A stretch of 61,448 nt of DNA from Burkholderiales bacterium (GTDB lineage: Bacteria; Pseudomonadota; Gammaproteobacteria; Burkholderiales; Burkholderiaceae_C): assembly GCA_003963005.1 (NCBI GenBank), contig RXJW01000031.1:1-61448 (forward strand). Reading direction: 5' to 3'. A model generated the notes under the pieces. That model was not told the origin of the DNA, made no database searches, and worked only from the letters and a program-made list of their open reading frames with translations. The position numbers and the translations under genes are program-made. Shown in pieces: positions 1-61,448 of this stretch. The first letter of the stretch is position 1; each line of letters starts with the position of its first letter.

Positions 1-59
1 TCAGCCCCAGGCAGTATGAAGAGCGCTGGGTCGCGGCACAGCTCAACAAGGCCGCGTAA
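1..59 (+). CDS. C-terminal tail of an unidentified gene (partial)
   Basis: An open frame enters from the left edge and ends at a TAA at 57-59. It encodes about 18 residues ending QYEERWVAAQLNKAA, an ordinary-looking helical tail. Too little is present to name a product, and the frame could be chance. Confidence 0.3.
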   Translation, partial: SPRQYEERWVAAQLNKAA

Positions 60-104
60 CAAGGATGCTAAGAGCTACGGGATTCAGGGGCAAGGTCATA
101 GTGC

Positions 105-752
105 TCAAGAGGCCGGCTGGCATGACGCGCCGAGGGTATCGACGATCAAGCCAGCGCGGCCAGCCTTGTGAAACACCATCCGACCTTGCCACGACAGCTT
201 CGCACCGCCGTAGATCTCAGCGCCGTCTTCATCGGCTTCGCAGATCGTGCCCTTGGTTTCAATGACCCACTCGTCCCGCGCTTGCCAGAGGGGGTCGCTG
301 GCGTGCCACGCACCGTCGCACGCAGGCGCGCCGAGCACGCGCGCCAATCGAGGGTCCAGGTTCTCGGCATGGATGACCATCGACGCAATCTCGTGCTCGG
401 CCCAGTTGTCGAACATCTCATCAACGCTGTCGAAGAATGCTTTGTTGTCGAAGGTTTCGGCCAGCGCGAATCTACAGGCGCTGACCACCTGGTTGACCTC
501 TTCGGTTCCTAACCCCTGGAGCAGTTCGCTAGCGCGATTTGCTCCAGACACGGGGTCAAGCACGATGACGTCTGCATCGTCGAGGCAGAAGCGATGCGCC
601 GGATCCCTGGCCTCCAGAAGTAACGCCGCATAGGTGGCATATCCAAGAAGAGCCGCGTTGATCTCGCCGAGATGCGATCGCGTCACGCGCAGACCGCGCG
701 CAAGAAGTTCCTGGGAGGCAGCGTAGCTGGCGCTGCGAACACATTCAGACAT
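105..752 (-). CDS. Hypothetical protein, 215 aa, glyoxalase-superfamily-like N-terminus
   Basis: The ATG at 752 has an AAGGAG ribosome site six bases upstream; a GTG one codon earlier is too close to that site. Residues about 15-45 (ARGLRVTRSHLGEINAALLG then YATYAALL) resemble the short helical module found at the start of proteins labelled glyoxalase superfamily, in which a gene-length module of unknown role carries a conserved GY-x-(T/W)-x-AL pattern. The remainder is acidic, lacks a signal peptide or membrane segment, and shows no catalytic motif I recognise. It lies beside a recombinase-like gene on the same strand, so it is probably accessory DNA. Function unknown. Confidence 0.65.
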   Translation of the reverse strand: MSECVRSASYAASQELLARGLRVTRSHLGEINAALLGYATYAALLLEARDPAHRFCLDDADVIVLDPVSGANRASELLQGLGTEEVNQVVSACRFALAETFDNKAFFDSVDEMFDNWAEHEIASMVIHAENLDPRLARVLGAPACDGAWHASDPLWQARDEWVIETKGTICEADEDGAEIYGGAKLSWQGRMVFHKAGRAGLIVDTLGASCQPAS

Positions 753-903
753 CACAAGCTCCTTTACTCGAGCGCTGGACGTTTTGTCGCCTCGAGCGCG
801 GTGAGCGTTGTGCCTGAGGTGATGAGAAGAACAGTCGATGCCGGTTTCAAGCCGTCCAGAGCTTTGGCGGGCGCCGCAGTCATGATACTGCGCTGCACAC
901 GAC

Positions 904-1866
904 TCATGAAGCGCCGATGCTCGCGGCCATCTTGCTGAGTAGGTCGGCTGTCACCCGTTGACCCCCGACCTGGCGCGGCAGGGTAAGGCGCGTTGTCCTC
1001 TGGCGAGTAGCGGTCTGCCGTTCAATGGCTCCAAGGTAGTCGCCCGCGTCCACGCCGGCGAGTTGGGCATGGGTTTCACGAATTGCTCTCGTGCTCAGGC
1101 GGTAGCCTTCCGCGTGTTCAGTCTGCGCGTCGGTCCACTCCCTCAACAGGCGCCACGCAGCCCCGGCTGATAAAGGCGTCTCAGAGCCCAACCGAACGAT
1201 CAACGCCGCTTCGCGGGCCAGTCGTCCAGCGCGCGCTACGCGCAGCCCCGCATAGTGGGTCAGGTGCTTGACGGCGACTGCGGGCATCACTACCTCCTCG
1301 GCGCGCCACTCGGTGCGCAGCACGCCGCTGCCGTCGGCCGCAAGCACCAAATCGCGACCCTTGAGCTGTGCGATTTCTTTCGGGCGGAAGCCGCCCCAAA
1401 AGGCCAGGCCAACCACGCAACGGGACCTGCTCTCGTCCTCGCCATCGCCGTCGCCCGGATCCAGCAAGAACTCCACCAACCCCGGGGGCATGCGGAAGGC
1501 CTCACTTTGATCAAAGCCATCGCAGCGCTGGCTACCGATACTGGGCACCCACCGCAGCCAGCCCTGAGTCCAGCAAAACCTGAGAAACGCCCTGGTGAGC
1601 CTCGCTGCCTGAAGGGCGCTTGAGGGCTTCAGTGCTTCCTTGCGCCGGGTGCCAGTGATTGGCCTACAGCGAGGCAGATCAGCCAAGTAGCCCAACCAGT
1701 GCGGCTCAGTGATCGACTGAACGTCGCGGATGCCAGCAGCATCGAGGTGCTCGATGAACCTCTTCGCCTCGCCGCCATAGGCTGTGCGAGCGGCCGCGCT
1801 CAAGTGGGCGCCGGCATCAAGCCATCTGTTCGCCGCATAGAGGATCGATGTCCGCTCTTCGCTCAT
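904..1866 (-). CDS. Tyrosine-recombinase-like protein lacking the catalytic tyrosine
   Basis: This 320-aa protein has the layout of a tyrosine recombinase: an N-terminal SAM-like helical domain (about 1-110) and a C-terminal catalytic-like domain. The first catalytic arginine is evident (R161 in GGFRPKEIAQL), and a lysine (K200) falls in the beta-hairpin region. The box II motif, normally H-x-x-R, reads RLSTRAIRETH, keeping R263 but not the leading histidine. No tyrosine lies about 30 residues downstream where the nucleophile should be; that stretch is rich in Arg, Thr and Gln. It is therefore probably not a working recombinase, and may be a DNA-binding derivative. The ATG at 1866 has no ribosome site, because a perfect palindrome occupies the upstream bases. 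Confidence 0.65.
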   Translation of the reverse strand: MSEERTSILYAANRWLDAGAHLSAAARTAYGGEAKRFIEHLDAAGIRDVQSITEPHWLGYLADLPRCRPITGTRRKEALKPSSALQAARLTRAFLRFCWTQGWLRWVPSIGSQRCDGFDQSEAFRMPPGLVEFLLDPGDGDGEDESRSRCVVGLAFWGGFRPKEIAQLKGRDLVLAADGSGVLRTEWRAEEVVMPAVAVKHLTHYAGLRVARAGRLAREAALIVRLGSETPLSAGAAWRLLREWTDAQTEHAEGYRLSTRAIRETHAQLAGVDAGDYLGAIERQTATRQRTTRLTLPRQVGGQRVTADLLSKMAASIGAS

Positions 1867-1869
1867 GCG

Positions 1870-1887
1870 AAATTATGTACATAATTT
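1870..1887. promoter_or_regulatory. 18-bp perfect palindrome between divergent genes
   Basis: AAATTATGTACATAATTT is a perfect 18-bp palindrome in an otherwise GC-rich region. It begins three bases upstream of the start codon of the recombinase-like gene and ends 45 bases before the methyltransferase start. This is a good position for an operator controlling both genes. The binding protein is not known. Confidence 0.5.
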
Positions 1888-1932
1888 TTGTTGCACGGGT
1901 AAGATCGCCGCAAACTCAAGTCAACGCCGATC

Positions 1933-3273
1933 ATGCGCAACCCACCCGAGCGATATCTCCAGACGCTGCGCGAGCACTTCGCTCAAGCCCCGCAGTGGTT
2001 CAACTCGGGCAGCAACAGTGAACAGGTGGCGTTTAAGCCCGCCACCGGCGCAGCGCTCACCACCTACCAGGACGGTAAGGACACAGCATTCCAGCGCTGG
2101 TTCCACTTCAAGGAAGCCTTCTCCCCCGAGTTCGTCAGTGCGGCGATCGCCTCACTGGGCTACCGGCCTACGCACGTATGTGACCCATTCGGAGGCTCTG
2201 GTACGAGCGCCATCACCTCGCAGCTGCTGTCGATCAACGCGACCACGGTCGAAGTGAACCCGTTCCTTGCGGACGTGATCAAGGCCAAGGTTAGCCCTCT
2301 GACGGCTGAGAAGCTGTTGTCCGCAGCGGCCGACTTTCACGCGGGACTGCAGGACACGCCGGCCGACCTGTCGCGCCTGGCCCACCTGCCGGCGACATTC
2401 ATCGAGGGCGAAGGAAAGGACCGATGGATCTTTCCGCATGATGTGGCCTGTCGGATTTCGCAGTACCTCGCCTGCATCGACGCAATGCAGGATGCCGATG
2501 TCCAGAGGTATTTCCGCGTCGCGCTGGGCGCCGTGCTCATCGACTGCAGCAACGTGTATGTCAATGGCAAAGGGCGGCGGTACCGCGGCGCCTGGCAATC
2601 GAACCAGCCAACCGCAGAGAAGCTCGACTTGCTTTTCAGCCAGCAGTTCAACACCTCCTTCGAGGACGTTCTGCGGTTTGAGCGCCGGCCTCGTTCGCGC
2701 GTTACGGTGATCAATGGCGATTCACGCACAGCGCTTCAGCAGGTGGATCAACAGGCCGACTTGATAGTTTTTTCGCCGCCCTACCCCAACTCCTTCGACT
2801 ACACTGACATCTACAACGTCGAGTTGTGGGTGCTGGGCTACATCGGCTCGTCGGCCGACAACCTCACGCTGCGCAACCAGACGCTGCGTTCCCACGTGCA
2901 GATCCGCCGGGCGTATGACGGGCCCGCAACGACGTCGAGCACGCTCAATGCTGTGCTGGACGCCTTGGCCAGTCGCCGCGAGTCGCTTTGGGACGCAACG
3001 ATTCCTGAGATGGTCGGAGCGTACTTCCGCGATCTGGAGCTGGTGCTTGAACAGAGCCACCGCCTGCTGGCACAGACGGGCCGCGTCATGATGGTGGTTG
3101 GCGACTCCCGCTATGCCGACGTGCGCATCGAGGTCGCCACCATCCTGGCAGAGCTGGCACGAGGGATGGGCTTCGGCCGCGTTTCAACGCGTGAGGTGCG
3201 CCAGATGCGCGCCAGCGCCCAGCAAGGCGGCAGCTTCCAACTGGCCGAAAGCATCGTCGAACTCACGCTTTGA
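1933..3273 (+). CDS. Site-specific DNA methyltransferase (N4/N6 amino type)
   Basis: The 446-aa protein has the S-adenosylmethionine motif CDPFGGSGTSA at residues 83-93 and the amino-methyltransferase catalytic motif SPPY (with IVF before it) near residue 281. SPPY is typical of N4-cytosine and some N6-adenine enzymes. The order is cofactor motif first and catalytic motif second with about 190 residues between, whereas most SPPY enzymes have SPPY near the N-terminus and DPFxGSG near the C-terminus. The gene faces a PD-(D/E)XK-like gene whose end overlaps its own by 11 bp, so the pair may be a restriction-modification or related defence unit. The modified sequence cannot be predicted. Confidence 0.82.
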   Translation: MRNPPERYLQTLREHFAQAPQWFNSGSNSEQVAFKPATGAALTTYQDGKDTAFQRWFHFKEAFSPEFVSAAIASLGYRPTHVCDPFGGSGTSAITSQLLSINATTVEVNPFLADVIKAKVSPLTAEKLLSAAADFHAGLQDTPADLSRLAHLPATFIEGEGKDRWIFPHDVACRISQYLACIDAMQDADVQRYFRVALGAVLIDCSNVYVNGKGRRYRGAWQSNQPTAEKLDLLFSQQFNTSFEDVLRFERRPRSRVTVINGDSRTALQQVDQQADLIVFSPPYPNSFDYTDIYNVELWVLGYIGSSADNLTLRNQTLRSHVQIRRAYDGPATTSSTLNAVLDALASRRESLWDATIPEMVGAYFRDLELVLEQSHRLLAQTGRVMMVVGDSRYADVRIEVATILAELARGMGFGRVSTREVRQMRASAQQGGSFQLAESIVELTL

Positions 3274-4357
3274 CCGGCGGCGTTCCGGATGGCATCAGCG
3301 GATACCGGTCCGCTCTGTGTTCCTCGTGTGAGGCGGTGATCCAGTAGCGGCTGGCCTTCACGTTGTAGGGTGCGGCGGCATGCTGGATCGCCTGCTCGAT
3401 CTGCGGCTTCTTCCCGGCACAGAAATCGTAGACACACAGGTATGCAGCGTCTAGGCGCTCGTCATCGCGGTATGCGGCGGTTTGGGCCACGCCGGACTGT
3501 GCCCAGTCGATATTCGATTTCAGGCTGATGCGCGTGGCTCTCACGGTCCCCGGCCTCGGGGTCCGGAAGTCTCGCGTCACCTTCAGCTCCAGAACGGCAC
3601 TCGCATGGTCCGGCTTGATGGGAGTGACCGTGATGTCAGCCCGCCCGTGACCGATCGTCGTCTCCTTCTTGACGCGAGCGACATCCGAGAACTTCCCAAG
3701 CAAGAAGTTCCACAGGTCGTGCTGCACCACGCTTTCGGGCTCCTCGACGGTGATTCGCTGCGATCTATCCCGCCACCATTCCTCCGGCTGGCGGGCCGCA
3801 CGCTCATAGAACGCTTCCAGGCTGCGGTCCAACGCGGCCAGGTCGAGCACCACCGGCGCGTCACCAAGCTCCTTGAGAAATGGCGCGGACTTGGAGTCCA
3901 AACCCCGCGGCCATATGACCATCGAGGCTTCGCTGAGCAAGGCGACGGTCAGTGACTTGCCCAACCCAGCTTCACGGATCGCAGCCGTCATTGCGTCGGT
4001 ATCGGGCAGGCGGACGGGCTTGGCGTACCCTCCGATCTCACCGGTGCCGACCGCCAGAGTGCCGGCCAAAGGCTCAGCGTGCGAGCCGCCCAGCATCGGT
4101 TTGCTTAACCAGGCGAGCCCAACGCCGACGTCGGCGCAGTCTTCTGCATAGATAACCGCGACAGGTGCGGACAACGTTTCGCCTTTGCCTCGCAGGTGAC
4201 GGGCGTGCGCCGTCAGAGTCCTCGTCCAGGCGTCCAGGAAGGCTTCTTCTGTTCCTGCATCGGCAATCGACAGCCCAGCCGCACCGTTCTCGACGACGGC
4301 GTCCAAGGCGGCCTTCACCGCGCCACCCAACGGGTTCATGGTGCCGCCCCCCGTCAT
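3263..4357 (-). CDS. PD-(D/E)XK nuclease-like protein, possible restriction partner
   Basis: Near residues 237-260 the sequence reads GHGRADITVTP and then AVLELKV, giving D241 and E257-x-K259, the signature of a PD-(D/E)XK nuclease core. The N-terminal 200 residues (TGEIGGYAKPVRLPD, then MVIWPRGL) match no family I know. The ATG at 4357 overlaps the stop of the upstream truncated gene as ATGA, so the two were translationally coupled; an internal ATG at 4339 is an alternative start. The 3' end overlaps the convergent methyltransferase by 11 bp. Cleavage of unmethylated DNA is an inference from fold and neighbours only. Confidence 0.65.
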   Translation of the reverse strand: MTGGGTMNPLGGAVKAALDAVVENGAAGLSIADAGTEEAFLDAWTRTLTAHARHLRGKGETLSAPVAVIYAEDCADVGVGLAWLSKPMLGGSHAEPLAGTLAVGTGEIGGYAKPVRLPDTDAMTAAIREAGLGKSLTVALLSEASMVIWPRGLDSKSAPFLKELGDAPVVLDLAALDRSLEAFYERAARQPEEWWRDRSQRITVEEPESVVQHDLWNFLLGKFSDVARVKKETTIGHGRADITVTPIKPDHASAVLELKVTRDFRTPRPGTVRATRISLKSNIDWAQSGVAQTAAYRDDERLDAAYLCVYDFCAGKKPQIEQAIQHAAAPYNVKASRYWITASHEEHRADRYPLMPSGTPPVKA

Positions 4358-4448
4358 GCCGCGCCCATCGCCCGGTCGAGGTAGTCGCAGTACAGGCGCA
4401 CGCCGTCGCGCTGCGCATCAGGTCGCATCTGCCGCAGTCGATCGATCA
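4354..4448 (-). pseudogene. C-terminal remnant of the gene upstream of the nuclease
   Basis: About 31 codons read in frame to a stop at 4354-4356, ending RLYCDYLDRAMGAA. The stop overlaps the nuclease start (ATGA), showing the two were an operon. The frame runs straight into the Tn3-type end at 4449, so the transposon has removed the rest. No N-terminal half was recognised elsewhere in the window. The product is unknown; in a restriction-type operon it could have been a third subunit. Confidence 0.55.
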
Positions 4449-4486
4449 GGGGTGATCTCGGTTTCAGTGCATAGATTGGGGTTAGC
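4449..4486 (+). repeat. Left terminal repeat of a Tn3-family element
   Basis: The sequence beginning GGGGTGATCTCGGTTTCAGT has the GGGG start of Tn3-family ends and lies 144 bp upstream of the transposase, reading inward. It interrupts a small open frame. The first 16 bases recur at 13831 in the same orientation. The 38-bp length given is the usual family length, not measured here, since no partner repeat in inverted orientation was found. Confidence 0.6.
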
Positions 4487-4490
4487 GACC

Positions 4491-4504
4491 GCGGGTTAAC
4501 CCGC
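4491..4504. promoter_or_regulatory. 14-bp palindrome upstream of tnpA
   Basis: GCGGGTTAACCCGC is a perfect palindrome between the terminal repeat and the transposase start. It could be an operator for transposase expression or part of a recombination site. There is no direct evidence for either. Confidence 0.35.
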
Positions 4505-4592
4505 ATCACGTCTTTCCGTCTCGAACGTGACAGAACCGTTAGGTAGTCTCCCCTGCCAGGCCTGATCTCGCCAGGGCCGCAAGGAGACGAGA

Positions 4593-7544
4593 TTGCCCGG
4601 TTTCCACCTACGGTTCGTTGGCCGAGACGTCCTGCCCAAAAGCCTGTCGGCACGCGACGTCGAGGAATCGTTCGGCCTGAGTGCCGACGATCTGCACGAG
4701 CTCAAGCACGGCTTTCGCGGTAACGCCCGAATCGGCGCGGCCTATCAGCTGGTCATGTTGCGCGCGACGGGCCGCGCGCCGGACGCCCTCACCGGCATCC
4801 CGAAGGCTCTGCTGGCCTACATGACATCGGCGATGGGCATGAGGCCCACTGACATCGCTTCGCTGGCTTCTCTGTACAAGGACGCGCACACCAGCGGCCA
4901 GCACAAGCAGTGGGCGCGGGAGCGGGCGGGCTTCAGCATCGTCGACGAAAAGTCCCAGGCGGCCTTGCTCGAATCAATGCATCAGCTCTCCTCGACCGCG
5001 ATCTCGGTCGACGACCTGGTCAAACAAGGCGAGCTGTGGCTCTTTGCCCGGCGCAACGTGCTCCCCTCCGACCGGACGCTTAGGGACCTGGCCAGGCAAG
5101 CCTTTGCTGCTCAGGAAGCCGCTGCAATCAAGGCCATCCTCGACGGCGTACCTGCCAGCAACCGCAACACCGCCATCCGTGACCTATTCTCCAAGCGCCC
5201 AGGGCCAGGCAGCGTGACCGTCCTCGAATGGCTGCGCACGCCGCCCGGCAAGCACGGTCGTGCCACGTTGAAGGAGATCATCGAGAAGATCCAGTGCATC
5301 AAGAAGTGGGATGCCGAGCACTGGAAGCTTCAGACCATTCCCCTGACGCGTCTACGGGCCTACAGCCAGGAGGTCGTGGGTCGCGCGCCATCGGACACCA
5401 AACGCCTCAGTGAGCAGCAGCAGGCGCTGCAGCTGTGCGCGTTCATCTACATCACGCTGCTTGACCTCAACGACCTGGCGACCGACGTCGGCGGCCGTTG
5501 CGTCAACGATCTCAACCGCAAGGCCTCGGGACGAGTGATGCAAAAGCAGGCCGGCTCTGCCATCGATCTCAGGGCCGAGCGTGTGAAGCTGAAGTCCATC
5601 CTCCACGACACCAAGCTCAAGGACAAAGAAATCGTCGCCGCGCTGCGCGAGCTGCTCCCCAAGGACGAGCCTGACTTCTCCGGCACGCGTGCGTCCATGA
5701 TCCGCGAGTCGCTGGTCAACGACGACGCGCCACGCGTGACGGCGCTGCTCAACTCGCTATCCATCCTCGACATCCGTGGCGCTGAGGACGAGAAGGCAAT
5801 GCAGCAGCTCAACACCTTGCGCAGCTTGGCTGACAAAGGTGCCACGACGCTGCCCGACGACTTCGACATGTCGATGACGGACCCGTCGTGGCACAACCTT
5901 CTCGGCGATCCCGACCGCAAGAAGGCTCTGGCCGCCCTCAAGGCCTGCGCGATGAACACCATCCGCAAGGCCATCAACGGCGGCAAGCTGTGGATCGCCC
6001 ACAGCACCAAACACCAGGACAAGGAGCAGCAGTTGATCCCGCCGAAAGAGTGGGAAGCGAACTCCAAGGCGCTGATCCGCGCGCTGAGCCTCACGGATGA
6101 CCCCGACAAGTACCTCGAGCGGGTCCTGAAGAAGGTCGACGAATGCATCCGGCAGCTCTGCGAGGCCGTCAAGAACGGCCTGGTCACCATCGACAACAAG
6201 GGCGAGATGCACATCGACCCGATCCAGGCGCTGGAGGTCGAGCCCGAAGTCACCCACACGCGCGACGCCCTCTTCAACATCATCGGCGCCCGGCAGTACG
6301 CGGAGATGCTGGTCGAGATCGACGCCAAGACTGGACTGAGCGAAGCACTGCTGGGGCGCCGTGCCAAGAACCTGGACGAACTCAAGGCGCTATATGGCGC
6401 CTTGTTTGCCCACGGCACCGAGAACACTGCCAAGGGTGTCTGCGCCATGATCCCCGGCCTGCAGGTGTCTCAGATCACCAGCGCCATGCGTGCCATGGAA
6501 GCGCAGGGCCGGCTTCGTGACGCCAACAACCGCGTCATCGAGTTCCAGCAGTCCATCCCGATCGCTTCGCTCTGGGGCTCAGGCGAGAAGGCCTCGGCCG
6601 ACGCGATGACGATCGACACGTCGCGCCACCTGCACAGCGCCCGTGTGGAGCACCGGCGCAAGACGCATGGTGTTGGCATCTATGTCCACATGAGCGACAC
6701 CTGGAGCCTGTTCTACGACCAGCCCATCGTGCTCAATGACCGTCAGGCCGGCAGCGCGGTACACGGCGTCGAGGCATACAACGTCTCCCGCCGCGAGGAC
6801 CAGATCCGACTGCAGCTTCTGGCCGTTGACACCCACGGCTACACCAACGCGGCGATGAGCATCGCCAAGCTGCTCGGCTTTGACCTGTGCGTCCGGCTGC
6901 AGCGTCTGTCCGAGCGCAAGATCTACCTGCCGTGGGGCGCCCAGGTGCCCGAGGACCTGGAGCGGCTGCAGATCGGCAAGGCGTCGCTCAAGAAAATCCG
7001 TGAAGGATGGGACGGCCTGCTGCGCCTGATCGCCTCCATCCGCCAGGGCAAGCTGACCGCGCGCGATGCGCTCGCCCGTCTTGGCAGCGCCGCCAAGGGA
7101 GACCCGGTGCACGCGGCCGCCGACGAACTGGGGAAGCTGCTGCGCACCATCTTCCTGTGCGACTACTTCACCAATCCTGACTTCCGGCGGGAGATGCACG
7201 CTCTGCTCAACCGGGGTGAGTCTGTCCACTTCCTGCAGCGCGCGGTTTATCACGGCAGGGTCGGCGTCACCCGTGCCCGGCGCAGCGACGAACTCATGGC
7301 CATCTCGGGCGCGCACACGCTCCTCACCAACGTGGTCATCGCCTGGAACACGATGAAGATGCAGGAAGTGGTCGACTTTTGGCGGATGAAGAAGCACCCC
7401 ATCGAGGACAACTGGATCAGGCGCATGGGGCCCGTGCATTTCGAGCACATCAACTTCCGCGGGATCATTTCGTTCAACTTCGACGCCTTCGAGGACACGC
7501 TGCTGAACAAGCAGTCCAAGAAGCGCGCCCACGCCGCTGCTTGA
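4593..7544 (+). CDS. tnpA: Tn3-family transposase TnpA
   Basis: The 983-aa protein carries out replicative transposition of the surrounding element. The DDE residues are all present: D670 (SADAMTID), D746 (DTHGYTN) and E876 (NRGESVHFLQRA). Their spacings of 76 and 130 residues agree with those I recall for Tn3 TnpA. The length is within the family's 950-1010 range. Translation starts at a TTG at 4593 with AAGGAGA five bases upstream. The terminal repeat at 4449 looks closer to the IS1071 group than to Tn21, but this is by eye. No resolvase of the serine type is present; the tyrosine recombinase at 12244-13221 could serve as cointegrate resolution enzyme. The frame is intact, so the enzyme may be active. 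Confidence 0.96.
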   Translation: MPGFHLRFVGRDVLPKSLSARDVEESFGLSADDLHELKHGFRGNARIGAAYQLVMLRATGRAPDALTGIPKALLAYMTSAMGMRPTDIASLASLYKDAHTSGQHKQWARERAGFSIVDEKSQAALLESMHQLSSTAISVDDLVKQGELWLFARRNVLPSDRTLRDLARQAFAAQEAAAIKAILDGVPASNRNTAIRDLFSKRPGPGSVTVLEWLRTPPGKHGRATLKEIIEKIQCIKKWDAEHWKLQTIPLTRLRAYSQEVVGRAPSDTKRLSEQQQALQLCAFIYITLLDLNDLATDVGGRCVNDLNRKASGRVMQKQAGSAIDLRAERVKLKSILHDTKLKDKEIVAALRELLPKDEPDFSGTRASMIRESLVNDDAPRVTALLNSLSILDIRGAEDEKAMQQLNTLRSLADKGATTLPDDFDMSMTDPSWHNLLGDPDRKKALAALKACAMNTIRKAINGGKLWIAHSTKHQDKEQQLIPPKEWEANSKALIRALSLTDDPDKYLERVLKKVDECIRQLCEAVKNGLVTIDNKGEMHIDPIQALEVEPEVTHTRDALFNIIGARQYAEMLVEIDAKTGLSEALLGRRAKNLDELKALYGALFAHGTENTAKGVCAMIPGLQVSQITSAMRAMEAQGRLRDANNRVIEFQQSIPIASLWGSGEKASADAMTIDTSRHLHSARVEHRRKTHGVGIYVHMSDTWSLFYDQPIVLNDRQAGSAVHGVEAYNVSRREDQIRLQLLAVDTHGYTNAAMSIAKLLGFDLCVRLQRLSERKIYLPWGAQVPEDLERLQIGKASLKKIREGWDGLLRLIASIRQGKLTARDALARLGSAAKGDPVHAAADELGKLLRTIFLCDYFTNPDFRREMHALLNRGESVHFLQRAVYHGRVGVTRARRSDELMAISGAHTLLTNVVIAWNTMKMQEVVDFWRMKKHPIEDNWIRRMGPVHFEHINFRGIISFNFDAFEDTLLNKQSKKRAHAAA

Positions 7545-7557
7545 TGACGGTTCGCCC

Positions 7558-8034
7558 ATGCAACACGCCACGGTGACATCCAGCCTGACCCAACAGGCGT
7601 TTGACTTCTTCTTCTGGTTCTCTCGGTTCGAGGCGGCCTTGAAGGAGGATGGCTACTTGAAGAACGAGCAACCCAACTCGGTGGCCCTGCCAGGGTGGGA
7701 CCAGTTTGTTGCGAAGTGGGCACCGCATTACCATCCCTCGGCGCACGCCACCCTGCTGATCTCGCTGGCACCAGCGCGGCAGATGGTGGGCGCCAACAAG
7801 AGCCTCACCTGGGGCGCTACGCCCGTGGCGCCAGGCGCCTCGCAGCTGGCGACGGTCGTTGCGATGCTCAAGACGGTCCGCAACAACCTCTTCCACGGCG
7901 GGAAGCACGGCTCAGCCGATTGGGACAACCCGAAGCGCACCGGCGAACTGCTGGACGCTGCTCGTCCCATCCTGGACGAATTGGCCGAGTTGGCCGGTCC
8001 TGGCTTTGCATCCGACTTTCAGCAGATCTACTGA
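7558..8034 (+). CDS. HEPN-like small protein with R-x4-H motif
   Basis: This 158-aa alpha-helical protein starts 13 bp after tnpA on the same strand. It contains VRNNLFHGG, giving R108-x4-H113, the catalytic signature of HEPN ribonucleases, preceded by a helix rich in Leu, Val and Ala as in that fold. The N-terminus (QQAFDFFFWFSRFEAAL) resembles the first helix of HEPN/Apea-like proteins. HEPN proteins are often toxins or RNA-cutting effectors of defence systems. No nucleotidyltransferase antitoxin lies beside it. The close spacing to tnpA suggests shared transcription and transposon cargo status. RNase activity is inference. Confidence 0.6.
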   Translation: MQHATVTSSLTQQAFDFFFWFSRFEAALKEDGYLKNEQPNSVALPGWDQFVAKWAPHYHPSAHATLLISLAPARQMVGANKSLTWGATPVAPGASQLATVVAMLKTVRNNLFHGGKHGSADWDNPKRTGELLDAARPILDELAELAGPGFASDFQQIY

Positions 8035-8223
8035 TATTCAGCGGGTTCGCCGTCAGCTGGACCACGCGGCGGTTGGCGCGCTTTGAGCCCGCGGACTTCT
8101 TGAAGCACCAGATCTCGTGTTGGCGCGCTGCTGCAGCAGGCGGTCGCGTTAGCGGCGATCATCGCGTGGCGCGCTCCGGAAATGGAGCGCAGCAGTTCAT
8201 GCAGCAATCCCAGGGAGGGCTTG

Positions 8224-9075
8224 ATGGTGAAGCAGCGGTTTGTCCTGCCAGTCGACCCGGACCCGTGTCCCGATCTGATGATCGAGCGCGGTCCCAAAGG
8301 CACAGGCGTTGGGAGGTGGGTTCCTGACGACAAGCACACCTTGCTGGCCAAGTGGCTGGGCGGGACACGTCAGGCACGCGTCAAGTGGCCCCAGCGCATC
8401 TTCATCGACCCCTTCTGTGGTCCTGGCAGGTTGCAAGTCGAGGGCGAGACCTTCACTCGCGACGGCGGTGCATTGGTCGCGTGGCGTCAGTCCCAGGCAC
8501 ACGCGGTGCCCTTCACACACATCGAGCCTGAGCGGACCGCCGCGTGTGCCACGCGCCTTCGCGCGCTCAACGCGCCGGTTCAGGAGTTCACTGGCCCGGC
8601 CGCCGAGACAGCGCCCAAGATGGCGGCCGCCGTGCCGTCGGGCGCGCTGGTGCTGGCCTACATCGACCCCTACAACCTGTCGTACCTCGGCTTCGACATC
8701 CTGAAGGCGCTGGCCAAGCTGCCCAAGGTTGACCTGCTGGTGCACTTCAGCACCATGGACCTGCAGCGCAACGTCGACATCGCGCTGGACGATGCCCGTG
8801 CCCGCTTTGACGACGCCGCACCGGGCTGGCGTGACCACATTGATCACGCCCAGTTGGCCAAGGTCGGCCTGAGGGAGGGCTTCTTCAACTACTGGCTCAG
8901 TGCGGTCAAGGGGCTCGACTTCACGTCCGCCCGCCACATGCCGCTGATCCGTGGCGACCGCAACGCGCCGTTGTACCGGCTGGTCGAGTTCAGCCGGCAT
9001 CCGCTGGCCAACAAGATCTGGGACGACATCGCCAAACCGGCCAACCTGGAGCTGTTTCCAGAGACCGATGGCTGA
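8224..9075 (+). CDS. tcmP: Three-Cys-motif partner protein TcmP
   Basis: The 283-aa protein has the features of the TcmP family: an early LLAKWLGG segment, an acidic glycine-rich loop D62-PFCGPG, and a second acidic strand AYIDPYN (D148), laid out like a Rossmann methyltransferase-type fold. TcmP proteins are defined by their linkage to proteins with a three-cysteine motif, and exactly such a gene (DUF5131) lies convergent 9 bp away. The biochemical role of the pair is not established. The ATG at 8224 is chosen over 8182 because GGGAGGG lies seven bases upstream. Likely cargo of the Tn3 element. Confidence 0.8.
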   Translation: MVKQRFVLPVDPDPCPDLMIERGPKGTGVGRWVPDDKHTLLAKWLGGTRQARVKWPQRIFIDPFCGPGRLQVEGETFTRDGGALVAWRQSQAHAVPFTHIEPERTAACATRLRALNAPVQEFTGPAAETAPKMAAAVPSGALVLAYIDPYNLSYLGFDILKALAKLPKVDLLVHFSTMDLQRNVDIALDDARARFDDAAPGWRDHIDHAQLAKVGLREGFFNYWLSAVKGLDFTSARHMPLIRGDRNAPLYRLVEFSRHPLANKIWDDIAKPANLELFPETDG

Positions 9076-9084
9076 GCGTCGATG

Positions 9085-9831
9085 TCAGGCGGCAACGGTC
9101 GCCGGCATTTCGTCCCAGGTGCGGCCCAGCAGCTCGCGGCCGTTGGCATGTTTGGAGCGCTTCTTGCCATCAGCGCCCCAGCCGCCCCATTGCTTGAAGA
9201 AGAAGGCCACCCGTTGTGCCTCGCACTGCCGACGCACGTTCTCGACCCAGGCCGGGTCCATGGGACGGGCCTTGGCACCCGACTCACCGCCGACGATCAC
9301 CCAATGGATGTCGGTCAGATCCAGCTCGCCAACGTCCTCAAGCAAGGGCTCCACGGACAGGAAGCGAATGCGCGCCGGCACCTTTCTCAGGTGGTCGATG
9401 CGCGGCACGCCATGCTTGCGGTTCTCCACCGACACGCCCATCCACGCGTTGGGTGGAACCGCGTGCCCTTGGGCGAAATAGTGCGCCATGCGCTCAGCCC
9501 GCTTGGTGAGGATCTGGTACGTGTGCTGCGGCGTGCGCGCCACGACATCTAGAACCTGGCCGATGTACTCGTCGGGGACCTTTTCGTGGAACAGGTCGGA
9601 CATCGAGTTCAGGAAGTACGTGGTCGGCTTGCTGCGCTTGAGCGGGTCGCCCAGGCGATTCGGCAGCAGCGTGAGCCTGAAGCCGTTCTCATAGCCTGGC
9701 GCGCCCATGGCTTTCAGGCGCCGCGCCATCGTCTCGGCATAGCAGTTCTTGCAGCCGGGCGAGATCTTGGTGCACCCCACCACGGGGTTCCAGGTCTGCT
9801 CGGTCCACTCGATGCGGCTGATGGTGGTCAT
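9085..9831 (-). CDS. DUF5131 / phage Gp37-Gp68 family three-Cys-motif protein
   Basis: The 248-aa protein opens with IEWTEQTWNPVVGC, the hallmark of the Gp37/Gp68 (DUF5131) family, followed by three cysteines C20-x6-C27-x2-C30 (GCTKISPGCKNC). This recalls a radical-SAM iron-sulfur motif with a widened first gap; later segments (RFLSVEPLLE, VIVGGESG, FFFKQWGG) are also family landmarks. The function is not proven; nucleic-acid modification is a reasonable guess. It is translationally coupled to the SprT-like gene upstream (stop and start overlap as ATGA) and converges on tcmP, its known genomic partner. Confidence 0.85.
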   Translation of the reverse strand: MTTISRIEWTEQTWNPVVGCTKISPGCKNCYAETMARRLKAMGAPGYENGFRLTLLPNRLGDPLKRSKPTTYFLNSMSDLFHEKVPDEYIGQVLDVVARTPQHTYQILTKRAERMAHYFAQGHAVPPNAWMGVSVENRKHGVPRIDHLRKVPARIRFLSVEPLLEDVGELDLTDIHWVIVGGESGAKARPMDPAWVENVRRQCEAQRVAFFFKQWGGWGADGKKRSKHANGRELLGRTWDEMPATVAA

Positions 9832-10640
9832 GGGCGACTCCGTGGGCGGGATAGCGGGGAGCGCGGCCTGGCGCGGCCGACAGCGTCTGCCGGCGCCAGT
9901 TCGCGAGATTCGGGGGTTTCAGGAACAAGTTCAAGCCCGCATTCCAGGCATGCCAGGCGCAACGCCGGTTTGCCCCATGCGTTCACGCGGCAGCCCGGGC
10001 AGCTGTACTTGTCGCGGTTGCTGCGGTTGACCGCCGTGGCAGGGTGAACGCGCGGCACGATCTGCACGCCTTCTGAGGCCGGTATCGCCAGGGCGCTGGC
10101 GGTGATCGGCCCGACGGCCGCCGACGTGGCAACCGGGTGCAGCGGCTTCTCCGGCGTGAAGCGATCGAACCAGGTGATGCCGAAGCTGTGCTGGCCTACC
10201 AGCTCGTCGACGGCCTTCGCGAACGGTCCGCCGGGAACGATGTAGTCGGCCATGACGTCGCCCACGCGCCGGCCGCCTGGCTCGCCGGTGTGCGATGGCA
10301 TCAAACCGATCGATTCCATCTTGGCTGCCCACTCGGCGTTGTGGTACCTGACGCGGCCCGGCGTGCCGTGGTGCGCCTGCCAAAGGTGAACCATCTCATG
10401 GGCGATGGTCTGCAAGGTCTCGATGACCGGCACGACGGCGAAATACTCCGGGTTCAGCGCGATCTCGTCCGTCGTGTCGCCTCGCCGTGTGCCGAAGCGC
10501 CCAGCGCTGAAGTAGCCGTAGGTGCGCTTCTCCCGCTGCAGCGTCAGGAGGCAAGGTGGCAACCTGCCTTCGAACAACCTGTCGTTGAAGAAGTCAAAGG
10601 CCCGACGCAGTTCGTCATAGGTCGTGGCGGTCGGCTCCAT
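9828..10640 (-). CDS. SprT-like zinc metalloprotease
   Basis: The 270-aa protein has an SprT-type peptidase domain: TIAHEMVHLWQ gives H81-E82-x2-H85, and a later histidine in RYHNAEW supplies the third ligand. A C-terminal zinc ribbon follows (CPGC, then CLEC). The family includes eukaryotic Spartan, which degrades DNA-protein crosslinks; bacterial members on mobile DNA have unknown targets. Start is taken at 10640 (MEPTATTYDELRR), since the upstream in-frame extension overlaps a dnaN-like segment on the other strand and has low-complexity content. Its last codon overlaps the DUF5131 start, so the two form an operon read leftward. Confidence 0.78.
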   Translation of the reverse strand: MEPTATTYDELRRAFDFFNDRLFEGRLPPCLLTLQREKRTYGYFSAGRFGTRRGDTTDEIALNPEYFAVVPVIETLQTIAHEMVHLWQAHHGTPGRVRYHNAEWAAKMESIGLMPSHTGEPGGRRVGDVMADYIVPGGPFAKAVDELVGQHSFGITWFDRFTPEKPLHPVATSAAVGPITASALAIPASEGVQIVPRVHPATAVNRSNRDKYSCPGCRVNAWGKPALRLACLECGLELVPETPESRELAPADAVGRARPRSPLSRPRSRP

Positions 10641-10811
10641 GTCTGGATTGTGCAATCCAGTCGTTGGAAATCGCCAGCCTCTTGTGGCGCAACAGCGACT
10701 CATGCCGAGGCGCGCTCCCTGGGAGTGGCGCCCTGCTGTTGGCGCGGAGCGCAGCGGCGACCGCGATTTGGCATAATCGAACTTAACGAACTTGCCAAAC
10801 GAAAGGGTCGC

Positions 10812-11144
10812 ATGATCGTCCTTAAGGCTCCCCAAGACCAAGTGCTGGGCGCGCTGCAAGCCGTGTCGGGCATCGTCGAGAGACGGCACACACTGCCCAT
10901 CCTGGCCAACATCCTGGGTCGTGGTCGTGACCTCAGGTACCTCTACGACGACTACATCGAAATGCGTCGCGCCCGGCTCACTGCGACGCGACTTCTCCAA
11001 GCCATGCCGCTGCTGCAGCCTGAGCCTGTGCGTCCTCCCTCCAAGTCCGCACCAGCAGCGCGCCACGGGCTGTCCCTGCGCCGCGTTCGCAAGTTGCGTG
11101 GTTTCTTCAGCGCGTCGAAGGTCAACGCGCGTAACGCGCCCTGA
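10812..11144 (+). pseudogene. dnaN: Truncated dnaN leader fused to unrelated sequence
   Basis: The first 35 codons encode MIVLKAPQDQVLGALQAVSG and then IVERRHTLPILANIL, unmistakably the N-terminus of the DNA polymerase III beta clamp as found in betaproteobacteria. After ILANIL similarity stops, and about 75 codons of unrelated, arginine-rich sequence run to a stop at 11144. An AAAGGG ribosome site and a CATAAT (-10-like, 10772-10777) lie upstream, so the fragment could carry its own expression signals. It ends 19 bp before the antitoxin gene. A functional clamp cannot be made from it. Confidence 0.72.
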
Positions 11145-11163
11145 AGCAGTCGATCAATAAGCC

Positions 11164-11634
11164 ATGAAGACCGCGACCACCACACCAACTTCCGCACGAA
11201 GCTCGGCACGCGCCAACCGTGTCCCCCAGCGCCCATCCCCTTATGTCTCTGCAGCTCAGACACGTTCCCTGCTTGCCGGCAGCCTGGCAGCCCGGACGGA
11301 GCGACTGCAGGCGGGCGACATGGTGACCACGGAGCAGGCGGCCGAGCTCGCAAGCACCACACGCGTGACCATCAACGCCTGGATCGCCAAGGGTCGAGCC
11401 ATAGGGCTCACCCAGACCCGCCGCGGCTTTCGGATGCCCAGCTGGCAGTTCGAACCTGGAATCTGGGACGCGATCCCCGCCATCGCCAAGGCCCTGGGAA
11501 CCAGCGAAGGCTGGGCCCTCCTGTCGTTCCTTGAGACGCCACTGGGCGGCCTCAACGGCAGGACCCCAAGGCAGGCGATCGAACAAGGCGATTCGACACG
11601 GGTGCTCGAGCTTGCATCGGCGGAGGGCACCTGA
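11164..11634 (+). CDS. Xre/MbcA-ParS-type antitoxin
   Basis: This 156-aa protein pairs with the RES-domain toxin 9 bp downstream. Its middle has a helix-turn-helix (TTEQAAELASTTRVTINAWI) for promoter binding and neutralising. The C-terminus has the MbcA/ParS-like toxin-binding pattern (FLETPLGGLNGRTPRQAIE followed by VLELA). The first 50 residues are low-complexity, rich in Ser, Ala, Thr and Arg, so translation could also begin later. RES/Xre pairs are usually autoregulated by the complex. Position next to a recombinase suggests it stabilises the mobile element. Confidence 0.78.
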   Translation: MKTATTTPTSARSSARANRVPQRPSPYVSAAQTRSLLAGSLAARTERLQAGDMVTTEQAAELASTTRVTINAWIAKGRAIGLTQTRRGFRMPSWQFEPGIWDAIPAIAKALGTSEGWALLSFLETPLGGLNGRTPRQAIEQGDSTRVLELASAEGT

Positions 11635-11643
11635 TCGACACGC

Positions 11644-12225
11644 ATGAAGCTCGCCGACCTCGAATTCGCACCCAGCTTTGATCTCCCCGCACCTTCTGCT
11701 CTGTTTCGGATCCAACGCATCCGCGCACGTCGTGGTTCCATCCGCGTCGGGCGCGTCCTGCTGCCGCCTACCCACCTGCTGAGCGGCCGATTCGACATCG
11801 TCGGTGTTCCGGTGGGCTACTTCGCCGAAGCCCCCGAGACGGCGGTCTACGAGTCGCTCTGCCGTCGGGAAGCCACCGCGGTCTCGCTGCAAGCAGCCTC
11901 TCAGCGTGCGCTGCTTTGCGCGCAGACCACCTGGCCTTTGACACTGCTGGATCTGCGCATGCATGCCAGCACCTGGCCCGTCCTGCAGTCCCTGCGGCTC
12001 AGCCACACGCAAGAACTCGCCGCGCAAGCCCACGCGCTAGGCTACGCCGGCATCGTCTACTGCTCGGCGCAACAACACGGCATGCACTGCTACGCGATCT
12101 TTGGTGAAGCACTGTCTGGCCTTCGTGCTGTGTGGTCGGAGCGCTTGACTGAGCCAGGGACTGGCAACTTGCACGGTGTGTTGGCCGGCGCCTTGCGAGG
12201 CTCTCAGGTGCCCTTGGTCCCTTGA
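11644..12225 (+). CDS. RES-domain toxin
   Basis: The 193-aa protein shows RES family landmarks: LFRIQRIRA near the N-terminus, the GRFDIVGVPVGYFAEAPETA core containing the conserved Arg, Tyr and Glu elements, and a C-terminal QAHALGYAGIVYCS block. Known RES toxins degrade NAD+ (or ADP-ribosylate), halting growth when the antitoxin is lost. It is directly downstream of its Xre antitoxin with 9 bp between. The length is typical. No frame defect is seen. Confidence 0.85.
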   Translation: MKLADLEFAPSFDLPAPSALFRIQRIRARRGSIRVGRVLLPPTHLLSGRFDIVGVPVGYFAEAPETAVYESLCRREATAVSLQAASQRALLCAQTTWPLTLLDLRMHASTWPVLQSLRLSHTQELAAQAHALGYAGIVYCSAQQHGMHCYAIFGEALSGLRAVWSERLTEPGTGNLHGVLAGALRGSQVPLVP

Positions 12226-12243
12226 TGAAGGCGGGCCGCCGTC

Positions 12244-13221
12244 CTAACCGCGGTCCGCAGCACCCTCGCCGGGCACCGAGCGCCTGGACAGGCCGCGCTC
12301 GAATTTGCTCTTCAACCTATCACTGGACACGTCGATGTAGCGCAGCGCCGAGTTGACGTCTCGCCAGCCGACGTGCTCCATCAGCTCCTTCAAGTCCCAG
12401 CCGTTCGCGCTGGCCCATCCTGCGAAACCCCGCCGCAGCGAGTGACTCGAATAGCTCTTGGCCTCTGCGGCGCCGGCGGCCTGCAGGATGCGGCGCAGCA
12501 GCGGCAGGATGGACTGGGTGGTCATGTGCTCGTTCGAGAGATTGCCCCAACGGTCCAAGGCCGGGAAGACAGGACCGGACTTGCGGCCGCTGAGCGCAAT
12601 CCAGTCAAGGTAGGCGTCGACCGGGCACAGCCGTGACAGCGCCGGGCAGTGGAAAGCCTTGTCTTCCTCTTCGTCCGTCGTCTTGGTGCGACCCGGCCGG
12701 CATGTCAGCCCCTGACCTCGAACCGCCTCGATCTCCTCGATGCGCATATTGGCCAGCTCGTCGGACCGGAACGCCCGCCAGAAACCGAGCAGCACGAGCG
12801 CGCGATCCCTGCCGGCGCGCATCACGTCCGTCTGCCGCCCGACATCGCGGGCGGCAGACTGGGACGCCGACAACGCGTCGGAGACGGACTCCAGCACCTC
12901 CAGTTGCAGGGGGCGAGCCCTGCGCTGCGGGCTTGCGTGCTTGGCCTTGATCCCGCGCAGCACCTTGTGCACCAGGGGCGACCTGGTCGGATCCGCGAAG
13001 CCGTTGTCCGCATGCCACCTCGCGAGCGCCGCCAAGTGCAGTCTCAGTGTGCTGAGGCGGTAGGCGGTCGCATGTTCGACGAGGTATCGGGCGACGGTGT
13101 CACCGGTGGTTGGCAGCAGGCCTTTCCACACCTCCTCGAAGTTCTTGATGGCGCTGGCATAGCTGCGGACCGTGTTTTCACGGTCCGCGGCCAGGACGTA
13201 GTCTTCGACGGTTGCGGCCAT
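12244..13221 (-). CDS. Tyrosine recombinase / integrase
   Basis: The 325-aa protein has a complete set of tyrosine recombinase residues: R152 (AFRSDEL), K180 (PGRTKTT), H260-x2-R263 (SSHSLRRGF), H283 (EHVGW) and the nucleophile Y295 (ALRYID). The N-terminal 110 residues form the core-binding domain. It could resolve Tn3 cointegrates, as TnpI does, or integrate a different element. It converges on the RES toxin gene with 18 bp between, and lies beside a junction of broken genes, so it marks an edge of rearrangement. Confidence 0.9.
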   Translation of the reverse strand: MAATVEDYVLAADRENTVRSYASAIKNFEEVWKGLLPTTGDTVARYLVEHATAYRLSTLRLHLAALARWHADNGFADPTRSPLVHKVLRGIKAKHASPQRRARPLQLEVLESVSDALSASQSAARDVGRQTDVMRAGRDRALVLLGFWRAFRSDELANMRIEEIEAVRGQGLTCRPGRTKTTDEEEDKAFHCPALSRLCPVDAYLDWIALSGRKSGPVFPALDRWGNLSNEHMTTQSILPLLRRILQAAGAAEAKSYSSHSLRRGFAGWASANGWDLKELMEHVGWRDVNSALRYIDVSSDRLKSKFERGLSRRSVPGEGAADRG

Positions 13222-13242
13222 GCCCGAATTCTGGCCGATGGC

Positions 13243-13474
13243 TCACTTCCCCAGTGGCGTGTCCCTGGACCGGATCAAGTCGGCAAGGTGCGGGGTCAGG
13301 CCATCGAGGCGCTGCAGCATGCGCTCGCTGATGTGGTGCGCATTCGGCAGGTCGATCCCGACTTCATCGGTCCACGCCTTCAGGAGGCCAAGGAAGACCA
13401 TGGCCACAGCCTCGCCGTCCTCCATGTACTGCAGCAGAAAGGCTTTGAGCCGCGCGCGGCCTTCGTCGGAATGG
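13243..13474 (-). pseudogene. C-terminal remnant of an unidentified gene
   Basis: An in-frame stretch of about 77 codons, containing FLLQYMEDGEAVAMVFLG and ending DLIRSRDTPLGK, ends 21 bp before the recombinase start. Upstream it meets the cusA fragment in a different reading frame, so the start of the gene has been lost at a junction near 13475. The segment from the ATG at 13425 could be translated alone. I do not recognise the family. Confidence 0.4.
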
Positions 13475-13830
13475 AGAGCGGAACAGCAGGTACAGCAGGA
13501 CGAAGATGATGGCGAGCGTCACCGGCACGACGAGCTTCAGGCGCTCTGTCGCGCGCTCGAGGTATTCGAACTGCCCCGACCACGAGACTGCGTAGCCGGC
13601 AGGCATGGCTACCTGCTTGCCGACAGCCGCCTGCATATCGCGGACGACCGAGCGCAGGTCGCGGCCTCGCACGTCCACATAGACCCAGCCCGACAGCCTC
13701 GCGTTCTCGCTACGGACCATCGGCGGCCCCTCTGCCAGTGAGATGCGGGCGACATCCTGCAGCAGCACCGTGGCTCCCTTCTCGGTCACGAACGGCAGCT
13801 GTTGGAGACGCTCCAGCGAGTCACGCACCT
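13475..13830 (-). pseudogene. cusA: Internal fragment of cusA (RND copper/silver pump)
   Basis: About 118 codons encode YPREVRDSLERLQQLP, SGWVYVDVRGRD and FVLLYLLFRS, a close match to the middle of CusA/SilA-type RND pumps (the region leading into the transmembrane segments after the second periplasmic loop). The fragment begins immediately at the Tn3-like end at 13831 and stops at the junction near 13475. Both ends of the roughly 1040-residue pump are missing, so it is a dead relic showing that a heavy-metal locus was broken here. Confidence 0.85.
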
Positions 13831-13868
13831 CACGCGGGTAGGGGTGATCTCGGTTTTCTCTGAATCGT
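13831..13868 (+). repeat. Second Tn3-like terminal repeat
   Basis: GGGGTGATCTCGGTTTTCTC shares its first 16 bases with the end at 4449, in the same orientation, then diverges. It abuts the cusA fragment directly at a codon boundary, so it marks the left end of an element that extends to the right. The 38-bp length is assumed from the family. Its right partner was not found. Confidence 0.55.
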
Positions 13869-13905
13869 CGACGTAAATCTGCAAAAACAGAACGGCGACA
13901 GGCAC

Positions 13906-14232
13906 TTACGCCGAAAACGCGGGGTTGCGGAAATCCTCTAATGCGGCCCCCGCCAAGATGGCCTCGTTGAGCCAAGTTGGGCGCCTGCCCTTGCCCGACC
14001 ATGTATTGCCCGCCCGGTCGCAGTACGGAATGCCAGGATCTACAGGCTCGGGCTCCATCGCCGATCCCAGCGCTTCTTCCGAAAACAAGTCGCCTGGTTC
14101 GAGGCCGTACTTCTCGATGACATCTTTCACCAGGTCGATCACCTCTTCCTGCTCAGCCAGGCTGGATAGCGCCTCCTGCAAGCGTTCTTTCATCGCCGTG
14201 ACTGCTTTGACCTTAGGCATGTTGACGTTCAT
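13906..14232 (-). CDS. H-NS-family nucleoid protein
   Basis: The 108-aa protein has a coiled-coil N-terminus (MKERLQEALSSLAEQEEVID) for oligomerisation and a C-terminal H-NS DNA-binding core (YCDRAGNTWSGKGRRPTWL). Such proteins silence AT-rich foreign DNA. It lies 37 bp inside the Tn3-like end at 13831, suggesting it is cargo that may quiet the element or the host. The start at 14232 gives the longest frame; MPKVKAV at 14220 is an alternative, and no strong ribosome site separates them. Confidence 0.85.
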   Translation of the reverse strand: MNVNMPKVKAVTAMKERLQEALSSLAEQEEVIDLVKDVIEKYGLEPGDLFSEEALGSAMEPEPVDPGIPYCDRAGNTWSGKGRRPTWLNEAILAGAALEDFRNPAFSA

Positions 14233-14439
14233 GGCGTCGCGAGTGGCTTGCCATGCATTCGATTGCGACGGTCTAGTCTATCCAGAGCCTTGCATGTAGC
14301 GCGGTCCTGCACGAGCGGCAGTCCGATCGCGGAGGGGCAGCAGCCGGCGGGGCGCAGGAAGAGAGTCGAGAAGGCGAAGGACGTTCCGGAGAATTCAAGA
14401 ATGAGTCGAGGTTGGCTGCGGCGTGGCCAGATTCGGTCG

Positions 14440-15519
14440 TTAGCGCACGACGGGAGGACGGCGCCTGAGCCACCACACCCACAGGCCTGTCGTGCCCAGC
14501 GTCGCCAGCGTCAACCCGAGCAGCGCATTCAGCGTCTCCAGTGGGATGCCGCCCAGCTCACCGGTGTGCAGCGGATAGATGACACTGTTGGCGCGCGCGC
14601 CAGGGTCCAGCTCGTTCCAGCGGTCGGCGCGCAGCACGGCGCCGGTCTGCGGATGCATCCACACTGACGTGAGGCCGTTGGGATGCGGGTCGTCGGCCAG
14701 CATCAGCCGCACGCGCACCGGCTTGGCCGCGCCAGCCGGCAGCGCGATGTAGCCTACTGGTGCGCCGTCGAAGCGGGCTACGGCAGTGGCGACCAGCACG
14801 TCCAGGGACTTGAGTGGAAATGCCAGGTCAGTGAACTTGACCTTGGGCGGTGCCAGCGGTGCCTGGCCGGACAGCGACGTCAGCGTCTGCCCCAACGGCT
14901 TCCAGGCCATGTAGGCACCCGTGGCGACGGGCACTGCGATCAGCAACCCCAGCACAGCCCCGCCGGTGCGGTGCAGGTCGAACAGGCCGCGCAACATGCC
15001 ACGGTCCAGCGCCAGCGCGAAGGCCTGCTTCCATCGTTTGGGCCACCACAGCACGAGGCCGCCCACCAGCAGCACCAGATAGGCCAGCGCCAGCACGGCC
15101 AGCAATGGCTTGCCGGTGTCGTTCATCAGCAGCGAGCTGTGCAGCTCGAAGACGAAGTTGAACGCGCCCTCGCGCTCGCCGCGCCGGCCCAACTCGCGGG
15201 CGTCGCGCGGGTCGAGATAGATGAAACCGTCCCACGGGCCGCGCACCGTTGCGCGCAGGCTCTCGCCGGCCTGGCGCGGTGGCCGCAGCACGAAAGACGC
15301 GTCCGGGCCGAATTCGGCCCGCAGCTGCGAACGTGTGCGCTCCAGCAGGTCGGGCACGCTCGGACCGGCGGGCACGCTGAACAGGTCGGCATTCAACCAG
15401 CGGTCCAGCGGCTTCAGCACGATCAGGCTGGCGCCCAGCAACGCGACGACCACCAACGGCAGGCCCAGGGCCAGGGCCGTCCACCGGTGCAACTTCAGCC
15501 AGAAGCGGCGCATCGTCAT
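14440..15519 (-). CDS. PepSY-domain inner-membrane protein
   Basis: The 359-aa protein starts WLKLHRWTALALGLPLVVVA, the typical first membrane helix of PepSY_TM proteins. It has further membrane segments near residues 145-165 (LLAVLALAYLVLLVGGLVLW), 195-215 and 330-350, with conserved His residues in the membrane helices (LHRW, ELHSSLLM, LHRTGG, PLHTGELGG) suited to haem binding. Such proteins are thought to reduce ferric-siderophore complexes. Its start overlaps the stop of the TonB receptor gene upstream (TGATG), so the two form one operon. Confidence 0.87.
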   Translation of the reverse strand: MTMRRFWLKLHRWTALALGLPLVVVALLGASLIVLKPLDRWLNADLFSVPAGPSVPDLLERTRSQLRAEFGPDASFVLRPPRQAGESLRATVRGPWDGFIYLDPRDARELGRRGEREGAFNFVFELHSSLLMNDTGKPLLAVLALAYLVLLVGGLVLWWPKRWKQAFALALDRGMLRGLFDLHRTGGAVLGLLIAVPVATGAYMAWKPLGQTLTSLSGQAPLAPPKVKFTDLAFPLKSLDVLVATAVARFDGAPVGYIALPAGAAKPVRVRLMLADDPHPNGLTSVWMHPQTGAVLRADRWNELDPGARANSVIYPLHTGELGGIPLETLNALLGLTLATLGTTGLWVWWLRRRPPVVR

Positions 15520-17654
15520 CAGAAGCTGTGCCGCCAGCTCAGCGTCAACGTGCGGCCGCGGCCGGCGAAGTAGTCGTCGTTGGTGCCGGCCGGGTTGGCC
15601 TGCGAGTAGTAGCCGACGTACTGGCGATCCAGCAGGTTTTCGATGCCGACGCCGAAGTCGCCCCAGGGGGTGCCGTAGGTGGCCGCCAGGTCGGCCAACG
15701 TGAAGCCCTTGAAGTGCTCCTCCAACTTGGCCGTGCCGACGACGCGGCCGATGTTGATGTCGCGTGAAGACAGGCGGGTGGCCTGCAGGCGCACGTTCCC
15801 CTTGGCTGCGAACTGCCAAGCGGCGGCGAGCACCAGCTTGTCAGGCCCTTGCGAGCGGGCGCCGAGGGTGACGTCCAGCGGCGCATCCGGCTGGGCGGCT
15901 GTCTTGCCGCGCGTGCGGGCGTAGCTGGCGCTGAGCGTCCAGTCCGGCAGCGGCTTGACCTCGCCGCTGAACTCCAAGCCCTTCACGCGCACCGGCACGC
16001 GTAGCACGCTGCCGACGCCGGTGCTGGCGTCCACGCGGATCTGCGAGCCGAGGTCGGAGCGGGAGTCATAGACCGACGCCGAGAAGCTGCCCAGTCGGCC
16101 GCGCCAAGCCAGTCCCACCTCGCGGTTGTCGGTGACGACAGGTTCCAGCGAGATGAGCTTGTCCACCGACTGGTTGGCCGTGGCGACCGCGCGCAACACC
16201 AGGCCCACGTCGGGCACGCCGAAGCCCTCGTTGTAGGAGACGAAGGTGGACCAGCCGCCACCCAGGCGCCAGACCGCGCCCAGGCTCTTGACCCACTGGC
16301 TGAAGCTGCGCTCGCCGCCCTGCACGGCGGTGTTCTTGTAGAAGGCCAGGGTCTGGTAGCTGTCGACCTTCAGGTTGGCGCTCTCGCGACGCGCACCGCC
16401 GCGGATGGTGACGGGACCGGCCTCGTACTCCAGTTGAGCGAAGGGCGCGGTGCTCGTGAACTTCAGCGGCGGCACCCAGGTGCGGCCGGTCAGTGCCAGG
16501 CGCTGCTGGGAGGTGTCCTTCAGCCAGTCGAGGCCGGTCGTCAGCTCCAGGCCTTCGGTGAAGAGGTCGGGCCGCACCCAGCTCAACTTGACGCCGGCCT
16601 TGTCCGCGATGACCTCAGACTGGTCGAGCAATTGCCCTTGCGGCGCAATGCGGGTGTCCTGGAAGGTGGTGGCAGCCGTCGCGCCGTACAGGGCGGCAAA
16701 GTCTTGCTTGTAGACCTGGGCATGAGCCTGGCCGCCGGCCAGGTCGTTGTGGCTCCAGTCCAGCGAGACGGTGCGCACGTCGTTGCGCGGGGGCTTGCCC
16801 GGCGGCGTGCCGGGCGCTGCGCTGGTGAGCCGGCCGGTGGCGCGGTTGCCGGGCACGGGCTTCCAGTCACCGTCGCCCTCGAGGCGGAACTTGTTAAAGG
16901 ACAGCTGCAGCCGCTGTGGGCCGAAGTCGCGGCCCAGCTTGAGGAAGAGGTCGCCGGCCTGCGAGTCCTGGGTGTCGCCCTGCACGGCCTCCAGCCCGAG
17001 GCGCTGGCCATGGCCGTCGACGCCCACACCGCGCAGCGTGGCGCCCACGTGCAGCAGCGCGTCGAAGCTGCTCTTGTGCTCCAGCGTGTAGCCGGCTTTC
17101 CACAGCGCGTCGTCGCTGTGGCCCTGGGTGCCGTACTTCAGCTCGACGCGCTGGCGGGTGCCCGCCTCGACCGGCGTCTTCGAGATGAAGTTGATGATGC
17201 CGCCGGTGGCACCCAGGCCCTGGGCCGCGGAGGCGCCGGAGATGACTTCGATGCGCTCGATCAGCGAAGGGTCGGCGAAGTAGCCCTCCCGCGCGCCGTT
17301 GCGCAGCGGGTTGCTCTGCGGCACGCCGTCGAACAGCAGCAGCGCCGTGCGGCCGCGCATGGACTCGCCGAAGCTGGTGAGCTTCTGGCGCGACGGCGCA
17401 TACGACGGCGCCAGCACCGACAGCACCGCGCTCAGGTCTTCGGCCACCAGCGTCTGCGTCTCGATTTCCTGCGCGGTGATCACGCTGACGGCGCCGGGAA
17501 TCTTGTCGATGGCCTTTGTGCCGCGGGTCGCCGTGACCACAACGCGCTCAAGCGTCGGGTCGGCGGCTTGTTGTTGGGCCACGGCGGGAAGCGTGGCGAC
17601 GAGGGCGAGGGCCAGAGGGCTTAGACGGGGTAAAAACGAAAGCTTGGACGACAT
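15519..17654 (-). CDS. TonB-dependent siderophore/metal receptor
   Basis: The 711-aa outer-membrane receptor has a signal peptide (LALALVATLPAVAQQ), a TonB-box-like RVVVTATR, a plug domain (DLSAVLSVLAPSY, RIEVISGASAAQGLG, GGIINFISK) and a beta barrel closing with GRTLTLSWRHSF, the terminal Phe needed for barrel assembly. A Fur box lies about 55 bp upstream, so expression is probably iron-repressed. The PepSY protein follows in the same operon. The ligand cannot be read from sequence; a ferric siderophore is most likely. Confidence 0.92.
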   Translation of the reverse strand: MSSKLSFLPRLSPLALALVATLPAVAQQQAADPTLERVVVTATRGTKAIDKIPGAVSVITAQEIETQTLVAEDLSAVLSVLAPSYAPSRQKLTSFGESMRGRTALLLFDGVPQSNPLRNGAREGYFADPSLIERIEVISGASAAQGLGATGGIINFISKTPVEAGTRQRVELKYGTQGHSDDALWKAGYTLEHKSSFDALLHVGATLRGVGVDGHGQRLGLEAVQGDTQDSQAGDLFLKLGRDFGPQRLQLSFNKFRLEGDGDWKPVPGNRATGRLTSAAPGTPPGKPPRNDVRTVSLDWSHNDLAGGQAHAQVYKQDFAALYGATAATTFQDTRIAPQGQLLDQSEVIADKAGVKLSWVRPDLFTEGLELTTGLDWLKDTSQQRLALTGRTWVPPLKFTSTAPFAQLEYEAGPVTIRGGARRESANLKVDSYQTLAFYKNTAVQGGERSFSQWVKSLGAVWRLGGGWSTFVSYNEGFGVPDVGLVLRAVATANQSVDKLISLEPVVTDNREVGLAWRGRLGSFSASVYDSRSDLGSQIRVDASTGVGSVLRVPVRVKGLEFSGEVKPLPDWTLSASYARTRGKTAAQPDAPLDVTLGARSQGPDKLVLAAAWQFAAKGNVRLQATRLSSRDINIGRVVGTAKLEEHFKGFTLADLAATYGTPWGDFGVGIENLLDRQYVGYYSQANPAGTNDDYFAGRGRTLTLSWRHSF

Positions 17655-17709
17655 CGGAAATAGGGACGACTGAGGGCGAGCGGGGGCTCAATGCAAAGCA
17701 ATGTTAATT

Positions 17710-17728
17710 CATAATGAGAATCACTCGT
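17710..17728. promoter_or_regulatory. Fur box
   Basis: CATAATGAGAATCACTCGT matches the 19-bp Fur consensus at 13 positions. It lies between the divergent TonB receptor (start 17654) and the fur gene (start 17764), so it can control both. Confidence 0.72.
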
Positions 17729-17763
17729 ATTTGCGTACAAGTCCCTCACCGGGCGCCCCATTG

Positions 17764-18192
17764 ATGTCGCACCGCTCTTCTTCGAACCACGTCTCAGAAA
17801 TCCATGCCTCCGGTCTGAAGGTCACGACGCCGCGCGTCAAGGTCCTGCGCGTCTTCCAGGCAGGCGAGCGCCGCCACTGGAGCGCCGAGGACGTCTACCA
17901 GACCTTGTTGGCCGAGGGCGCAGACATCGGCCTGGCCACGGTCTACCGGGTGCTGATGCAGTTCGTGCAGGCCGGGCTGCTCTCGCGAACGCATTTCGAG
18001 ACCGGCAAATCGGTCTTCGAGCTGAACGAGGGCCACCACCACGACCACCTCGTCTGCGCGCGCTGCGGCCATGTGGAGGAGTTCTGCGATCCCGAGATCG
18101 AGTCCCGCCAGCAAGCCATCGCCTCCGAACGTGGCTTCGAGCTACAGGCACATGCGCTGGCGCTCTATGGGCTCTGCTCCCGATGCCAGTAA
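17764..18192 (+). CDS. fur: Ferric uptake regulator (Fur family)
   Basis: The 142-aa protein has the Fur winged helix (LKVTTPRVKVLRVF, LATVYRVLMQF) and the metal-binding motif HHHDHLVCARCGHVEEFCD, with a second cysteine pair at the C-terminus (LCSRC) forming the structural zinc site. The start at 17764 is preferred over 17701, because the upstream frame overlaps the Fur box. It is probably an accessory copy dedicated to the neighbouring TonB/PepSY genes, though it could be the housekeeping Fur or a Zur/PerR paralogue. Confidence 0.9.
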   Translation: MSHRSSSNHVSEIHASGLKVTTPRVKVLRVFQAGERRHWSAEDVYQTLLAEGADIGLATVYRVLMQFVQAGLLSRTHFETGKSVFELNEGHHHDHLVCARCGHVEEFCDPEIESRQQAIASERGFELQAHALALYGLCSRCQ

Positions 18193-18755
18193 CCACCCCG
18201 ACACGCCGATCCATCCGTACTCGACGGTCAAGTTTCGAAAGAGGCACGTCAAATTCCAGGACCTGCTTCTGGAGTTCAGGTCGCCGGGGACGTTCGCGAC
18301 GCGATAGCCGGTGTGTTCAGCCAGACGCCCTGATGGGGCATGCCGGGATAAAGCCAGTATTGGCTCATAACACCAAGTGTTATGAACTTCTAGAACTATT
18401 CATACCCCGGGTAGTAAAAGGAGCGGCAGCCAGCTTCAGACGGCTATGACGGCCCGTTCGCGCCCTGCTGTCCGCCTTCGAAGTCTTCGCCGAAATTGAA
18501 GCGCTTCGCAAACGCCACAAGTGTTCCACTTGGCCAACTCCACGACGTCGACGCGTCGTTTGCATGACTCGCAACGGCTGGCGTAGTGATGACATCTGTG
18601 ACCGTAACGAAGGCAGCGCCGACCTGCGACTGCCAACCTCGGTAGCGCCCTGCCCGGACAGCTCTTGCTAACCGCATAACTTGCTCGACCGCTCGATGCC
18701 CGTGGTCATGCAGGGGGAACACCCTAGCTAGACAGGCTGATACACGCTTGATGCA
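18193..18755. other. 563-bp non-coding stretch
   Basis: No convincing gene is present. The segment holds an AT-richer patch near 18360-18400 with an inverted repeat. On the minus strand 18436-18636 could encode a 66-aa peptide with two C-x2-C pairs (CESC and CGVC) like a zinc ribbon, but it lacks a ribosome site and overlaps other open frames, so it is not called. Confidence 0.4.
18365..18385. repeat. 9-bp inverted repeat, possible operator
   Basis: TCATAACAC and GTGTTATGA pair perfectly around a 3-base centre, in an AT-richer patch with a second small palindrome (TTCTAGAA, 18388-18395). It is about 370 bp upstream of the next gene. The lack of a T-run argues against a terminator. Confidence 0.4.
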
Positions 18756-19205
18756 ATGCAGCATCCAATCCAGCATTTCATGAAACTCATCGGCTTCTGG
18801 CTTCTGCTTGTACTCGCGGTCATCGTGCCCGCGACCGCCAGCGTGGCCACGTCGTTGTTCTGCCCCACGGTGTCGGTAGCCAAGGCAAAGGCGTCGGTTC
18901 AGGTCGCCGCAGCCAGGTCCGCGGGAAAGCATGCGGCGCTGTCAGGCGGGCACCGCAAGAATCCCAGCGCCAAGCTGGTTGGCAAGAAGCCGACCGCACC
19001 CGATCCGGACTCCCAGGCCCAGCATTGCTGCGATGCCTCGCCCTGCACCCAGTGCACCAGCTGCGGCTCGTGCGCGTCCATGGTGACCCAGGTCGCACTT
19101 GCCGCCGTCGGTCATCCACCGGTGCAGTTGGTCTTGCCGGATGCCGGCAGTCCACGCGCCGAGTTCCTCCTATCCGGGCAAGAACGCCCGCCACGAACCG
19201 CCTGA
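18756..19205 (+). CDS. Exported cysteine-rich protein, DUF2946-like
   Basis: The 149-aa protein begins with a hydrophobic export segment (KLIGFWLLLVLAVIVPATAS) and has a cysteine cluster CCDASPCTQCTSCGSC near residue 92 onward, then a C-terminal RPPRTA tail. The pattern of leader, Cys/His cluster and RPPR-type tail is that of DUF2946-like proteins found just upstream of metal TonB receptors; one follows here 221 bp away. A second protein of the same design is at 33140-33556. Metal sensing or chaperoning in the periplasm is a guess. The ATG at 18780 is an alternative start. Confidence 0.65.
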   Translation: MQHPIQHFMKLIGFWLLLVLAVIVPATASVATSLFCPTVSVAKAKASVQVAAARSAGKHAALSGGHRKNPSAKLVGKKPTAPDPDSQAQHCCDASPCTQCTSCGSCASMVTQVALAAVGHPPVQLVLPDAGSPRAEFLLSGQERPPRTA

Positions 19206-19426
19206 CTCAGTACGACCGCCAGCGGCGGCCTGCGTGGATGCGCATGCCGTGACGAGCTGGCCAAGCGTTGGCTGAGTCGCGCGCTGGCGACACGATCCCT
19301 CCACAAGCTCAAGGCGCAGGGATCCCCGCTTCCGACCACCGCGATGTGCTCGCCGACGAACCTCTGGTTCGTGGTGCCCGATCCTGCGTTCCCGCCCCGT
19401 GAGGCGGCGCCAGGCACCCTTTTTGG

Positions 19427-22144
19427 ATGCACATGATGTCTATCCCCTCCACGCGTACCGCCGTCTCGACGGCCGCCTTGCTCTTCATCAGCCAAGCGTT
19501 CGCCCAGAGCGCCCCTACGCCCCCCGAATCCCAGACGACATCGCTTGAGAAGGTCCAGATCACTGGCAGCCGGATCAACCTGAAGCAGGCGCAAATCTCC
19601 GGCGTGGGCCCCGTCACCGTCATCGATGCCGAGACCATCCAGCGCACGGGCGCCATCTCGGCCGAAACCCTGCTCCAGCGGCTGCCAGCCTCCGCCGGCA
19701 CGGCGGGCAACCAGACCTCCGCCTACTGGACCGGCAACGGCTATGGGACGACCCAGGTCAACCTGCGCGGCCTGGGCATCAACCGGACGCTGGTGCTGCT
19801 CAATGGGCGCCGCGTCGTCAACGGCGGCACGGGCGCCAACAGCGCCGTCGACCTGAACATGATCCCGGTCGCCATGATCGAACGCGTCGAGGTGCTCAAG
19901 GATGGCGCCTCGGCGATCTATGGCGCCGACGCCGTGGCCGGCGTGGTCAACATCATCACCAAGAGCGGCCTCAAGGGTGGCGAAGCTTCGGTGCGCTACG
20001 GCCAGACCAGCCGCGGCGATGGTGAGGAGACGGCCGTCGACCTCGCCTATGGGCTTCAAGGCTCGGCGGGCTCGCTGGTGACCGGCATCAATTATTCGGA
20101 GAGCGGCGCCATCAACATGGCCACGCGTGCACCCTGCGGCTTGGGAGAGGTGGCCGGCAAGCTCGAGTGCGTGGGCAGTTCCTCCACGATCGGCGGCCGC
20201 GCCCGCCTCGCCGACGGGACGCGCATCAACTTCAACCAGACGCCGGGCGGCAACCCCGCCTCCTACGAGCCTTACTCGGCCGCCAAGCACAACTACAACA
20301 GCAACCCGGCGCTGAACGCGGTCAACCCCATCAAGCGCCTGAACCTGAGCGCCTTCGGCACCGTCAACCTCACCGAGGAGACCAAGCTCTTCACGGAGGC
20401 GCTGTTCTCGCATCGGGAGTCCAACCAGCTGGCCACGCCTGGCACGCTCGGCGTCTACCGCCCGATCAATATCGCGGCCAGCCATCCGACCAATCCCACG
20501 GGTCAGAACCTGGTGCTGGAGAGAAGGCGCCTCGCCGAAGGCGGCACCCGCACCTTCGGGCAGGAGTCGAACATCTTCCGCATCGTGGCCGGCGCCAAGG
20601 GCAGCTTCGGCAAGAGCTGGGACTGGTCGGCGGCCGTGAACTGGGGGCGCAACACGGGCGTGGACAGCACTACCAACGTGGCGAATCTGGACCGGGTGGA
20701 TCAGACGCTGGACCGCACCAAGTGCGGCACGGCAGCAGGGGCGGCCATCCCCTGCGGCAACTACCTGGGCTACGGCAGCATCACGCCTGAGGTGCTGCGC
20801 TACATCATGGCAACCACACGCGACACCGGTGGTAATGACCAGAAAGGCGTCAGTGCCAACATCAGCGGCGAGCTGTTCGAACTGCCGGCCGGCGCGGTGG
20901 GCTTCGCGGCCGGCGCGGAGGCGCGTCGCGAGAGCGGCTGGCGCAATCCCGACAACCTCACCGTGATCGGCGTGGCCAACACCAACCGCCAGGATCCGAT
21001 CGCCGGCAAGTACACGGCGCGCGAGGTCTATGCCGAACTTGCCGTGCCGCTGCTGAAGAAGCTGCCCTTCGTCGAGTCGCTGCAGTTCAACACCGCCGCC
21101 CGCTACTCCGACTACAGCCTGTTCGGCTCCAAGAGCACCTACAAGGCCGGCCTGGACTGGCAGGTGCTGCCCAGCCTCAAGCTGCGCTCCAACCTGTCGT
21201 CGGCCTTCCGGGTGCCCAACATCCCGGAGCTGTACGGCGGCGTGTCGGAGGGCAACCTGACGACCACCGACCCCTGCAGCAACTGGAGCGCCTTGCCGAC
21301 CACGTCGGTGGTCTCGCAGAACTGCAAGGCCGCGGGCGTGCCGGCCGGCTACAAGCAGCTCGGCAACACCATCCTGACCACGGTCGGCGGCAACCCCAAC
21401 CTGGGCCCCGAGGACGCCAAGACCATGACCGCCGGCGCCGTCTGGTCGCCGATGAAGACGCTGACCCTGACCTTGGACTACTACAACATCAAGATCACCA
21501 ACGCCATCCAGAGCGTGGCGGGCTCGACCAAGCTCGCGGTTTGCTACAACACGCCAGGCTTGGCGCACATTTTCTGCAGCCCGTCGAGCTTCACCCGCAA
21601 CAAGACCACCGGCGAGATTGACTTCCTCTCGTCCCAGCCGGTCAATGCAGCGGACGAGAAGATCTCGGGTTTCGACGTGGGGGCGTTGTACGAGTTCAAT
21701 ATCGCCGGCTTCATGGCCACGCTCAATGCCGAAGCGTCCTACCTGAAGAACTACCAGGTGCGCCCCTTCCCGGGCGCGGACGCGATCGACTACACCGGCA
21801 AGATCACGGGTGGTCGCGGCAGCTACACACAGTGGCGTTCGCTGAGCTCCATCACCTTGGCCAAGGGCCCCTGGTCAGGCGCCTACACGTTGCAGTACAT
21901 CGGCTCGGCAGATGACATCAACGCCGCCCCGACCGCCATCGGCGCCAAAGCCCCGACCGTGACCTACCACTCGGTCCAGGTGAAATACGCGGTCAGCAAG
22001 CAACTCGACGTCGCGCTCGGCGTCGACAACCTGTTCGACAAGAAGGCGCCGTTCATCCAGTCGTATACCGACGCCAACACGGACACGATGACCTACGACC
22101 TCCAAGGTCGACGCTGGCACGTTCGCGCGGGCTACCGCTGGTAG
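19427..22144 (+). CDS. Large TonB-dependent receptor
   Basis: The 905-aa receptor has a signal peptide (TAALLFISQAFAQ), an N-terminal VQITGSRI TonB-box region, a plug (NLRGLGINRTLVLLNGRR, RVEVLKDGASAIYGADAVAG, VNIITK) and a barrel ending WHVRAGYRW. The RGLG..RTLVLLNGRR block places it in the larger receptor class often used for peptides, sugars or metal complexes rather than classic siderophores. Two PepSY proteins, one fused to a flavoreductase, follow on the same strand, suggesting that the imported ligand is reduced at the inner membrane. Confidence 0.93.
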   Translation: MHMMSIPSTRTAVSTAALLFISQAFAQSAPTPPESQTTSLEKVQITGSRINLKQAQISGVGPVTVIDAETIQRTGAISAETLLQRLPASAGTAGNQTSAYWTGNGYGTTQVNLRGLGINRTLVLLNGRRVVNGGTGANSAVDLNMIPVAMIERVEVLKDGASAIYGADAVAGVVNIITKSGLKGGEASVRYGQTSRGDGEETAVDLAYGLQGSAGSLVTGINYSESGAINMATRAPCGLGEVAGKLECVGSSSTIGGRARLADGTRINFNQTPGGNPASYEPYSAAKHNYNSNPALNAVNPIKRLNLSAFGTVNLTEETKLFTEALFSHRESNQLATPGTLGVYRPINIAASHPTNPTGQNLVLERRRLAEGGTRTFGQESNIFRIVAGAKGSFGKSWDWSAAVNWGRNTGVDSTTNVANLDRVDQTLDRTKCGTAAGAAIPCGNYLGYGSITPEVLRYIMATTRDTGGNDQKGVSANISGELFELPAGAVGFAAGAEARRESGWRNPDNLTVIGVANTNRQDPIAGKYTAREVYAELAVPLLKKLPFVESLQFNTAARYSDYSLFGSKSTYKAGLDWQVLPSLKLRSNLSSAFRVPNIPELYGGVSEGNLTTTDPCSNWSALPTTSVVSQNCKAAGVPAGYKQLGNTILTTVGGNPNLGPEDAKTMTAGAVWSPMKTLTLTLDYYNIKITNAIQSVAGSTKLAVCYNTPGLAHIFCSPSSFTRNKTTGEIDFLSSQPVNAADEKISGFDVGALYEFNIAGFMATLNAEASYLKNYQVRPFPGADAIDYTGKITGGRGSYTQWRSLSSITLAKGPWSGAYTLQYIGSADDINAAPTAIGAKAPTVTYHSVQVKYAVSKQLDVALGVDNLFDKKAPFIQSYTDANTDTMTYDLQGRRWHVRAGYRW

Positions 22145-22220
22145 GCCGCATCGCAGTGAGGCACGGTGTCGCTGGCGGGTCCAGCGGCACCCAATCAACG
22201 AACGCAGTGAGACATTGCAC

Positions 22221-22913
22221 ATGAACCTACCCTTCTGGGTACGCCGAGCCCACAAATGGATCGGCCTCGTCATTGGCGTCCAGGCCTTGCTCTGGATGCT
22301 CAGCGGCGTCTACATGACCGCCATCTCCCTGGAGGTCATCCATGGTGACCACCTGGCACATGTGTCCGATGCTCCCCTGGAGCGCCAGGGCGAGCGCCTG
22401 GACGTCGGCCAGCTAGCGCAGCTCCGTCCGGGCTTCGAGTCCTTCAAGCTCAAGCGCTTCCTCGGCAAGGAGGTCTACGAACTGCGGGGCGGCGGCAAGG
22501 CCAGTCTTGTCGATGCCCGCACCGGCGAGCTGCTGAGCCCGCTTTCGCGCGAGCAGATCGTGGCCCGCGCCAAGGACATCTACCAGGGGGAGGCAGAGAT
22601 CAGCGAGGTGACCTGGATCACCCAGGCCCCGCAGGAGGTGGCCAAGCGGCCGGTGCCGATGTGGGCCGTCCGCTTCGATGACCGCGCCAACTCGACCCTG
22701 TACTTCTCTCCTGACACGGGCGACCTGCTGGCCCGCCGCCACGATCTCTGGCGCTGGTTCGACTTCCTGTGGATGTTCCACATCATGGACTACGACAAGC
22801 GCACCGACGTCAACAACAGCCTGCTGCGTGTGGCTGCAGGCACCGGCCTGGTCTTCGCACTGAGCGGCGCCTGGCTGGTGTTCTACAGCTTCCGCCGGAG
22901 GGCCCAGCCATGA
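22221..22913 (+). CDS. PepSY-domain membrane protein
   Basis: The 230-aa protein has an N-terminal membrane helix (KWIGLVIGVQALLWMLSGVY), two PepSY-like periplasmic regions (VDARTGELLSPL; YFSPDTGDLLARR), and a C-terminal helix (AAGTGLVFALSGAWLVFY). It is about half the length of a full PepSY_TM protein. Its stop overlaps the start of the PepSY-reductase gene (ATGA), so the two are made together and may form one complex. ATG at 22221 is used; a TTG at 22215 is two codons upstream. Confidence 0.85.
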   Translation: MNLPFWVRRAHKWIGLVIGVQALLWMLSGVYMTAISLEVIHGDHLAHVSDAPLERQGERLDVGQLAQLRPGFESFKLKRFLGKEVYELRGGGKASLVDARTGELLSPLSREQIVARAKDIYQGEAEISEVTWITQAPQEVAKRPVPMWAVRFDDRANSTLYFSPDTGDLLARRHDLWRWFDFLWMFHIMDYDKRTDVNNSLLRVAAGTGLVFALSGAWLVFYSFRRRAQP

Positions 22914-24730
22914 CACTGTGGATGCGCAAGATTCACAAATGGATCGGTCTGCTCATCGGCCTGCAGTTGGTGCTGTGGATGTGCAGCGGTTTCGTGATGA
23001 GCCTGCTGGACGCCGAGAAGGTCCGGGGCCGCGAATTCCGCGCGCCCGCACAAGCCGTGAGAGCTTGGCCGGCAGACACCGTCCCGCTGCGCCCATTGAT
23101 CGGCAATGCCTACGACGCGGCCCAAACCGTTTCGACGGGCTGGCTGCTGGACCGGCCGATCTATCGCCTGGCGACCGAGAAATCCACGCTGCTGATCAAT
23201 GCCAAGACCGGTCAGCGAATCGAGCTCGATGCGTCGCTGGCCCGCCAGCTGGCCGAAGCGTCGTATCGCGGCCCGGGTCGCGCCGGACCGGCTGAACTCG
23301 TCGAACCCTCGCTGGAGACCAGGACCCATGAAGGCAAGGTGTGGCGCGTGGCGTTTTCCGACCCCGAGGACACCACGGTCTACCTGACGCAGCAAGGGGA
23401 TGTCCTTGACCACCGCAACCGAACCTGGCGCCTGTTCGACGTGGTCTGGATGCTGCACATCATGGACTACACGGGCCGTCAGGACTTCAACAACCCGCTC
23501 GTGGTCACTGCGGCAGTGGGTGGGTTCTGGCTGGCGCTCAGTGGGATCTGGCTGCTGTTCACCAGCTTCAGCCTGGCGGAGTTCATCCCGAAGCGGTGGC
23601 GCAGCACCCGCGCGCTGATGGTCCATGCGCCTGACGGCAGCCGCCTGCGCAGCGTACGCGCCCATGCGGGCGACACGGTGTTCGTCGCCCTGGCGCAGCA
23701 AGGATTGCAACTGCCATCCAACTGCGGCGGCGGCCAGACCTGCGGCCTGTGCGAGGTGCGTGTGCGCGGCGCTGCGCCGGATGCCACCAGCGCCGACCGC
23801 GCCCTCATTCCTGCGTCCAGGATCGAGGCGGGCTGCCGCCTGGCATGCAACCTCAAGCTGGACCGCAACCTTGACATCGAAGTCAAGGGCGGCGGCGAGC
23901 TGGGCACGGTCAAGGAAGCCGAGGTGGAACGGGTGCGTGCCCTGTCGCCCTTCCTTCGAGAGGTGGTGCTGCGCCCCAAAGGCAAGCCGGGGCCGGAGTA
24001 CCGACCGGGCGCCTACATCCAGGTGCACGTTCCCGCCTATCGCATGGCCAAGGATCAGATCGCAGCGCCCGATGAGCACCGTTCGGCCTGGGCAGGCCTG
24101 CACCTGCCGGCGCAATGGTCCAGCGGGACGCTGCTGCGCAGGTCGTACTCGCTGTCGACACCCGTGACGCAGTCCGACGGTCGGCTCACGCTGCTGGTCC
24201 GGTTCTGCCACGGCAAACAAGGCGGCAAGAACCATCCCCCCGGCAAGGGCTCGGCCTATGTCTTCGGGCTCAAGGCCGGCGACCAGCTCCGCTACAGCGG
24301 GCCGTTCGGCGACTTCGCCATCCAGCAGGGGCAGCGCGAGAAGATCTTCATCGGCGGCGGTGCCGGCATGGCACCGCTTCGAGCCATGATCCTCGACCTG
24401 CTGGAATCCGGCGCCACCGAGCCCATCCACTTCTGGTACGGCGCGCGCTCGGTGGCCGAGGCGCCTTACGTGGAGGAGATGCAGGCGCTGGCCGAGCGTT
24501 TCGAGAACTTCAGCTGGCAGTTGGTGTTGTCCGAGGAGCGCGGCACGGCCCATCCGGCTGGTCTGGTCCACGAGGTGGCGCGCGAAGGCCTGCTCAAGGA
24601 GCATCCCAACCTGCAGGCCTGCGACTTCTACCTGTGCGGCCCACCCATGATGCTGGCGGCCACCCGCACCATGCTCAGGCAACTGGGCGTGTCCGACGAC
24701 CGGGTGGCCTTTGATGACTTCAAGATCTGA
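22910..24730 (+). CDS. PepSY-ferredoxin-flavoreductase fusion (NqrF-like)
   Basis: This 606-aa protein joins two parts. Residues 1-225 are a PepSY membrane unit much like the preceding gene (KWIGLLIGLQLVLWMCSGFV). Residues 240-606 are NqrF-like: a 2Fe-2S site C272-x5-C278-x2-C281 with C313, the same 6/3/32 spacing as in the F subunit of Na+-translocating NADH:quinone reductase; an FAD-binding region (RRSYSLSTP); and an NAD(P)H site (FIGGGAGMAPLRAM, FYLCGPPMM). It can plausibly carry electrons from cytosolic NADH through flavin and iron-sulfur to the PepSY membrane unit, reducing metal delivered by the upstream receptor. That role is inference; the domains are clear. Confidence 0.9.
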   Translation: MTLWMRKIHKWIGLLIGLQLVLWMCSGFVMSLLDAEKVRGREFRAPAQAVRAWPADTVPLRPLIGNAYDAAQTVSTGWLLDRPIYRLATEKSTLLINAKTGQRIELDASLARQLAEASYRGPGRAGPAELVEPSLETRTHEGKVWRVAFSDPEDTTVYLTQQGDVLDHRNRTWRLFDVVWMLHIMDYTGRQDFNNPLVVTAAVGGFWLALSGIWLLFTSFSLAEFIPKRWRSTRALMVHAPDGSRLRSVRAHAGDTVFVALAQQGLQLPSNCGGGQTCGLCEVRVRGAAPDATSADRALIPASRIEAGCRLACNLKLDRNLDIEVKGGGELGTVKEAEVERVRALSPFLREVVLRPKGKPGPEYRPGAYIQVHVPAYRMAKDQIAAPDEHRSAWAGLHLPAQWSSGTLLRRSYSLSTPVTQSDGRLTLLVRFCHGKQGGKNHPPGKGSAYVFGLKAGDQLRYSGPFGDFAIQQGQREKIFIGGGAGMAPLRAMILDLLESGATEPIHFWYGARSVAEAPYVEEMQALAERFENFSWQLVLSEERGTAHPAGLVHEVAREGLLKEHPNLQACDFYLCGPPMMLAATRTMLRQLGVSDDRVAFDDFKI

Positions 24731-24852
24731 CACCGTCGCAACTTGCTTCAATTGCATGACGCGCCCAACGCGCTGGCCGAGCCGGGCCAGTGCATCATGG
24801 GATGGGCGGTCGACGGCGCAGGGCCGGCGCCCCTCATCAAGCAGGTGAAGCC

Positions 24853-25404
24853 ATGGGACTGACAACGGAGCAGGTGCATTGGATCGGCGGCGCCCTGATC
24901 GCCGCCACCGTCTTCCTGATGCTGCTCAAGCAGTCCGGCGTGTTGCCCTGGCAGCGGCTGGACTACTTGCTACCGCTGCTCCTGGTCGGCTACGGCATCG
25001 AAAGCGCGGCCGACGTGTGGCTGCACGGCGATGCGGTCCCTTCGAACTACGGGTCGGAGGCGCGACAGCACCTGCTCCAGGGCGGCGTGATGCTGGCAGC
25101 TGGTTTGATCCAGGGTTTGGTGCTGGGCGGCACTCTTCAACACAGGCTCTGGCAACTGGCAGTGCCGCTCTCGCTGGCATTCACGGGAGTCGTCTTCTGG
25201 CTCCACGTCCACCAGGGCATGGAGCACAGCATGGCGTTGGTGATGACACAGCACCGGTCCTTTGCGGTGTCCCTGCTTGTCGCCGCCGGCGCCAAAGCCG
25301 TGGCCGTGCTGGGTGGCCAACGTGCCCGCGCCTTCGAGGTGGCGTGGTTGCTGCCGCTTCTGCTGTTCGGCATCGAGCTGATGATCTACACCGAACAGAT
25401 GTGA
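24853..25404 (+). CDS. Integral membrane protein, unknown
   Basis: The 183-aa protein has about six membrane segments, including WIGGALIAATVFLMLL, YLLPLLLVGYGIESAADVW and VAWLLPLLLFGIELMIY, with histidines near the membrane faces (WLHG, WLHVHQGMEHS). It begins 122 bp after the reductase gene and may be part of that operon. The His pattern HVHQGMEH could bind metal or haem, but I do not recognise the family. Confidence 0.75.
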   Translation: MGLTTEQVHWIGGALIAATVFLMLLKQSGVLPWQRLDYLLPLLLVGYGIESAADVWLHGDAVPSNYGSEARQHLLQGGVMLAAGLIQGLVLGGTLQHRLWQLAVPLSLAFTGVVFWLHVHQGMEHSMALVMTQHRSFAVSLLVAAGAKAVAVLGGQRARAFEVAWLLPLLLFGIELMIYTEQM

Positions 25405-25421
25405 ATCGCTCGCCAAGTGGG

Positions 25422-25598
25422 CTACTTGCCCTTGCGCCGGCGGCCGCGTTTGGCGGGCACCTGCCGGGAAGCTGCGGACTTCTTCGATTTGCGCAGGAGA
25501 TGCCAGACCACCAGGCCTGCGACCGCCAGCCCGACCAGCCAGACAAGAATCAACTGTCCGAACAGATCCCGTGAGATCCAGTGGCCTTCAATCCACAT
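25422..25598 (-). CDS. Small single-span membrane protein
   Basis: The 58-aa protein has one membrane helix (QLILVWLVGLAVAGLVVWHL) and a strongly basic C-terminal tail rich in Lys and Arg. AGAGGA lies six bases before the ATG at 25598. It is the last gene on the minus-strand cueR-copA side and converges on the preceding membrane protein gene. Function unknown. Confidence 0.6.
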   Translation of the reverse strand: MWIEGHWISRDLFGQLILVWLVGLAVAGLVVWHLLRKSKKSAASRQVPAKRGRRRKGK

Positions 25599-25635
25599 CA
25601 CGTCCTCTTCTCGTGGGCAGTACTTCGCCGGCGAG

Positions 25636-26106
25636 CTACTGGAATTGAGATTTCTTGCGCCGAACCTGCCCGTGGTCCAAGCCTGAAGGGTCGGAAGGAG
25701 GCCCTGACTCGCCGCCCGCCAGGTTGTCCAGGATTGGGCAGTCCGGGCGCTCATCGCCATGGCAGCAGTGCACGAGGTGCTCCAGCGTCGCCTTCATGGC
25801 CAGCAGCTCCTGCGCTTTCGCTTCCAAGGCCTGGATATGCGCTTGCGCCAAGGACTTGACCACTCGGCTGGAGCGGCGGCGGTTTTGCCACAGGCCCACC
25901 AGTTCGGTGATCTCGGCGATCGAGAAGCCCAGATCGCGCGCCTGGCGGATGAAGCGCAGCGTGTGGACCTCGCTGTCGCCGTACTGCCGGTAGCCCGACT
26001 CCGTGCGGCGCGCGGCCGGCAGCAGGCCGACCTGCTCGTAGTGCCGGATCATCTTGGCGGAGACGCCAGACGCGTCCGCTGCCTGCCCGATGTTCATGCC
26101 TTGCAT
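25636..26106 (-). CDS. cueR: Cu(I)-responsive MerR-type regulator CueR
   Basis: The 156-aa regulator has a MerR winged helix (NIGQAADASGVSAKMIRHYE, then GLLP) and the copper loop CCHGDERPDCPIL, with the two cysteines spaced as in CueR rather than the divalent-metal regulators. The start at 26106 has AAGGA seven bases upstream and lies just past the copA stop, so copA and cueR are cotranscribed. It should activate the two CueR-type promoters at 28571-28600 and 28647-28677. Confidence 0.9.
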   Translation of the reverse strand: MQGMNIGQAADASGVSAKMIRHYEQVGLLPAARRTESGYRQYGDSEVHTLRFIRQARDLGFSIAEITELVGLWQNRRRSSRVVKSLAQAHIQALEAKAQELLAMKATLEHLVHCCHGDERPDCPILDNLAGGESGPPSDPSGLDHGQVRRKKSQFQ

Positions 26107-26132
26107 GCCAATGTCCTTGAAGCTTGGGAGGA

Positions 26133-28535
26133 TCAGTTCGCGCGCCAACGGCGCAGCAGCAGCGCGTTGGCGACCACGCTGACGCTGCTGAAGGCCATGG
26201 CGGCCCCAGCCAGCATCGGATTCAACAACCCGAAGGCGGCCAGCGGGATGCCGACGAGGTTATAGATGAAGGCCCAGAAGAGGCCGCGCTTGATGGTGGC
26301 GTAGGTCCGGCGCGAAACGTCCAGCGAGGCGGCCACCAGCGACGGGTCACCGCGCATCAGCGTGATGCCGGCGGTCTCCATCGCCGCGTCTGTCCCGGTG
26401 GCCATCGCAATGCCCACGTCTGCGGCAGCAAGCGCCGGTGCATCGTTGATGCCGTCACCCACCATCGCGACCGTCTTGCCACTGGCCCGCAGCTTGGCTA
26501 CAGCATCTGCCTTGTCTGCCGGGAGAACCTCCGCATGGACCTGGCGGATGCCCAGCGCTTTGCCGACCACCTCAGCACTGCCGCGCGTATCGCCGGTCAA
26601 GAGCACCGTGTCGATCCCCAGGGCGTGCAAGCGCTGCACGGCTTCCTGGGCGGACGGCTTGACCGCATCGCCGAACCCGAGCAGGCCCAGCAGGCTGGGC
26701 GCGCCATCGGTCTCGCGGATCAGCCAGGAAATGCTTCGGCCTTCGGATTCAAGCTGCTGCGCCTGAGCCGCCAGTGTGCCGGGTTCAAGCCCCGACTCCC
26801 TGAGCAGGCGGGTGCTGCCCAAGGCGACGCGCTGGCCGCGCACGATGGCTTCCAGGCCGCGCCCCGGCAGCGCCCGAACCGCGCGCGCCTCGGGCACAGG
26901 CAGCCGGCCATCACGGACGCGGTCCATGACCGCGTGAGCCAACGGATGCTCGCTGTTGCGCTGCAGGGCCGCGGAAAGGCTCAGGACCTCGGTGTCGGTG
27001 GTGCCGGCTGCGGCGTGCACTGCCACCAGGGTGGGACGCCCTTCCGTCAGTGTCCCCGTCTTGTCGAAGACCACGGTGTCGACCGCGTGGGCGAGTTCCA
27101 GCGCCTGGGCGTCCTTGATCAGCACACCGTGCTGAGCGGCGACACCTGTACCCGCCATGATGGCCGTCGGCGTGGCCAGTCCGAGGGCACACGGGCATGC
27201 AATGACGAGAACCGCCACCGCGTTGACCAGGGCCTGTTCCCAGTTGCCGGTCGCGAGGACCCAGCCGACCAGGGTGAGCAGCGCGATGCCCAGCACCACC
27301 GGCACGAAGATCGCACTGACGCGATCGACGATGCGCTGGATCGGCGCCTTGGCAGCCTGGGCGTTCTCGACGAGACGGATGATGCGCGCCAGCGTCGTCT
27401 CGGCACCGACCGCCAGGGTCTTGACGGTCAGCACGCCCTCGGCATTGACCGCGCCGCCCGTCACCCGATCCCCGACGGACTTGGCCACCGGCAGGCTCTC
27501 GCCGGTGATCAATGCTTCGTTGACGTGGCTGCTGCCCTCGACGATCTCCCCATCGACCGGAAGTCGATCTCCCGGACGGACCAGCACCAGGTCGCCGACG
27601 CGCACTTGGCCGATGGGAATCTCGGACTCGATGCCGCCTCGCAGCACGCGGGCGACGTCGGGCCGCAGGCCGTTGAGGGCCTGCAATGCCGCCGTGGTGC
27701 GCCGTTTGGCGCGGGCTTCAAGCCATTTGCCGAGCAGCACGAGGGTGATGACGGCCGCCGACGCCTCGAAGTACAGGTGCGGCATACCGTGATCGCTGTG
27801 CCTCAGAAGCAGATAGACCGACAGGCCGAACGCCGCCGACGTACCCAGGGCCACCAGCAGGTCCATGTTGCCGCTGCCGGCCCGTAGTGCCTTCCAGCCC
27901 GCGCGGTAGAAACGCGCTCCCAGCCAGAACTGCACCGGCAGGGCCAGCGCCAGTTGGGCCCAACCGTTGAGCATCCAGTCGATGCCCACCTGCTGAAGCA
28001 GCATCGGCGCGACCAGCGGCAGGGTCAGCACGGCGCCGAAGGCCACCGGCAGCCAATCGGGCGCCTCGCTGGCGGCTGGGGTTGGCGCATGCCCTTCGGC
28101 CACCGGGCTGGCCTTGTAGCCCGCCTTCTCGATGGCCGCTTCCAGGGCTTCCTCGGTCACGGAGCCCAGGCCGGAGACGGTGGCCCGCTCGGTGGCCAGG
28201 TTGACGGTAGCCGATACCACGCCCGGCACCTTGAGCAGCGCTTTCTCAACGCGACCCACGCAGGAGGCGCAAGTCATGCCCTCGACCTGCAGGTTGATCT
28301 CGCGCGTCGCGACGTCGTAGCCCGCCTTCTGGACGGCGGCGGTCAACTGGGCTGCACCCACGGAGGGTGCCGCGACCACGGAGACCTTCTCGGTGGCCAG
28401 ATTGACGGTCGCTTCCTGCACGCCGTCGATGGCCTTGAGGGACTTCTCGACGCGCGTCACGCAGGACGCGCAGGTCATGCCGCTCACCTGAAAACTGATC
28501 GGCGCTCTTGGGGATGGAATGGTGGCAGTGCTCAT
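26133..28535 (-). CDS. copA: Cu(I)-exporting P1B-type ATPase CopA
   Basis: The 800-aa pump exports Cu(I) from the cytoplasm. It has two N-terminal heavy-metal domains (C22-x2-C25 and C89-x2-C92, both GMTCASC), eight predicted membrane helices, the transport motif C447-P-C449, the phosphorylation site D491 (DKTGTLT) and the hinge [10 protein letters not shown]. The start at 28535 (MSTATIPS) is preferred to 28550. A CueR-type promoter lies 36 bp upstream. The gene is followed by cueR on the same strand. Confidence 0.95.
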
Positions 28536-28570
28536 GCTTGGCTCGACCAAGGGAGTGGCGATGGCAGGAT

Positions 28571-28600
28571 GCTCAGGGTTGCCATCGTGGCAAGGTCAAG
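28571..28600 (-). promoter_or_regulatory. CueR-type promoter for copA
   Basis: Read on the minus strand, CTTGACCTTGCCACGATGGC followed by AACCCTGAGC has a -35 TTGACC with an extended spacer holding the imperfect dyad ACCTTGCCACGATGGCAACCC, as in CueR-activated promoters. Confidence 0.78.
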
Positions 28601-28646
28601 CGCCGACATTTTCCCCACAGGAATTGTGTCCATCGGCAATCGGGCA

Positions 28647-28677
28647 TTGACCCTCCCACGGTGGCAAGCCTGACAGT
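28647..28677 (+). promoter_or_regulatory. CueR-type promoter for copZ
   Basis: TTGACCCTCCCACGGTGGCA followed by AGCCTGACAGT repeats the same design on the plus strand: a -35 TTGACC and a 19-bp spacer with the dyad ACCCTCCCACGGTGGCAAGC. It lies about 30 bp before copZ. Confidence 0.78.
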
Positions 28678-28705
28678 GAGGGCTCCGATCTACCAGGAGA
28701 TGACC

Positions 28706-28960
28706 ATGATCACGTTTGAAGTCAGCGACATGACCTGCGGCCACTGCGCCAGCACCATCACCAAGGCACTCAAGGACTCCGATCCCGCGGCCCGGGTGTC
28801 CATCGATGTGGCCGCGCACCGCGTCCAGGTGGAGCCCGCCAAAGCCGACGAGGCGGAACTGATCGAAGCCATCAAGGACGCCGGCTACACGCCTGTGGTC
28901 ATCGCGCAGCCGGCTGAGGCGGTTGAAGGTGCCGGCAAGAAGGGTTGCTGCTGCGGTTGA
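28706..28960 (+). CDS. copZ: Copper chaperone CopZ (HMA domain)
   Basis: The 84-aa protein is a single heavy-metal domain with the copper motif MTCGHC (residues about 9-14) and a C-terminal GCCCG cysteine cluster. It should deliver Cu(I) to CopA and CueR. The start at 28706 has AGGAG seven bases upstream; the ATG at 28700 is too close. It is divergent from copA and has its own CueR-type promoter. Confidence 0.92.
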   Translation: MITFEVSDMTCGHCASTITKALKDSDPAARVSIDVAAHRVQVEPAKADEAELIEAIKDAGYTPVVIAQPAEAVEGAGKKGCCCG

Positions 28961-28980
28961 GCGTGCTGTGGCGGGCTCGC

Positions 28981-29010
28981 AAGGCGCTGGACTTCGGTAC
29001 AGCGCCTTTT
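28981..29010 (+). terminator. Rho-independent terminator after copZ
   Basis: AAGGCGCTG and CAGCGCCTT form a 9-bp stem around a 10-base loop, followed by a short T-run, 20 bp past the copZ stop. Confidence 0.8.
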
Positions 29011-29028
29011 CCTTTGCCATGTGGCAAA

Positions 29029-29046
29029 GCCGGCCCGAGGGCCGGC
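29029..29046. terminator. Strong GC hairpin, possible terminator of the copK-like gene
   Basis: GCCGGCCC and GGGCCGGC pair perfectly around GA. On the minus strand it lies 43 bp past the copK-like stop. It lacks a clear T-run on that strand, so termination is uncertain. Confidence 0.4.
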
Positions 29047-29089
29047 AGTCGGCAGATGTACGGGCGCAATGGACTGGCGCCCGCCGGGA

Positions 29090-29389
29090 TCAGCCGTTGT
29101 GGCCTTCGTTCAGCAGCGCATGCAGGCGGGCCACCTCGTTGCCCACGGCCTTGATCTTCGAGCCGTCGACAGCGGTCAGGATCTCACCGGCCTTGAGGAA
29201 CACCGCGCGGCCGAACCGGTCCTCGCGGGCCATCTTGCCGTCCTTGAAGACGTGGAGCGTGCCGCCGTCGGCCAGTTCGACCCGGGTCTTGACGATGTTG
29301 GAGTTCTCCAGCGCGTCCCGTGCGGAAGCCGTGGAGGCGGCGCCGGCGAGAGCAGCGGAAATAGCGAGGGCGATGGCGAGTGACTTCAT
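29090..29389 (-). CDS. copK: CopK-like periplasmic copper protein without the Met cluster
   Basis: The 99-aa protein has a signal peptide (LAIALAISAALAGAASTASA) and a mature part with the CopK fold landmarks (GGTLHVFKDGKMA, EDRFG, VDGSKIKAVGNEVARL). CopK of metal-resistant betaproteobacteria binds Cu(I) with methionines 28, 38, 44 and 54 of the mature protein; aligned here, those positions are Arg, Leu, Leu and Val, leaving only the Met of DGKM. Cu(I) binding by the known site is therefore unlikely. A CusR-like box lies about 90 bp upstream. Confidence 0.82.
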   Translation of the reverse strand: MKSLAIALAISAALAGAASTASARDALENSNIVKTRVELADGGTLHVFKDGKMAREDRFGRAVFLKAGEILTAVDGSKIKAVGNEVARLHALLNEGHNG

Positions 29390-29475
29390 GATGGGATCCT
29401 TTCCTGGAAGCTGATCAGTGCCTTGAGCACGAAGCAACTCTAGGAATCCGCTCCCGTCGCTATCCCGACCGCCAC

Positions 29476-29490
29476 ATGACAATTTCGTCA
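29476..29490 (-). promoter_or_regulatory. CusR/CopR-type box upstream of copK-like gene
   Basis: ATGACAATTTCGTCA contains TGAC-n6-GTCA, close to the E. coli CusR box (ATGACAAnnTTGTCAT). A related copy is at 32938. Confidence 0.6.
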
Positions 29491-29572
29491 GGTTCGCGAC
29501 GGGTCTTTTCACTGAGCGGAATCCGTGGCCCCGTGCGCCACACAATCCGGAGCCGCCACGCCGACTTGTCCC

Positions 29573-30841
<1,269 letters not shown>

Positions 30842-30851
30842 TTCAGGCCGG

Positions 30852-32225
30852 TCACCGGCCGGCCGGTGGCACCTGGCGGGGAACCAGCGGCACGATCAGG
30901 CCGACGCGGGTCTCCGCATCATCGGATCGCACAAACGGCTCTCCGTCGTGCATCCGGGCGATGGCTGCCACGATGGACAGGCCCAGGCCGTGATTGACGC
31001 TGGCCTGAGCCCGCGAAGGGTCCGCGCGGTAGAAGCGGTCGAACAGGTGAGGAAGATGCTCCACCGAAATGCGCGGACCTTGGTTGGCCACTGACAGCTC
31101 AACCGTTCCCGGCGTGCCCGGCTGGATCCTGACCCGGATCGTGGAATCCGTCACCGCGTAGCGGGTCGCATTGCCCAGCAGATTGGACAAGGCGCGCTTG
31201 AGTAGCGAGCTGTCGAGATCGCCGGCGGCGTCTCCTTCGATGTGCACGCGCAGGCCGGCTTCCGCGATGGCGGCCTCGTGGTACTCCACGACGTCCGCGG
31301 CCAAGGCTGCCAGGCTCGAAATCGGCTGGCGGCGGGCAACGGCACCACTGTTCGCGTGGGACAGGAACAGCATGTCGTTCACGATGCCGGTCATGCGGCG
31401 CAATTCCTCCAGGTTGGAGCCCAGTAGGTCGGCCGTCGCGGGAGGCAGCGTCGGGTCGCGCAGCGCCAGCTCGATGCTGGTGATCAGCGTCGCAAGCGGC
31501 GTCCGGAGCTCATGGGCCACGTCGGCGTTGAAGCCCTCCAACTGGGCGTAGGCGCGGCTCAGGCGTGCGAGCAAGGCATTGAACTGGTCTACCAGGGGCT
31601 GAAGCTCGCGGGGTTGGCGTGAGCCGTCCAGGCGCTCGTGGAGCTTCTCGGCGGCGAGGTTGCGGGTCTGCATGACGAGGTGGCGCACGGGCGCCAGACC
31701 GCGGCGTACCAGCAGGAAGCTCCCGACCGACACCAGCATGGCGCCAATCAGCGAGGCGGTCATCAACGTCCCCCCCAGCCGTCTCAGGAACTGCCGGTCC
31801 GCGGAGATGTCCAGTACCAGTTCTGCCACCAGATTGGCGCCGCCAGGCTCCCAGTGCGCAAGCTGGAAGCTGCTTCGTCTGATGGTCTCGAAGGCCTGGG
31901 CGAAAGCGGCGTTGTCGTAGAGGGTGCTTCCGTCGGGATGGCGCAGCGTCAGCGCCATGTCGCGGTGGCCGAGGAAGAAGTCGTCGAGCTTGTGCTTCAG
32001 CGATTGGAGGTTGCGGTCGGCGCGAGCCTCGTCCAGGACATGCTCGATCAGTTCCCGCTTGTGCTGCAGGGAGGCCGCCTGGCGGCCATCCAGGTCGACG
32101 ACCGTCAGCAGGTAGACCACGAGGGTGACGAGGCCCAGCCCGAGAAAGGTCTGCGCCGCCAGCCACAGCGACAGGCGTTGGCCGAGAGCCAGCGGCACGC
32201 TCGAGCCGGGCCGGGACTGACTCAC
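30852..32225 (-). CDS. copS: Heavy-metal sensor histidine kinase CopS
   Basis: The 457-aa kinase has two membrane segments, near residues 20-40 and 160-180, bracketing a periplasmic sensor, a HAMP domain ([18 protein letters not shown]), the phospho-acceptor H238 (VAHELRTP) and an ATPase domain ([17 protein letters not shown]). Its start overlaps the copR stop (ATGA-type), so they are cotranscribed. It should respond to periplasmic copper and signal to CopR. Confidence 0.92.
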
Positions 32226-32902
32226 GAGCGGTCTTCCAGCACGTAGCCCATGCCCCGCACGGTATGCAGCAGCGGCCGCTCGAACGGCACATCCATCTTT
32301 CCCCGCAGGCGCCGGATCGCGACTTCCACGACATTGGTCTCGCTGTCGAAATTCATGTCCCAGACCTGCGAGGCCAGCTCTGTGCGCGACAGCACCTCGC
32401 CCTGGCGGCGCAGCAGCAGGGTGAGCAGGTTGAACTCCTTGGCAGTCAGGTCCAGCCGCTGGCCGGCACGGGATGCCTTGCGCCGCAGCAGGTCGATCTC
32501 CAGGTCGGCAATCTTGAGGGTGGTCGATTCGACAGTGGCCCGCGGCCCGGCACGGCGCAGCAACACCTGGATGCGGGCGAGCAGCTCAGAAAACGCGAAG
32601 GGCTTGATCAGGTAGTCGTCGGCGCCGCTTTGCAGCCCGTGGACCCGATCCTCGACGCCGGATCGCGCCGTCAGCATCAGCACCGGTGTCTGCTTGGTAC
32701 GCCGCAGGGTCGCGAGCAGGCTCAGGCCGTCGATCCCCGGCAGCATGCTGTCCAGCAGCAACAGGTCGTGATCGCCCTCCAGCGCGAGGTGCAGGCCGTC
32801 GATGCCGTCGTTGGCGACCTCCACGACATAGCCCACTTCGGTCAGGCCCTTGCGGAGGTAGTCGGCCAGCTTGGCTTCGTCCTCAATCACCAGCAGCTTC
32901 AT
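32222..32902 (-). CDS. copR: Copper response regulator CopR (OmpR type)
   Basis: The 226-aa regulator has a receiver domain ([13 protein letters not shown]; phosphorylation site D51 in [10 protein letters not shown]) and a winged-helix output domain ([21 protein letters not shown]-type recognition helix region). The start at 32902 (MKLLVIEDE) is the usual one for the family. A CusR-like box lies 36 bp upstream, suggesting autoregulation. Confidence 0.92.
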
Positions 32903-32937
32903 GCCGCGCATTTTGCGAGGAAGCGAATTCGGCCTGG

Positions 32938-32954
32938 ATGACAAATTCGTAATG
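32938..32954. promoter_or_regulatory. CusR/CopR-type box
   Basis: ATGACAAATTCGTAATG lies between copR (minus) and the plus-strand efflux operon, matching the CusR pattern in its left half and weaker in its right half. Confidence 0.6.
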
Positions 32955-33139
32955 TGCGAGACGGCTGGCTGTATGGGAAATGCACCTAGAGTGCGTGCCG
33001 TGGCGGAATCCGTGCTTTGTCCCTACGGCCGCATAGCCATCCCGCGTCCCCCGGCAGGAGTCCCTTCCCGCGGCGGCTGGTCATGGACAGACACCGATTC
33101 AGACCGTTCCCGATTCCAAGAGGCTATAGACTTTCACTG

Positions 33140-33556
33140 ATGAGCAGGTTCTTGCGCATGGTCATGACGTGGGTTCTTGCAGTGGCTCTGCCGCTGCAGG
33201 GCTACGCCGTCCATGCCATGACGGCCTGCGGGTCGGCTCATCACCACGCCCACCAACCCGCCCAGGGCGTCTCCCACCCTCACGCGGATGAGACCGGGAG
33301 CCACGAGCACGCCGATCATGGCGACGCGGAGGGCTCGCACGCTGTCCATGACCACGAAGCGAAGTCCAGCAAGGCGGCCCATGCAGACAAGTGCAGCGCC
33401 TGCGCCTCGTGCTGCCACCTGACGGCCATGGTGTCGACCGACATCCATTTCGATGTGATTCCGTCCCGGCCGGTGACCGTCGCCACGACGCCCGTCGTGC
33501 ACGACCGCGTGCTGCTGGGTGGCCTGGACCGCCCCCCTCGATCCCTGCGCGCCTGA
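33140..33556 (+). CDS. Exported His/Cys-rich metal-binding protein, DUF2946-like
   Basis: The 138-aa protein has a signal peptide (MVMTWVLAVALPLQGYAVHA), a histidine-rich middle (SAHHHAHQPAQ, HEHADHGD) and a cysteine motif DKCSACASCC, ending in DRPPRSLRA. The cysteine pattern and RPPR tail match the protein at 18756-19205. It leads the copper efflux and oxidase operon, so periplasmic copper binding is likely. Confidence 0.72.
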   Translation: MSRFLRMVMTWVLAVALPLQGYAVHAMTACGSAHHHAHQPAQGVSHPHADETGSHEHADHGDAEGSHAVHDHEAKSSKAAHADKCSACASCCHLTAMVSTDIHFDVIPSRPVTVATTPVVHDRVLLGGLDRPPRSLRA

Positions 33557-33675
33557 GCACGGCGTCGTGGCCGCATGGCGGCCGACCGTGTCGGCATTGA
33601 ACTTTCCCTTGTGCTGAGTCTCGCGTGCGGCTGATGCGCCGCGCAGACATCTGCCCGTTCAACAGCAGGATCACC

Positions 33676-34074
33676 ATGACCGAAGCTTTCACGCGAAACC
33701 GCGTGGCCGTCGCATGCGCAGCACTGGCCGTTGCGCTGTCCGCCACCGTTCATGCACAAACGGCGGCACAAGCGCCCCGGCCCACCGCCCTCACCCCGCG
33801 CGCCGATCCCGCGGATGCCCGCAGCGAGGTGCCGCGCATCGCCTACCGCTCGCCCATGCAGGGTTACCGGCCCTACGCAGACACCGAACCTGCCCCATGG
33901 GTCGAAACCAACAACACCGTGAATCGCATCGGCGGCTGGCGTGTCTACGCCAAGGAAGCCCGCCAACCCGATGCGCCCGAGGCGCCGGCCGCCGCGAGTG
34001 CGCCCGCTTCCATGCCGAATCGTGACGCCGCCAGGCCGCAGCCCGCCGGGCACCAAGGCCACAAGATGAACTGA
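33676..34074 (+). CDS. Exported hypothetical protein of copper clusters
   Basis: The 132-aa protein has a signal peptide (RVAVACAALAVALSATVHAQ) and the motif RSPMQGYRPY followed by NTVNRIGGWRVYA, which I recall as typical of short proteins ahead of TolC and multicopper oxidase genes. The C-terminus is Pro/Ala-rich ending GHQGHKMN. It is 9 bp before the TolC-like gene. Function unknown. Confidence 0.7.
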   Translation: MTEAFTRNRVAVACAALAVALSATVHAQTAAQAPRPTALTPRADPADARSEVPRIAYRSPMQGYRPYADTEPAPWVETNNTVNRIGGWRVYAKEARQPDAPEAPAAASAPASMPNRDAARPQPAGHQGHKMN

Positions 34075-34083
34075 GGACGACGC

Positions 34084-35484
34084 ATGACCACACCCCTCCC
34101 GCCCCAACCCCTGCTGAGACGCCTGCGCACGATCGCGCTCGTCACCTCTCCGCTGCTGCTCGCCGGCTGTGCCGCGCTGAGCGCCGATGGCGGCATGAAG
34201 CCAGTACAGGCTGTGGCGACGCAGCACCTCGGCCAGAACATCGAGATCCTCAAGAGCGAGGCAGACCAGGATCGGGTCGCTACCCGCGTGGCAGAGCTGC
34301 TCGCCTTGCCGTTGACGGCCGACAGCGCCGTCCAGGTCGCATTGCTGAACAACCGCGGCCTGCAGGCGAGCTTCCAGGAGTTGGGCATCGCCGAGACCGA
34401 GCTGGTTCAGGCCAGTCGACTTCCCAACCCCGGCTTCAGTTTCGGCAAGCTTCGTCAGGGCGATGCCCGCGAGATAGACCGAACCTTCTCCTTCGACTTG
34501 GCGCGCCTGATCGCATTGCCGATGACGCGTCAGCTCGAAGCCCGGCGATTCGCAGCGACCCAGCGGGCGGTGTCGATGGAGATGCTGTCGCTGGCGGCAG
34601 AGACGCGCAAGGCCTACTTCGCCGCCGTGGCCGCGGAGCAGACGGCGCGTTACATGCGTGACGTCCGCGAGACGGCGGACGCCGGCGCCGAGATGGCCAG
34701 GCGCCTGGCGCTCGCAGGCAACTGGAGCAAGCTGCAGCAGGCGCGCGAACACGGGTTCTTCGCCGAGGCAACGCTGAACCTTGCGCGCGCCGAGCAGGCC
34801 CGAGTGAGCACGCGCGAGCGTTTGATTCGCCTGCTGGGCCTGTGGGGCTCGCAGACCCAGTTTGCACTGCCGTCACGCCTGCCCGACCTCCCCACGGAGC
34901 CGCTGGACCAGCCCGACATCGAGAGCGTCGCCATGGCTCAGCGCCTGGACGTGCAGGCCGCCAAGCTGCACGCAGAGGCCACCGCGAAAAATCTGGGACT
35001 GACCAAGGTGACGCGGTTCGTCAACGTGCTGGAGTTCGGCTACCAGCGCAACACCTACAACGACGCGACCCGCCAGACCGGCTACGAGGTGAGCATCGAG
35101 ATCCCGCTGTTCGACTGGGGCTCGGCGCGGGTCGCACGCAGCGAGGCCTTGTACATGCAAAGCGTGCACAGGGTGGTCCAGACCGCGGTCGAGGCGCGAT
35201 CCGAGGTGCGCGAGGCCTACACGGGCTACCGCAGCGCCTACGACATCGCGCGCCACTACAGGGACGACATCGTGCCGACTGCCAAGCGCGTTTCAGAGGA
35301 GAACGTCCTCCTCTACAACGGCATGTTCATCAGCGTTTTCGAGTTGCTGGCGGATGCCCGCGCGCAGATCGCCGCAGTCAACTCGGCCATCGAGGCGCAG
35401 CGGGATTTCTGGATCGCCAAGGCCGATCTCGACATGGCGCTGGTTGGCAAACCGGCGTCAGGCGCGGCTGGCCGCGCGAACTGA
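34084..35484 (+). CDS. TolC-family outer-membrane efflux lipoprotein
   Basis: The 466-aa protein starts with a lipobox (LLLAGCAA) and carries the repeated helical barrel segments of TolC/CusC-type efflux channels (ALLNNRGLQASFQELGIAE, ALAGNWSKLQQA, SIEIPLFDWGSA). CusC partners normally have CusA and CusB; here only a cusA fragment is in the window, so this copy may serve another pump or the adjacent oxidase system. It is followed 16 bp later by the multicopper oxidase. Confidence 0.88.
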   Translation: MTTPLPPQPLLRRLRTIALVTSPLLLAGCAALSADGGMKPVQAVATQHLGQNIEILKSEADQDRVATRVAELLALPLTADSAVQVALLNNRGLQASFQELGIAETELVQASRLPNPGFSFGKLRQGDAREIDRTFSFDLARLIALPMTRQLEARRFAATQRAVSMEMLSLAAETRKAYFAAVAAEQTARYMRDVRETADAGAEMARRLALAGNWSKLQQAREHGFFAEATLNLARAEQARVSTRERLIRLLGLWGSQTQFALPSRLPDLPTEPLDQPDIESVAMAQRLDVQAAKLHAEATAKNLGLTKVTRFVNVLEFGYQRNTYNDATRQTGYEVSIEIPLFDWGSARVARSEALYMQSVHRVVQTAVEARSEVREAYTGYRSAYDIARHYRDDIVPTAKRVSEENVLLYNGMFISVFELLADARAQIAAVNSAIEAQRDFWIAKADLDMALVGKPASGAAGRAN

Positions 35485-35500
35485 ATCAGGAGCAAGAACA

Positions 35501-36910
35501 ATGGTTTCTCGACGTGATCTATTTCGTGGCGCCGGTGCGCTGACTGCAGCGGTCTCTGCGGCCGCCGTGAGCCGGGTGGCGATGGCAGCTCTGCCGGAGC
35601 CGGTGCTGCAGACCAAGCCCGACACCATGCCTCCGCTGCTGCCTGAGACGGGGCGTCCGTACAACCCGGTGGTGACGCTCAACGGCTGGACCCTGCCGTG
35701 GCGCATGAACCAGGGTGTCAAGGAGTTCCACCTGGTGGCCGAACCCGTGGTGCGCGAACTCGCGCCGGGCATGAAGGCCCACCTCTGGGGCTACAACGGC
35801 CAGTCACCTGGACCCACCATCGAAGTGGTCGAAGGGGACAGGGTCCGCATCTTCGTCACCAACAAGTTGCCCGAGCACACCAGCATCCACTGGCACGGGC
35901 AGCGCCTGCCCAACGGCATGGACGGCGTGGCCGGGCTCAACCAGAAGGCGATCCAGCCCGGCAAGACCTTTGTGTACGAGTTCGTCGCGCGCCGTCCCGG
36001 GACCTTCATGTATCACCCGCACGCTGACGAGATGACGCAGATGGCGATGGGCATGATGGGCTTCTGGATCACGCACCCGAAGAACAAGCATCCCTTGATC
36101 GACCCCGTTGATCGCGACTTCTGCTTCCTGCTCAATGCCTTCGACATCGATCCCGGCACAGCCACGCCCAAGATCATGACGATGCTGAACTTCAACCTGT
36201 GGTGCTGGAACAGCCGGGTGTTCCCGGGCATCGATACGCTGAATGTGCGCAAGAACGACAAGGTGCGCATCCGGGTTGGCAACCTGACGATGACCAATCA
36301 CCCGATTCACCTGCACGGCCACGAGTTTCTGGTCACCGGAACGGACGGCGGCCCGACGCCCAAGAGCACGCGCTGGTACGAAGTCACCACCGATGTGGCC
36401 GTCGGCCAGATGCGCCAGATCGAGTTCATCGCCGACGAAGAAGGCGATTGGGCCTTCCATTGCCACAAGAGCCATCACACGATGAATGCGATGGGCCACG
36501 AAGTGCCGACCATGATCGGGGTGGATCACCGCGGCGTGGCCAAGCAGATCACCAAGCTCGTTCCCGACTACATGGTGATGGGCGAGCGGGGCATGGCCGA
36601 CATGGCAGAGATGGAGATGCCCCTGCCGGACAACACGATCCCGATGATGACCGGAGAAGGTCCGTTCGGTGGCGTCGAGATGGGCGGCATGTTCTCGGTC
36701 GTCAAAGTCCGCAAGGATCAGAAGCCGGGCGACTACAGCGATCCGGGTTGGTACCGGCACCCCAAGGGCGAGGTCGCCTTCGAGTGGACCGGTGCACTTC
36801 CGGAACCCGCGCGCTTCGCCGCCGAAGGCGGCCAGTCGATGCCGCGCAAGGTGGCAGCGCCGCCCGCCGAGGTCAACGTCCGCAAGCCCACCGGGCACTC
36901 CGAACACTGA
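35501..36910 (+). CDS. Periplasmic multicopper oxidase (copper tolerance)
   Basis: The 469-aa enzyme has a twin-arginine signal (SRRDLFRGAGALTAAV) and the full copper ligand set: H130-W-H132 in HWHG, H172 and H174 in HPHAD, H267, H270 and H272 in HPIHLHGH, and H320-C321-H322 in HCHKSHH, with a late methionine. It probably oxidises Cu(I) to Cu(II) in the periplasm. It also has Met-rich stretches (MTQMAMGMMGF; MGERGMADMAEMEM) that may bind extra copper. Confidence 0.94.
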   Translation: MVSRRDLFRGAGALTAAVSAAAVSRVAMAALPEPVLQTKPDTMPPLLPETGRPYNPVVTLNGWTLPWRMNQGVKEFHLVAEPVVRELAPGMKAHLWGYNGQSPGPTIEVVEGDRVRIFVTNKLPEHTSIHWHGQRLPNGMDGVAGLNQKAIQPGKTFVYEFVARRPGTFMYHPHADEMTQMAMGMMGFWITHPKNKHPLIDPVDRDFCFLLNAFDIDPGTATPKIMTMLNFNLWCWNSRVFPGIDTLNVRKNDKVRIRVGNLTMTNHPIHLHGHEFLVTGTDGGPTPKSTRWYEVTTDVAVGQMRQIEFIADEEGDWAFHCHKSHHTMNAMGHEVPTMIGVDHRGVAKQITKLVPDYMVMGERGMADMAEMEMPLPDNTIPMMTGEGPFGGVEMGGMFSVVKVRKDQKPGDYSDPGWYRHPKGEVAFEWTGALPEPARFAAEGGQSMPRKVAAPPAEVNVRKPTGHSEH

Positions 36911-36972
36911 AGCGCTCTTTGCCCATTCATTCAACACCGCCGTCGACCGACGGCATCCACCAGGACCCCACC

Positions 36973-37497
36973 ATGAAACTTCAATTCCAACGCGTGATCG
37001 CACCTCTGGCCTTCGCCATTGCTTCTGGCGCGGCGATGGCCAGCGGCAACCACCCCGGCGGCCACGTCCATGACGGCGAAGACATCGGCAAGCCCGGCGT
37101 CGCCGCCAAGGCCTCTCGCACCGTGCAGATCGACATGACAGACGCCATGCGCTTCACGCCGGCAAGCGTCGACGTCAAGCAAGGCGAGACGGTGCGTTTC
37201 GTCGTCAAGAACTCTGGCCAGGTCAAGCACGAGATGGTGCTGGGCACCGAGAAGGAGCTCAAGGAGCACTATGAGGTCATGAAGAAGAACCCGGAGATGG
37301 AGCACGCCGACCCCAACATGGTCACCGTGGCTCCAGGCAAGACCGGCGAGATCGTGTGGCAGTTCACCAAGGCCGGCAAGATCGACTTCGCCTGCCTGCA
37401 GCCGGGCCACTACGACGCCGGCATGAAGGGCGCGGTCAACGTTGCCGGCAAGGCCGGCGCTGCCAAGTCTGACGGCCATGCAGACCACAAGCACTGA
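36973..37497 (+). CDS. Periplasmic cupredoxin (CopI-like)
   Basis: The 174-aa protein has a signal peptide (PLAFAIASGAAMAS) and a type-1 copper fold with ligands in QVKHEMV and FACLQPGHYDAGM (His, Cys, His, Met). It has a His-rich N-terminus (HPGGHVHDGED) and a His-rich C-terminus (DGHADHKH). It resembles CopI of Rubrivivax-type bacteria, needed for copper tolerance. Its end overlaps the start of the DUF411 gene by 20 bp. Confidence 0.87.
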   Translation: MKLQFQRVIAPLAFAIASGAAMASGNHPGGHVHDGEDIGKPGVAAKASRTVQIDMTDAMRFTPASVDVKQGETVRFVVKNSGQVKHEMVLGTEKELKEHYEVMKKNPEMEHADPNMVTVAPGKTGEIVWQFTKAGKIDFACLQPGHYDAGMKGAVNVAGKAGAAKSDGHADHKH

Positions 37498-37957
37498 ACG
37501 CAGGCGCGACATGCTGCTGTTCGGTGCGGCCCTGGCCTTGCTCCCGCGCTTCGCGTGGTCGCAGGCTGCCTCGCAGCCGCCCGTGATGACGGTCTGGAAA
37601 GACCCGAGCTGCGGCTGCTGCAAGGTCTGGGTCGAGCACCTGCGCTCCAGCGGCCTGGCCGTGCAGGTGCGTGACACCGGCAACATCGGCGCGCGCCGCC
37701 GCCTCGGCGTGCCGGCCAGCCTCGGCTCCTGCCACACGGGCGAGATCGCCGGCTATGTCGTGGAAGGCCACGTGCCGGCACGTGAGATCCAGCGGTTGCT
37801 CAAGGAAAGGCCCGACGCGCTGGGCTTGGCCGTTCCGTCCATGCCCCTGGGCTCGCCCGGCATGGACGGCCCCGAATACGGTGGCCGCAAGGACGCCTAT
37901 CAAGTGCTGCTCATGACCAAGGACGGCGGCACCCGTGTTTATCAACGCTACCCCTGA
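37478..37957 (+). CDS. DUF411 periplasmic metal-binding protein
   Basis: The 159-aa protein has an export signal (LLFGAALALLPRFAWSQA) and the DUF411 motif DPSCGCCKVWVEHL followed by PASLGSCHTGEIAGYVVEGH. The cysteines and histidines suit Cu(I) binding. The start at 37478 overlaps the cupredoxin end, indicating coupled translation. Confidence 0.87.
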   Translation: MQTTSTERRRDMLLFGAALALLPRFAWSQAASQPPVMTVWKDPSCGCCKVWVEHLRSSGLAVQVRDTGNIGARRRLGVPASLGSCHTGEIAGYVVEGHVPAREIQRLLKERPDALGLAVPSMPLGSPGMDGPEYGGRKDAYQVLLMTKDGGTRVYQRYP

Positions 37958-37968
37958 AGGAGATACCC

Positions 37969-38328
37969 ATGAAAGCAAGCAAGAAGCTGACCCTCGCCGC
38001 CCTCGCCGGCCTGACCCTGGCCGCCGGAGCCACGTTGAGCATCCCGGCCGGCGCCCAATCCATGGATCACGGCAAGATGCCGATGGCCGGTGCTGCCGCC
38101 GCCGACATGACCGATGGTGAAGTCAAGAAGGTCGACAAGGACAACAAGAAGCTCACCATCAAGCACGGCGATATCAAGAATCTGGACATGCCGGGCATGA
38201 CCATGGTGTTCCAGGTCAAGGATCCGGCCATGGTCGACCAGGTCAAGGTCGGCGACAAGATTCGCTTCAAGGCGGAGAAGATGGGCGGCGCGATCGTCGT
38301 CACCGAGATTCAAGGATCCGGCAAGTAG
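37969..38328 (+). CDS. CusF-like periplasmic copper-binding protein
   Basis: The 119-aa protein has a signal peptide (LAALAGLTLAAGATLSIPAG) and a CusF-like OB-fold with IKHGDIKNLDMPGMTMVF. The His and two Met ligands of CusF are kept, but the tryptophan capping the copper site is replaced by Met (DMPGMTM). It lies 11 bp after the DUF411 gene, in the same operon, with AAGGAGAT upstream. Confidence 0.88.
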   Translation: MKASKKLTLAALAGLTLAAGATLSIPAGAQSMDHGKMPMAGAAAADMTDGEVKKVDKDNKKLTIKHGDIKNLDMPGMTMVFQVKDPAMVDQVKVGDKIRFKAEKMGGAIVVTEIQGSGK

Positions 38329-38489
38329 TGCTGTTGAGGCGCCGCGGCGGGGCGGATGCGTCCGCCCGGGCGGGGCGCCTGCTGCCGGGTCTGAAGACCG
38401 CCTGCGGCGGAATGGATCGTCGCTCGTCAGGCACCACTGCACCACCTTGCGGTCCAAGGTTTCGCCGCAGCCATGAAGAAGGAGATGTC

Positions 38490-38870
38490 TTGAAGAACGC
38501 CATCCATCTCGGAACCCTGGTCGCCCTTTTGTTGCTGCCCGCTGCCCGCGCGCAGGCTCAGCTTGTGGAGATTCATTTCGACGAGCAGGGACGGTTCGAG
38601 CACAGCGCATCGATTGCCCCTGGCAAGTTCATTGAGATCTGCAGCAAATTCAGCAAAGGGCAACTGCTGTCGTGGACCTTCAGGTCCGACCACCCGATGC
38701 AGTTCAACATCCACTACCACGAAGGCAAGAAGGTCGAGTTTCCCGCGAGGCTGCAAGGGGCCACGACCGCCGAGGCGCGCCTGGAAGCGCCCGTGGATCA
38801 GGACTATTGCTGGCTGTGGGCGAACAAGGGCGACGCCGAGGCCAGGCTGAGCTTCGCGGTGCGAAGGTGA
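38490..38870 (+). CDS. Exported hypothetical protein
   Basis: The 126-aa protein begins at a TTG at 38490 with AAGGAG five bases upstream, giving a signal peptide (HLGTLVALLLLPAARAQA). The mature part has histidines (DHPMQFNIHYHEG) and two cysteines, ICSKF and DYCWLW. A small beta-sandwich is likely. It is the last gene of the copper cluster on this strand; metal binding is a guess. Confidence 0.65.
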   Translation: MKNAIHLGTLVALLLLPAARAQAQLVEIHFDEQGRFEHSASIAPGKFIEICSKFSKGQLLSWTFRSDHPMQFNIHYHEGKKVEFPARLQGATTAEARLEAPVDQDYCWLWANKGDAEARLSFAVRR

Positions 38871-39053
38871 TCCCGCGCCAGAAAGATTGAGGCCCGCTGG
38901 TCCGAACGACAGGCAGGACCGGTGAGCCCATCACCACATGGACTTGCGCCCGGGGCGGGGGCATAAGGGGCGAGCAAATAGCAGAGCGCCTGACGGGCCC
39001 TCAGAGCACCCGCCAGATGCGACATTCCGATTGACCAAGACGCCGGAGGACGC

Positions 39054-40316
39054 ATGAATGAACTGGACCTGTCGGCGTTGACCGGCCTGGGGCTCGCCTT
39101 CGCCGCCGGCCTGCTGATCGGCCTGGAGCGCGGATGGCATCAGCGAGACTTGCCCGAAGGCCATCGCGTCGCGGGCTTGCGTACCTTCGGACTGATCGGG
39201 TTGCTGGGTGGGCTGGGCGGACTCTCGGTGCAGAGCTGGGGGACGGCCGTCCTCCTGACACTGCTGGTGTTGGTCGGACTCCTGCTGCTGACCGGCTACG
39301 TCGTCACGGCCCGGATGCATGCTGTCATGGGACTCACGACGGTCATGGCGGCACTCGCGACCTTTCTGATTGGCGCGATGGCGGCTACAGGAGAGTGGCG
39401 CATGTCTTCGGTCGTGTCGGTCGCTGTCCTTGCGTTGCTGCAGTTCAAGCGACCGCTCCATTCGGTAGTCGGCCGCCTGTCCGAAGCCGAGGTCAATAGT
39501 GGCACGCAGCTTCTGTTGATCAGCGTGGTCGTGCTACCGGTTCTGCCAGACCGGGGCTTCGGGCCCTACGCCGCATTGAATCCATATCGCCTCTGGTGGG
39601 CGGTCGTGCTGCTGGCCTCGCTGTCCTTCGTCGGCTTCATCCTCATTCGCTGGCTGGGCGCCAAACGGGGCCTGACGCTCACCGCGCTGCTCGGTGGCCT
39701 GGCCTCGAGCACGGCCACCACCGCCGCGCTGGCGAAATGGGCGCGACAGACGCCTGCCTGGCGGCCCCTTGCCGCGGGGGGAGCGACCCTGGCGTGTTCT
39801 GCGATGTTCGCCCGGATGGCGGCCCTCGTTGCGATCACAGCCCCCGGGCTCGGCGCAGGGCCGGTACTGGTCTTTTCGTCCATGGCCGTGGCCGGGGCGG
39901 CCTTCGGCGCGGTTCTCACGCTGCGCTCGACCGGAGACGCCCTGCCCAGCCTGGACGTCGGGAATCCCTTGAAGCTGAGCGCAGCGCTGCAGTTCGCTGC
40001 CTTCCTCGTCGGCGTGATGGTTGCCGGGCGGTTCCTGACGGATCGCCTGGGCGACGCCGGACTGATCGTGGCCGCAGCAGCCTCGGGCTTGGTCGACGTC
40101 GATGCCATCACCCTGTCCATCGGACGCATGGTCGCCGAGGGCAGCGTGGCCAGGCCGACCGCGACCCTCGGCCTGTTCGTCGCCGCGGCGGTCAATCAGC
40201 TCACCAAGCTCGGTCTGGTCGCTTCACTCGATGGCAAATTGCTGGTGTGGCGGCTGGTGCCGGCCTATGCAACCATGCTCGCTGTCGGCCTTTCGGTTGC
40301 ACTGCTGCAGCGTTGA
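39054..40316 (+). CDS. MgtC/SapB-DUF4010 membrane protein
   Basis: The 420-aa protein has about twelve membrane helices and opens with LGLAFAAGLLIGLERGW and HRVAGLRTFGLIGLLG, the MgtC-type start, followed by a DUF4010 region (GGLASSTATTAALAKWAR). Such proteins are thought to transport cations, possibly Mg2+, or respond to envelope stress. It lies 3 bp before the phospholipase-D-like gene, so the two are coexpressed. Confidence 0.86.
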   Translation: MNELDLSALTGLGLAFAAGLLIGLERGWHQRDLPEGHRVAGLRTFGLIGLLGGLGGLSVQSWGTAVLLTLLVLVGLLLLTGYVVTARMHAVMGLTTVMAALATFLIGAMAATGEWRMSSVVSVAVLALLQFKRPLHSVVGRLSEAEVNSGTQLLLISVVVLPVLPDRGFGPYAALNPYRLWWAVVLLASLSFVGFILIRWLGAKRGLTLTALLGGLASSTATTAALAKWARQTPAWRPLAAGGATLACSAMFARMAALVAITAPGLGAGPVLVFSSMAVAGAAFGAVLTLRSTGDALPSLDVGNPLKLSAALQFAAFLVGVMVAGRFLTDRLGDAGLIVAAAASGLVDVDAITLSIGRMVAEGSVARPTATLGLFVAAAVNQLTKLGLVASLDGKLLVWRLVPAYATMLAVGLSVALLQR

Positions 40317-40319
40317 GCC

Positions 40320-41609
40320 ATGGCGTTCGAACTCTGGCACGGAGCGCTGCTCGTCAGCGCGCTCGTATTGGCGGGCCTGTTCTTCCTGGTCCTCGCCGAA
40401 CCGGGGCTGCGCTATGGGATCGCCGACCTTCCGCCAGCGCCTGGCGGACATGAAATGCTCGGCCTCTTGGCGGCTCTCGCCGACGCCCCAGTCGGCCACG
40501 CGACACGGATCGAGCTGTTGCGCGACGGAAGCTCCTTCTATCCCGCAATGCTTGACGCAATTGCCCAGGCGCGCCGAAGCGTGCACCTTGAGGCCTATGT
40601 ATTCAGACCGAGCGCGGTAGTCGACCGCTTCATGGCCGCACTGGTCGAGCGCGCGAACAGCGGCGTGCAGGTCAGGCTTGTCTTGGATGCAATCGGCAGC
40701 TGGAGCTTGGCGGACCAGAACCTGCAGGCCCTGCGACGGGCGGGCGGCCACGTCGCCTGGTATCAGCCCGTGAGGTGGCATACGCTGAAGCGCTTCAACA
40801 ACCGGACGCACCGGGAGTTGCTGATCGTTGACGGCGAGGTCGGCTTCACGGGAGGTGCGGGTATCTCGGCCTGGTGGGACGAGGCCCAGGGCGATCGGCC
40901 GCCATGGCGGGACATGATGGTGCGACTGCATGGCCCCGTGGTTGCGTCGCTGCAGGCCGTGTTCGCGGAGAACTGGCTGGAGGGCAGCGGAGAACTGCTC
41001 ACCGATGCGGGCTCGTTTCCACATTGCCGCGCGGAGCCGGCGAATCAGCCGCCCGGGTCTGCGGCCATCGTTGTGTCGGGAACACCCTCGGCAGGACGGG
41101 CAACGCGCGCCCGCATGCTGTTCCAGCTCTTGATTGCCGGTGCACGGCATTCCATCGCCATCCAGTCGCCCTATTTCCTGCCCGACCGGAGCATGCGCGC
41201 CGAACTGTGCCGCGCACGCGAGCGGGGCGTACGGGTCCAGATTCTGGTCCCAGGACGGCACAACAACCACCCAATCGCCCGGCGTGCCAGTCGGCGCCGC
41301 TATGGCGAGCTGCTGCGGGCGGGCATCGAGATCTCCGAGTATCTGCCGGGCATGAACCACACCAAGTTGCTGATCGTTGACGAGGTCTGGTCCGTCGTAG
41401 GAACGAGCAATTTCGACAACCGGTCGTTTGGGCTGAACGACGAAGTGAACGTCGTGCTGACAGACGGCCCCCTTGCGGCGGAATTGCGCGAAGGTTTTCA
41501 GCGCGACATCCGTTCCAGCGCGCCGATCGATCTGTCGACCTGGCAGGCTCGCCCCTGGTCGGAGCGAGCGCTTGCCATGCTTGGCGTTCTTCTCGAACGC
41601 CAGCAGTGA
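40320..41609 (+). CDS. Phospholipase-D-like / cardiolipin synthase-like protein
   Basis: The 429-aa protein has an N-terminal membrane helix (LLVSALVLAGLFFLVLA) and two PLD domains. The second HKD motif is canonical (NHTKLLIVDE, then GTSNFDNRSF). The first reads THRELLIVDGEVGFTGG, with Glu in place of the usual Lys. It could synthesise cardiolipin or other phospholipids. The K-to-E change is confirmed by the codon GAG. Confidence 0.87.
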   Translation: MAFELWHGALLVSALVLAGLFFLVLAEPGLRYGIADLPPAPGGHEMLGLLAALADAPVGHATRIELLRDGSSFYPAMLDAIAQARRSVHLEAYVFRPSAVVDRFMAALVERANSGVQVRLVLDAIGSWSLADQNLQALRRAGGHVAWYQPVRWHTLKRFNNRTHRELLIVDGEVGFTGGAGISAWWDEAQGDRPPWRDMMVRLHGPVVASLQAVFAENWLEGSGELLTDAGSFPHCRAEPANQPPGSAAIVVSGTPSAGRATRARMLFQLLIAGARHSIAIQSPYFLPDRSMRAELCRARERGVRVQILVPGRHNNHPIARRASRRRYGELLRAGIEISEYLPGMNHTKLLIVDEVWSVVGTSNFDNRSFGLNDEVNVVLTDGPLAAELREGFQRDIRSSAPIDLSTWQARPWSERALAMLGVLLERQQ

Positions 41610-41615
41610 AGCATC

Positions 41616-41631
41616 GCCGCCCCGGGGCGGC
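41616..41631. terminator. GC palindrome after the PLD gene
   Basis: GCCGCCCCGGGGCGGC is a perfect palindrome 7 bp past the stop codon. It lacks a T-run, so it is only a possible terminator. Confidence 0.35.
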
Positions 41632-41709
41632 GTCTCGGTGCCCGATATCGAACGCACCGCGACGGTGCCGGTGCGAGGCCGGAGTCCGTAGCCGCGTACG
41701 GAATTGCGA

Positions 41710-41723
41710 TTGATCCACATCAA
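41710..41723 (+). promoter_or_regulatory. FNR/Anr-type box
   Basis: TTGATCCACATCAA is a perfect match to the consensus TTGATnnnnATCAA. It lies about 130 bp upstream of the first gene of the 41855-45240 run, suggesting activation under low oxygen. Confidence 0.7.
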
Positions 41724-41854
41724 GGGCGACAGGCTTCCCCGAACCTATTCTGGCTGCGTCTCAACGAGATCCCGCTCCTCGCATCGAGCGCGATCAACAC
41801 CCTGCCCCATCTCTCGCACCGCGACCCGCCAACTGCCACCAAGGAGTCCTTTCC

Positions 41855-42136
41855 ATGCGAACCTCGTCATCCACCATTGCCTCGCTGACCGTCATGCTGG
41901 CGCTTTCCGCCGGTGCCGTGATCGCCCAGGAGGCCAAGCCCAGCGCTGCAGCGGCGTCAGCGGCTGCCTCCATGCCCATGGACTGCGGCTCAGGCATGAA
42001 GCGCCACGACCATGGCGCGGAGCGCAATGCCCCGGCGGCGAAGGCGATGCCCTGCGCGCCGGAAGCTGCAGCATCGGCGGCCAGGGCGAAAGCGAAGCCC
42101 AACCATGACCACGCCAAGGTTCACAAGAACCAGTAA
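41855..42136 (+). CDS. Small exported Met/His protein
   Basis: The 93-aa protein has a signal peptide (LTVMLALSAGAVIAQ) and a mature part with MPMDCGSGMKRHDHG and a His-rich tail (NHDHAKVHKNQ), suited to metal binding. AAGGAG lies upstream of the ATG. It is first behind the FNR box. Confidence 0.68.
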   Translation: MRTSSSTIASLTVMLALSAGAVIAQEAKPSAAAASAAASMPMDCGSGMKRHDHGAERNAPAAKAMPCAPEAAASAARAKAKPNHDHAKVHKNQ

Positions 42137-42162
42137 CGCAATCCAACGCAAGGAGCGTCGAC

Positions 42163-42486
42163 ATGAACCTGCCATCTGACCCGGGCGGAGAGCGCCGCAC
42201 AGGACCCAACTGGTCCCGCATTAACCAATGGCTGCTGTGGCTCGGTCTGGCGGCTGCCGTGGCCTGGCTGTTCTTCCGCCACAACGAGCATCTCCTGCAA
42301 CTGCTGCCGTTCTTGTTCATCCTGGCCTGCCCGCTGATGCACGTCTTCGGGCACGGCGGCCACGGCGGCCACGGCGGGCATGGCAGCGGTTCTTCGGACG
42401 ATCCGGACTCGCCCTCGCAGCGCGGCTCCGAGCAGAGCCAGAACAAGCAACCTCCGGCGGGCGGCCACGCCGGCCATCACCATTGA
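42163..42486 (+). CDS. DUF2933-family membrane protein
   Basis: The 107-aa protein has two membrane segments (QWLLWLGLAAAVAWLFF, LLQLLPFLFILACPLMHVF) and a glycine-histidine run (GHGGHGGHGGHG) typical of DUF2933 proteins from heavy-metal islands. Metal sensing or binding is likely but unproven. Confidence 0.8.
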   Translation: MNLPSDPGGERRTGPNWSRINQWLLWLGLAAAVAWLFFRHNEHLLQLLPFLFILACPLMHVFGHGGHGGHGGHGSGSSDDPDSPSQRGSEQSQNKQPPAGGHAGHHH

Positions 42487-42504
42487 AGAGCCGGGGGGGG
42501 GAAG

Positions 42505-42816
42505 ATGGAAAACATCGAACTGCGGATTGCAGGCATGACCTGCGGGTCCTGCGTGGCCTCGGTCACCAAGGCGTTGAAGCGGGTATCCGGTGTCGATGAG
42601 GTGCACGTCGACTTGCACAGTGGCGTTGCCCGCGTCACCGGTGAGAAGGCAGCGCAGCAGGTGCAGGCGCTTCTTGCGTCAGTGCGTGACGCAGGCTTCG
42701 ACGCATCGCCAAGCTCAACGGCGACGCCGGAACACACGGCCCGCCCGGCCGCATGCCATTCGCCAGCCTCGGATGGCGGCGACAGGAAGCACGGCGGCGG
42801 TTGCTGCTGCCACTGA
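42505..42816 (+). CDS. HMA-domain copper chaperone-like protein
   Basis: The 103-aa protein has a heavy-metal domain with MTCGSC near residue 11 and a Cys/His-rich tail (KHGGGCCCH). A run of nine G (42493-42501) sits immediately upstream, in the ribosome-site region. It is a second CopZ-like protein beside the one at 28706. Confidence 0.82.
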   Translation: MENIELRIAGMTCGSCVASVTKALKRVSGVDEVHVDLHSGVARVTGEKAAQQVQALLASVRDAGFDASPSSTATPEHTARPAACHSPASDGGDRKHGGGCCCH

Positions 42817-42830
42817 ACGACGGCCCCGTG

Positions 42831-44528
42831 ATGCAGCCCCCTACATACCGGACGCCGGGACCTGGCGGTTCACTCGCCACCTACTGGCTTGATCTGGCGT
42901 GGCGGTCGGTGGCGACAGCCGATACGCTGCGCCAGCGTGCCGCCAATATGGCGGAGCACGAGGCGGCGGGCATGCCGCCGCTGCTGCACTTCGAGTCCGA
43001 GCAGATTGCCGACGGGCATGACCACGAGCCCCCTTGCAACTACCGATTGCTGCGGGTGACACGCTGCGGGTCCGACGCGCTCGAGCGTCACGTTCGCAAG
43101 GGCGCTGCGCCAGTGATGGTCGTCGATCCGCGTGCCGGCCATGGCCCGGGTATTGGAGGGTTCAAGCGCGACTCCGAGGTCGGCATGGCCCTGCTGGAAG
43201 GGCATCCGGTCTACTTCGTGGTCTTTGATCCCGAGCCGGTGGACGGCCAGACCCTGGGGGCCGTGGTCCGCACGCTGGCCGTGTTCATCGATTTGCTGGC
43301 CACGCGCCATCGCGGTCAACGTCCCATCGTCTACGGAAACTGCCAGGGCGGGTGGGCCCTCATGCTCGCGCTGTCGCACTGCCGTCACCGCGCTGCGCTC
43401 GCGGTGCTGAACGGGTCGCCGCTGTCGTACTGGGCCGGAGAGCGCGGTGTGAATCCGATGCGTCTCCTCGGCGGCTTCACGGGCGGCGTTTGGCCAGCGC
43501 ATTGGATCTCGGATCTGGGCGGCGGCACCTTCGACGGCGCCTGGCTGGTGCAGAACTTCGAGGCCTTGCGGCCGGAGGGCGTCTTCCGAAAGTACGACAC
43601 GCTCTTCGCCCAGCCCGACGCTGAGCGTGAGCGCTTTCTGGAGTTCGAGCGCTGGTGGAACGGCTTCTATTTCATCGGCGGGCAGGAAATGCTCGCGATC
43701 GCGCGCGACCTCTTCGTCGGCAACCTGCTCGCGGATGGCAAGGTGGTGGTCGATGAGCACTGCCAGGCCGATTTGACGAGCGTGCGCACGCCGCTGGTGA
43801 TCTTCAGTTCCTACGGAGACAACATCACCCCGCCGCACCAGGCCCTGGGCTGGCTGCCGGCGGTCTATCCATCCACGCAGGCTCTCGTCGAGGCCGGACA
43901 GCGCATCGTCTACCTGACCCATCACGAGGTGGGGCATCTGGGCATCTTCGTTTCGGCGGGCGTGGCACGCCGCGAGCATCGAGCGATCCTGCACCACGCA
44001 CAGGCCATCGAGCGACTGCCCCCTGGGCTCTACGAGATGCTGCTCTTGGACGGCCCCGCGGCCGACTCGGCGCCACAGGCGCGCTTTGAGGCACGACGGG
44101 TGGAGGAACTGCAATTCGATCCAGAACCAGCCGGATTCGAGAACGTCAGGGCCATGTCCGACCACCTCGAACGCGCCTATTCGCAGTGGGTCTCGCCGGC
44201 CGTGAAGGCCGTCGTGCCGCCAGGGAGCGCGCGAAGCTGGCGTGCCGCGCATCCGATGCGGGCGAGCCGGATGCTGTGGTCCGAGAAGGTCTCGCCGGCG
44301 CTGGCCTGGCTGCCCTGGCTGAACGACTGCCTTGAGGGACTCGAGGCAGCGGACCCGAAGCGAGCGGACAACCCGTGGTACCGACTCGAGCGATCCGGCG
44401 CCGACGCCGTCGCACAAGCCTGGACGTCCTGGAGAACCCTCCGGGATCTGTGGGCCGAGTGGGCGTTCGATCAGGCCTACGCTGCATGGCCGAGCTTCAA
44501 GGACGCCCGGAGCGGGGAGTCCTCATGA
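42831..44528 (+). CDS. DUF3141 alpha/beta-hydrolase-like protein
   Basis: The 565-aa protein matches DUF3141 proteins: a DPRAGHGPGIGGFKRDSEVG segment, a nucleophile-elbow-like region YGNCQGGWALML (Cys in the centre, as in polyhydroxyalkanoate synthases), and a late NITPPHQALGWLP. The N-terminal TYWLDLAWRSVATADTLRQR is typical. It may process lipid or polyester substrates. The next gene's start overlaps its stop (ATGA). Confidence 0.82.
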   Translation: MQPPTYRTPGPGGSLATYWLDLAWRSVATADTLRQRAANMAEHEAAGMPPLLHFESEQIADGHDHEPPCNYRLLRVTRCGSDALERHVRKGAAPVMVVDPRAGHGPGIGGFKRDSEVGMALLEGHPVYFVVFDPEPVDGQTLGAVVRTLAVFIDLLATRHRGQRPIVYGNCQGGWALMLALSHCRHRAALAVLNGSPLSYWAGERGVNPMRLLGGFTGGVWPAHWISDLGGGTFDGAWLVQNFEALRPEGVFRKYDTLFAQPDAERERFLEFERWWNGFYFIGGQEMLAIARDLFVGNLLADGKVVVDEHCQADLTSVRTPLVIFSSYGDNITPPHQALGWLPAVYPSTQALVEAGQRIVYLTHHEVGHLGIFVSAGVARREHRAILHHAQAIERLPPGLYEMLLLDGPAADSAPQARFEARRVEELQFDPEPAGFENVRAMSDHLERAYSQWVSPAVKAVVPPGSARSWRAAHPMRASRMLWSEKVSPALAWLPWLNDCLEGLEAADPKRADNPWYRLERSGADAVAQAWTSWRTLRDLWAEWAFDQAYAAWPSFKDARSGESS

Positions 44529-45007
44529 GCCAGGCGCGCCAAAGGAGCTGGATGGGGTGGCTGGCCGGCCTGCTGTTGCCGCTGCTGCTCTGGTCACCGG
44601 CCGCATCCGCCCAGTCCCGCATCGACAAGGGCGGCGTGACGCTGTATTGGGGTTTGGTGCCGGCCGCAATGCTGGCGCCGAGCCACCCGGTGGACGATCT
44701 CCACGGCGGACCTCCGAAGACCGGAGGCCAGGTTCACCATCTGGTCGTCGCATTGTTTGACAGTGCCAGCGGGCGCCGCATCGACGATGCCGTCGTCCGG
44801 GCACAGCTGAGCGAGGTCGGATTGGTCGACGAAGCGCCGAAGTACCTCGTTCCCATGAGGGTCAACGAACAGGCGAGCTACGGGCAGGTCTTCGGCGTCG
44901 CAAAGGAAGGCCCCTACCGGTTCAAGGCATGGGTGCGACTGCCAAGGGCAGCGCAGGACATCGAGTTCACGTTCTCGGCGTGGTCCTCCCATCGCACCGA
45001 GCGCTAA
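44525..45007 (+). CDS. Exported hypothetical protein
   Basis: The 160-aa protein has a signal peptide (WLAGLLLPLLLWSPAASAQ) and a probable beta-sandwich mature part (HHLVVALFDSASGRRIDD; YRFKAWVRLP). It is coupled to the DUF3141 gene by an ATGA overlap. Family not recognised. Confidence 0.68.
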   Translation: MSQARQRSWMGWLAGLLLPLLLWSPAASAQSRIDKGGVTLYWGLVPAAMLAPSHPVDDLHGGPPKTGGQVHHLVVALFDSASGRRIDDAVVRAQLSEVGLVDEAPKYLVPMRVNEQASYGQVFGVAKEGPYRFKAWVRLPRAAQDIEFTFSAWSSHRTER

Positions 45008-45018
45008 GGAGAAGCTCA

Positions 45019-45240
45019 ATGCTTATCGACAAGTCACCGCGACCCCAAGCCGGAAGGGCGCTGGCCCTCGTCGCGTTCTGGATCTTCGCTGCCGTCGCGC
45101 TTGCATTGATGCTGGCCGAGCACCGAGCACATGCCTGGGGCTTCGGGTGGCACGCCCTACTGCTCGGCGGATGCGTTGCGTTGCTGTATCTCCTGATACG
45201 GGCCGGAGACGGCTCGGGCGACGGGCGGGGCGCCGAGTAG
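45019..45240 (+). CDS. Small two-span membrane protein (DUF2933-like)
   Basis: The 73-aa protein has two membrane helices (LALVAFWIFAAVALALML, HALLLGGCVALLYLLIR) with a histidine-containing linker (EHRAHAWGFGWH). An AAGGAG site precedes the ATG. It resembles DUF2933-type proteins. Confidence 0.65.
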   Translation: MLIDKSPRPQAGRALALVAFWIFAAVALALMLAEHRAHAWGFGWHALLLGGCVALLYLLIRAGDGSGDGRGAE

Positions 45241-45254
45241 CGCTGAGACAGTCC

Positions 45255-46034
45255 ATGGAAGCCATCGACCTGTCCGGAAAGAAGGGCCTCGTGGTCGGCG
45301 TCGCGAATGCAGACAGCCTGGCCTGGTCCGCTGCCCAGCACTTTCGAGCAGCCGGCGCCGATCTGGCGCTGACCTATTACAGCGACAAGGCCAAGCCTCA
45401 CGTCGAACCGCTGGCGCAGCAGGTGCAAGCCATGCTCTTGCCGTGCAATGTGCTGAAGGCGGGCGAGCTGGAGGCTGTGTTCGAGGCGCTGGGCAAGACC
45501 TGGGGGCGGCTGGATTTCGTCTTCCACTCCATCGCGTCAGCCCCCAAGGAAGATCTGCAGGGCCGCCTCACCGACTGCTCGGCAGCAGGATTTTCCGAAG
45601 CGATGCAGGTCTCCTGTCACTCGCTCATCAGGATGGCGCATCTTGCCGAGCCGTGGATGAGGGACGGCGGCAGCCTCACGACAGTCAGCTTCTACGGCGC
45701 CGAGAAGGTCGTCGAGCACTACAACGTCATGGGTCCGGTGAAGGCCGCACTCGAGGCCTCGGTGCGCTACCTCGCGCATGAACTGGGACGTTCCCACATC
45801 CGGGTCAATGCCATCTCCGCAGGCCCTGTGCGAACGCGTGCGGCCTCGGGCATCACCCATTTCGAAGAGCTGCTGGATGCTGCGGCGCAGCGCTCACCGC
45901 AACGCCGCACCATCGACGGCTGCGAAGTCGGCCGCGTCGCGCTGATGCTGGCAAGTTCGTATGCCTCGGCGATCACGGGCGAAGTTGTTCACGTTGATGG
46001 TGGGTTCCATGTCGAGGGCATGGTGTTTCACTGA
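45255..46034 (+). CDS. fabI: Enoyl-ACP reductase (FabI type)
   Basis: The 259-aa enzyme reduces enoyl-ACP in fatty-acid synthesis. It has the FabI nucleotide-binding start (GLVVGVANADSLAWSAA) and the catalytic Y-x6-K motif (HYNVMGPVKAAL). It is an accessory copy, lying 14 bp after a small membrane protein and before oleate hydratase, in a lipid-modifying cluster. Such a second copy may also alter sensitivity to FabI inhibitors. Confidence 0.9.
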   Translation: MEAIDLSGKKGLVVGVANADSLAWSAAQHFRAAGADLALTYYSDKAKPHVEPLAQQVQAMLLPCNVLKAGELEAVFEALGKTWGRLDFVFHSIASAPKEDLQGRLTDCSAAGFSEAMQVSCHSLIRMAHLAEPWMRDGGSLTTVSFYGAEKVVEHYNVMGPVKAALEASVRYLAHELGRSHIRVNAISAGPVRTRAASGITHFEELLDAAAQRSPQRRTIDGCEVGRVALMLASSYASAITGEVVHVDGGFHVEGMVFH

Positions 46035-46110
46035 GCGAGCCGGTTCGCGTCCTTTTGCTCCCTGCCGACCCTTTCGCCTTCACCCAATCACGAGTTCGGA
46101 AATCACCCAC

Positions 46111-47697
46111 ATGAAATCCAATGAAAGTCGCAAAGCCCTCCTGGTCGGAGGCGGCATCGGCGCGCTGAGCGCCGCGGCGATCCTCATACGAGACGCCGGA
46201 TTTGCCGGGTCGAACATCCGCATCATCGAAGAGCTCCCGGTGACCGGCGGCGCCCTCGACGGTTCGGGAAGCGCTCAAGGCGGCTATGTGTCCCGCGGGG
46301 GGCGGATGCTCACCGAGGAGACCTATGTGTGCCTGTGGAACCTGCTCGACAGCATTCCATCGCTGGATGACCCGGCGGTCTCCGTCAAGTCGCAGGCGTG
46401 GGCCTTCAACCGCGACTGGCGATCCGACGCCAAGGCCCGGCTGATTGGACGTGACCGGCGCATCCTCGACGCCAGCGATCTGGGCTTCAATCTCCAGGAC
46501 CGGCTGGAGATCACGCGTCTGCTGGTGACACCCGAGCGCTCGCTGCACACGCGGCGCATCGAGGACTGCTTCTCGCCCCACTTCTTCGAGACCAACTTCT
46601 GGGCGATGTGGCGGACGACGTTCGCATTCCAGAACTGGCACAGCGCGGTGGAACTCAGGCGCTACATGCTGCGGTTTCTGCAGGAATTTCCTCGCATCCA
46701 CACGCTGGCCGGCGTCCGCCGCACGCCGCTGAATCAGTACGACGCCATCGTTCGCCCGCTGGAGCGCTGGCTGGCGGAGCGGGGCGTGATCTTCGAGACC
46801 GGTACCAAGGTCGTGGATGTGGACTTCGTCGAGCAAGGACAGCAGCGCAGGATCGAATCCTTGCATGTGCTGCGCGACGGGCGCGAAGCCATCTATCGCC
46901 TTGACCCGGACGACCTCGCGTTGATCACCATCGGGTCCATGACCGCCGACGCGACGTACGGCGACGATACGCATGCGCCGGAGTTGGTGCGGGACAAGCG
47001 TGATGGCGCCTGGACGCTTTGGGAAACCATGGCCCGCAAGGCGCCGGGACTGGGCCGGCCCAACGCCTTCTGCGGCAACGTCGATTCAAGCAAGTGGGAG
47101 TCGTTCACGCTGACGCTTCGCACACCCACGCTGATTCGGCGCATCCAGGAGCTGACCGGCAACGCGCCCGGCACTGGCGGGCTGATGACCTTCAAGGACT
47201 CCAACTGGCTGATGTCGATCGTCGTGCCGCACCCGCCGCACTTCGCGGGTCAGCCCGAAGACGTCTACACGATCTGGGGCTACGGCCTGTTCGTGGACAA
47301 CAAGGGCGACTACATCGACAAGACGATGGCGCAGGCATCGGGACGGGAAATTCTCACCGAGCTGATCCATCACCTGAAGTTCGAAGACATCCTCGAGGAA
47401 GTGCTGAGCACCACCACCGTGATTCCGGTGATGATGCCCTACATCACCAGCGAGTTCGAACGCCGCGAGGCAGGCGATCGCCCGCCCGTGATTCCTGCGG
47501 GATCCACCAATTTTGCGCTGCTGGGGCAGTACGTGGAGATTCCCGAGGACGTCGTTTTCACCGTCGAGTACTCGGTGCGCGGCGCCATGCACGCCGTCTA
47601 TGGCCTGTTAGGCATGGACAACGAGATTCCTCCCATCTATCACGGCATCACGGATCCGGAAGCCGCGATTGCCAGCTTGAAGACGCTGCTGCACTGA
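46111..47697 (+). CDS. ohyA: Oleate hydratase
   Basis: The 528-aa flavoprotein hydrates unsaturated fatty acids to 10-hydroxy acids. It has an N-terminal dinucleotide site (ALLVGGGIGALSAAAILIRD), the FAD-contact segment (VTGGALDGSGSAQGGYVSRG) and the family markers FAFQNWHSAVELRRY and LMTFKDSNWLMSI. Its length and frame are complete. Together with FabI and DUF3141 it points to membrane lipid remodelling. Confidence 0.93.
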   Translation: MKSNESRKALLVGGGIGALSAAAILIRDAGFAGSNIRIIEELPVTGGALDGSGSAQGGYVSRGGRMLTEETYVCLWNLLDSIPSLDDPAVSVKSQAWAFNRDWRSDAKARLIGRDRRILDASDLGFNLQDRLEITRLLVTPERSLHTRRIEDCFSPHFFETNFWAMWRTTFAFQNWHSAVELRRYMLRFLQEFPRIHTLAGVRRTPLNQYDAIVRPLERWLAERGVIFETGTKVVDVDFVEQGQQRRIESLHVLRDGREAIYRLDPDDLALITIGSMTADATYGDDTHAPELVRDKRDGAWTLWETMARKAPGLGRPNAFCGNVDSSKWESFTLTLRTPTLIRRIQELTGNAPGTGGLMTFKDSNWLMSIVVPHPPHFAGQPEDVYTIWGYGLFVDNKGDYIDKTMAQASGREILTELIHHLKFEDILEEVLSTTTVIPVMMPYITSEFERREAGDRPPVIPAGSTNFALLGQYVEIPEDVVFTVEYSVRGAMHAVYGLLGMDNEIPPIYHGITDPEAAIASLKTLLH

Positions 47698-47807
47698 CGA
47701 AGTGATGCGCGATAGGCCGCGAGCGGCTCGCATCCGGCAAGGAGATCTGGGTCGCGGACCCGCATGAACATGCCCTGCGCGTGCTGAGGCAATCCGAGGA
47801 GCGGAGT

Positions 47808-49711
<1,904 letters not shown>

Positions 49712-49715
<4 letters not shown>

Positions 49716-50491
49716 ATGGCGGCGTCGAAACGCGCCGGGCGTTGCTGCGCCAGGGCGCAGCGGCAGTCGCTGTTGTCCTCTGTCCGGCCAGCGCCCGGGC
49801 TCAGGTCTCCGAGGGCCGCGAGATCCTCGACCGTGTCGAGAAGCTGCTGTGGGGCAGCACGGTGCGGGGCGACTACGAGATGACGATCACCACGCCGCGC
49901 TGGCAGCGCACGCTGGGCTTGAAGGTCTGGATGGAGCGGCCCAAGCGCTCGTTCGTGCGCATCGTCTCGCCGGCCAAGGAGGCCGGCATCGGCTCGCTGC
50001 GCATCGGCGGGGAGATGTGGAACTACCTGCCCAACGTCGAGCGCATCGTGAAGATTCCGCCGTCGATGATGCTGCAGCCCTGGATGGGTTCGGACTTCAC
50101 CAACGATGACCTGGTCAAGCAGAGCAGCATCCTTGATGACTACACGCACAAGGTCCTGTCCGTCGCGGTACAGGAGGGCGTCGACGTGCTGCAGATCGAG
50201 GCGACGCCGAAGCCGGACGCGGCGGTCGTCTGGGGGCGCATCGTCTACTGGGTGCGCCGCGCCGACACCATGCCGCTCAAGCAAGAATTCTTCAGCGAAC
50301 GCGGCGAACGAGTACGCGTGCTGAGCTTTTCGGACATTCGCCCCGTCGGCGGCCGTGTGCTGCCCACCCGCTGGGAGATGCGACCGGATGCCAAGCCGGG
50401 CAACGCCACGACGATCGTCCTGAAGGACGCCCTGTTCAACCAGCCGGTCGAGGACGAGGTCTTCAGCCAGCGCAACCTCCAGAAGAAATGA
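49712..50491 (+). CDS. LolA-like outer-membrane lipoprotein-sorting protein
   Basis: The 259-aa protein has a signal peptide (GAAAVAVVLCPASARAQ) and the motif of the outer-membrane lipoprotein-sorting family (IVSPAKEAGIGSLRIGGEMW; PNVERIVKIPPSMMLQPWMG). It may carry lipid or lipoprotein across the periplasm. Both ends overlap neighbouring genes (ATGA), so it is locked into the ftsH operon. Confidence 0.86.
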
Positions 50492-52917
50492 ACCACCAGC
50501 TTCCTTGGATCGCCGAGCGTGTGAGGCTGTTTCGCGAGGCCGACCCCGAGTTCGCGCGCTGGGCGCGCGGCTTCGGTCCGATTGCTCATCGTGACGAAAC
50601 GCAGCTGCGCATCCACGATCTGGCGCAGGTGCTCGTCGCCGGCGGCAAGGCGCCGGACACGGCGTCGGTCTATCGCCTGCTCTGGGCTGCGGACCGGCTC
50701 GCCGCGGCCGCCATGTGGCTGACCGTGCACATGACCTATGCCCGCAACGTCTACCTCGACGGGCGCGAACTCGCAGTGGACGATTTCAAGGCGACGCCGG
50801 AAGGCCACACGGGGGGCTCGCTGAACATCGTGCCGGCGTATGCCGGCTACCTCGCGGCCAATGCGCTGAGCGGGCTGACGCGCAGCTGGCTGATGGGACA
50901 GGGCCACTGCGTCGCCGGCATCGACGCCTGCAACCTGCTGGTGGACAACATGACGCCGCGCCATGCGCAGCAATACGACCGCAGCGAAGCGGGCCTCACC
51001 CGCTTCGTCCGCGACTTCTACAGCTATGCGATCGATGCCGACGGCGCGCCCGCCTCCGCGCTCGGCAGCCATGTCGGCCCGCACACGGCAGGGGGCCTGT
51101 CCGAGGGGGGCTACCTTGGTTTTGCCGAACTGCAGTACGTCCACATGCCGTTGAAGGGAGAGCGGCTGGTTGTCTTCCTCAGCGACGGCGCGTTCGAAGA
51201 GCAGCGCGGCAGCGACTGGGCGCCGCGCTGGTGGCGCGCCGAGGACAGCGGCTTCGTCGCGCCCTTCATGATCCTCAACGGGCGGCGGATCGAGCAGCGC
51301 AGCACCCTGCAACAGCAGGGTGGACGGGCATGGTTCGAGGAGCACCTGCGGCTGAACGGCTTCGATCCGATAGGCATCGACGGGACCGATCCGGCGGCCT
51401 TCGCCTGGGCGATCCACGCGATGGAAGAGCGGCTCGCCGCCTGTGCGACCGCGGTCGGCGAAGGCCGCATCGGCTATCCGGTGCCGCTGCACTACACGAT
51501 CGCCGAGGCGCCCAAGGGATTCGGCTTTCCGGGCGCTGGCACCAACGCGGCTCACAACCTGCCCCTGCCCGGCAATCCGAGCGTCGACGCCGCCGCGCGC
51601 CGGCTGTTCAATGAAGGCGCTGCGGCACTGCGCGTGGACGCGTCGGAACTCGACGAGGCACTGGTCCTGCTGTGCCGGCACGAGGCCCAGACGCGCCCGC
51701 GCGAGCGGGACCACGCGCTGGCGCGGCGCAATGTCGCACTCGCGAACCTGCCCGAGGCCGGGTGGGCCGCTGCCGGCTCGGCCGACGGCTCCCCGATGGC
51801 CGCGCTGGACCGGGCGTTCGCCGGCATCGTCTCGGCCAATCCCGGGCTGCGGCCTCGCGTCGCCAACCCGGATGAACTGCGCAGCAACCGCATGGACCGT
51901 ACGCTGGACCTGCTCAAGCACCGGGTGCTGGTGCCGGAAGCAGGCGTCGCCGAGGCGGTGGACGGCGCCGTGGTGACGGCGCTCAATGAGGAGGCGGTCA
52001 TCAGCGCAGCGCTGGGCAACAAGGGCGGCATCAACCTGGTGGTCTCCTATGAAGCCTTCGCGGTGAAGATGCTGGGTGCGTTGCGCCAGGAAATCCTGTT
52101 CGCGCGCCACCAGGCCCAGGCGGGCACGGCACCGGGCTGGCTGTCGGTGGTGACACTGGCCACCTCCCACACCTGGGAGAACGGCAAGAACGAGCAGTCT
52201 CACCAGGATCCGACGCTCGCCGAAGCCCTGCTCGGCGAGATGTCGGACACCTCCCGCGTGCTCTTCCCCATCGACGCCAACAGCGCCGTCGCCGCCATGC
52301 GCGCGGCCTACCGGACCCGCGGCCAGTTCTGGACGATGGTCGTGCCCAAGCGCGCGCTGCCGGTGCGGCTGAACGCCGAGCAGGCCGAACGTCTGGTTGC
52401 CGACGGCGCGCTGCCGATCAAGGTCTGCGAGCGGCCGGCCCTGCTGCTCGTCGCGGTGGGTGCCTACCAGCTGGGCGAGGCGCTGCGTGCCGCGCAGCGC
52501 CTGGACACGCACGGCATCTCGACGGCCGTGACCTGTGTCCTCGAACCCGGCCGGTTCCGCCTGTCGCGCGACGCCCGCGAAGCCGCATTCGTCCATGCCG
52601 ACGAGGCTCTGGCGCGTCTGTTCCCGGATGCGGCCGCAGCGCGCGTGGTCGTCAGCCACACGCGGCCCGAACCCATGCTCGGGCTGCTGCGCCGCCTTGA
52701 CACCGGTCCGCGAACCACGGCAGCGCTCGGCTACCTCAGCCGCGGCGGCACACTCGACGTGGCCGGCATGCTCTTCGCGAACCGCTGCACCTGGGCGCAC
52801 ATCGTTGCCGCGGCGGCACCGCTGGCCGGGTTCGACCCGGCGGCGGTCCTGACGCCGGCCGAGCGCGCGGCGGTGGCGGGGCACGGCGATCCGCGCGCGG
52901 TGACACATGCCGAATGA
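50488..52917 (+). CDS. Divergent phosphoketolase-like ThDP enzyme
   Basis: The 809-aa protein has the phosphoketolase layout: TPEGHTGGSLNIVPAYAGYL, SHVGPHTAGGLSEGGYLG, and later TSHTWENGKNEQSHQDPTL and RVLFPIDANS, all landmarks of Xfp. The ThDP motif, normally GDGE-x-ETGPLA, reads SDGAFEEQRGSDWAPRWW, so substrate or reaction may differ. I recall database labels of xylulose 5-phosphate 3-epimerase for proteins like this. It sits between a LolA-like gene and an ABC transporter, an unusual place for a central-carbon enzyme. Confidence 0.82.
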   Translation: MNHQLPWIAERVRLFREADPEFARWARGFGPIAHRDETQLRIHDLAQVLVAGGKAPDTASVYRLLWAADRLAAAAMWLTVHMTYARNVYLDGRELAVDDFKATPEGHTGGSLNIVPAYAGYLAANALSGLTRSWLMGQGHCVAGIDACNLLVDNMTPRHAQQYDRSEAGLTRFVRDFYSYAIDADGAPASALGSHVGPHTAGGLSEGGYLGFAELQYVHMPLKGERLVVFLSDGAFEEQRGSDWAPRWWRAEDSGFVAPFMILNGRRIEQRSTLQQQGGRAWFEEHLRLNGFDPIGIDGTDPAAFAWAIHAMEERLAACATAVGEGRIGYPVPLHYTIAEAPKGFGFPGAGTNAAHNLPLPGNPSVDAAARRLFNEGAAALRVDASELDEALVLLCRHEAQTRPRERDHALARRNVALANLPEAGWAAAGSADGSPMAALDRAFAGIVSANPGLRPRVANPDELRSNRMDRTLDLLKHRVLVPEAGVAEAVDGAVVTALNEEAVISAALGNKGGINLVVSYEAFAVKMLGALRQEILFARHQAQAGTAPGWLSVVTLATSHTWENGKNEQSHQDPTLAEALLGEMSDTSRVLFPIDANSAVAAMRAAYRTRGQFWTMVVPKRALPVRLNAEQAERLVADGALPIKVCERPALLLVAVGAYQLGEALRAAQRLDTHGISTAVTCVLEPGRFRLSRDAREAAFVHADEALARLFPDAAAARVVVSHTRPEPMLGLLRRLDTGPRTTAALGYLSRGGTLDVAGMLFANRCTWAHIVAAAAPLAGFDPAAVLTPAERAAVAGHGDPRAVTHAE

Positions 52918-53638
52918 ACCGGTACCACCGGCCTCCGACGCGATCGTCCGCGTCGAGCGGGCGACCAAGGTCTACCAGCGCGACAGCGTGCCGGTGGCCG
53001 CGCTGCAGCCGACGAACCTCGAGATCCTGCGCGGCGACTTCGTCGCGCTGGTCGGCCCGTCGGGCTCGGGCAAGACGACGCTGCTCAACCTGATCGGCGG
53101 GCTCGACCGGCCGACTGAAGGGCGCATCTGGATCGCCGGCCAGGAGATCACCGCGCTGGACGCGAAGGCGCTGGCGGAGGTGAGGCTGCACAAGATCGGC
53201 TTCGTGTTCCAGGAGTACAACCTCGTGCCGGTGCTGTCGGCGCTGGAGAACGTCGAGTACGTGATGCTGCTGCAGCGTGTCGGCGAGGCCGAGCGCTGCC
53301 AGCGCGCCCTGCAACTGCTCGCCGAGCTGGGGCTTGCGGGGCTCGAGCACCGGCGGCCCAACGAACTGTCCGGCGGCCAACAGCAGCGGGTGGCCGTGGC
53401 GCGCGCGATCGCGGCACGGCCGGTCATCGTCCTGCCCGACGAACCCACCGCCAACCTCGATTCGGCGTCGGGCGCGGCATTGATGGACCTGATGCTGCGA
53501 CTCAACGAGGAGGAAGGCATCACTTTTGTTTTCTCCACGCACGACTCGATGGTCGTCGACCGCGCGCGGCGCGTGATCCGCCTGCGCGACGGCCGCATCG
53601 AAGCCGACGAACGCCGGCCCAGCGGAGTCGCCCGATGA
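52907..53638 (+). CDS. ABC transporter ATPase (LolD/MacB type)
   Basis: The 243-aa ATPase has Walker A GPSGSGKTT, the signature LSGGQQQRVAVARA and Walker B VIVLPDEPTANLD, where the usual Ala before Asp is Pro. It is of the LolD/MacB kind that powers FtsX-type permeases without transporting through the membrane. It overlaps the phosphoketolase gene by 11 bp and the permease gene by 4 bp. Confidence 0.93.
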   Translation: MPNEPVPPASDAIVRVERATKVYQRDSVPVAALQPTNLEILRGDFVALVGPSGSGKTTLLNLIGGLDRPTEGRIWIAGQEITALDAKALAEVRLHKIGFVFQEYNLVPVLSALENVEYVMLLQRVGEAERCQRALQLLAELGLAGLEHRRPNELSGGQQQRVAVARAIAARPVIVLPDEPTANLDSASGAALMDLMLRLNEEEGITFVFSTHDSMVVDRARRVIRLRDGRIEADERRPSGVAR

Positions 53639-56151
53639 TAGGAACGCTGGCCGTGCGCAACATACTGCGCAACCGCCGCCGCTCCGTCATCACGGTGCTG
53701 TCGATCGCGGTCGGCTTGGCAGCGCTCACCTTCCTGTGGGGCTTCGTCGATGGCATGAACCGCCAGATGGTGAACAACACGACGCGCTACTTCGCCGCCG
53801 ACGTACAGGTTCACCTGAAGGGTTACCACGACGATCCGAGCCTCGACCGCGCGATCGACAGTGGCAATCGCATCCTCGATGCCGTGGCCGCCGATCCGGC
53901 CGTTGCCGCGGCGACACCACGCCTGGAGACCACCGTGCTCGCCAGCCGCGGTGACCGCTCGCGCGGAATCGTGGCCGTGGGCGTGGATGCGGTCCGCGAG
54001 GCCGCCGTGACCGATCTGTTCAAGGCTGTCGTCGACGGCCGCCCCCTCGAGGCCGCCGACGACCGTGGCGTGCTGCTCGGCGAGGCCCTGGCCGAGGCGC
54101 TCGGCCTGCGCGCCGGAGACGATCTGGTGCTCGTGGGACAGGCCTATGACGGTTCGGTGGCGAGCGCCCGCATGCCGGTGCGCGGCGTGTTCCGCACCCG
54201 GATCGACGAGCTGGACGGCTACGTCGCCGTGATGCCGATGGCGGCGATGCGCGACTTCCTCGCGACGCCCGATACGATCACGGGGGTGGCACTGCGCTTG
54301 CGTGATCGCACTGCGCTGGCAGCGGCGACCGCTGCCCTGACCGCGCGCGTGGGAGCTGAACACGAGGTGGTCGGCTGGCCGACCCTGCTGCCGATGGTGG
54401 CGGTCAGCATCCGCTTTCACGAGGTGATGGGCTCGGTGATCCTGGCGATCTTCTTCGTGATGGTCGCCGCCGGTGTCGCCAATCCCGTGCTGATGGCCGT
54501 GCTGGAGCGCAGCCGCGAGTTCGGCATCATGCTGGCGGTCGGCACCCGGCCGGCGCTGCTCTTCCGGCTGGTCCTCGCGGAGGCGGCGCTGTTGGGCCTG
54601 GCCGGGCTGTTGCTCGGCAACCTGGTCGGACTCGGCGCGACCGCAGCCTTCGGCCGCATCGGCATCGACCTGGGCGCCTTCGAGGCCGGGTTGCGGACGA
54701 TGCCCGGCCTGGCGGATGTCATCTTTCCGGTCCTGCGGGCCGAGCGCAGCGTGGTGATCTCGCTGCTGGTCTTCGTGATCGCCTTGCTGATGGCGCTCTA
54801 TCCGGCGCTGCGGGCAGCGCGGCTGGAGCCGGTCGCCGCGATCCGTGGCGTCGGCGGACCGGCCACGTCCGCCCGATCAGCCCCCTGGGGCCGGCACCAG
54901 GGGTCGCTCGCGCCCTCGCGCCTGTCGGTGTTCGTGCGGATCGCTGCGCGCAACCTGCTGCGCAACCGCAAGCGCAGCGCGATCACCGCCTTCGGCGCGG
55001 CCTTCGCCATCGTCGCCTACGTCTTTCTCTACGGCTTCTTTGACGGCTTTGCCGAACAGATCGTCGCCAACTCGACCGGCTACATCACCGGACACCTGCA
55101 GATCGAACGCCCCGGGCTGCGCCGTGACCTGGCGCCCGAACTGGCCTTCGATGACGCGGCGACGGTGCTGCAGGCTGTGGAACGCCTGCCGGGAGTGGCC
55201 GGCGCCGCGCCGCGCGTGCAGGCGCAGGCACTGGCCAGCAGCCCGACCAAATCGGCCGGCATCGTGCTCTACGGCGTCGACCCGCAGCGTGAACGCGGCA
55301 TCACGGTGCTGCACCGGGCCTTCGTCGAGGGCACGGCACTCGACGCCGATGCCGAGCGCGACATCGTCATCGGTCGGCGCCTGGCCGAGAAGCTGGGCAT
55401 CCGCCTGGGCGAGAAGCTCGTGGTCATGGCTCCCGGTCTCGCCGGCGAGATCGGCACCGCGGCGTTCCGCATCCGTGGCATCTTCGCGACCGAGAGCAGT
55501 TCCTTCGATGGCGCGATAGCTTTCGTCACGCTGCCGGCAGCGCAGCGCATGCTGGGCCTGGGACAGCGGGTCTCGTCGATCAACCTGCGGCTTGGCGACC
55601 GCGCCGGTGTCGACGCAACCGCCGCCCGGCTCGGCACCGAGCTGGCGGGTCGTGGGCTGGTCGCAGCGCCTTGGCCGCAACTGATGCCGCGCGTGGCGGA
55701 CATGGTTGGCCTGATCCGCGCGATCCGCACCGTGGTGGTCGCGGTGTTCTTCCTGGTCGTCGCACTGGCGGTGATGAACACGGTTTTCATGGCGGTGGCC
55801 GAGCGGACGCGTGAGTTCGGCGTGATGATGGCGCTCGGCACGCCGCCGGATGCCATCCTGCGCATGGTCATCTATGAGACCGTGGCGCTGATGCTGGTCG
55901 CATCGCTCGCGGGCTACGCGATCGGTGCAGCCGTCGTCGGGCTGTTTGGCACGGTCGGGCTCGACCTGTCCGGCTTCTTCAAGGACTACAGCACGATTCC
56001 CGGCCTGACCGGCATCGTGTACACGCGCTTCGTACCCGCCAATCTGATCGGCCCGGGTCTGGGCCTGTTTCTCGCCAGCGTGGCCGTCTCTCTGTATCCG
56101 GCGTGGCGGGCCGCACGGCTGGATCCGACCGCTGCGCTGCGGCACGCGTGA
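53635..56151 (+). CDS. Tandem FtsX-type ABC permease (LolCE-like)
   Basis: The 838-aa permease is two FtsX-type units in one chain. Each starts with a similar segment (LAVRNILRNRRRSVIT at residue 5; RIAARNLLRNRKRSAIT near 437), followed by a periplasmic domain and three membrane helices (IFFVMVAAGVANPVLMAV; VFFLVVALAVMNTVFMAV). LolC and LolE are normally separate proteins; here the pair is fused. With the ATPase and LolA-like protein it suggests extraction of a lipid or lipoprotein from the inner membrane. Confidence 0.9.
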   Translation: MIGTLAVRNILRNRRRSVITVLSIAVGLAALTFLWGFVDGMNRQMVNNTTRYFAADVQVHLKGYHDDPSLDRAIDSGNRILDAVAADPAVAAATPRLETTVLASRGDRSRGIVAVGVDAVREAAVTDLFKAVVDGRPLEAADDRGVLLGEALAEALGLRAGDDLVLVGQAYDGSVASARMPVRGVFRTRIDELDGYVAVMPMAAMRDFLATPDTITGVALRLRDRTALAAATAALTARVGAEHEVVGWPTLLPMVAVSIRFHEVMGSVILAIFFVMVAAGVANPVLMAVLERSREFGIMLAVGTRPALLFRLVLAEAALLGLAGLLLGNLVGLGATAAFGRIGIDLGAFEAGLRTMPGLADVIFPVLRAERSVVISLLVFVIALLMALYPALRAARLEPVAAIRGVGGPATSARSAPWGRHQGSLAPSRLSVFVRIAARNLLRNRKRSAITAFGAAFAIVAYVFLYGFFDGFAEQIVANSTGYITGHLQIERPGLRRDLAPELAFDDAATVLQAVERLPGVAGAAPRVQAQALASSPTKSAGIVLYGVDPQRERGITVLHRAFVEGTALDADAERDIVIGRRLAEKLGIRLGEKLVVMAPGLAGEIGTAAFRIRGIFATESSSFDGAIAFVTLPAAQRMLGLGQRVSSINLRLGDRAGVDATAARLGTELAGRGLVAAPWPQLMPRVADMVGLIRAIRTVVVAVFFLVVALAVMNTVFMAVAERTREFGVMMALGTPPDAILRMVIYETVALMLVASLAGYAIGAAVVGLFGTVGLDLSGFFKDYSTIPGLTGIVYTRFVPANLIGPGLGLFLASVAVSLYPAWRAARLDPTAALRHA

Positions 56152-57290
56152 TGAGGCGGCGTGCGCTGGCCGCTGGGATCGTCGCCTTGGGCGCGCTGCT
56201 GGGGGCCGCCGCGCAGGCGCAGGACGCGGGCCTCGAAATCGGAGGCAGCCTGAAGACGCTGGGCCTGCGCTCGCGCGACGCCGGCGGCGACGGTTTCGGC
56301 CTGAGCCTGAATCGACTGCGCCTCGAGGCAAAGGGGGATCTCGCGCCGGGACTGGCCATCGACCTGCAATACGACAACGAACTGCTGCTCGGCAGCTATC
56401 TACGCACGGGCGAGTTCCAGGCGATGAAGGATCTGCGGCCGCCGCAATACTGGCGCGCCGATGCCAACGTGCTGGAGCGCGGCGACGTCTACGACCGACA
56501 CCGGCTCTACCGTGCCGCGCTCACGGCCAGCATCGGCACGGTCGACGTCAAGCTCGGGCGCCAGCGCATCGCCTGGGGCACCGGGCGCTTCTGGAGTCCG
56601 CTGGACATCCTCAATCCGATTGATCCTGTCGCCCTCGAACGGGAGGAGCGCCTGGGCGTCGATGCGGCGCTGGTGGAGGCCAAGCTGGGACCGTTGTCGC
56701 GGTTGTCTCTGGTCTACGCGCCGGCACCAGACCGGGGTGCACCGAGCCGCGCCGTGCAGCTGCACGGCAATGCGGCAGGGATCGACGCCTCCCTGGTGGT
56801 CGGCCGGTTGCGCGGCATGGAAGTGGCTGGCCTGGACCTTGCCGGGCAGATCGGCAACGCCGGCGTTCGCGGCGAGGCCGCGCAGCTGCGACCGCTTGGC
56901 GGGCGGCCTTTCCGGCGGGTACTGCTGGCAGGCGACTACGCGTTCGACGGCGGGCTCACGGTGTCCATCGAGGTCCACTACAACGGGGGCGGCGCGCGCG
57001 ATGCGACCCTGTACGACTGGAACGGTTTGCGCGCGGGACGGGTCGCCAGCCTGGCGACGCGCTATGCGGGGCTGTACGTCGCCTACGAGATCACCCCGCT
57101 TTGGAAATGGGTGTCTTATGTGGTGCGCAATGCCGACGATCGAAGCCAGGCGCTGGACACACGGCTGGTGTGGTCGGTACGCGCGGACCTGGAGGCAGTA
57201 CTGGCGGTGCAGCGCTTCGCCGGGTCTCGCCTGAGCGAGTACGGGCGCCGGCCGGACAGCGGCTTCGTATCGCTCACCTGGTACTTCTGA
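56151..57290 (+). CDS. Outer-membrane beta-barrel protein (porin-like)
   Basis: The 379-aa protein has a signal peptide (LAAGIVALGALLGAAAQAQ), alternating beta strands (LSLNRLRLEAKGDL; VDVKLGRQRIAWGTGRFW) and ends in SGFVSLTWYF, a terminal Phe suited to barrel assembly. It begins at the stop of the permease (TGATG overlap), completing an inner-membrane-to-outer-membrane operon. The RIAWG motif is seen in some DUF1302-like proteins. Confidence 0.82.
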   Translation: MRRRALAAGIVALGALLGAAAQAQDAGLEIGGSLKTLGLRSRDAGGDGFGLSLNRLRLEAKGDLAPGLAIDLQYDNELLLGSYLRTGEFQAMKDLRPPQYWRADANVLERGDVYDRHRLYRAALTASIGTVDVKLGRQRIAWGTGRFWSPLDILNPIDPVALEREERLGVDAALVEAKLGPLSRLSLVYAPAPDRGAPSRAVQLHGNAAGIDASLVVGRLRGMEVAGLDLAGQIGNAGVRGEAAQLRPLGGRPFRRVLLAGDYAFDGGLTVSIEVHYNGGGARDATLYDWNGLRAGRVASLATRYAGLYVAYEITPLWKWVSYVVRNADDRSQALDTRLVWSVRADLEAVLAVQRFAGSRLSEYGRRPDSGFVSLTWYF

Positions 57291-57492
57291 CGCGAATTTC
57301 GGGGATGCAAGAACGCTGCGGCAAACCGGCGACGAACCGAAGGCTCGCGCGCAACCTTGCGAGGCCACGCCAAATGTAGTCCCCTGAAGACATACGCCAC
57401 CACGTGAAAGTGGTGACGCGATGCATGCTCGACATGGATTGCGCCGCGATCCTGCGCCCCGCCGCAGGCGGCATCGCACGCGGCCGGACCGA

Positions 57493-57900
57493 CTACGGTG
57501 AGGTCAACGAGTACCGCTCGAGCTCGACATGGCTCGCCTTGAGCGACACGTTGATGCGAAGCGGCGCCGCCATGTCCGCCTGCGGCGCGTCGAAGATGCA
57601 CGCCAGTTCGATGTCCCCGTACTCTCCATCGGAGCTGACCTTGCTGCCGGGCCCGCAGGCAAGCTCGACGCCGGAGTGCCGGACTTCGAGCACTGATGAC
57701 GAATCGTCGTGGCCTCCGCTGAGGCGCACGCTGAAGCGGAGGCGACTTGGCGACGGCCGCGTCAGCTCGCAGGTGATCTCGTATCGGCTGCCGGCAACGG
57801 TCTCGGATCTGCAGGGAACGACATCCCCTGCCTGAGCACGAGCCTGCGGCGCGCCAGTCAGCAAAAGAACCGCGCACGCGCCGAGCAGGCACGTTCGCAT
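57493..57900 (-). CDS. Exported hypothetical protein
   Basis: The 135-aa protein has a signal peptide (LLGACAVLLLTGAPQARAQ) and four cysteines (VPCRSE, ITCEL, LACGP, LACIF) that could form two disulfides in a beta-rich fold. GAGGA lies seven bases upstream of the ATG at 57900. Function unknown; oriented away from the preceding operon. Confidence 0.7.
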   Translation of the reverse strand: MRTCLLGACAVLLLTGAPQARAQAGDVVPCRSETVAGSRYEITCELTRPSPSRLRFSVRLSGGHDDSSSVLEVRHSGVELACGPGSKVSSDGEYGDIELACIFDAPQADMAAPLRINVSLKASHVELERYSLTSP

Positions 57901-58044
57901 CGGCAGATCCTCAAACATGAGCTCCATTGTCTTGAACGCCATTGACCGAACCATGACAGTGCGCGCAGCACGCCGCAGTCGTGAGCATCCAACCGGCCAC
58001 ATGGACCGGGCCGGAGCCTGCATTGAAGTCCTCGGGGAGGCGGC

Positions 58045-58689
58045 TCAGACAGCCGTTCTCAGGCGACCGGGCATGAGGAACTGCCAGACGACGATGACGC
58101 TGAGCAGCGCGGCGAAGAAGCACCACACCGAGATGAACCAGGTCGCATAGAAGGCATAAGCCGCGACCGCGGATACGAAGGCGGCGACACCGAATGCCAT
58201 CACCCGTCGGTGGCTCGAGAACATCAGGCTCACGCATGTTCCGATCACGTATAGACCCATCGTGGTCAGCACGTAGAAATGTGGAGAGTCATAGAGGATG
58301 TGCTGTCCGGTTACCCGTGCGACGATCGGAAGGCGGATCAGCATCGCGAGCAGGTACAGGCCGACAAGTCCTCCTGCGACGGCGATCGAGGCCAGGACCG
58401 TGCGACGCCAGGGCACCGTCTCGAGTGCCAGGGCGGCGAGCGGAACGTAGACCGGCCACAGCACGTGCGAGAACAGCGAATACGCGTGCGTCAGCCAGGT
58501 GTTCAACGTCGGCGCCCTGTCGGGAAAGGTCAGCCAAAGCGCACCTTCCAACAATTGCTGGAGCCCGAACAGCACGGGAATCATCGCGTATGGAATCTCG
58601 GCGCGCCTTGAAGCACGGGTAACCGTTGCGGCGCCGACGGCCAGCAATGCAACGCCAGCGACGAAGCTGGCTTGGGCGGAGAAGCACAT
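58045..58689 (-). CDS. DUF6629-type membrane protein
   Basis: The 214-aa protein starts MCFSAQASFVAGVALLAVGA, the hallmark of DUF6629 proteins, and has about seven membrane helices (IPVLFGLQQLLEGALWLTF; WFISVWCFFAALLSVIVVW). Function is unknown. It follows carbamate kinase on the same strand, 33 bp downstream. Confidence 0.82.
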   Translation of the reverse strand: MCFSAQASFVAGVALLAVGAATVTRASRRAEIPYAMIPVLFGLQQLLEGALWLTFPDRAPTLNTWLTHAYSLFSHVLWPVYVPLAALALETVPWRRTVLASIAVAGGLVGLYLLAMLIRLPIVARVTGQHILYDSPHFYVLTTMGLYVIGTCVSLMFSSHRRVMAFGVAAFVSAVAAYAFYATWFISVWCFFAALLSVIVVWQFLMPGRLRTAV

Positions 58690-58722
58690 GGAGGTGGTTG
58701 ATTTGTTGGATGGGGTGGGATG

Positions 58723-59646
58723 TCAGGACGCGCCTGCGTCCTCGGGCGTGATCTGGGTTCCGGCTTCGCCCCGGAGCATGGCCTCGATGTGATCCAGCGA
58801 TCCGATGACGGCCCGGCGCTGGGTCATGCGAACGAAACTGTTGGCTGCTTCGACCTTCGGGCCCATCGAGCCGACGGGAAAGTTCCGATGACTCAGCGTC
58901 GCTGGCGACGCGCGACGCAGGGCTCGCTGTGTCGGCAGCCCGAAGTCAACGTAGACGGCATCGACGTCGGTGGCGATCACGAGGCAGTCCGCGCCCAGTT
59001 CACGCGCCAGAAGGCTGCTGCACAGGTCCTTGTCGATGACCGCCTCGACGCCGTGAAGCTCACCGCCTGGCGCCGCGCGCGATACCGGGATGCCCCCGCC
59101 GCCGGCGGCGATCACGAGTGCGCCGTGGGAAAGCAGCCAGCGTATCGACTGCAGTCCCACGAAAGATCGGGGAGTCGGCGAGGCGACAACCCGGCGAAAG
59201 CCATCGCCATCCCTGGCCATCGGCCAGCCCTGCTCACGCCTGATCGCCTCAGCCTGCTCGACGTCGTAGACCGGACCGATCGGTTTCGTGGGCAAGCCGA
59301 AGGCCGGGTCGGCCAGATCCACTTCCACGCGTGACATCAGCGTTGCGATCGGTCGATTCGGAAGCAGGTTGCCCAACTCCTGCTCAAGCAGGTAGCCGAT
59401 CATGCCGTCGGTCTGGGCGCCCAATACGTCCAGGGGATAGCTTTGCACCGACCTGTACGCGGCCGACTGCAGCGCCAGCAGTCCTATCTGTGGCCCGTTT
59501 CCATGGGTCAGTACCAAGTCGTTTCCCGGAGCGATGCGCGCCAGTTGGGCAGCGGCCCTGCGGATGTTGGCGAGCTGATTCCCGGAACTGGGCATCTCGC
59601 CGCGGCGCAGCAGGGCGTTGCCCCCGAGTGCCACGACGATCTTCAT
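58723..59646 (-). CDS. arcC: Carbamate kinase
   Basis: The 307-aa enzyme converts carbamoyl phosphate and ADP to ATP, carbon dioxide and ammonia. It has the family start [26 protein letters not shown], and GGGGIPV (residues about 200), then [10 protein letters not shown]. The start at 59646 removes a low-complexity leader. Other arginine deiminase genes are absent, so it may act with transported carbamoyl phosphate. Confidence 0.93.
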
Positions 59647-59689
59647 GTCTGCAGCGTGCCGGATGCGAGGCGCGGTCGGGGATTGGCCG

Positions 59690-60286
59690 TCATTCGGCAC
59701 CGGACTTCCTTGGCCGGGGCGCCGAGGCTTGCGTGGCCTGCGCCATGACGCCATGCAGGGCCATCATGCGCGCCTCGCCGCGCATCAGGAGTCGGCCGGG
59801 GTAGCGCGCGGTCAGCCAGGCATACGCGGTGTACTTGGCCAGCTTGCCGATCCACAGGGCGGCCAGCACTTCCACCACCGGCAGCCGCGAGATCGCCGCA
59901 AACATCAATGCCGGTGTCAACGGCAGCGGCAGTGCGGCGATGACGAGCAATGAGATCACGCCGTAGCGCCGCAACCATCCGCTGGCATCGGCCCATGCCG
60001 CCGAGCGCACGACCTCGGGATAGGCCGCGAACAGCCGCGCCCATCCCAGGTGATGGAAGACCAGGTACAACAGCGCCGCGCCCAGCGCAGCTCCCAGGCT
60101 CGAGCTCAACGCGATCGTCCACCAGCGTCGCGGCGCCATGAGCACGGCAGCGACGAGCATCGACGCATAGGGCACGCTCATGGACAGGGTTGCCGCCATG
60201 GCGATGGCCGCCGCGACCCAAGGCAGTGCCTGGCGGTCTGCCGCTCGGGTCAGCGCCGTGACGAATCGGGTTTCCAGCATGCCCAT
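59690..60286 (-). CDS. YqaA/VTT-type membrane protein
   Basis: The 198-aa protein has about five membrane helices ([59 protein letters not shown]) like the small YqaA/SNARE-associated (VTT) family. It is 43 bp upstream of carbamate kinase and 6 bp after the HtrA gene on the same strand. Its role, possibly lipid flipping, is inferred from the family. Confidence 0.8.
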
Positions 60287-60292
60287 GCACTT

Positions 60293-61402
60293 TCACAGCT
60301 TGCGCGTGATGGGTCGCTGTCCGAGCTCGACCGTCACGGCGATGGGCTCGCTGCCACGCAAGACCTTGAACTGCGCCCGCGTCCCCGGCATCAGCGCCGC
60401 CGTCTCGTCGATCAGGGCCGCCGTATCGACCACTTCCTTGCCATTGATGGCGATCACGGTGTCGCCTGAACGCAAACCGGCCCGGTCCGCAGGACCTCCA
60501 CGCTGCACCGCGATCAGAACAGCGCCAGCAGGCGCCCCCGTCGATTCGTGGACGACGTCGCGGGCCCCCACGCCGAGCCAGCCGCGGCTGACCCTCCCGG
60601 TGGCGATGATCTGTTCCATCACCTGCCTGGCCAGGCTGACGGGAATGGCGAAACCGATGCCCTGCGAACCTCCGCTGCGGGAGTAGATCGCCGTGTTGAT
60701 GCCCACCAGATTGCCGGAGGTATCCACCAGGGCACCGCCAGAATTGCCGGGATTGATGGCTGCGTCCGTCTGAATGAAGTTCTCGAACGTGTTGATGCCG
60801 AGCCGGTTGCGGCCTGTCGCGCTGACGATGCCCTGTGTGACGGTCTGACCGACACCGAAGGGATCACCCACCGCGAGAACGATGTCGCCAACCTGCACCG
60901 ACGCCGGATCCGCGAAGGTGATCGGCTGCAAGCCCTTGGCGTCGACCCGCAGCACGGCGAGGTCCGACTCGGGGTCGGTACCCACGATGCGGGCTTCGGC
61001 GACCTTGCCGCCAGGCAGCATGACGGCGATTTCGTCGGCACCGTCGACGACATGGTTGTTGGTGAGGATGTGGCCTTGCGCCGCGACGATCACGCCCGAG
61101 CCGAGGCTGGACTGTCCCCGCGCGGTTGCATCTTCCTGATCATTGGGCGGGCGCAGCCAGCCCGGCAGCGGTCGAGGTGCCGCCTTGCGCGTGTAGATGT
61201 TGACGACCGAGGCCGACGCCTTGGTGGCGGCGGCGCGAAAACCGGCCTCCAGCCTCGCCGCCACGGCCTTCGCGGAGGGCGCGGAAGCCGCCGCTTCGAG
61301 TGCAACCGGGGCTTCGCGCAGTGCCACGACGTCGTGGTGGATGGCCGGCGCGGACTGAGCAACCGTCTTGAAAGTCAAGCTTGATGCAGCGACGCATCCC
61401 AA
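60293..61402 (-). CDS. HtrA/DegP-type serine protease, 5' end altered
   Basis: The protein has the trypsin-like catalytic triad (TNNHVV, SDLAVL, GNSGG) and one PDZ domain (RAGLRSGDTVIAINGKE). It should degrade or refold damaged periplasmic proteins. The usual N-terminal signal or membrane helix is missing: the frame starts within a short segment (MGCVAASSLTFKTV) that overlaps an IS110-like tail. The gene has probably lost its original start, so export may be impaired. Confidence 0.85.
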   Translation of the reverse strand: MGCVAASSLTFKTVAQSAPAIHHDVVALREAPVALEAAASAPSAKAVAARLEAGFRAAATKASASVVNIYTRKAAPRPLPGWLRPPNDQEDATARGQSSLGSGVIVAAQGHILTNNHVVDGADEIAVMLPGGKVAEARIVGTDPESDLAVLRVDAKGLQPITFADPASVQVGDIVLAVGDPFGVGQTVTQGIVSATGRNRLGINTFENFIQTDAAINPGNSGGALVDTSGNLVGINTAIYSRSGGSQGIGFAIPVSLARQVMEQIIATGRVSRGWLGVGARDVVHESTGAPAGAVLIAVQRGGPADRAGLRSGDTVIAINGKEVVDTAALIDETAALMPGTRAQFKVLRGSEPIAVTVELGQRPITRKL

Positions 61403-61448
61403 GTCGACCCGTTCTTGGCGATGGCGTTGAGCATGGTCAGCAGCTTGC
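61375..61448 (-). pseudogene. C-terminal tail of an IS110-like transposase (edge)
   Basis: From the right edge a minus-strand frame encodes KLLTMLNAIAKNGSTWDAS and ends at 61375, resembling the end of IS110-type transposases (a LNA-x3-(R/K)-(D/N)-G-x2-W pattern). It runs into the HtrA gene start, implying an IS insertion at its 5' end. Only about 24 codons are visible. Confidence 0.5.

Follow-up and report, generated by a model that had tools for sequence, protein, structure and literature searches.

A recurrent TcmP, DUF5131 and SprT gene unit with a palindrome at the SprT start in a Burkholderiales genome

Directly after a Tn3-family transposase gene, in a stretch of 61,448 nucleotides from a Burkholderiales bacterium (contig RXJW01000031.1; hereafter the window), lie genes for a HEPN-like protein, TcmP, a DUF5131 protein and an SprT-like metalloprotease. 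Do these genes belong together, and on what would their products act? The original prediction described a four-gene defence or DNA-modification module carried by a Tn3 element. All four open reading frames are present where it had placed them (Table 1), and TcmP, DUF5131 and SprT each score above their profile cut-offs, with 133.1 bits against TIGR04474 (cut-off 53), 368.6 bits against PF07505 (gathering cut-off 28.9) and 44.2 bits against PF10263 (cut-off 25.6), respectively. The predicted gene junctions were also seen: the stops of the convergent TcmP and DUF5131 genes are 9 bp apart, and SprT and DUF5131 overlap as ATGA; a 4-bp overlap is also present in Pelomonas sp. Root1444. The SprT start is the ATG at 10640, internal to a longer listed reading frame, and the first of the two possible TcmP starts given in Table 1 is the more likely owing to AGGGAGGG upstream. 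No tRNA was found in the window and no Rfam family in its first 20 kb.

Table 1. Positions of the unit and of its neighbours in the window
Feature	Position	Strand	Basis and remarks
Tn3-family transposase (TnpA)	4593-7544	+	tblastn; neighbour
HEPN-like ORF	7558-8034	+	R-x4-H motif; neighbour, outside the unit
Conserved block: TcmP, DUF5131, SprT, palindrome	8148-10659		blastn against Pelomonas sp. Root1444; the unit
TcmP	8224-9075 (longer start 8182 possible)	+	TIGR04474; class I SAM-methyltransferase fold
DUF5131 (phage Gp37/Gp68 family)	9085-9831	-	PF07505; radical-SAM-like barrel
SprT-like metalloprotease, conjugative-plasmid type	9828-10640	-	PF10263; HExxH and C-terminal zinc ribbon
16-bp palindrome TGGATTGTGCAATCCA	10644-10659		Lies at the SprT start; presumed to bind a protein (as an operator or a partition-like site)

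Recurrence of the unit and its neighbours

A 2.5-kb block with 81% DNA identity in Pelomonas sp. Root1444 takes in the TcmP, DUF5131 and SprT genes only. Among related SprT loci, 13 of 80 have DUF5131 nearby, in two orientations and on either side of SprT; within 1.5 kb the count is 11 of 81 loci, the window included. No other neighbour of SprT recurs as often as DUF5131, found within 1.2 kb in 10 of 81 loci, and the surroundings are diverse, 189 of 226 neighbour clusters being restricted to one locus. Seven of the 13 SprT-DUF5131 loci have a TcmP gene no more than 3 kb from DUF5131, and three others have a D12 DNA methyltransferase there. Mapped on the SprT tree, the presence of DUF5131 changes five times, gains and losses counted alike, and three of these changes are forced by starred branches; shuffled labels gave a mean of 10.5 changes, and none of 500 shuffles was as low as five. 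The linkage of the three genes thus recurs beyond the window, in the Root1444 block and across the set of SprT loci. SprT is nevertheless a minority partner of DUF5131. In a phylum-wide sample, none of the 18 DUF5131 loci read contained SprT, whereas 13 contained TcmP, and neither of the two SprT loci read contained DUF5131. Similarly, no DUF5131 or TcmP gene was found in 80 viral SprT loci.

The fourth gene does not share this recurrence. The R-x4-H motif of the HEPN-like protein is present, but no Pfam, NCBIfam (E 0.001) or PADLOC profile matched at the limits used, leaving the label motif-only; the sole match was PHROG 19013, of unknown function. Of the 200 family genomes searched, only the one that holds the window contained this gene, and the other 199 had no relative; TcmP, DUF5131 and SprT were all missing from three neighbourhoods drawn from 29 plasmid records with a relative. 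We rejected the HEPN-like protein as a member of the unit on account of its absence from the conserved block, the family genomes and these neighbourhoods.

TnpA is 50% identical to an IS882-type TnpA (tblastn), and position 4478 has a Tn3-like left end, GGGGTTAGCG, whose best partner in the window matches at only 22 of 38 bases. Besides a search with find_repeats, an all-pairs comparison of 38-mers across the first 20 kb yielded no inverted pair of at least 28 matches whose arms are separated by over 2 kb; three inverted pairs of 27 matches in that region look unlike transposon ends. For comparison, the repeats of IS882 (L361) enclose little beyond tnpA, and a further comparison locus (L360) has no inverted pair over threshold. 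It is possible that the right end is degenerate or missing. Given no HEPN relatives in 199 genomes and no inverted-repeat pair around tnpA and its supposed cargo, the HEPN gene and TnpA look incidental to the unit, and neither the Tn3 carriage nor the HEPN RNase component of the original prediction was borne out.

Predicted folds and conserved motifs

The confident structure model of DUF5131 (pLDDT 94.5) predicts a radical-SAM-like barrel whose nearest known fold is spore photoproduct lyase, to which all six top Foldseek matches belong; only three matches reach E 0.001, the query TM scores are modest at 0.47-0.55, and unrelated TIM barrels come close behind. The canonical radical SAM motif is CX3CX2C. 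DUF5131 has instead the anticipated C-x6-C-x2-C, as C20, C27 and C30, all invariant in 57 aligned rows. A match to the radical SAM mobile pair A profile, TIGR04471, scores 101 bits (E 4.7e-29), under the cut-off of 355. DUF5131 is frequent in viral contigs, with at least 594 confirmed candidates, and no mention of it was found in the literature searched. In close DUF5131 relatives a LexA/UmuD-like S24 gene stands where SprT stands here, an arrangement that suggests a connection with SOS. Such S24 genes are no farther than 3 kb from DUF5131 in five of 29 family loci, with a 4-bp overlap in two (L097, L098); furthermore, on a Burkholderia glumae plasmid the DUF5131 and TcmP genes adjoin imuA, polymerase Y and error-prone polymerase genes.

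A class I methyltransferase fold was obtained for TcmP from a fold search with the model of an intact relative (L100). RlmJ is a 23S rRNA N6-adenine methyltransferase, and its structure (6qe5) has the top query TM score, 0.56, among the best 50 folds listed. Compared with intact relatives, the window TcmP carries a five-residue gap that no other row shows in alignments with 9 and 23 other rows, two sets that overlap. The gap corresponds to residues 100-104 of the relative's model, within strand beta-2 (99-104), leaving a methyltransferase core without an intact strand beta-2. Because these five residues are missing, the window copy of TcmP may be impaired. A back-translated pattern recovered no TcmP loci from viral contigs, a miss of the method, since TcmP genes do adjoin DUF5131 in viral loci. 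TcmP, as this protein, has only incidental mentions in the literature examined. The D12 methylase genes found in place of TcmP match PD-Lambda-5_B, which weakens the argument from them that TcmP methylates DNA, and a doubtful C5-methylase flag in one locus (L127) was left out of the counts. Sequence searches for PDB relatives of TcmP, DUF5131 and SprT returned nothing significant.

In SprT, the HExxH motif, the third His and the C-terminal CxxC..CxxC are all invariant across eight aligned rows.

SprT on conjugative plasmids and the palindrome at its start

Conjugative plasmids are the main carriers of the SprT family and account for 2189 of the 2615 plasmid records with a match. Propionate and arsenic genes are other cargo found after SprT in plasmids.

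Of 81 SprT loci, 50 have the 16-bp palindrome TGKATTGYRCAATMCA at the start of SprT, and 70 palindrome sites are spread over 54 of 80 loci; none turned up in the reversed sequence or in 96 DUF5131 loci that are not part of the SprT set. The two arms agree in 57 of the 59 best sites and in 66 of all 70. In the window the palindrome is perfect, and this is its sole location in the 6.24-Mb genome assembly. In two loci with divergent genes (L125, L164), it lies between SprT and DUF5131. This pattern makes it a putative site that probably binds a protein. A plain promoter-operator reading is weakened by an IncN plasmid, where three of four palindromes lie in frame within the ORF before stbB. In viral contigs, two exact forms of the palindrome gave 46 stretches; the site directly precedes an SprT gene in three, and ten palindromes precede one recurring phage ORF. 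Stretch L447 holds an SprT gene as well.

A mobile DNA-processing unit, its alternatives and known systems

Our proposal, a tentative one that we hold at somewhat below even confidence, is that TcmP, DUF5131 and SprT form a mobile unit with a palindrome-controlled SprT-DUF5131 operon, pairing DNA clearing with base chemistry, and that the HEPN gene and TnpA are chance neighbours. The conserved block, recurrent linkage, palindrome pattern, folds and SprT motifs were computed, and from these we infer an action on DNA; the likeliest role of the unit is in processing or modifying DNA during mobile-element conflicts. The overlapping SprT and DUF5131 genes would be transcribed as an operon, with a protein bound to the palindrome at its start and TcmP running toward both. 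SprT, as an ArdC/Spartan-like protease of conjugative elements, would by analogy be derepressed when the element enters a naive cell, and may strip proteins off the element's DNA. DUF5131 and TcmP, to judge from their modelled folds, could then chemically modify or restore bases. The result would be protection of the element's DNA, or of the host's against a rival element, with TcmP in this genome perhaps already impaired.

Decay in the window genome, with TcmP deprived of a core strand and the region a patchwork of fragments, is quite possible, if short of probable: the gap removes most of strand beta-2 and a partial dnaN-like start is adjacent, yet DUF5131 and SprT retain their conserved residues and the palindrome is intact. 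Somewhat unlikely is an anti-phage defence in which TcmP and DUF5131 act as a modification-based or abortive pair (PDC-M41/PDC-M30), joined by SprT as a further effector. Pairs of this type are already in PADLOC as unvalidated defence candidates. DUF5131 scores 369 and 366 bits against PDC-M30B and PDC-M41B, and PDC-M30A is matched by two scanned relatives of TcmP, one of which matches PDC-M41A too; the window TcmP, however, matches PDC-M41A weakly (E 2e-4 over 46 residues). The available text of PMC10855318 describes the PDC classes as experimentally unvalidated 'guilt-by-embedding', and reports that 68.8% of 32 Pseudomonas aeruginosa strains with predicted PDC-M30 were phage-resistant. In the literature searched, PDC-M30 was found for P. 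aeruginosa only and PDC-M41 was not found. A PD-Lambda-5 pair, reported in the available part of PMC9519451 to reduce phage plating in experiment, abuts SprT-DUF5131 in three loci (L117, L125, L158) by PADLOC profiles; these PADLOC and Pfam scans covered 83 of 100 listed neighbours in 11 loci, 17 being left out by eye as likely spurious. Against defence, viral contigs themselves often carry DUF5131, and SprT is a plasmid-family gene. No PD-Lambda-5 A or B was detected among the ten window proteins scanned (one list giving the best 25 of 26 families). The predicted defence or DNA-modification role stands in part: the enzyme folds suit DNA or RNA substrates and PDC-M30/M41 profiles match DUF5131, but defence is a candidate only. 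Because the SprT family resides mainly on conjugative plasmids, plasmid establishment or anti-restriction is at least as indicated.

Coincidence of cargo seems rather unlikely to us. SprT would here mark a hot spot for integration or cargo in plasmids and ICEs, where TcmP-DUF5131 lands as propionate and arsenic genes do; most neighbour clusters are indeed unique to one locus, both genes are mobile and the label on the SprT tree could reflect few gains. Speaking against it are the 4-bp overlap shared with Root1444, the occurrence of DUF5131 on either side of SprT and in excess of every other neighbour, and the palindrome between both genes in the two divergent loci. We consider unlikely a mobile, damage-induced repair kit in which DUF5131, in the manner of spore photoproduct lyase, would treat a damaged or modified base, with SprT attacking DNA-protein crosslinks and TcmP acting on bases. 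The photoproduct lyase matches, the S24 genes and the B. glumae neighbourhood point toward it; the modest TM scores, the nearby TIM barrels, the non-canonical Cys spacing and the lack of an S24 gene at the place of SprT in the window point away.

It is tempting to extend our proposal of a mobile unit to an undescribed three-enzyme DNA-processing system of mobile elements, in which the plasmid SprT protease and a photoproduct-lyase-like radical SAM enzyme, linked by a conserved palindromic 'SprT box', work with the TcmP methyltransferase on DNA that is incoming or damaged, and in which the box is the recognition site of an element-encoded factor (possibly StbA-like, or SprT-autoregulated) common to many conjugative plasmids and ICEs; this fuller version is unlikely as it stands. 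New here are the DUF5131 fold, the TcmP fold and the palindrome at the SprT start. Both TcmP and DUF5131 are widespread, and neither family has an assigned function; their predicted folds lead to testable chemistry, namely methyl transfer and photoproduct-lyase-like radical reactions. Furthermore, the link to a conjugative-plasmid protease and a single precise palindrome offers a handle on when such a system is switched on. If true, our proposal would join DNA-protein-crosslink proteolysis with base chemistry in mobile-element conflict.

Several known systems bear comparison. RlmJ resembles TcmP by query TM score, but shares 9% identity with it, and the best E-values go to small-molecule methyltransferases. 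Spore photoproduct lyase is the closest solved fold to the DUF5131 model, at 12-15% identity and with the difference in Cys motif. PD-Lambda-5 adjoins SprT-DUF5131 in its three loci, but its D12 methylase occupies the place expected for TcmP. ArdC of R388 is a Spartan-like metalloprotease from the establishment region of a conjugative plasmid, co-repressed with stb according to the available parts of PMC7213743 and PMC3937220; StbA and ArdK repress PardC, and ardC transcripts climb right after conjugation (PMC3937220, same part). Its anti-restriction is described as independent of protease activity (PMC7213743, same part). The N-terminal ssDNA-binding domain of ArdC was not found in SprT, for which Pfam gives the SprT-like domain alone (E 0.001), and the R388 StbA repeats, TTGCATCAT, do not resemble the palindrome; SprT adjoins stbB and stbC in the two IncN plasmids read. 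Also comparable is the TcmP-DUF5131 pair (TIGR04474 and PF07505), recurrent in bacteria and viral contigs in convergent or co-directional order. Both families are adjacent here, with a single, short and damaged TcmP that barely matches PDC-M41A, and with SprT where several close relatives carry an S24 gene.

Extent of the unit and its neighbours

The four open reading frames (ORFs) of the original prediction all exist, by ORF calls and sequence, and the TcmP, DUF5131 and SprT proteins each score above a curated profile cut-off. As described there, 9 bp separate the DUF5131 and TcmP stop codons, and SprT and DUF5131 share an ATGA overlap. For TcmP, a start at 8224 is more likely than one at 8182, given a Shine-Dalgarno-like AGGGAGGG. 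The fourth protein carries the R-x4-H motif behind its HEPN label, but no HEPN profile matched it; its sole match was PHROG 19013, where no function is assigned.

Features of the window.
Feature	Position	Strand	Remark
Left-edge ORF	105-755		35% identical relative at L098 (3091-4428), a comparison locus, immediately beside its S24-DUF5131-TcmP genes
Type II-like DNA methyltransferase and convergent ORF	1933-4357		PADLOC MTase_II, E 2e-46; the overlapping ORF has no assigned family and matches LmuA weakly; the two may form a restriction-modification pair
Possible Tn3-like left end	4478
tnpA	4593-7544	+	~50% identity with IS882-type Tn3 transposase
HEPN-like ORF	7558-8034	+
Block conserved in Root1444	8148-10659		81% DNA identity
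TcmP	8224-9075	+
DUF5131	9085-9831	-
SprT	9828-10640	-
Palindrome	10644-10659		16 bp, perfect
Fragment	10765-10916		dnaN-like start; 84% identity with part of contig C203 and, over some of its length, 88% with part of C81, same genome; rest of its ORF unlike DnaN
RES-domain protein (PF08808), ORF upstream	11164-12225		likely RES-Xre toxin-antitoxin pair
DNA related to the Root1444 contig	25.7-36.8 kb		~15 kb from the unit

The block held in common with Pelomonas sp. Root1444, a member of the same genus (locus L080, on the same contig as L100), spans TcmP, DUF5131, SprT and the palindrome and leaves HEPN and tnpA outside. Relatives of HEPN occur in 1 of 200 family genomes, namely the window's own. 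Plasmid records matching the protein number 29, and the three neighbourhoods examined contain AbiH, RES, SNF2 and other genes, with none of TcmP, DUF5131 or SprT. A partner repeat for the possible Tn3-like left end was searched for and not found. Because the block omits both genes, the HEPN relatives examined are unlinked and no partner for the left end was found, HEPN is a neighbour rather than part of the unit, and the proposed status of Tn3 cargo is unproven. In Root1444 the unit adjoins a heavy-metal ATPase-like gene (labelled by eye).

Linkage of DUF5131 with TcmP and SprT

Adjacency of TcmP and DUF5131 is widespread. Counting within 3 kb of DUF5131, TcmP is present at 13 of the 29 loci taken at family level, at 23 of the best 80 viral loci and at all five plasmid loci, three of these located via TcmP itself. 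From 398 genomes sampled across the phylum, 41 of them with DUF5131, 18 DUF5131 loci were examined, and 13 of these have TcmP alongside. The convergent order is repeated, for example, in the comparison loci L090, L100, L106, L110, L164, L280, L281, L284, L285 and L286. In near relatives of the window's DUF5131 (L091, L097, L098, L099), an S24 LexA/UmuD-like gene immediately precedes DUF5131 and a long TcmP follows it, with a second, convergent TcmP in L091. On a B. glumae plasmid (L005), DUF5131 and two TcmP genes adjoin imuA, a DNA polymerase Y gene and an error-prone DNA polymerase gene. The window's genome holds a second, distant DUF5131 gene (contig C25, 5541-6467; L079, L279). An expression table in one paper places a TcmP gene after the anti-phage gene hna in Sinorhizobium meliloti (SMa2243/SMa2245; PMC12445080).

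SprT is a rarer partner. Of the 200 family genomes, 10 carry SprT and 27 carry DUF5131, and the two are adjacent in three (the window's genome, G156 and G029); a fourth, G148, has a broken SprT piece ~4.6 kb from DUF5131. From 195 relatives in named genomes, the best 80 SprT loci were taken, with flanks fetched up to 8 kb and several cut by contig ends; 13 of them hold DUF5131, and with the window included it lies within 1.5 kb at 11 of 81. The two genes are co-directional in L100, L106, L110, L119, L127 and L171, also in L178 at ~2.5 kb, and divergent in L117, L125, L158 and L164. The last is labelled a Cytophagales MAG; G029, with the same contig, falls in the window's own family, and the label or binning is probably wrong. 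The link is absent from 80 viral SprT loci, and from the 18 DUF5131 and two SprT loci examined phylum-wide. Linkage beyond this locus is supported for TcmP and, in family-level and named-genome loci, for SprT; for HEPN it is not supported.

The 200 genomes, each of some 4 Mb, hold ~33 DUF5131 rows; by a rough estimate from this density, chance would place DUF5131 within ~1.5 kb of SprT at fewer than 0.1 of 81 loci. Both genes are mobile, however, which makes mobile cargo the proper background. An explanation in which the SprT region is simply a cargo hot spot for mobile genes is alive, and the diversity of other SprT neighbours speaks for it. On the SprT tree, close DUF5131 linkage needs five changes, three forced by starred branches, with gains and losses not separable. 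In L117, L125 and L158, TcmP was looked for and not found; a D12 DNA methyltransferase adjoins DUF5131, and PADLOC profiles assign it, with a second gene, to a PD-Lambda-5 pair (B and A, respectively) directly beside SprT-DUF5131. Hence, either a true DNA methylase takes the place of TcmP there, or a defence system adjoins SprT-DUF5131. PD-Lambda-5 is described as resembling a compacted RM+Abi system and is reported to have altered plating or plaque size for all phages tested but one (PMC9519451).

Predicted folds

The DUF5131 model (pLDDT 94.5, 57-row alignment) retrieved spore photoproduct lyase as its six top PDB matches (E 5.9e-4 to 2.1e-3), with lipoyl synthase next; viperin and unrelated TIM barrels, a galactanase among them, came close behind, and only three matches reached E 0.001 or better. 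The sequence agrees with a predicted radical-SAM-like fold, matching TIGR04471 'radical SAM mobile pair protein A' at E 4.7e-29, under the family cut-off. Against this likeness, the Cys spacing is non-canonical and TM scores are modest.

The intact TcmP of Root1444 (pLDDT 86.5, 24 rows) is modelled as a class I SAM methyltransferase, with 282 PDB matches at E <= 0.001. Small-molecule methyltransferases gave the best E-values and RlmJ the top query TM score among the 50 matches listed, so the predicted fold identifies the enzyme class rather than its substrate. Five residues that all other aligned rows (9 and 23 rows) possess are missing from the window's TcmP; they correspond to residues 100-104 of the relative, where strand beta-2 spans 99-104. 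This copy may be impaired, intact relatives existing elsewhere, and the window's unit may be partly decayed.

The palindrome and the role of the unit

The palindrome TGKATTGYRCAATMCA is conserved at the SprT start. A search of 80 SprT loci (1.05 Mb) gave 70 sites, spread over 54 of the loci; reversing the same sequence gave none, and 1.08 Mb from 96 DUF5131 loci not in the SprT set gave none either. Of 80 viral SprT loci, 2 have it. Between 200 bp before and 30 bp after the SprT profile start, it is perfect at 50 of 81 loci and has at most two mismatches at 63; random windows from the same loci gave ~2% of 1620, some overlapping the site itself. The 18 loci without it at that tolerance include the sphingomonad L126, L136, L137, L142, L143 and L145. 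Its arms mostly co-vary (57/59 best sites, 66/70 of all). In the window's genome assembly (99.47% complete, 6.24 Mb) it has a single location, where SprT starts and the Root1444-conserved block ends, and in the divergent L125 and L164 it occupies the stretch separating SprT from DUF5131. It is also carried at SprT genes of plasmids and ICEs. An IncN plasmid examined closely has four copies, one before SprT and three in frame inside an ORF before stbB, annotated hypothetical and, by position, probably stbA. The TGGATTGCACAATCCA palindrome recurs in viral loci, 68-87 bp ahead of small phage ORFs that all belong to one family (L455, L456, L457, L459, L463, L467, L471, L475, L476, L477).

Gene organisation, linkage, palindrome pattern and fold classes were established computationally. 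The palindrome is best read as a putative protein-binding site, perhaps both operator and partition-like. In the mechanism that we propose, SprT and DUF5131 would be co-transcribed and expressed zygotically, SprT would strip proteins off DNA, and DUF5131 and TcmP would perform base chemistry. We favour a role in mobile-element conflict, where establishment or anti-restriction is not far from defence; anti-phage defence proper ranks second and SOS-linked repair third. Pairs of TcmP-DUF5131 type are already among PADLOC defence candidates. In the literature searched, DUF5131 is not mentioned in text and TcmP only in passing, in two papers; the SprT variant, fold assignments and palindrome were not met in the sections examined.

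One point of comparison is plasmid R388. Its StbA repeats, TTGCATCAT (PMC3098194), differ in sequence from the SprT palindrome, and its ArdC protein, which acts in anti-restriction, has a metalloprotease domain of Spartan-like type (PMC7213743). StbA and ArdK repress R388 ardC, called analogous to the SprT gene, and ardC transcripts are among those that increase immediately after conjugation (PMC3937220).
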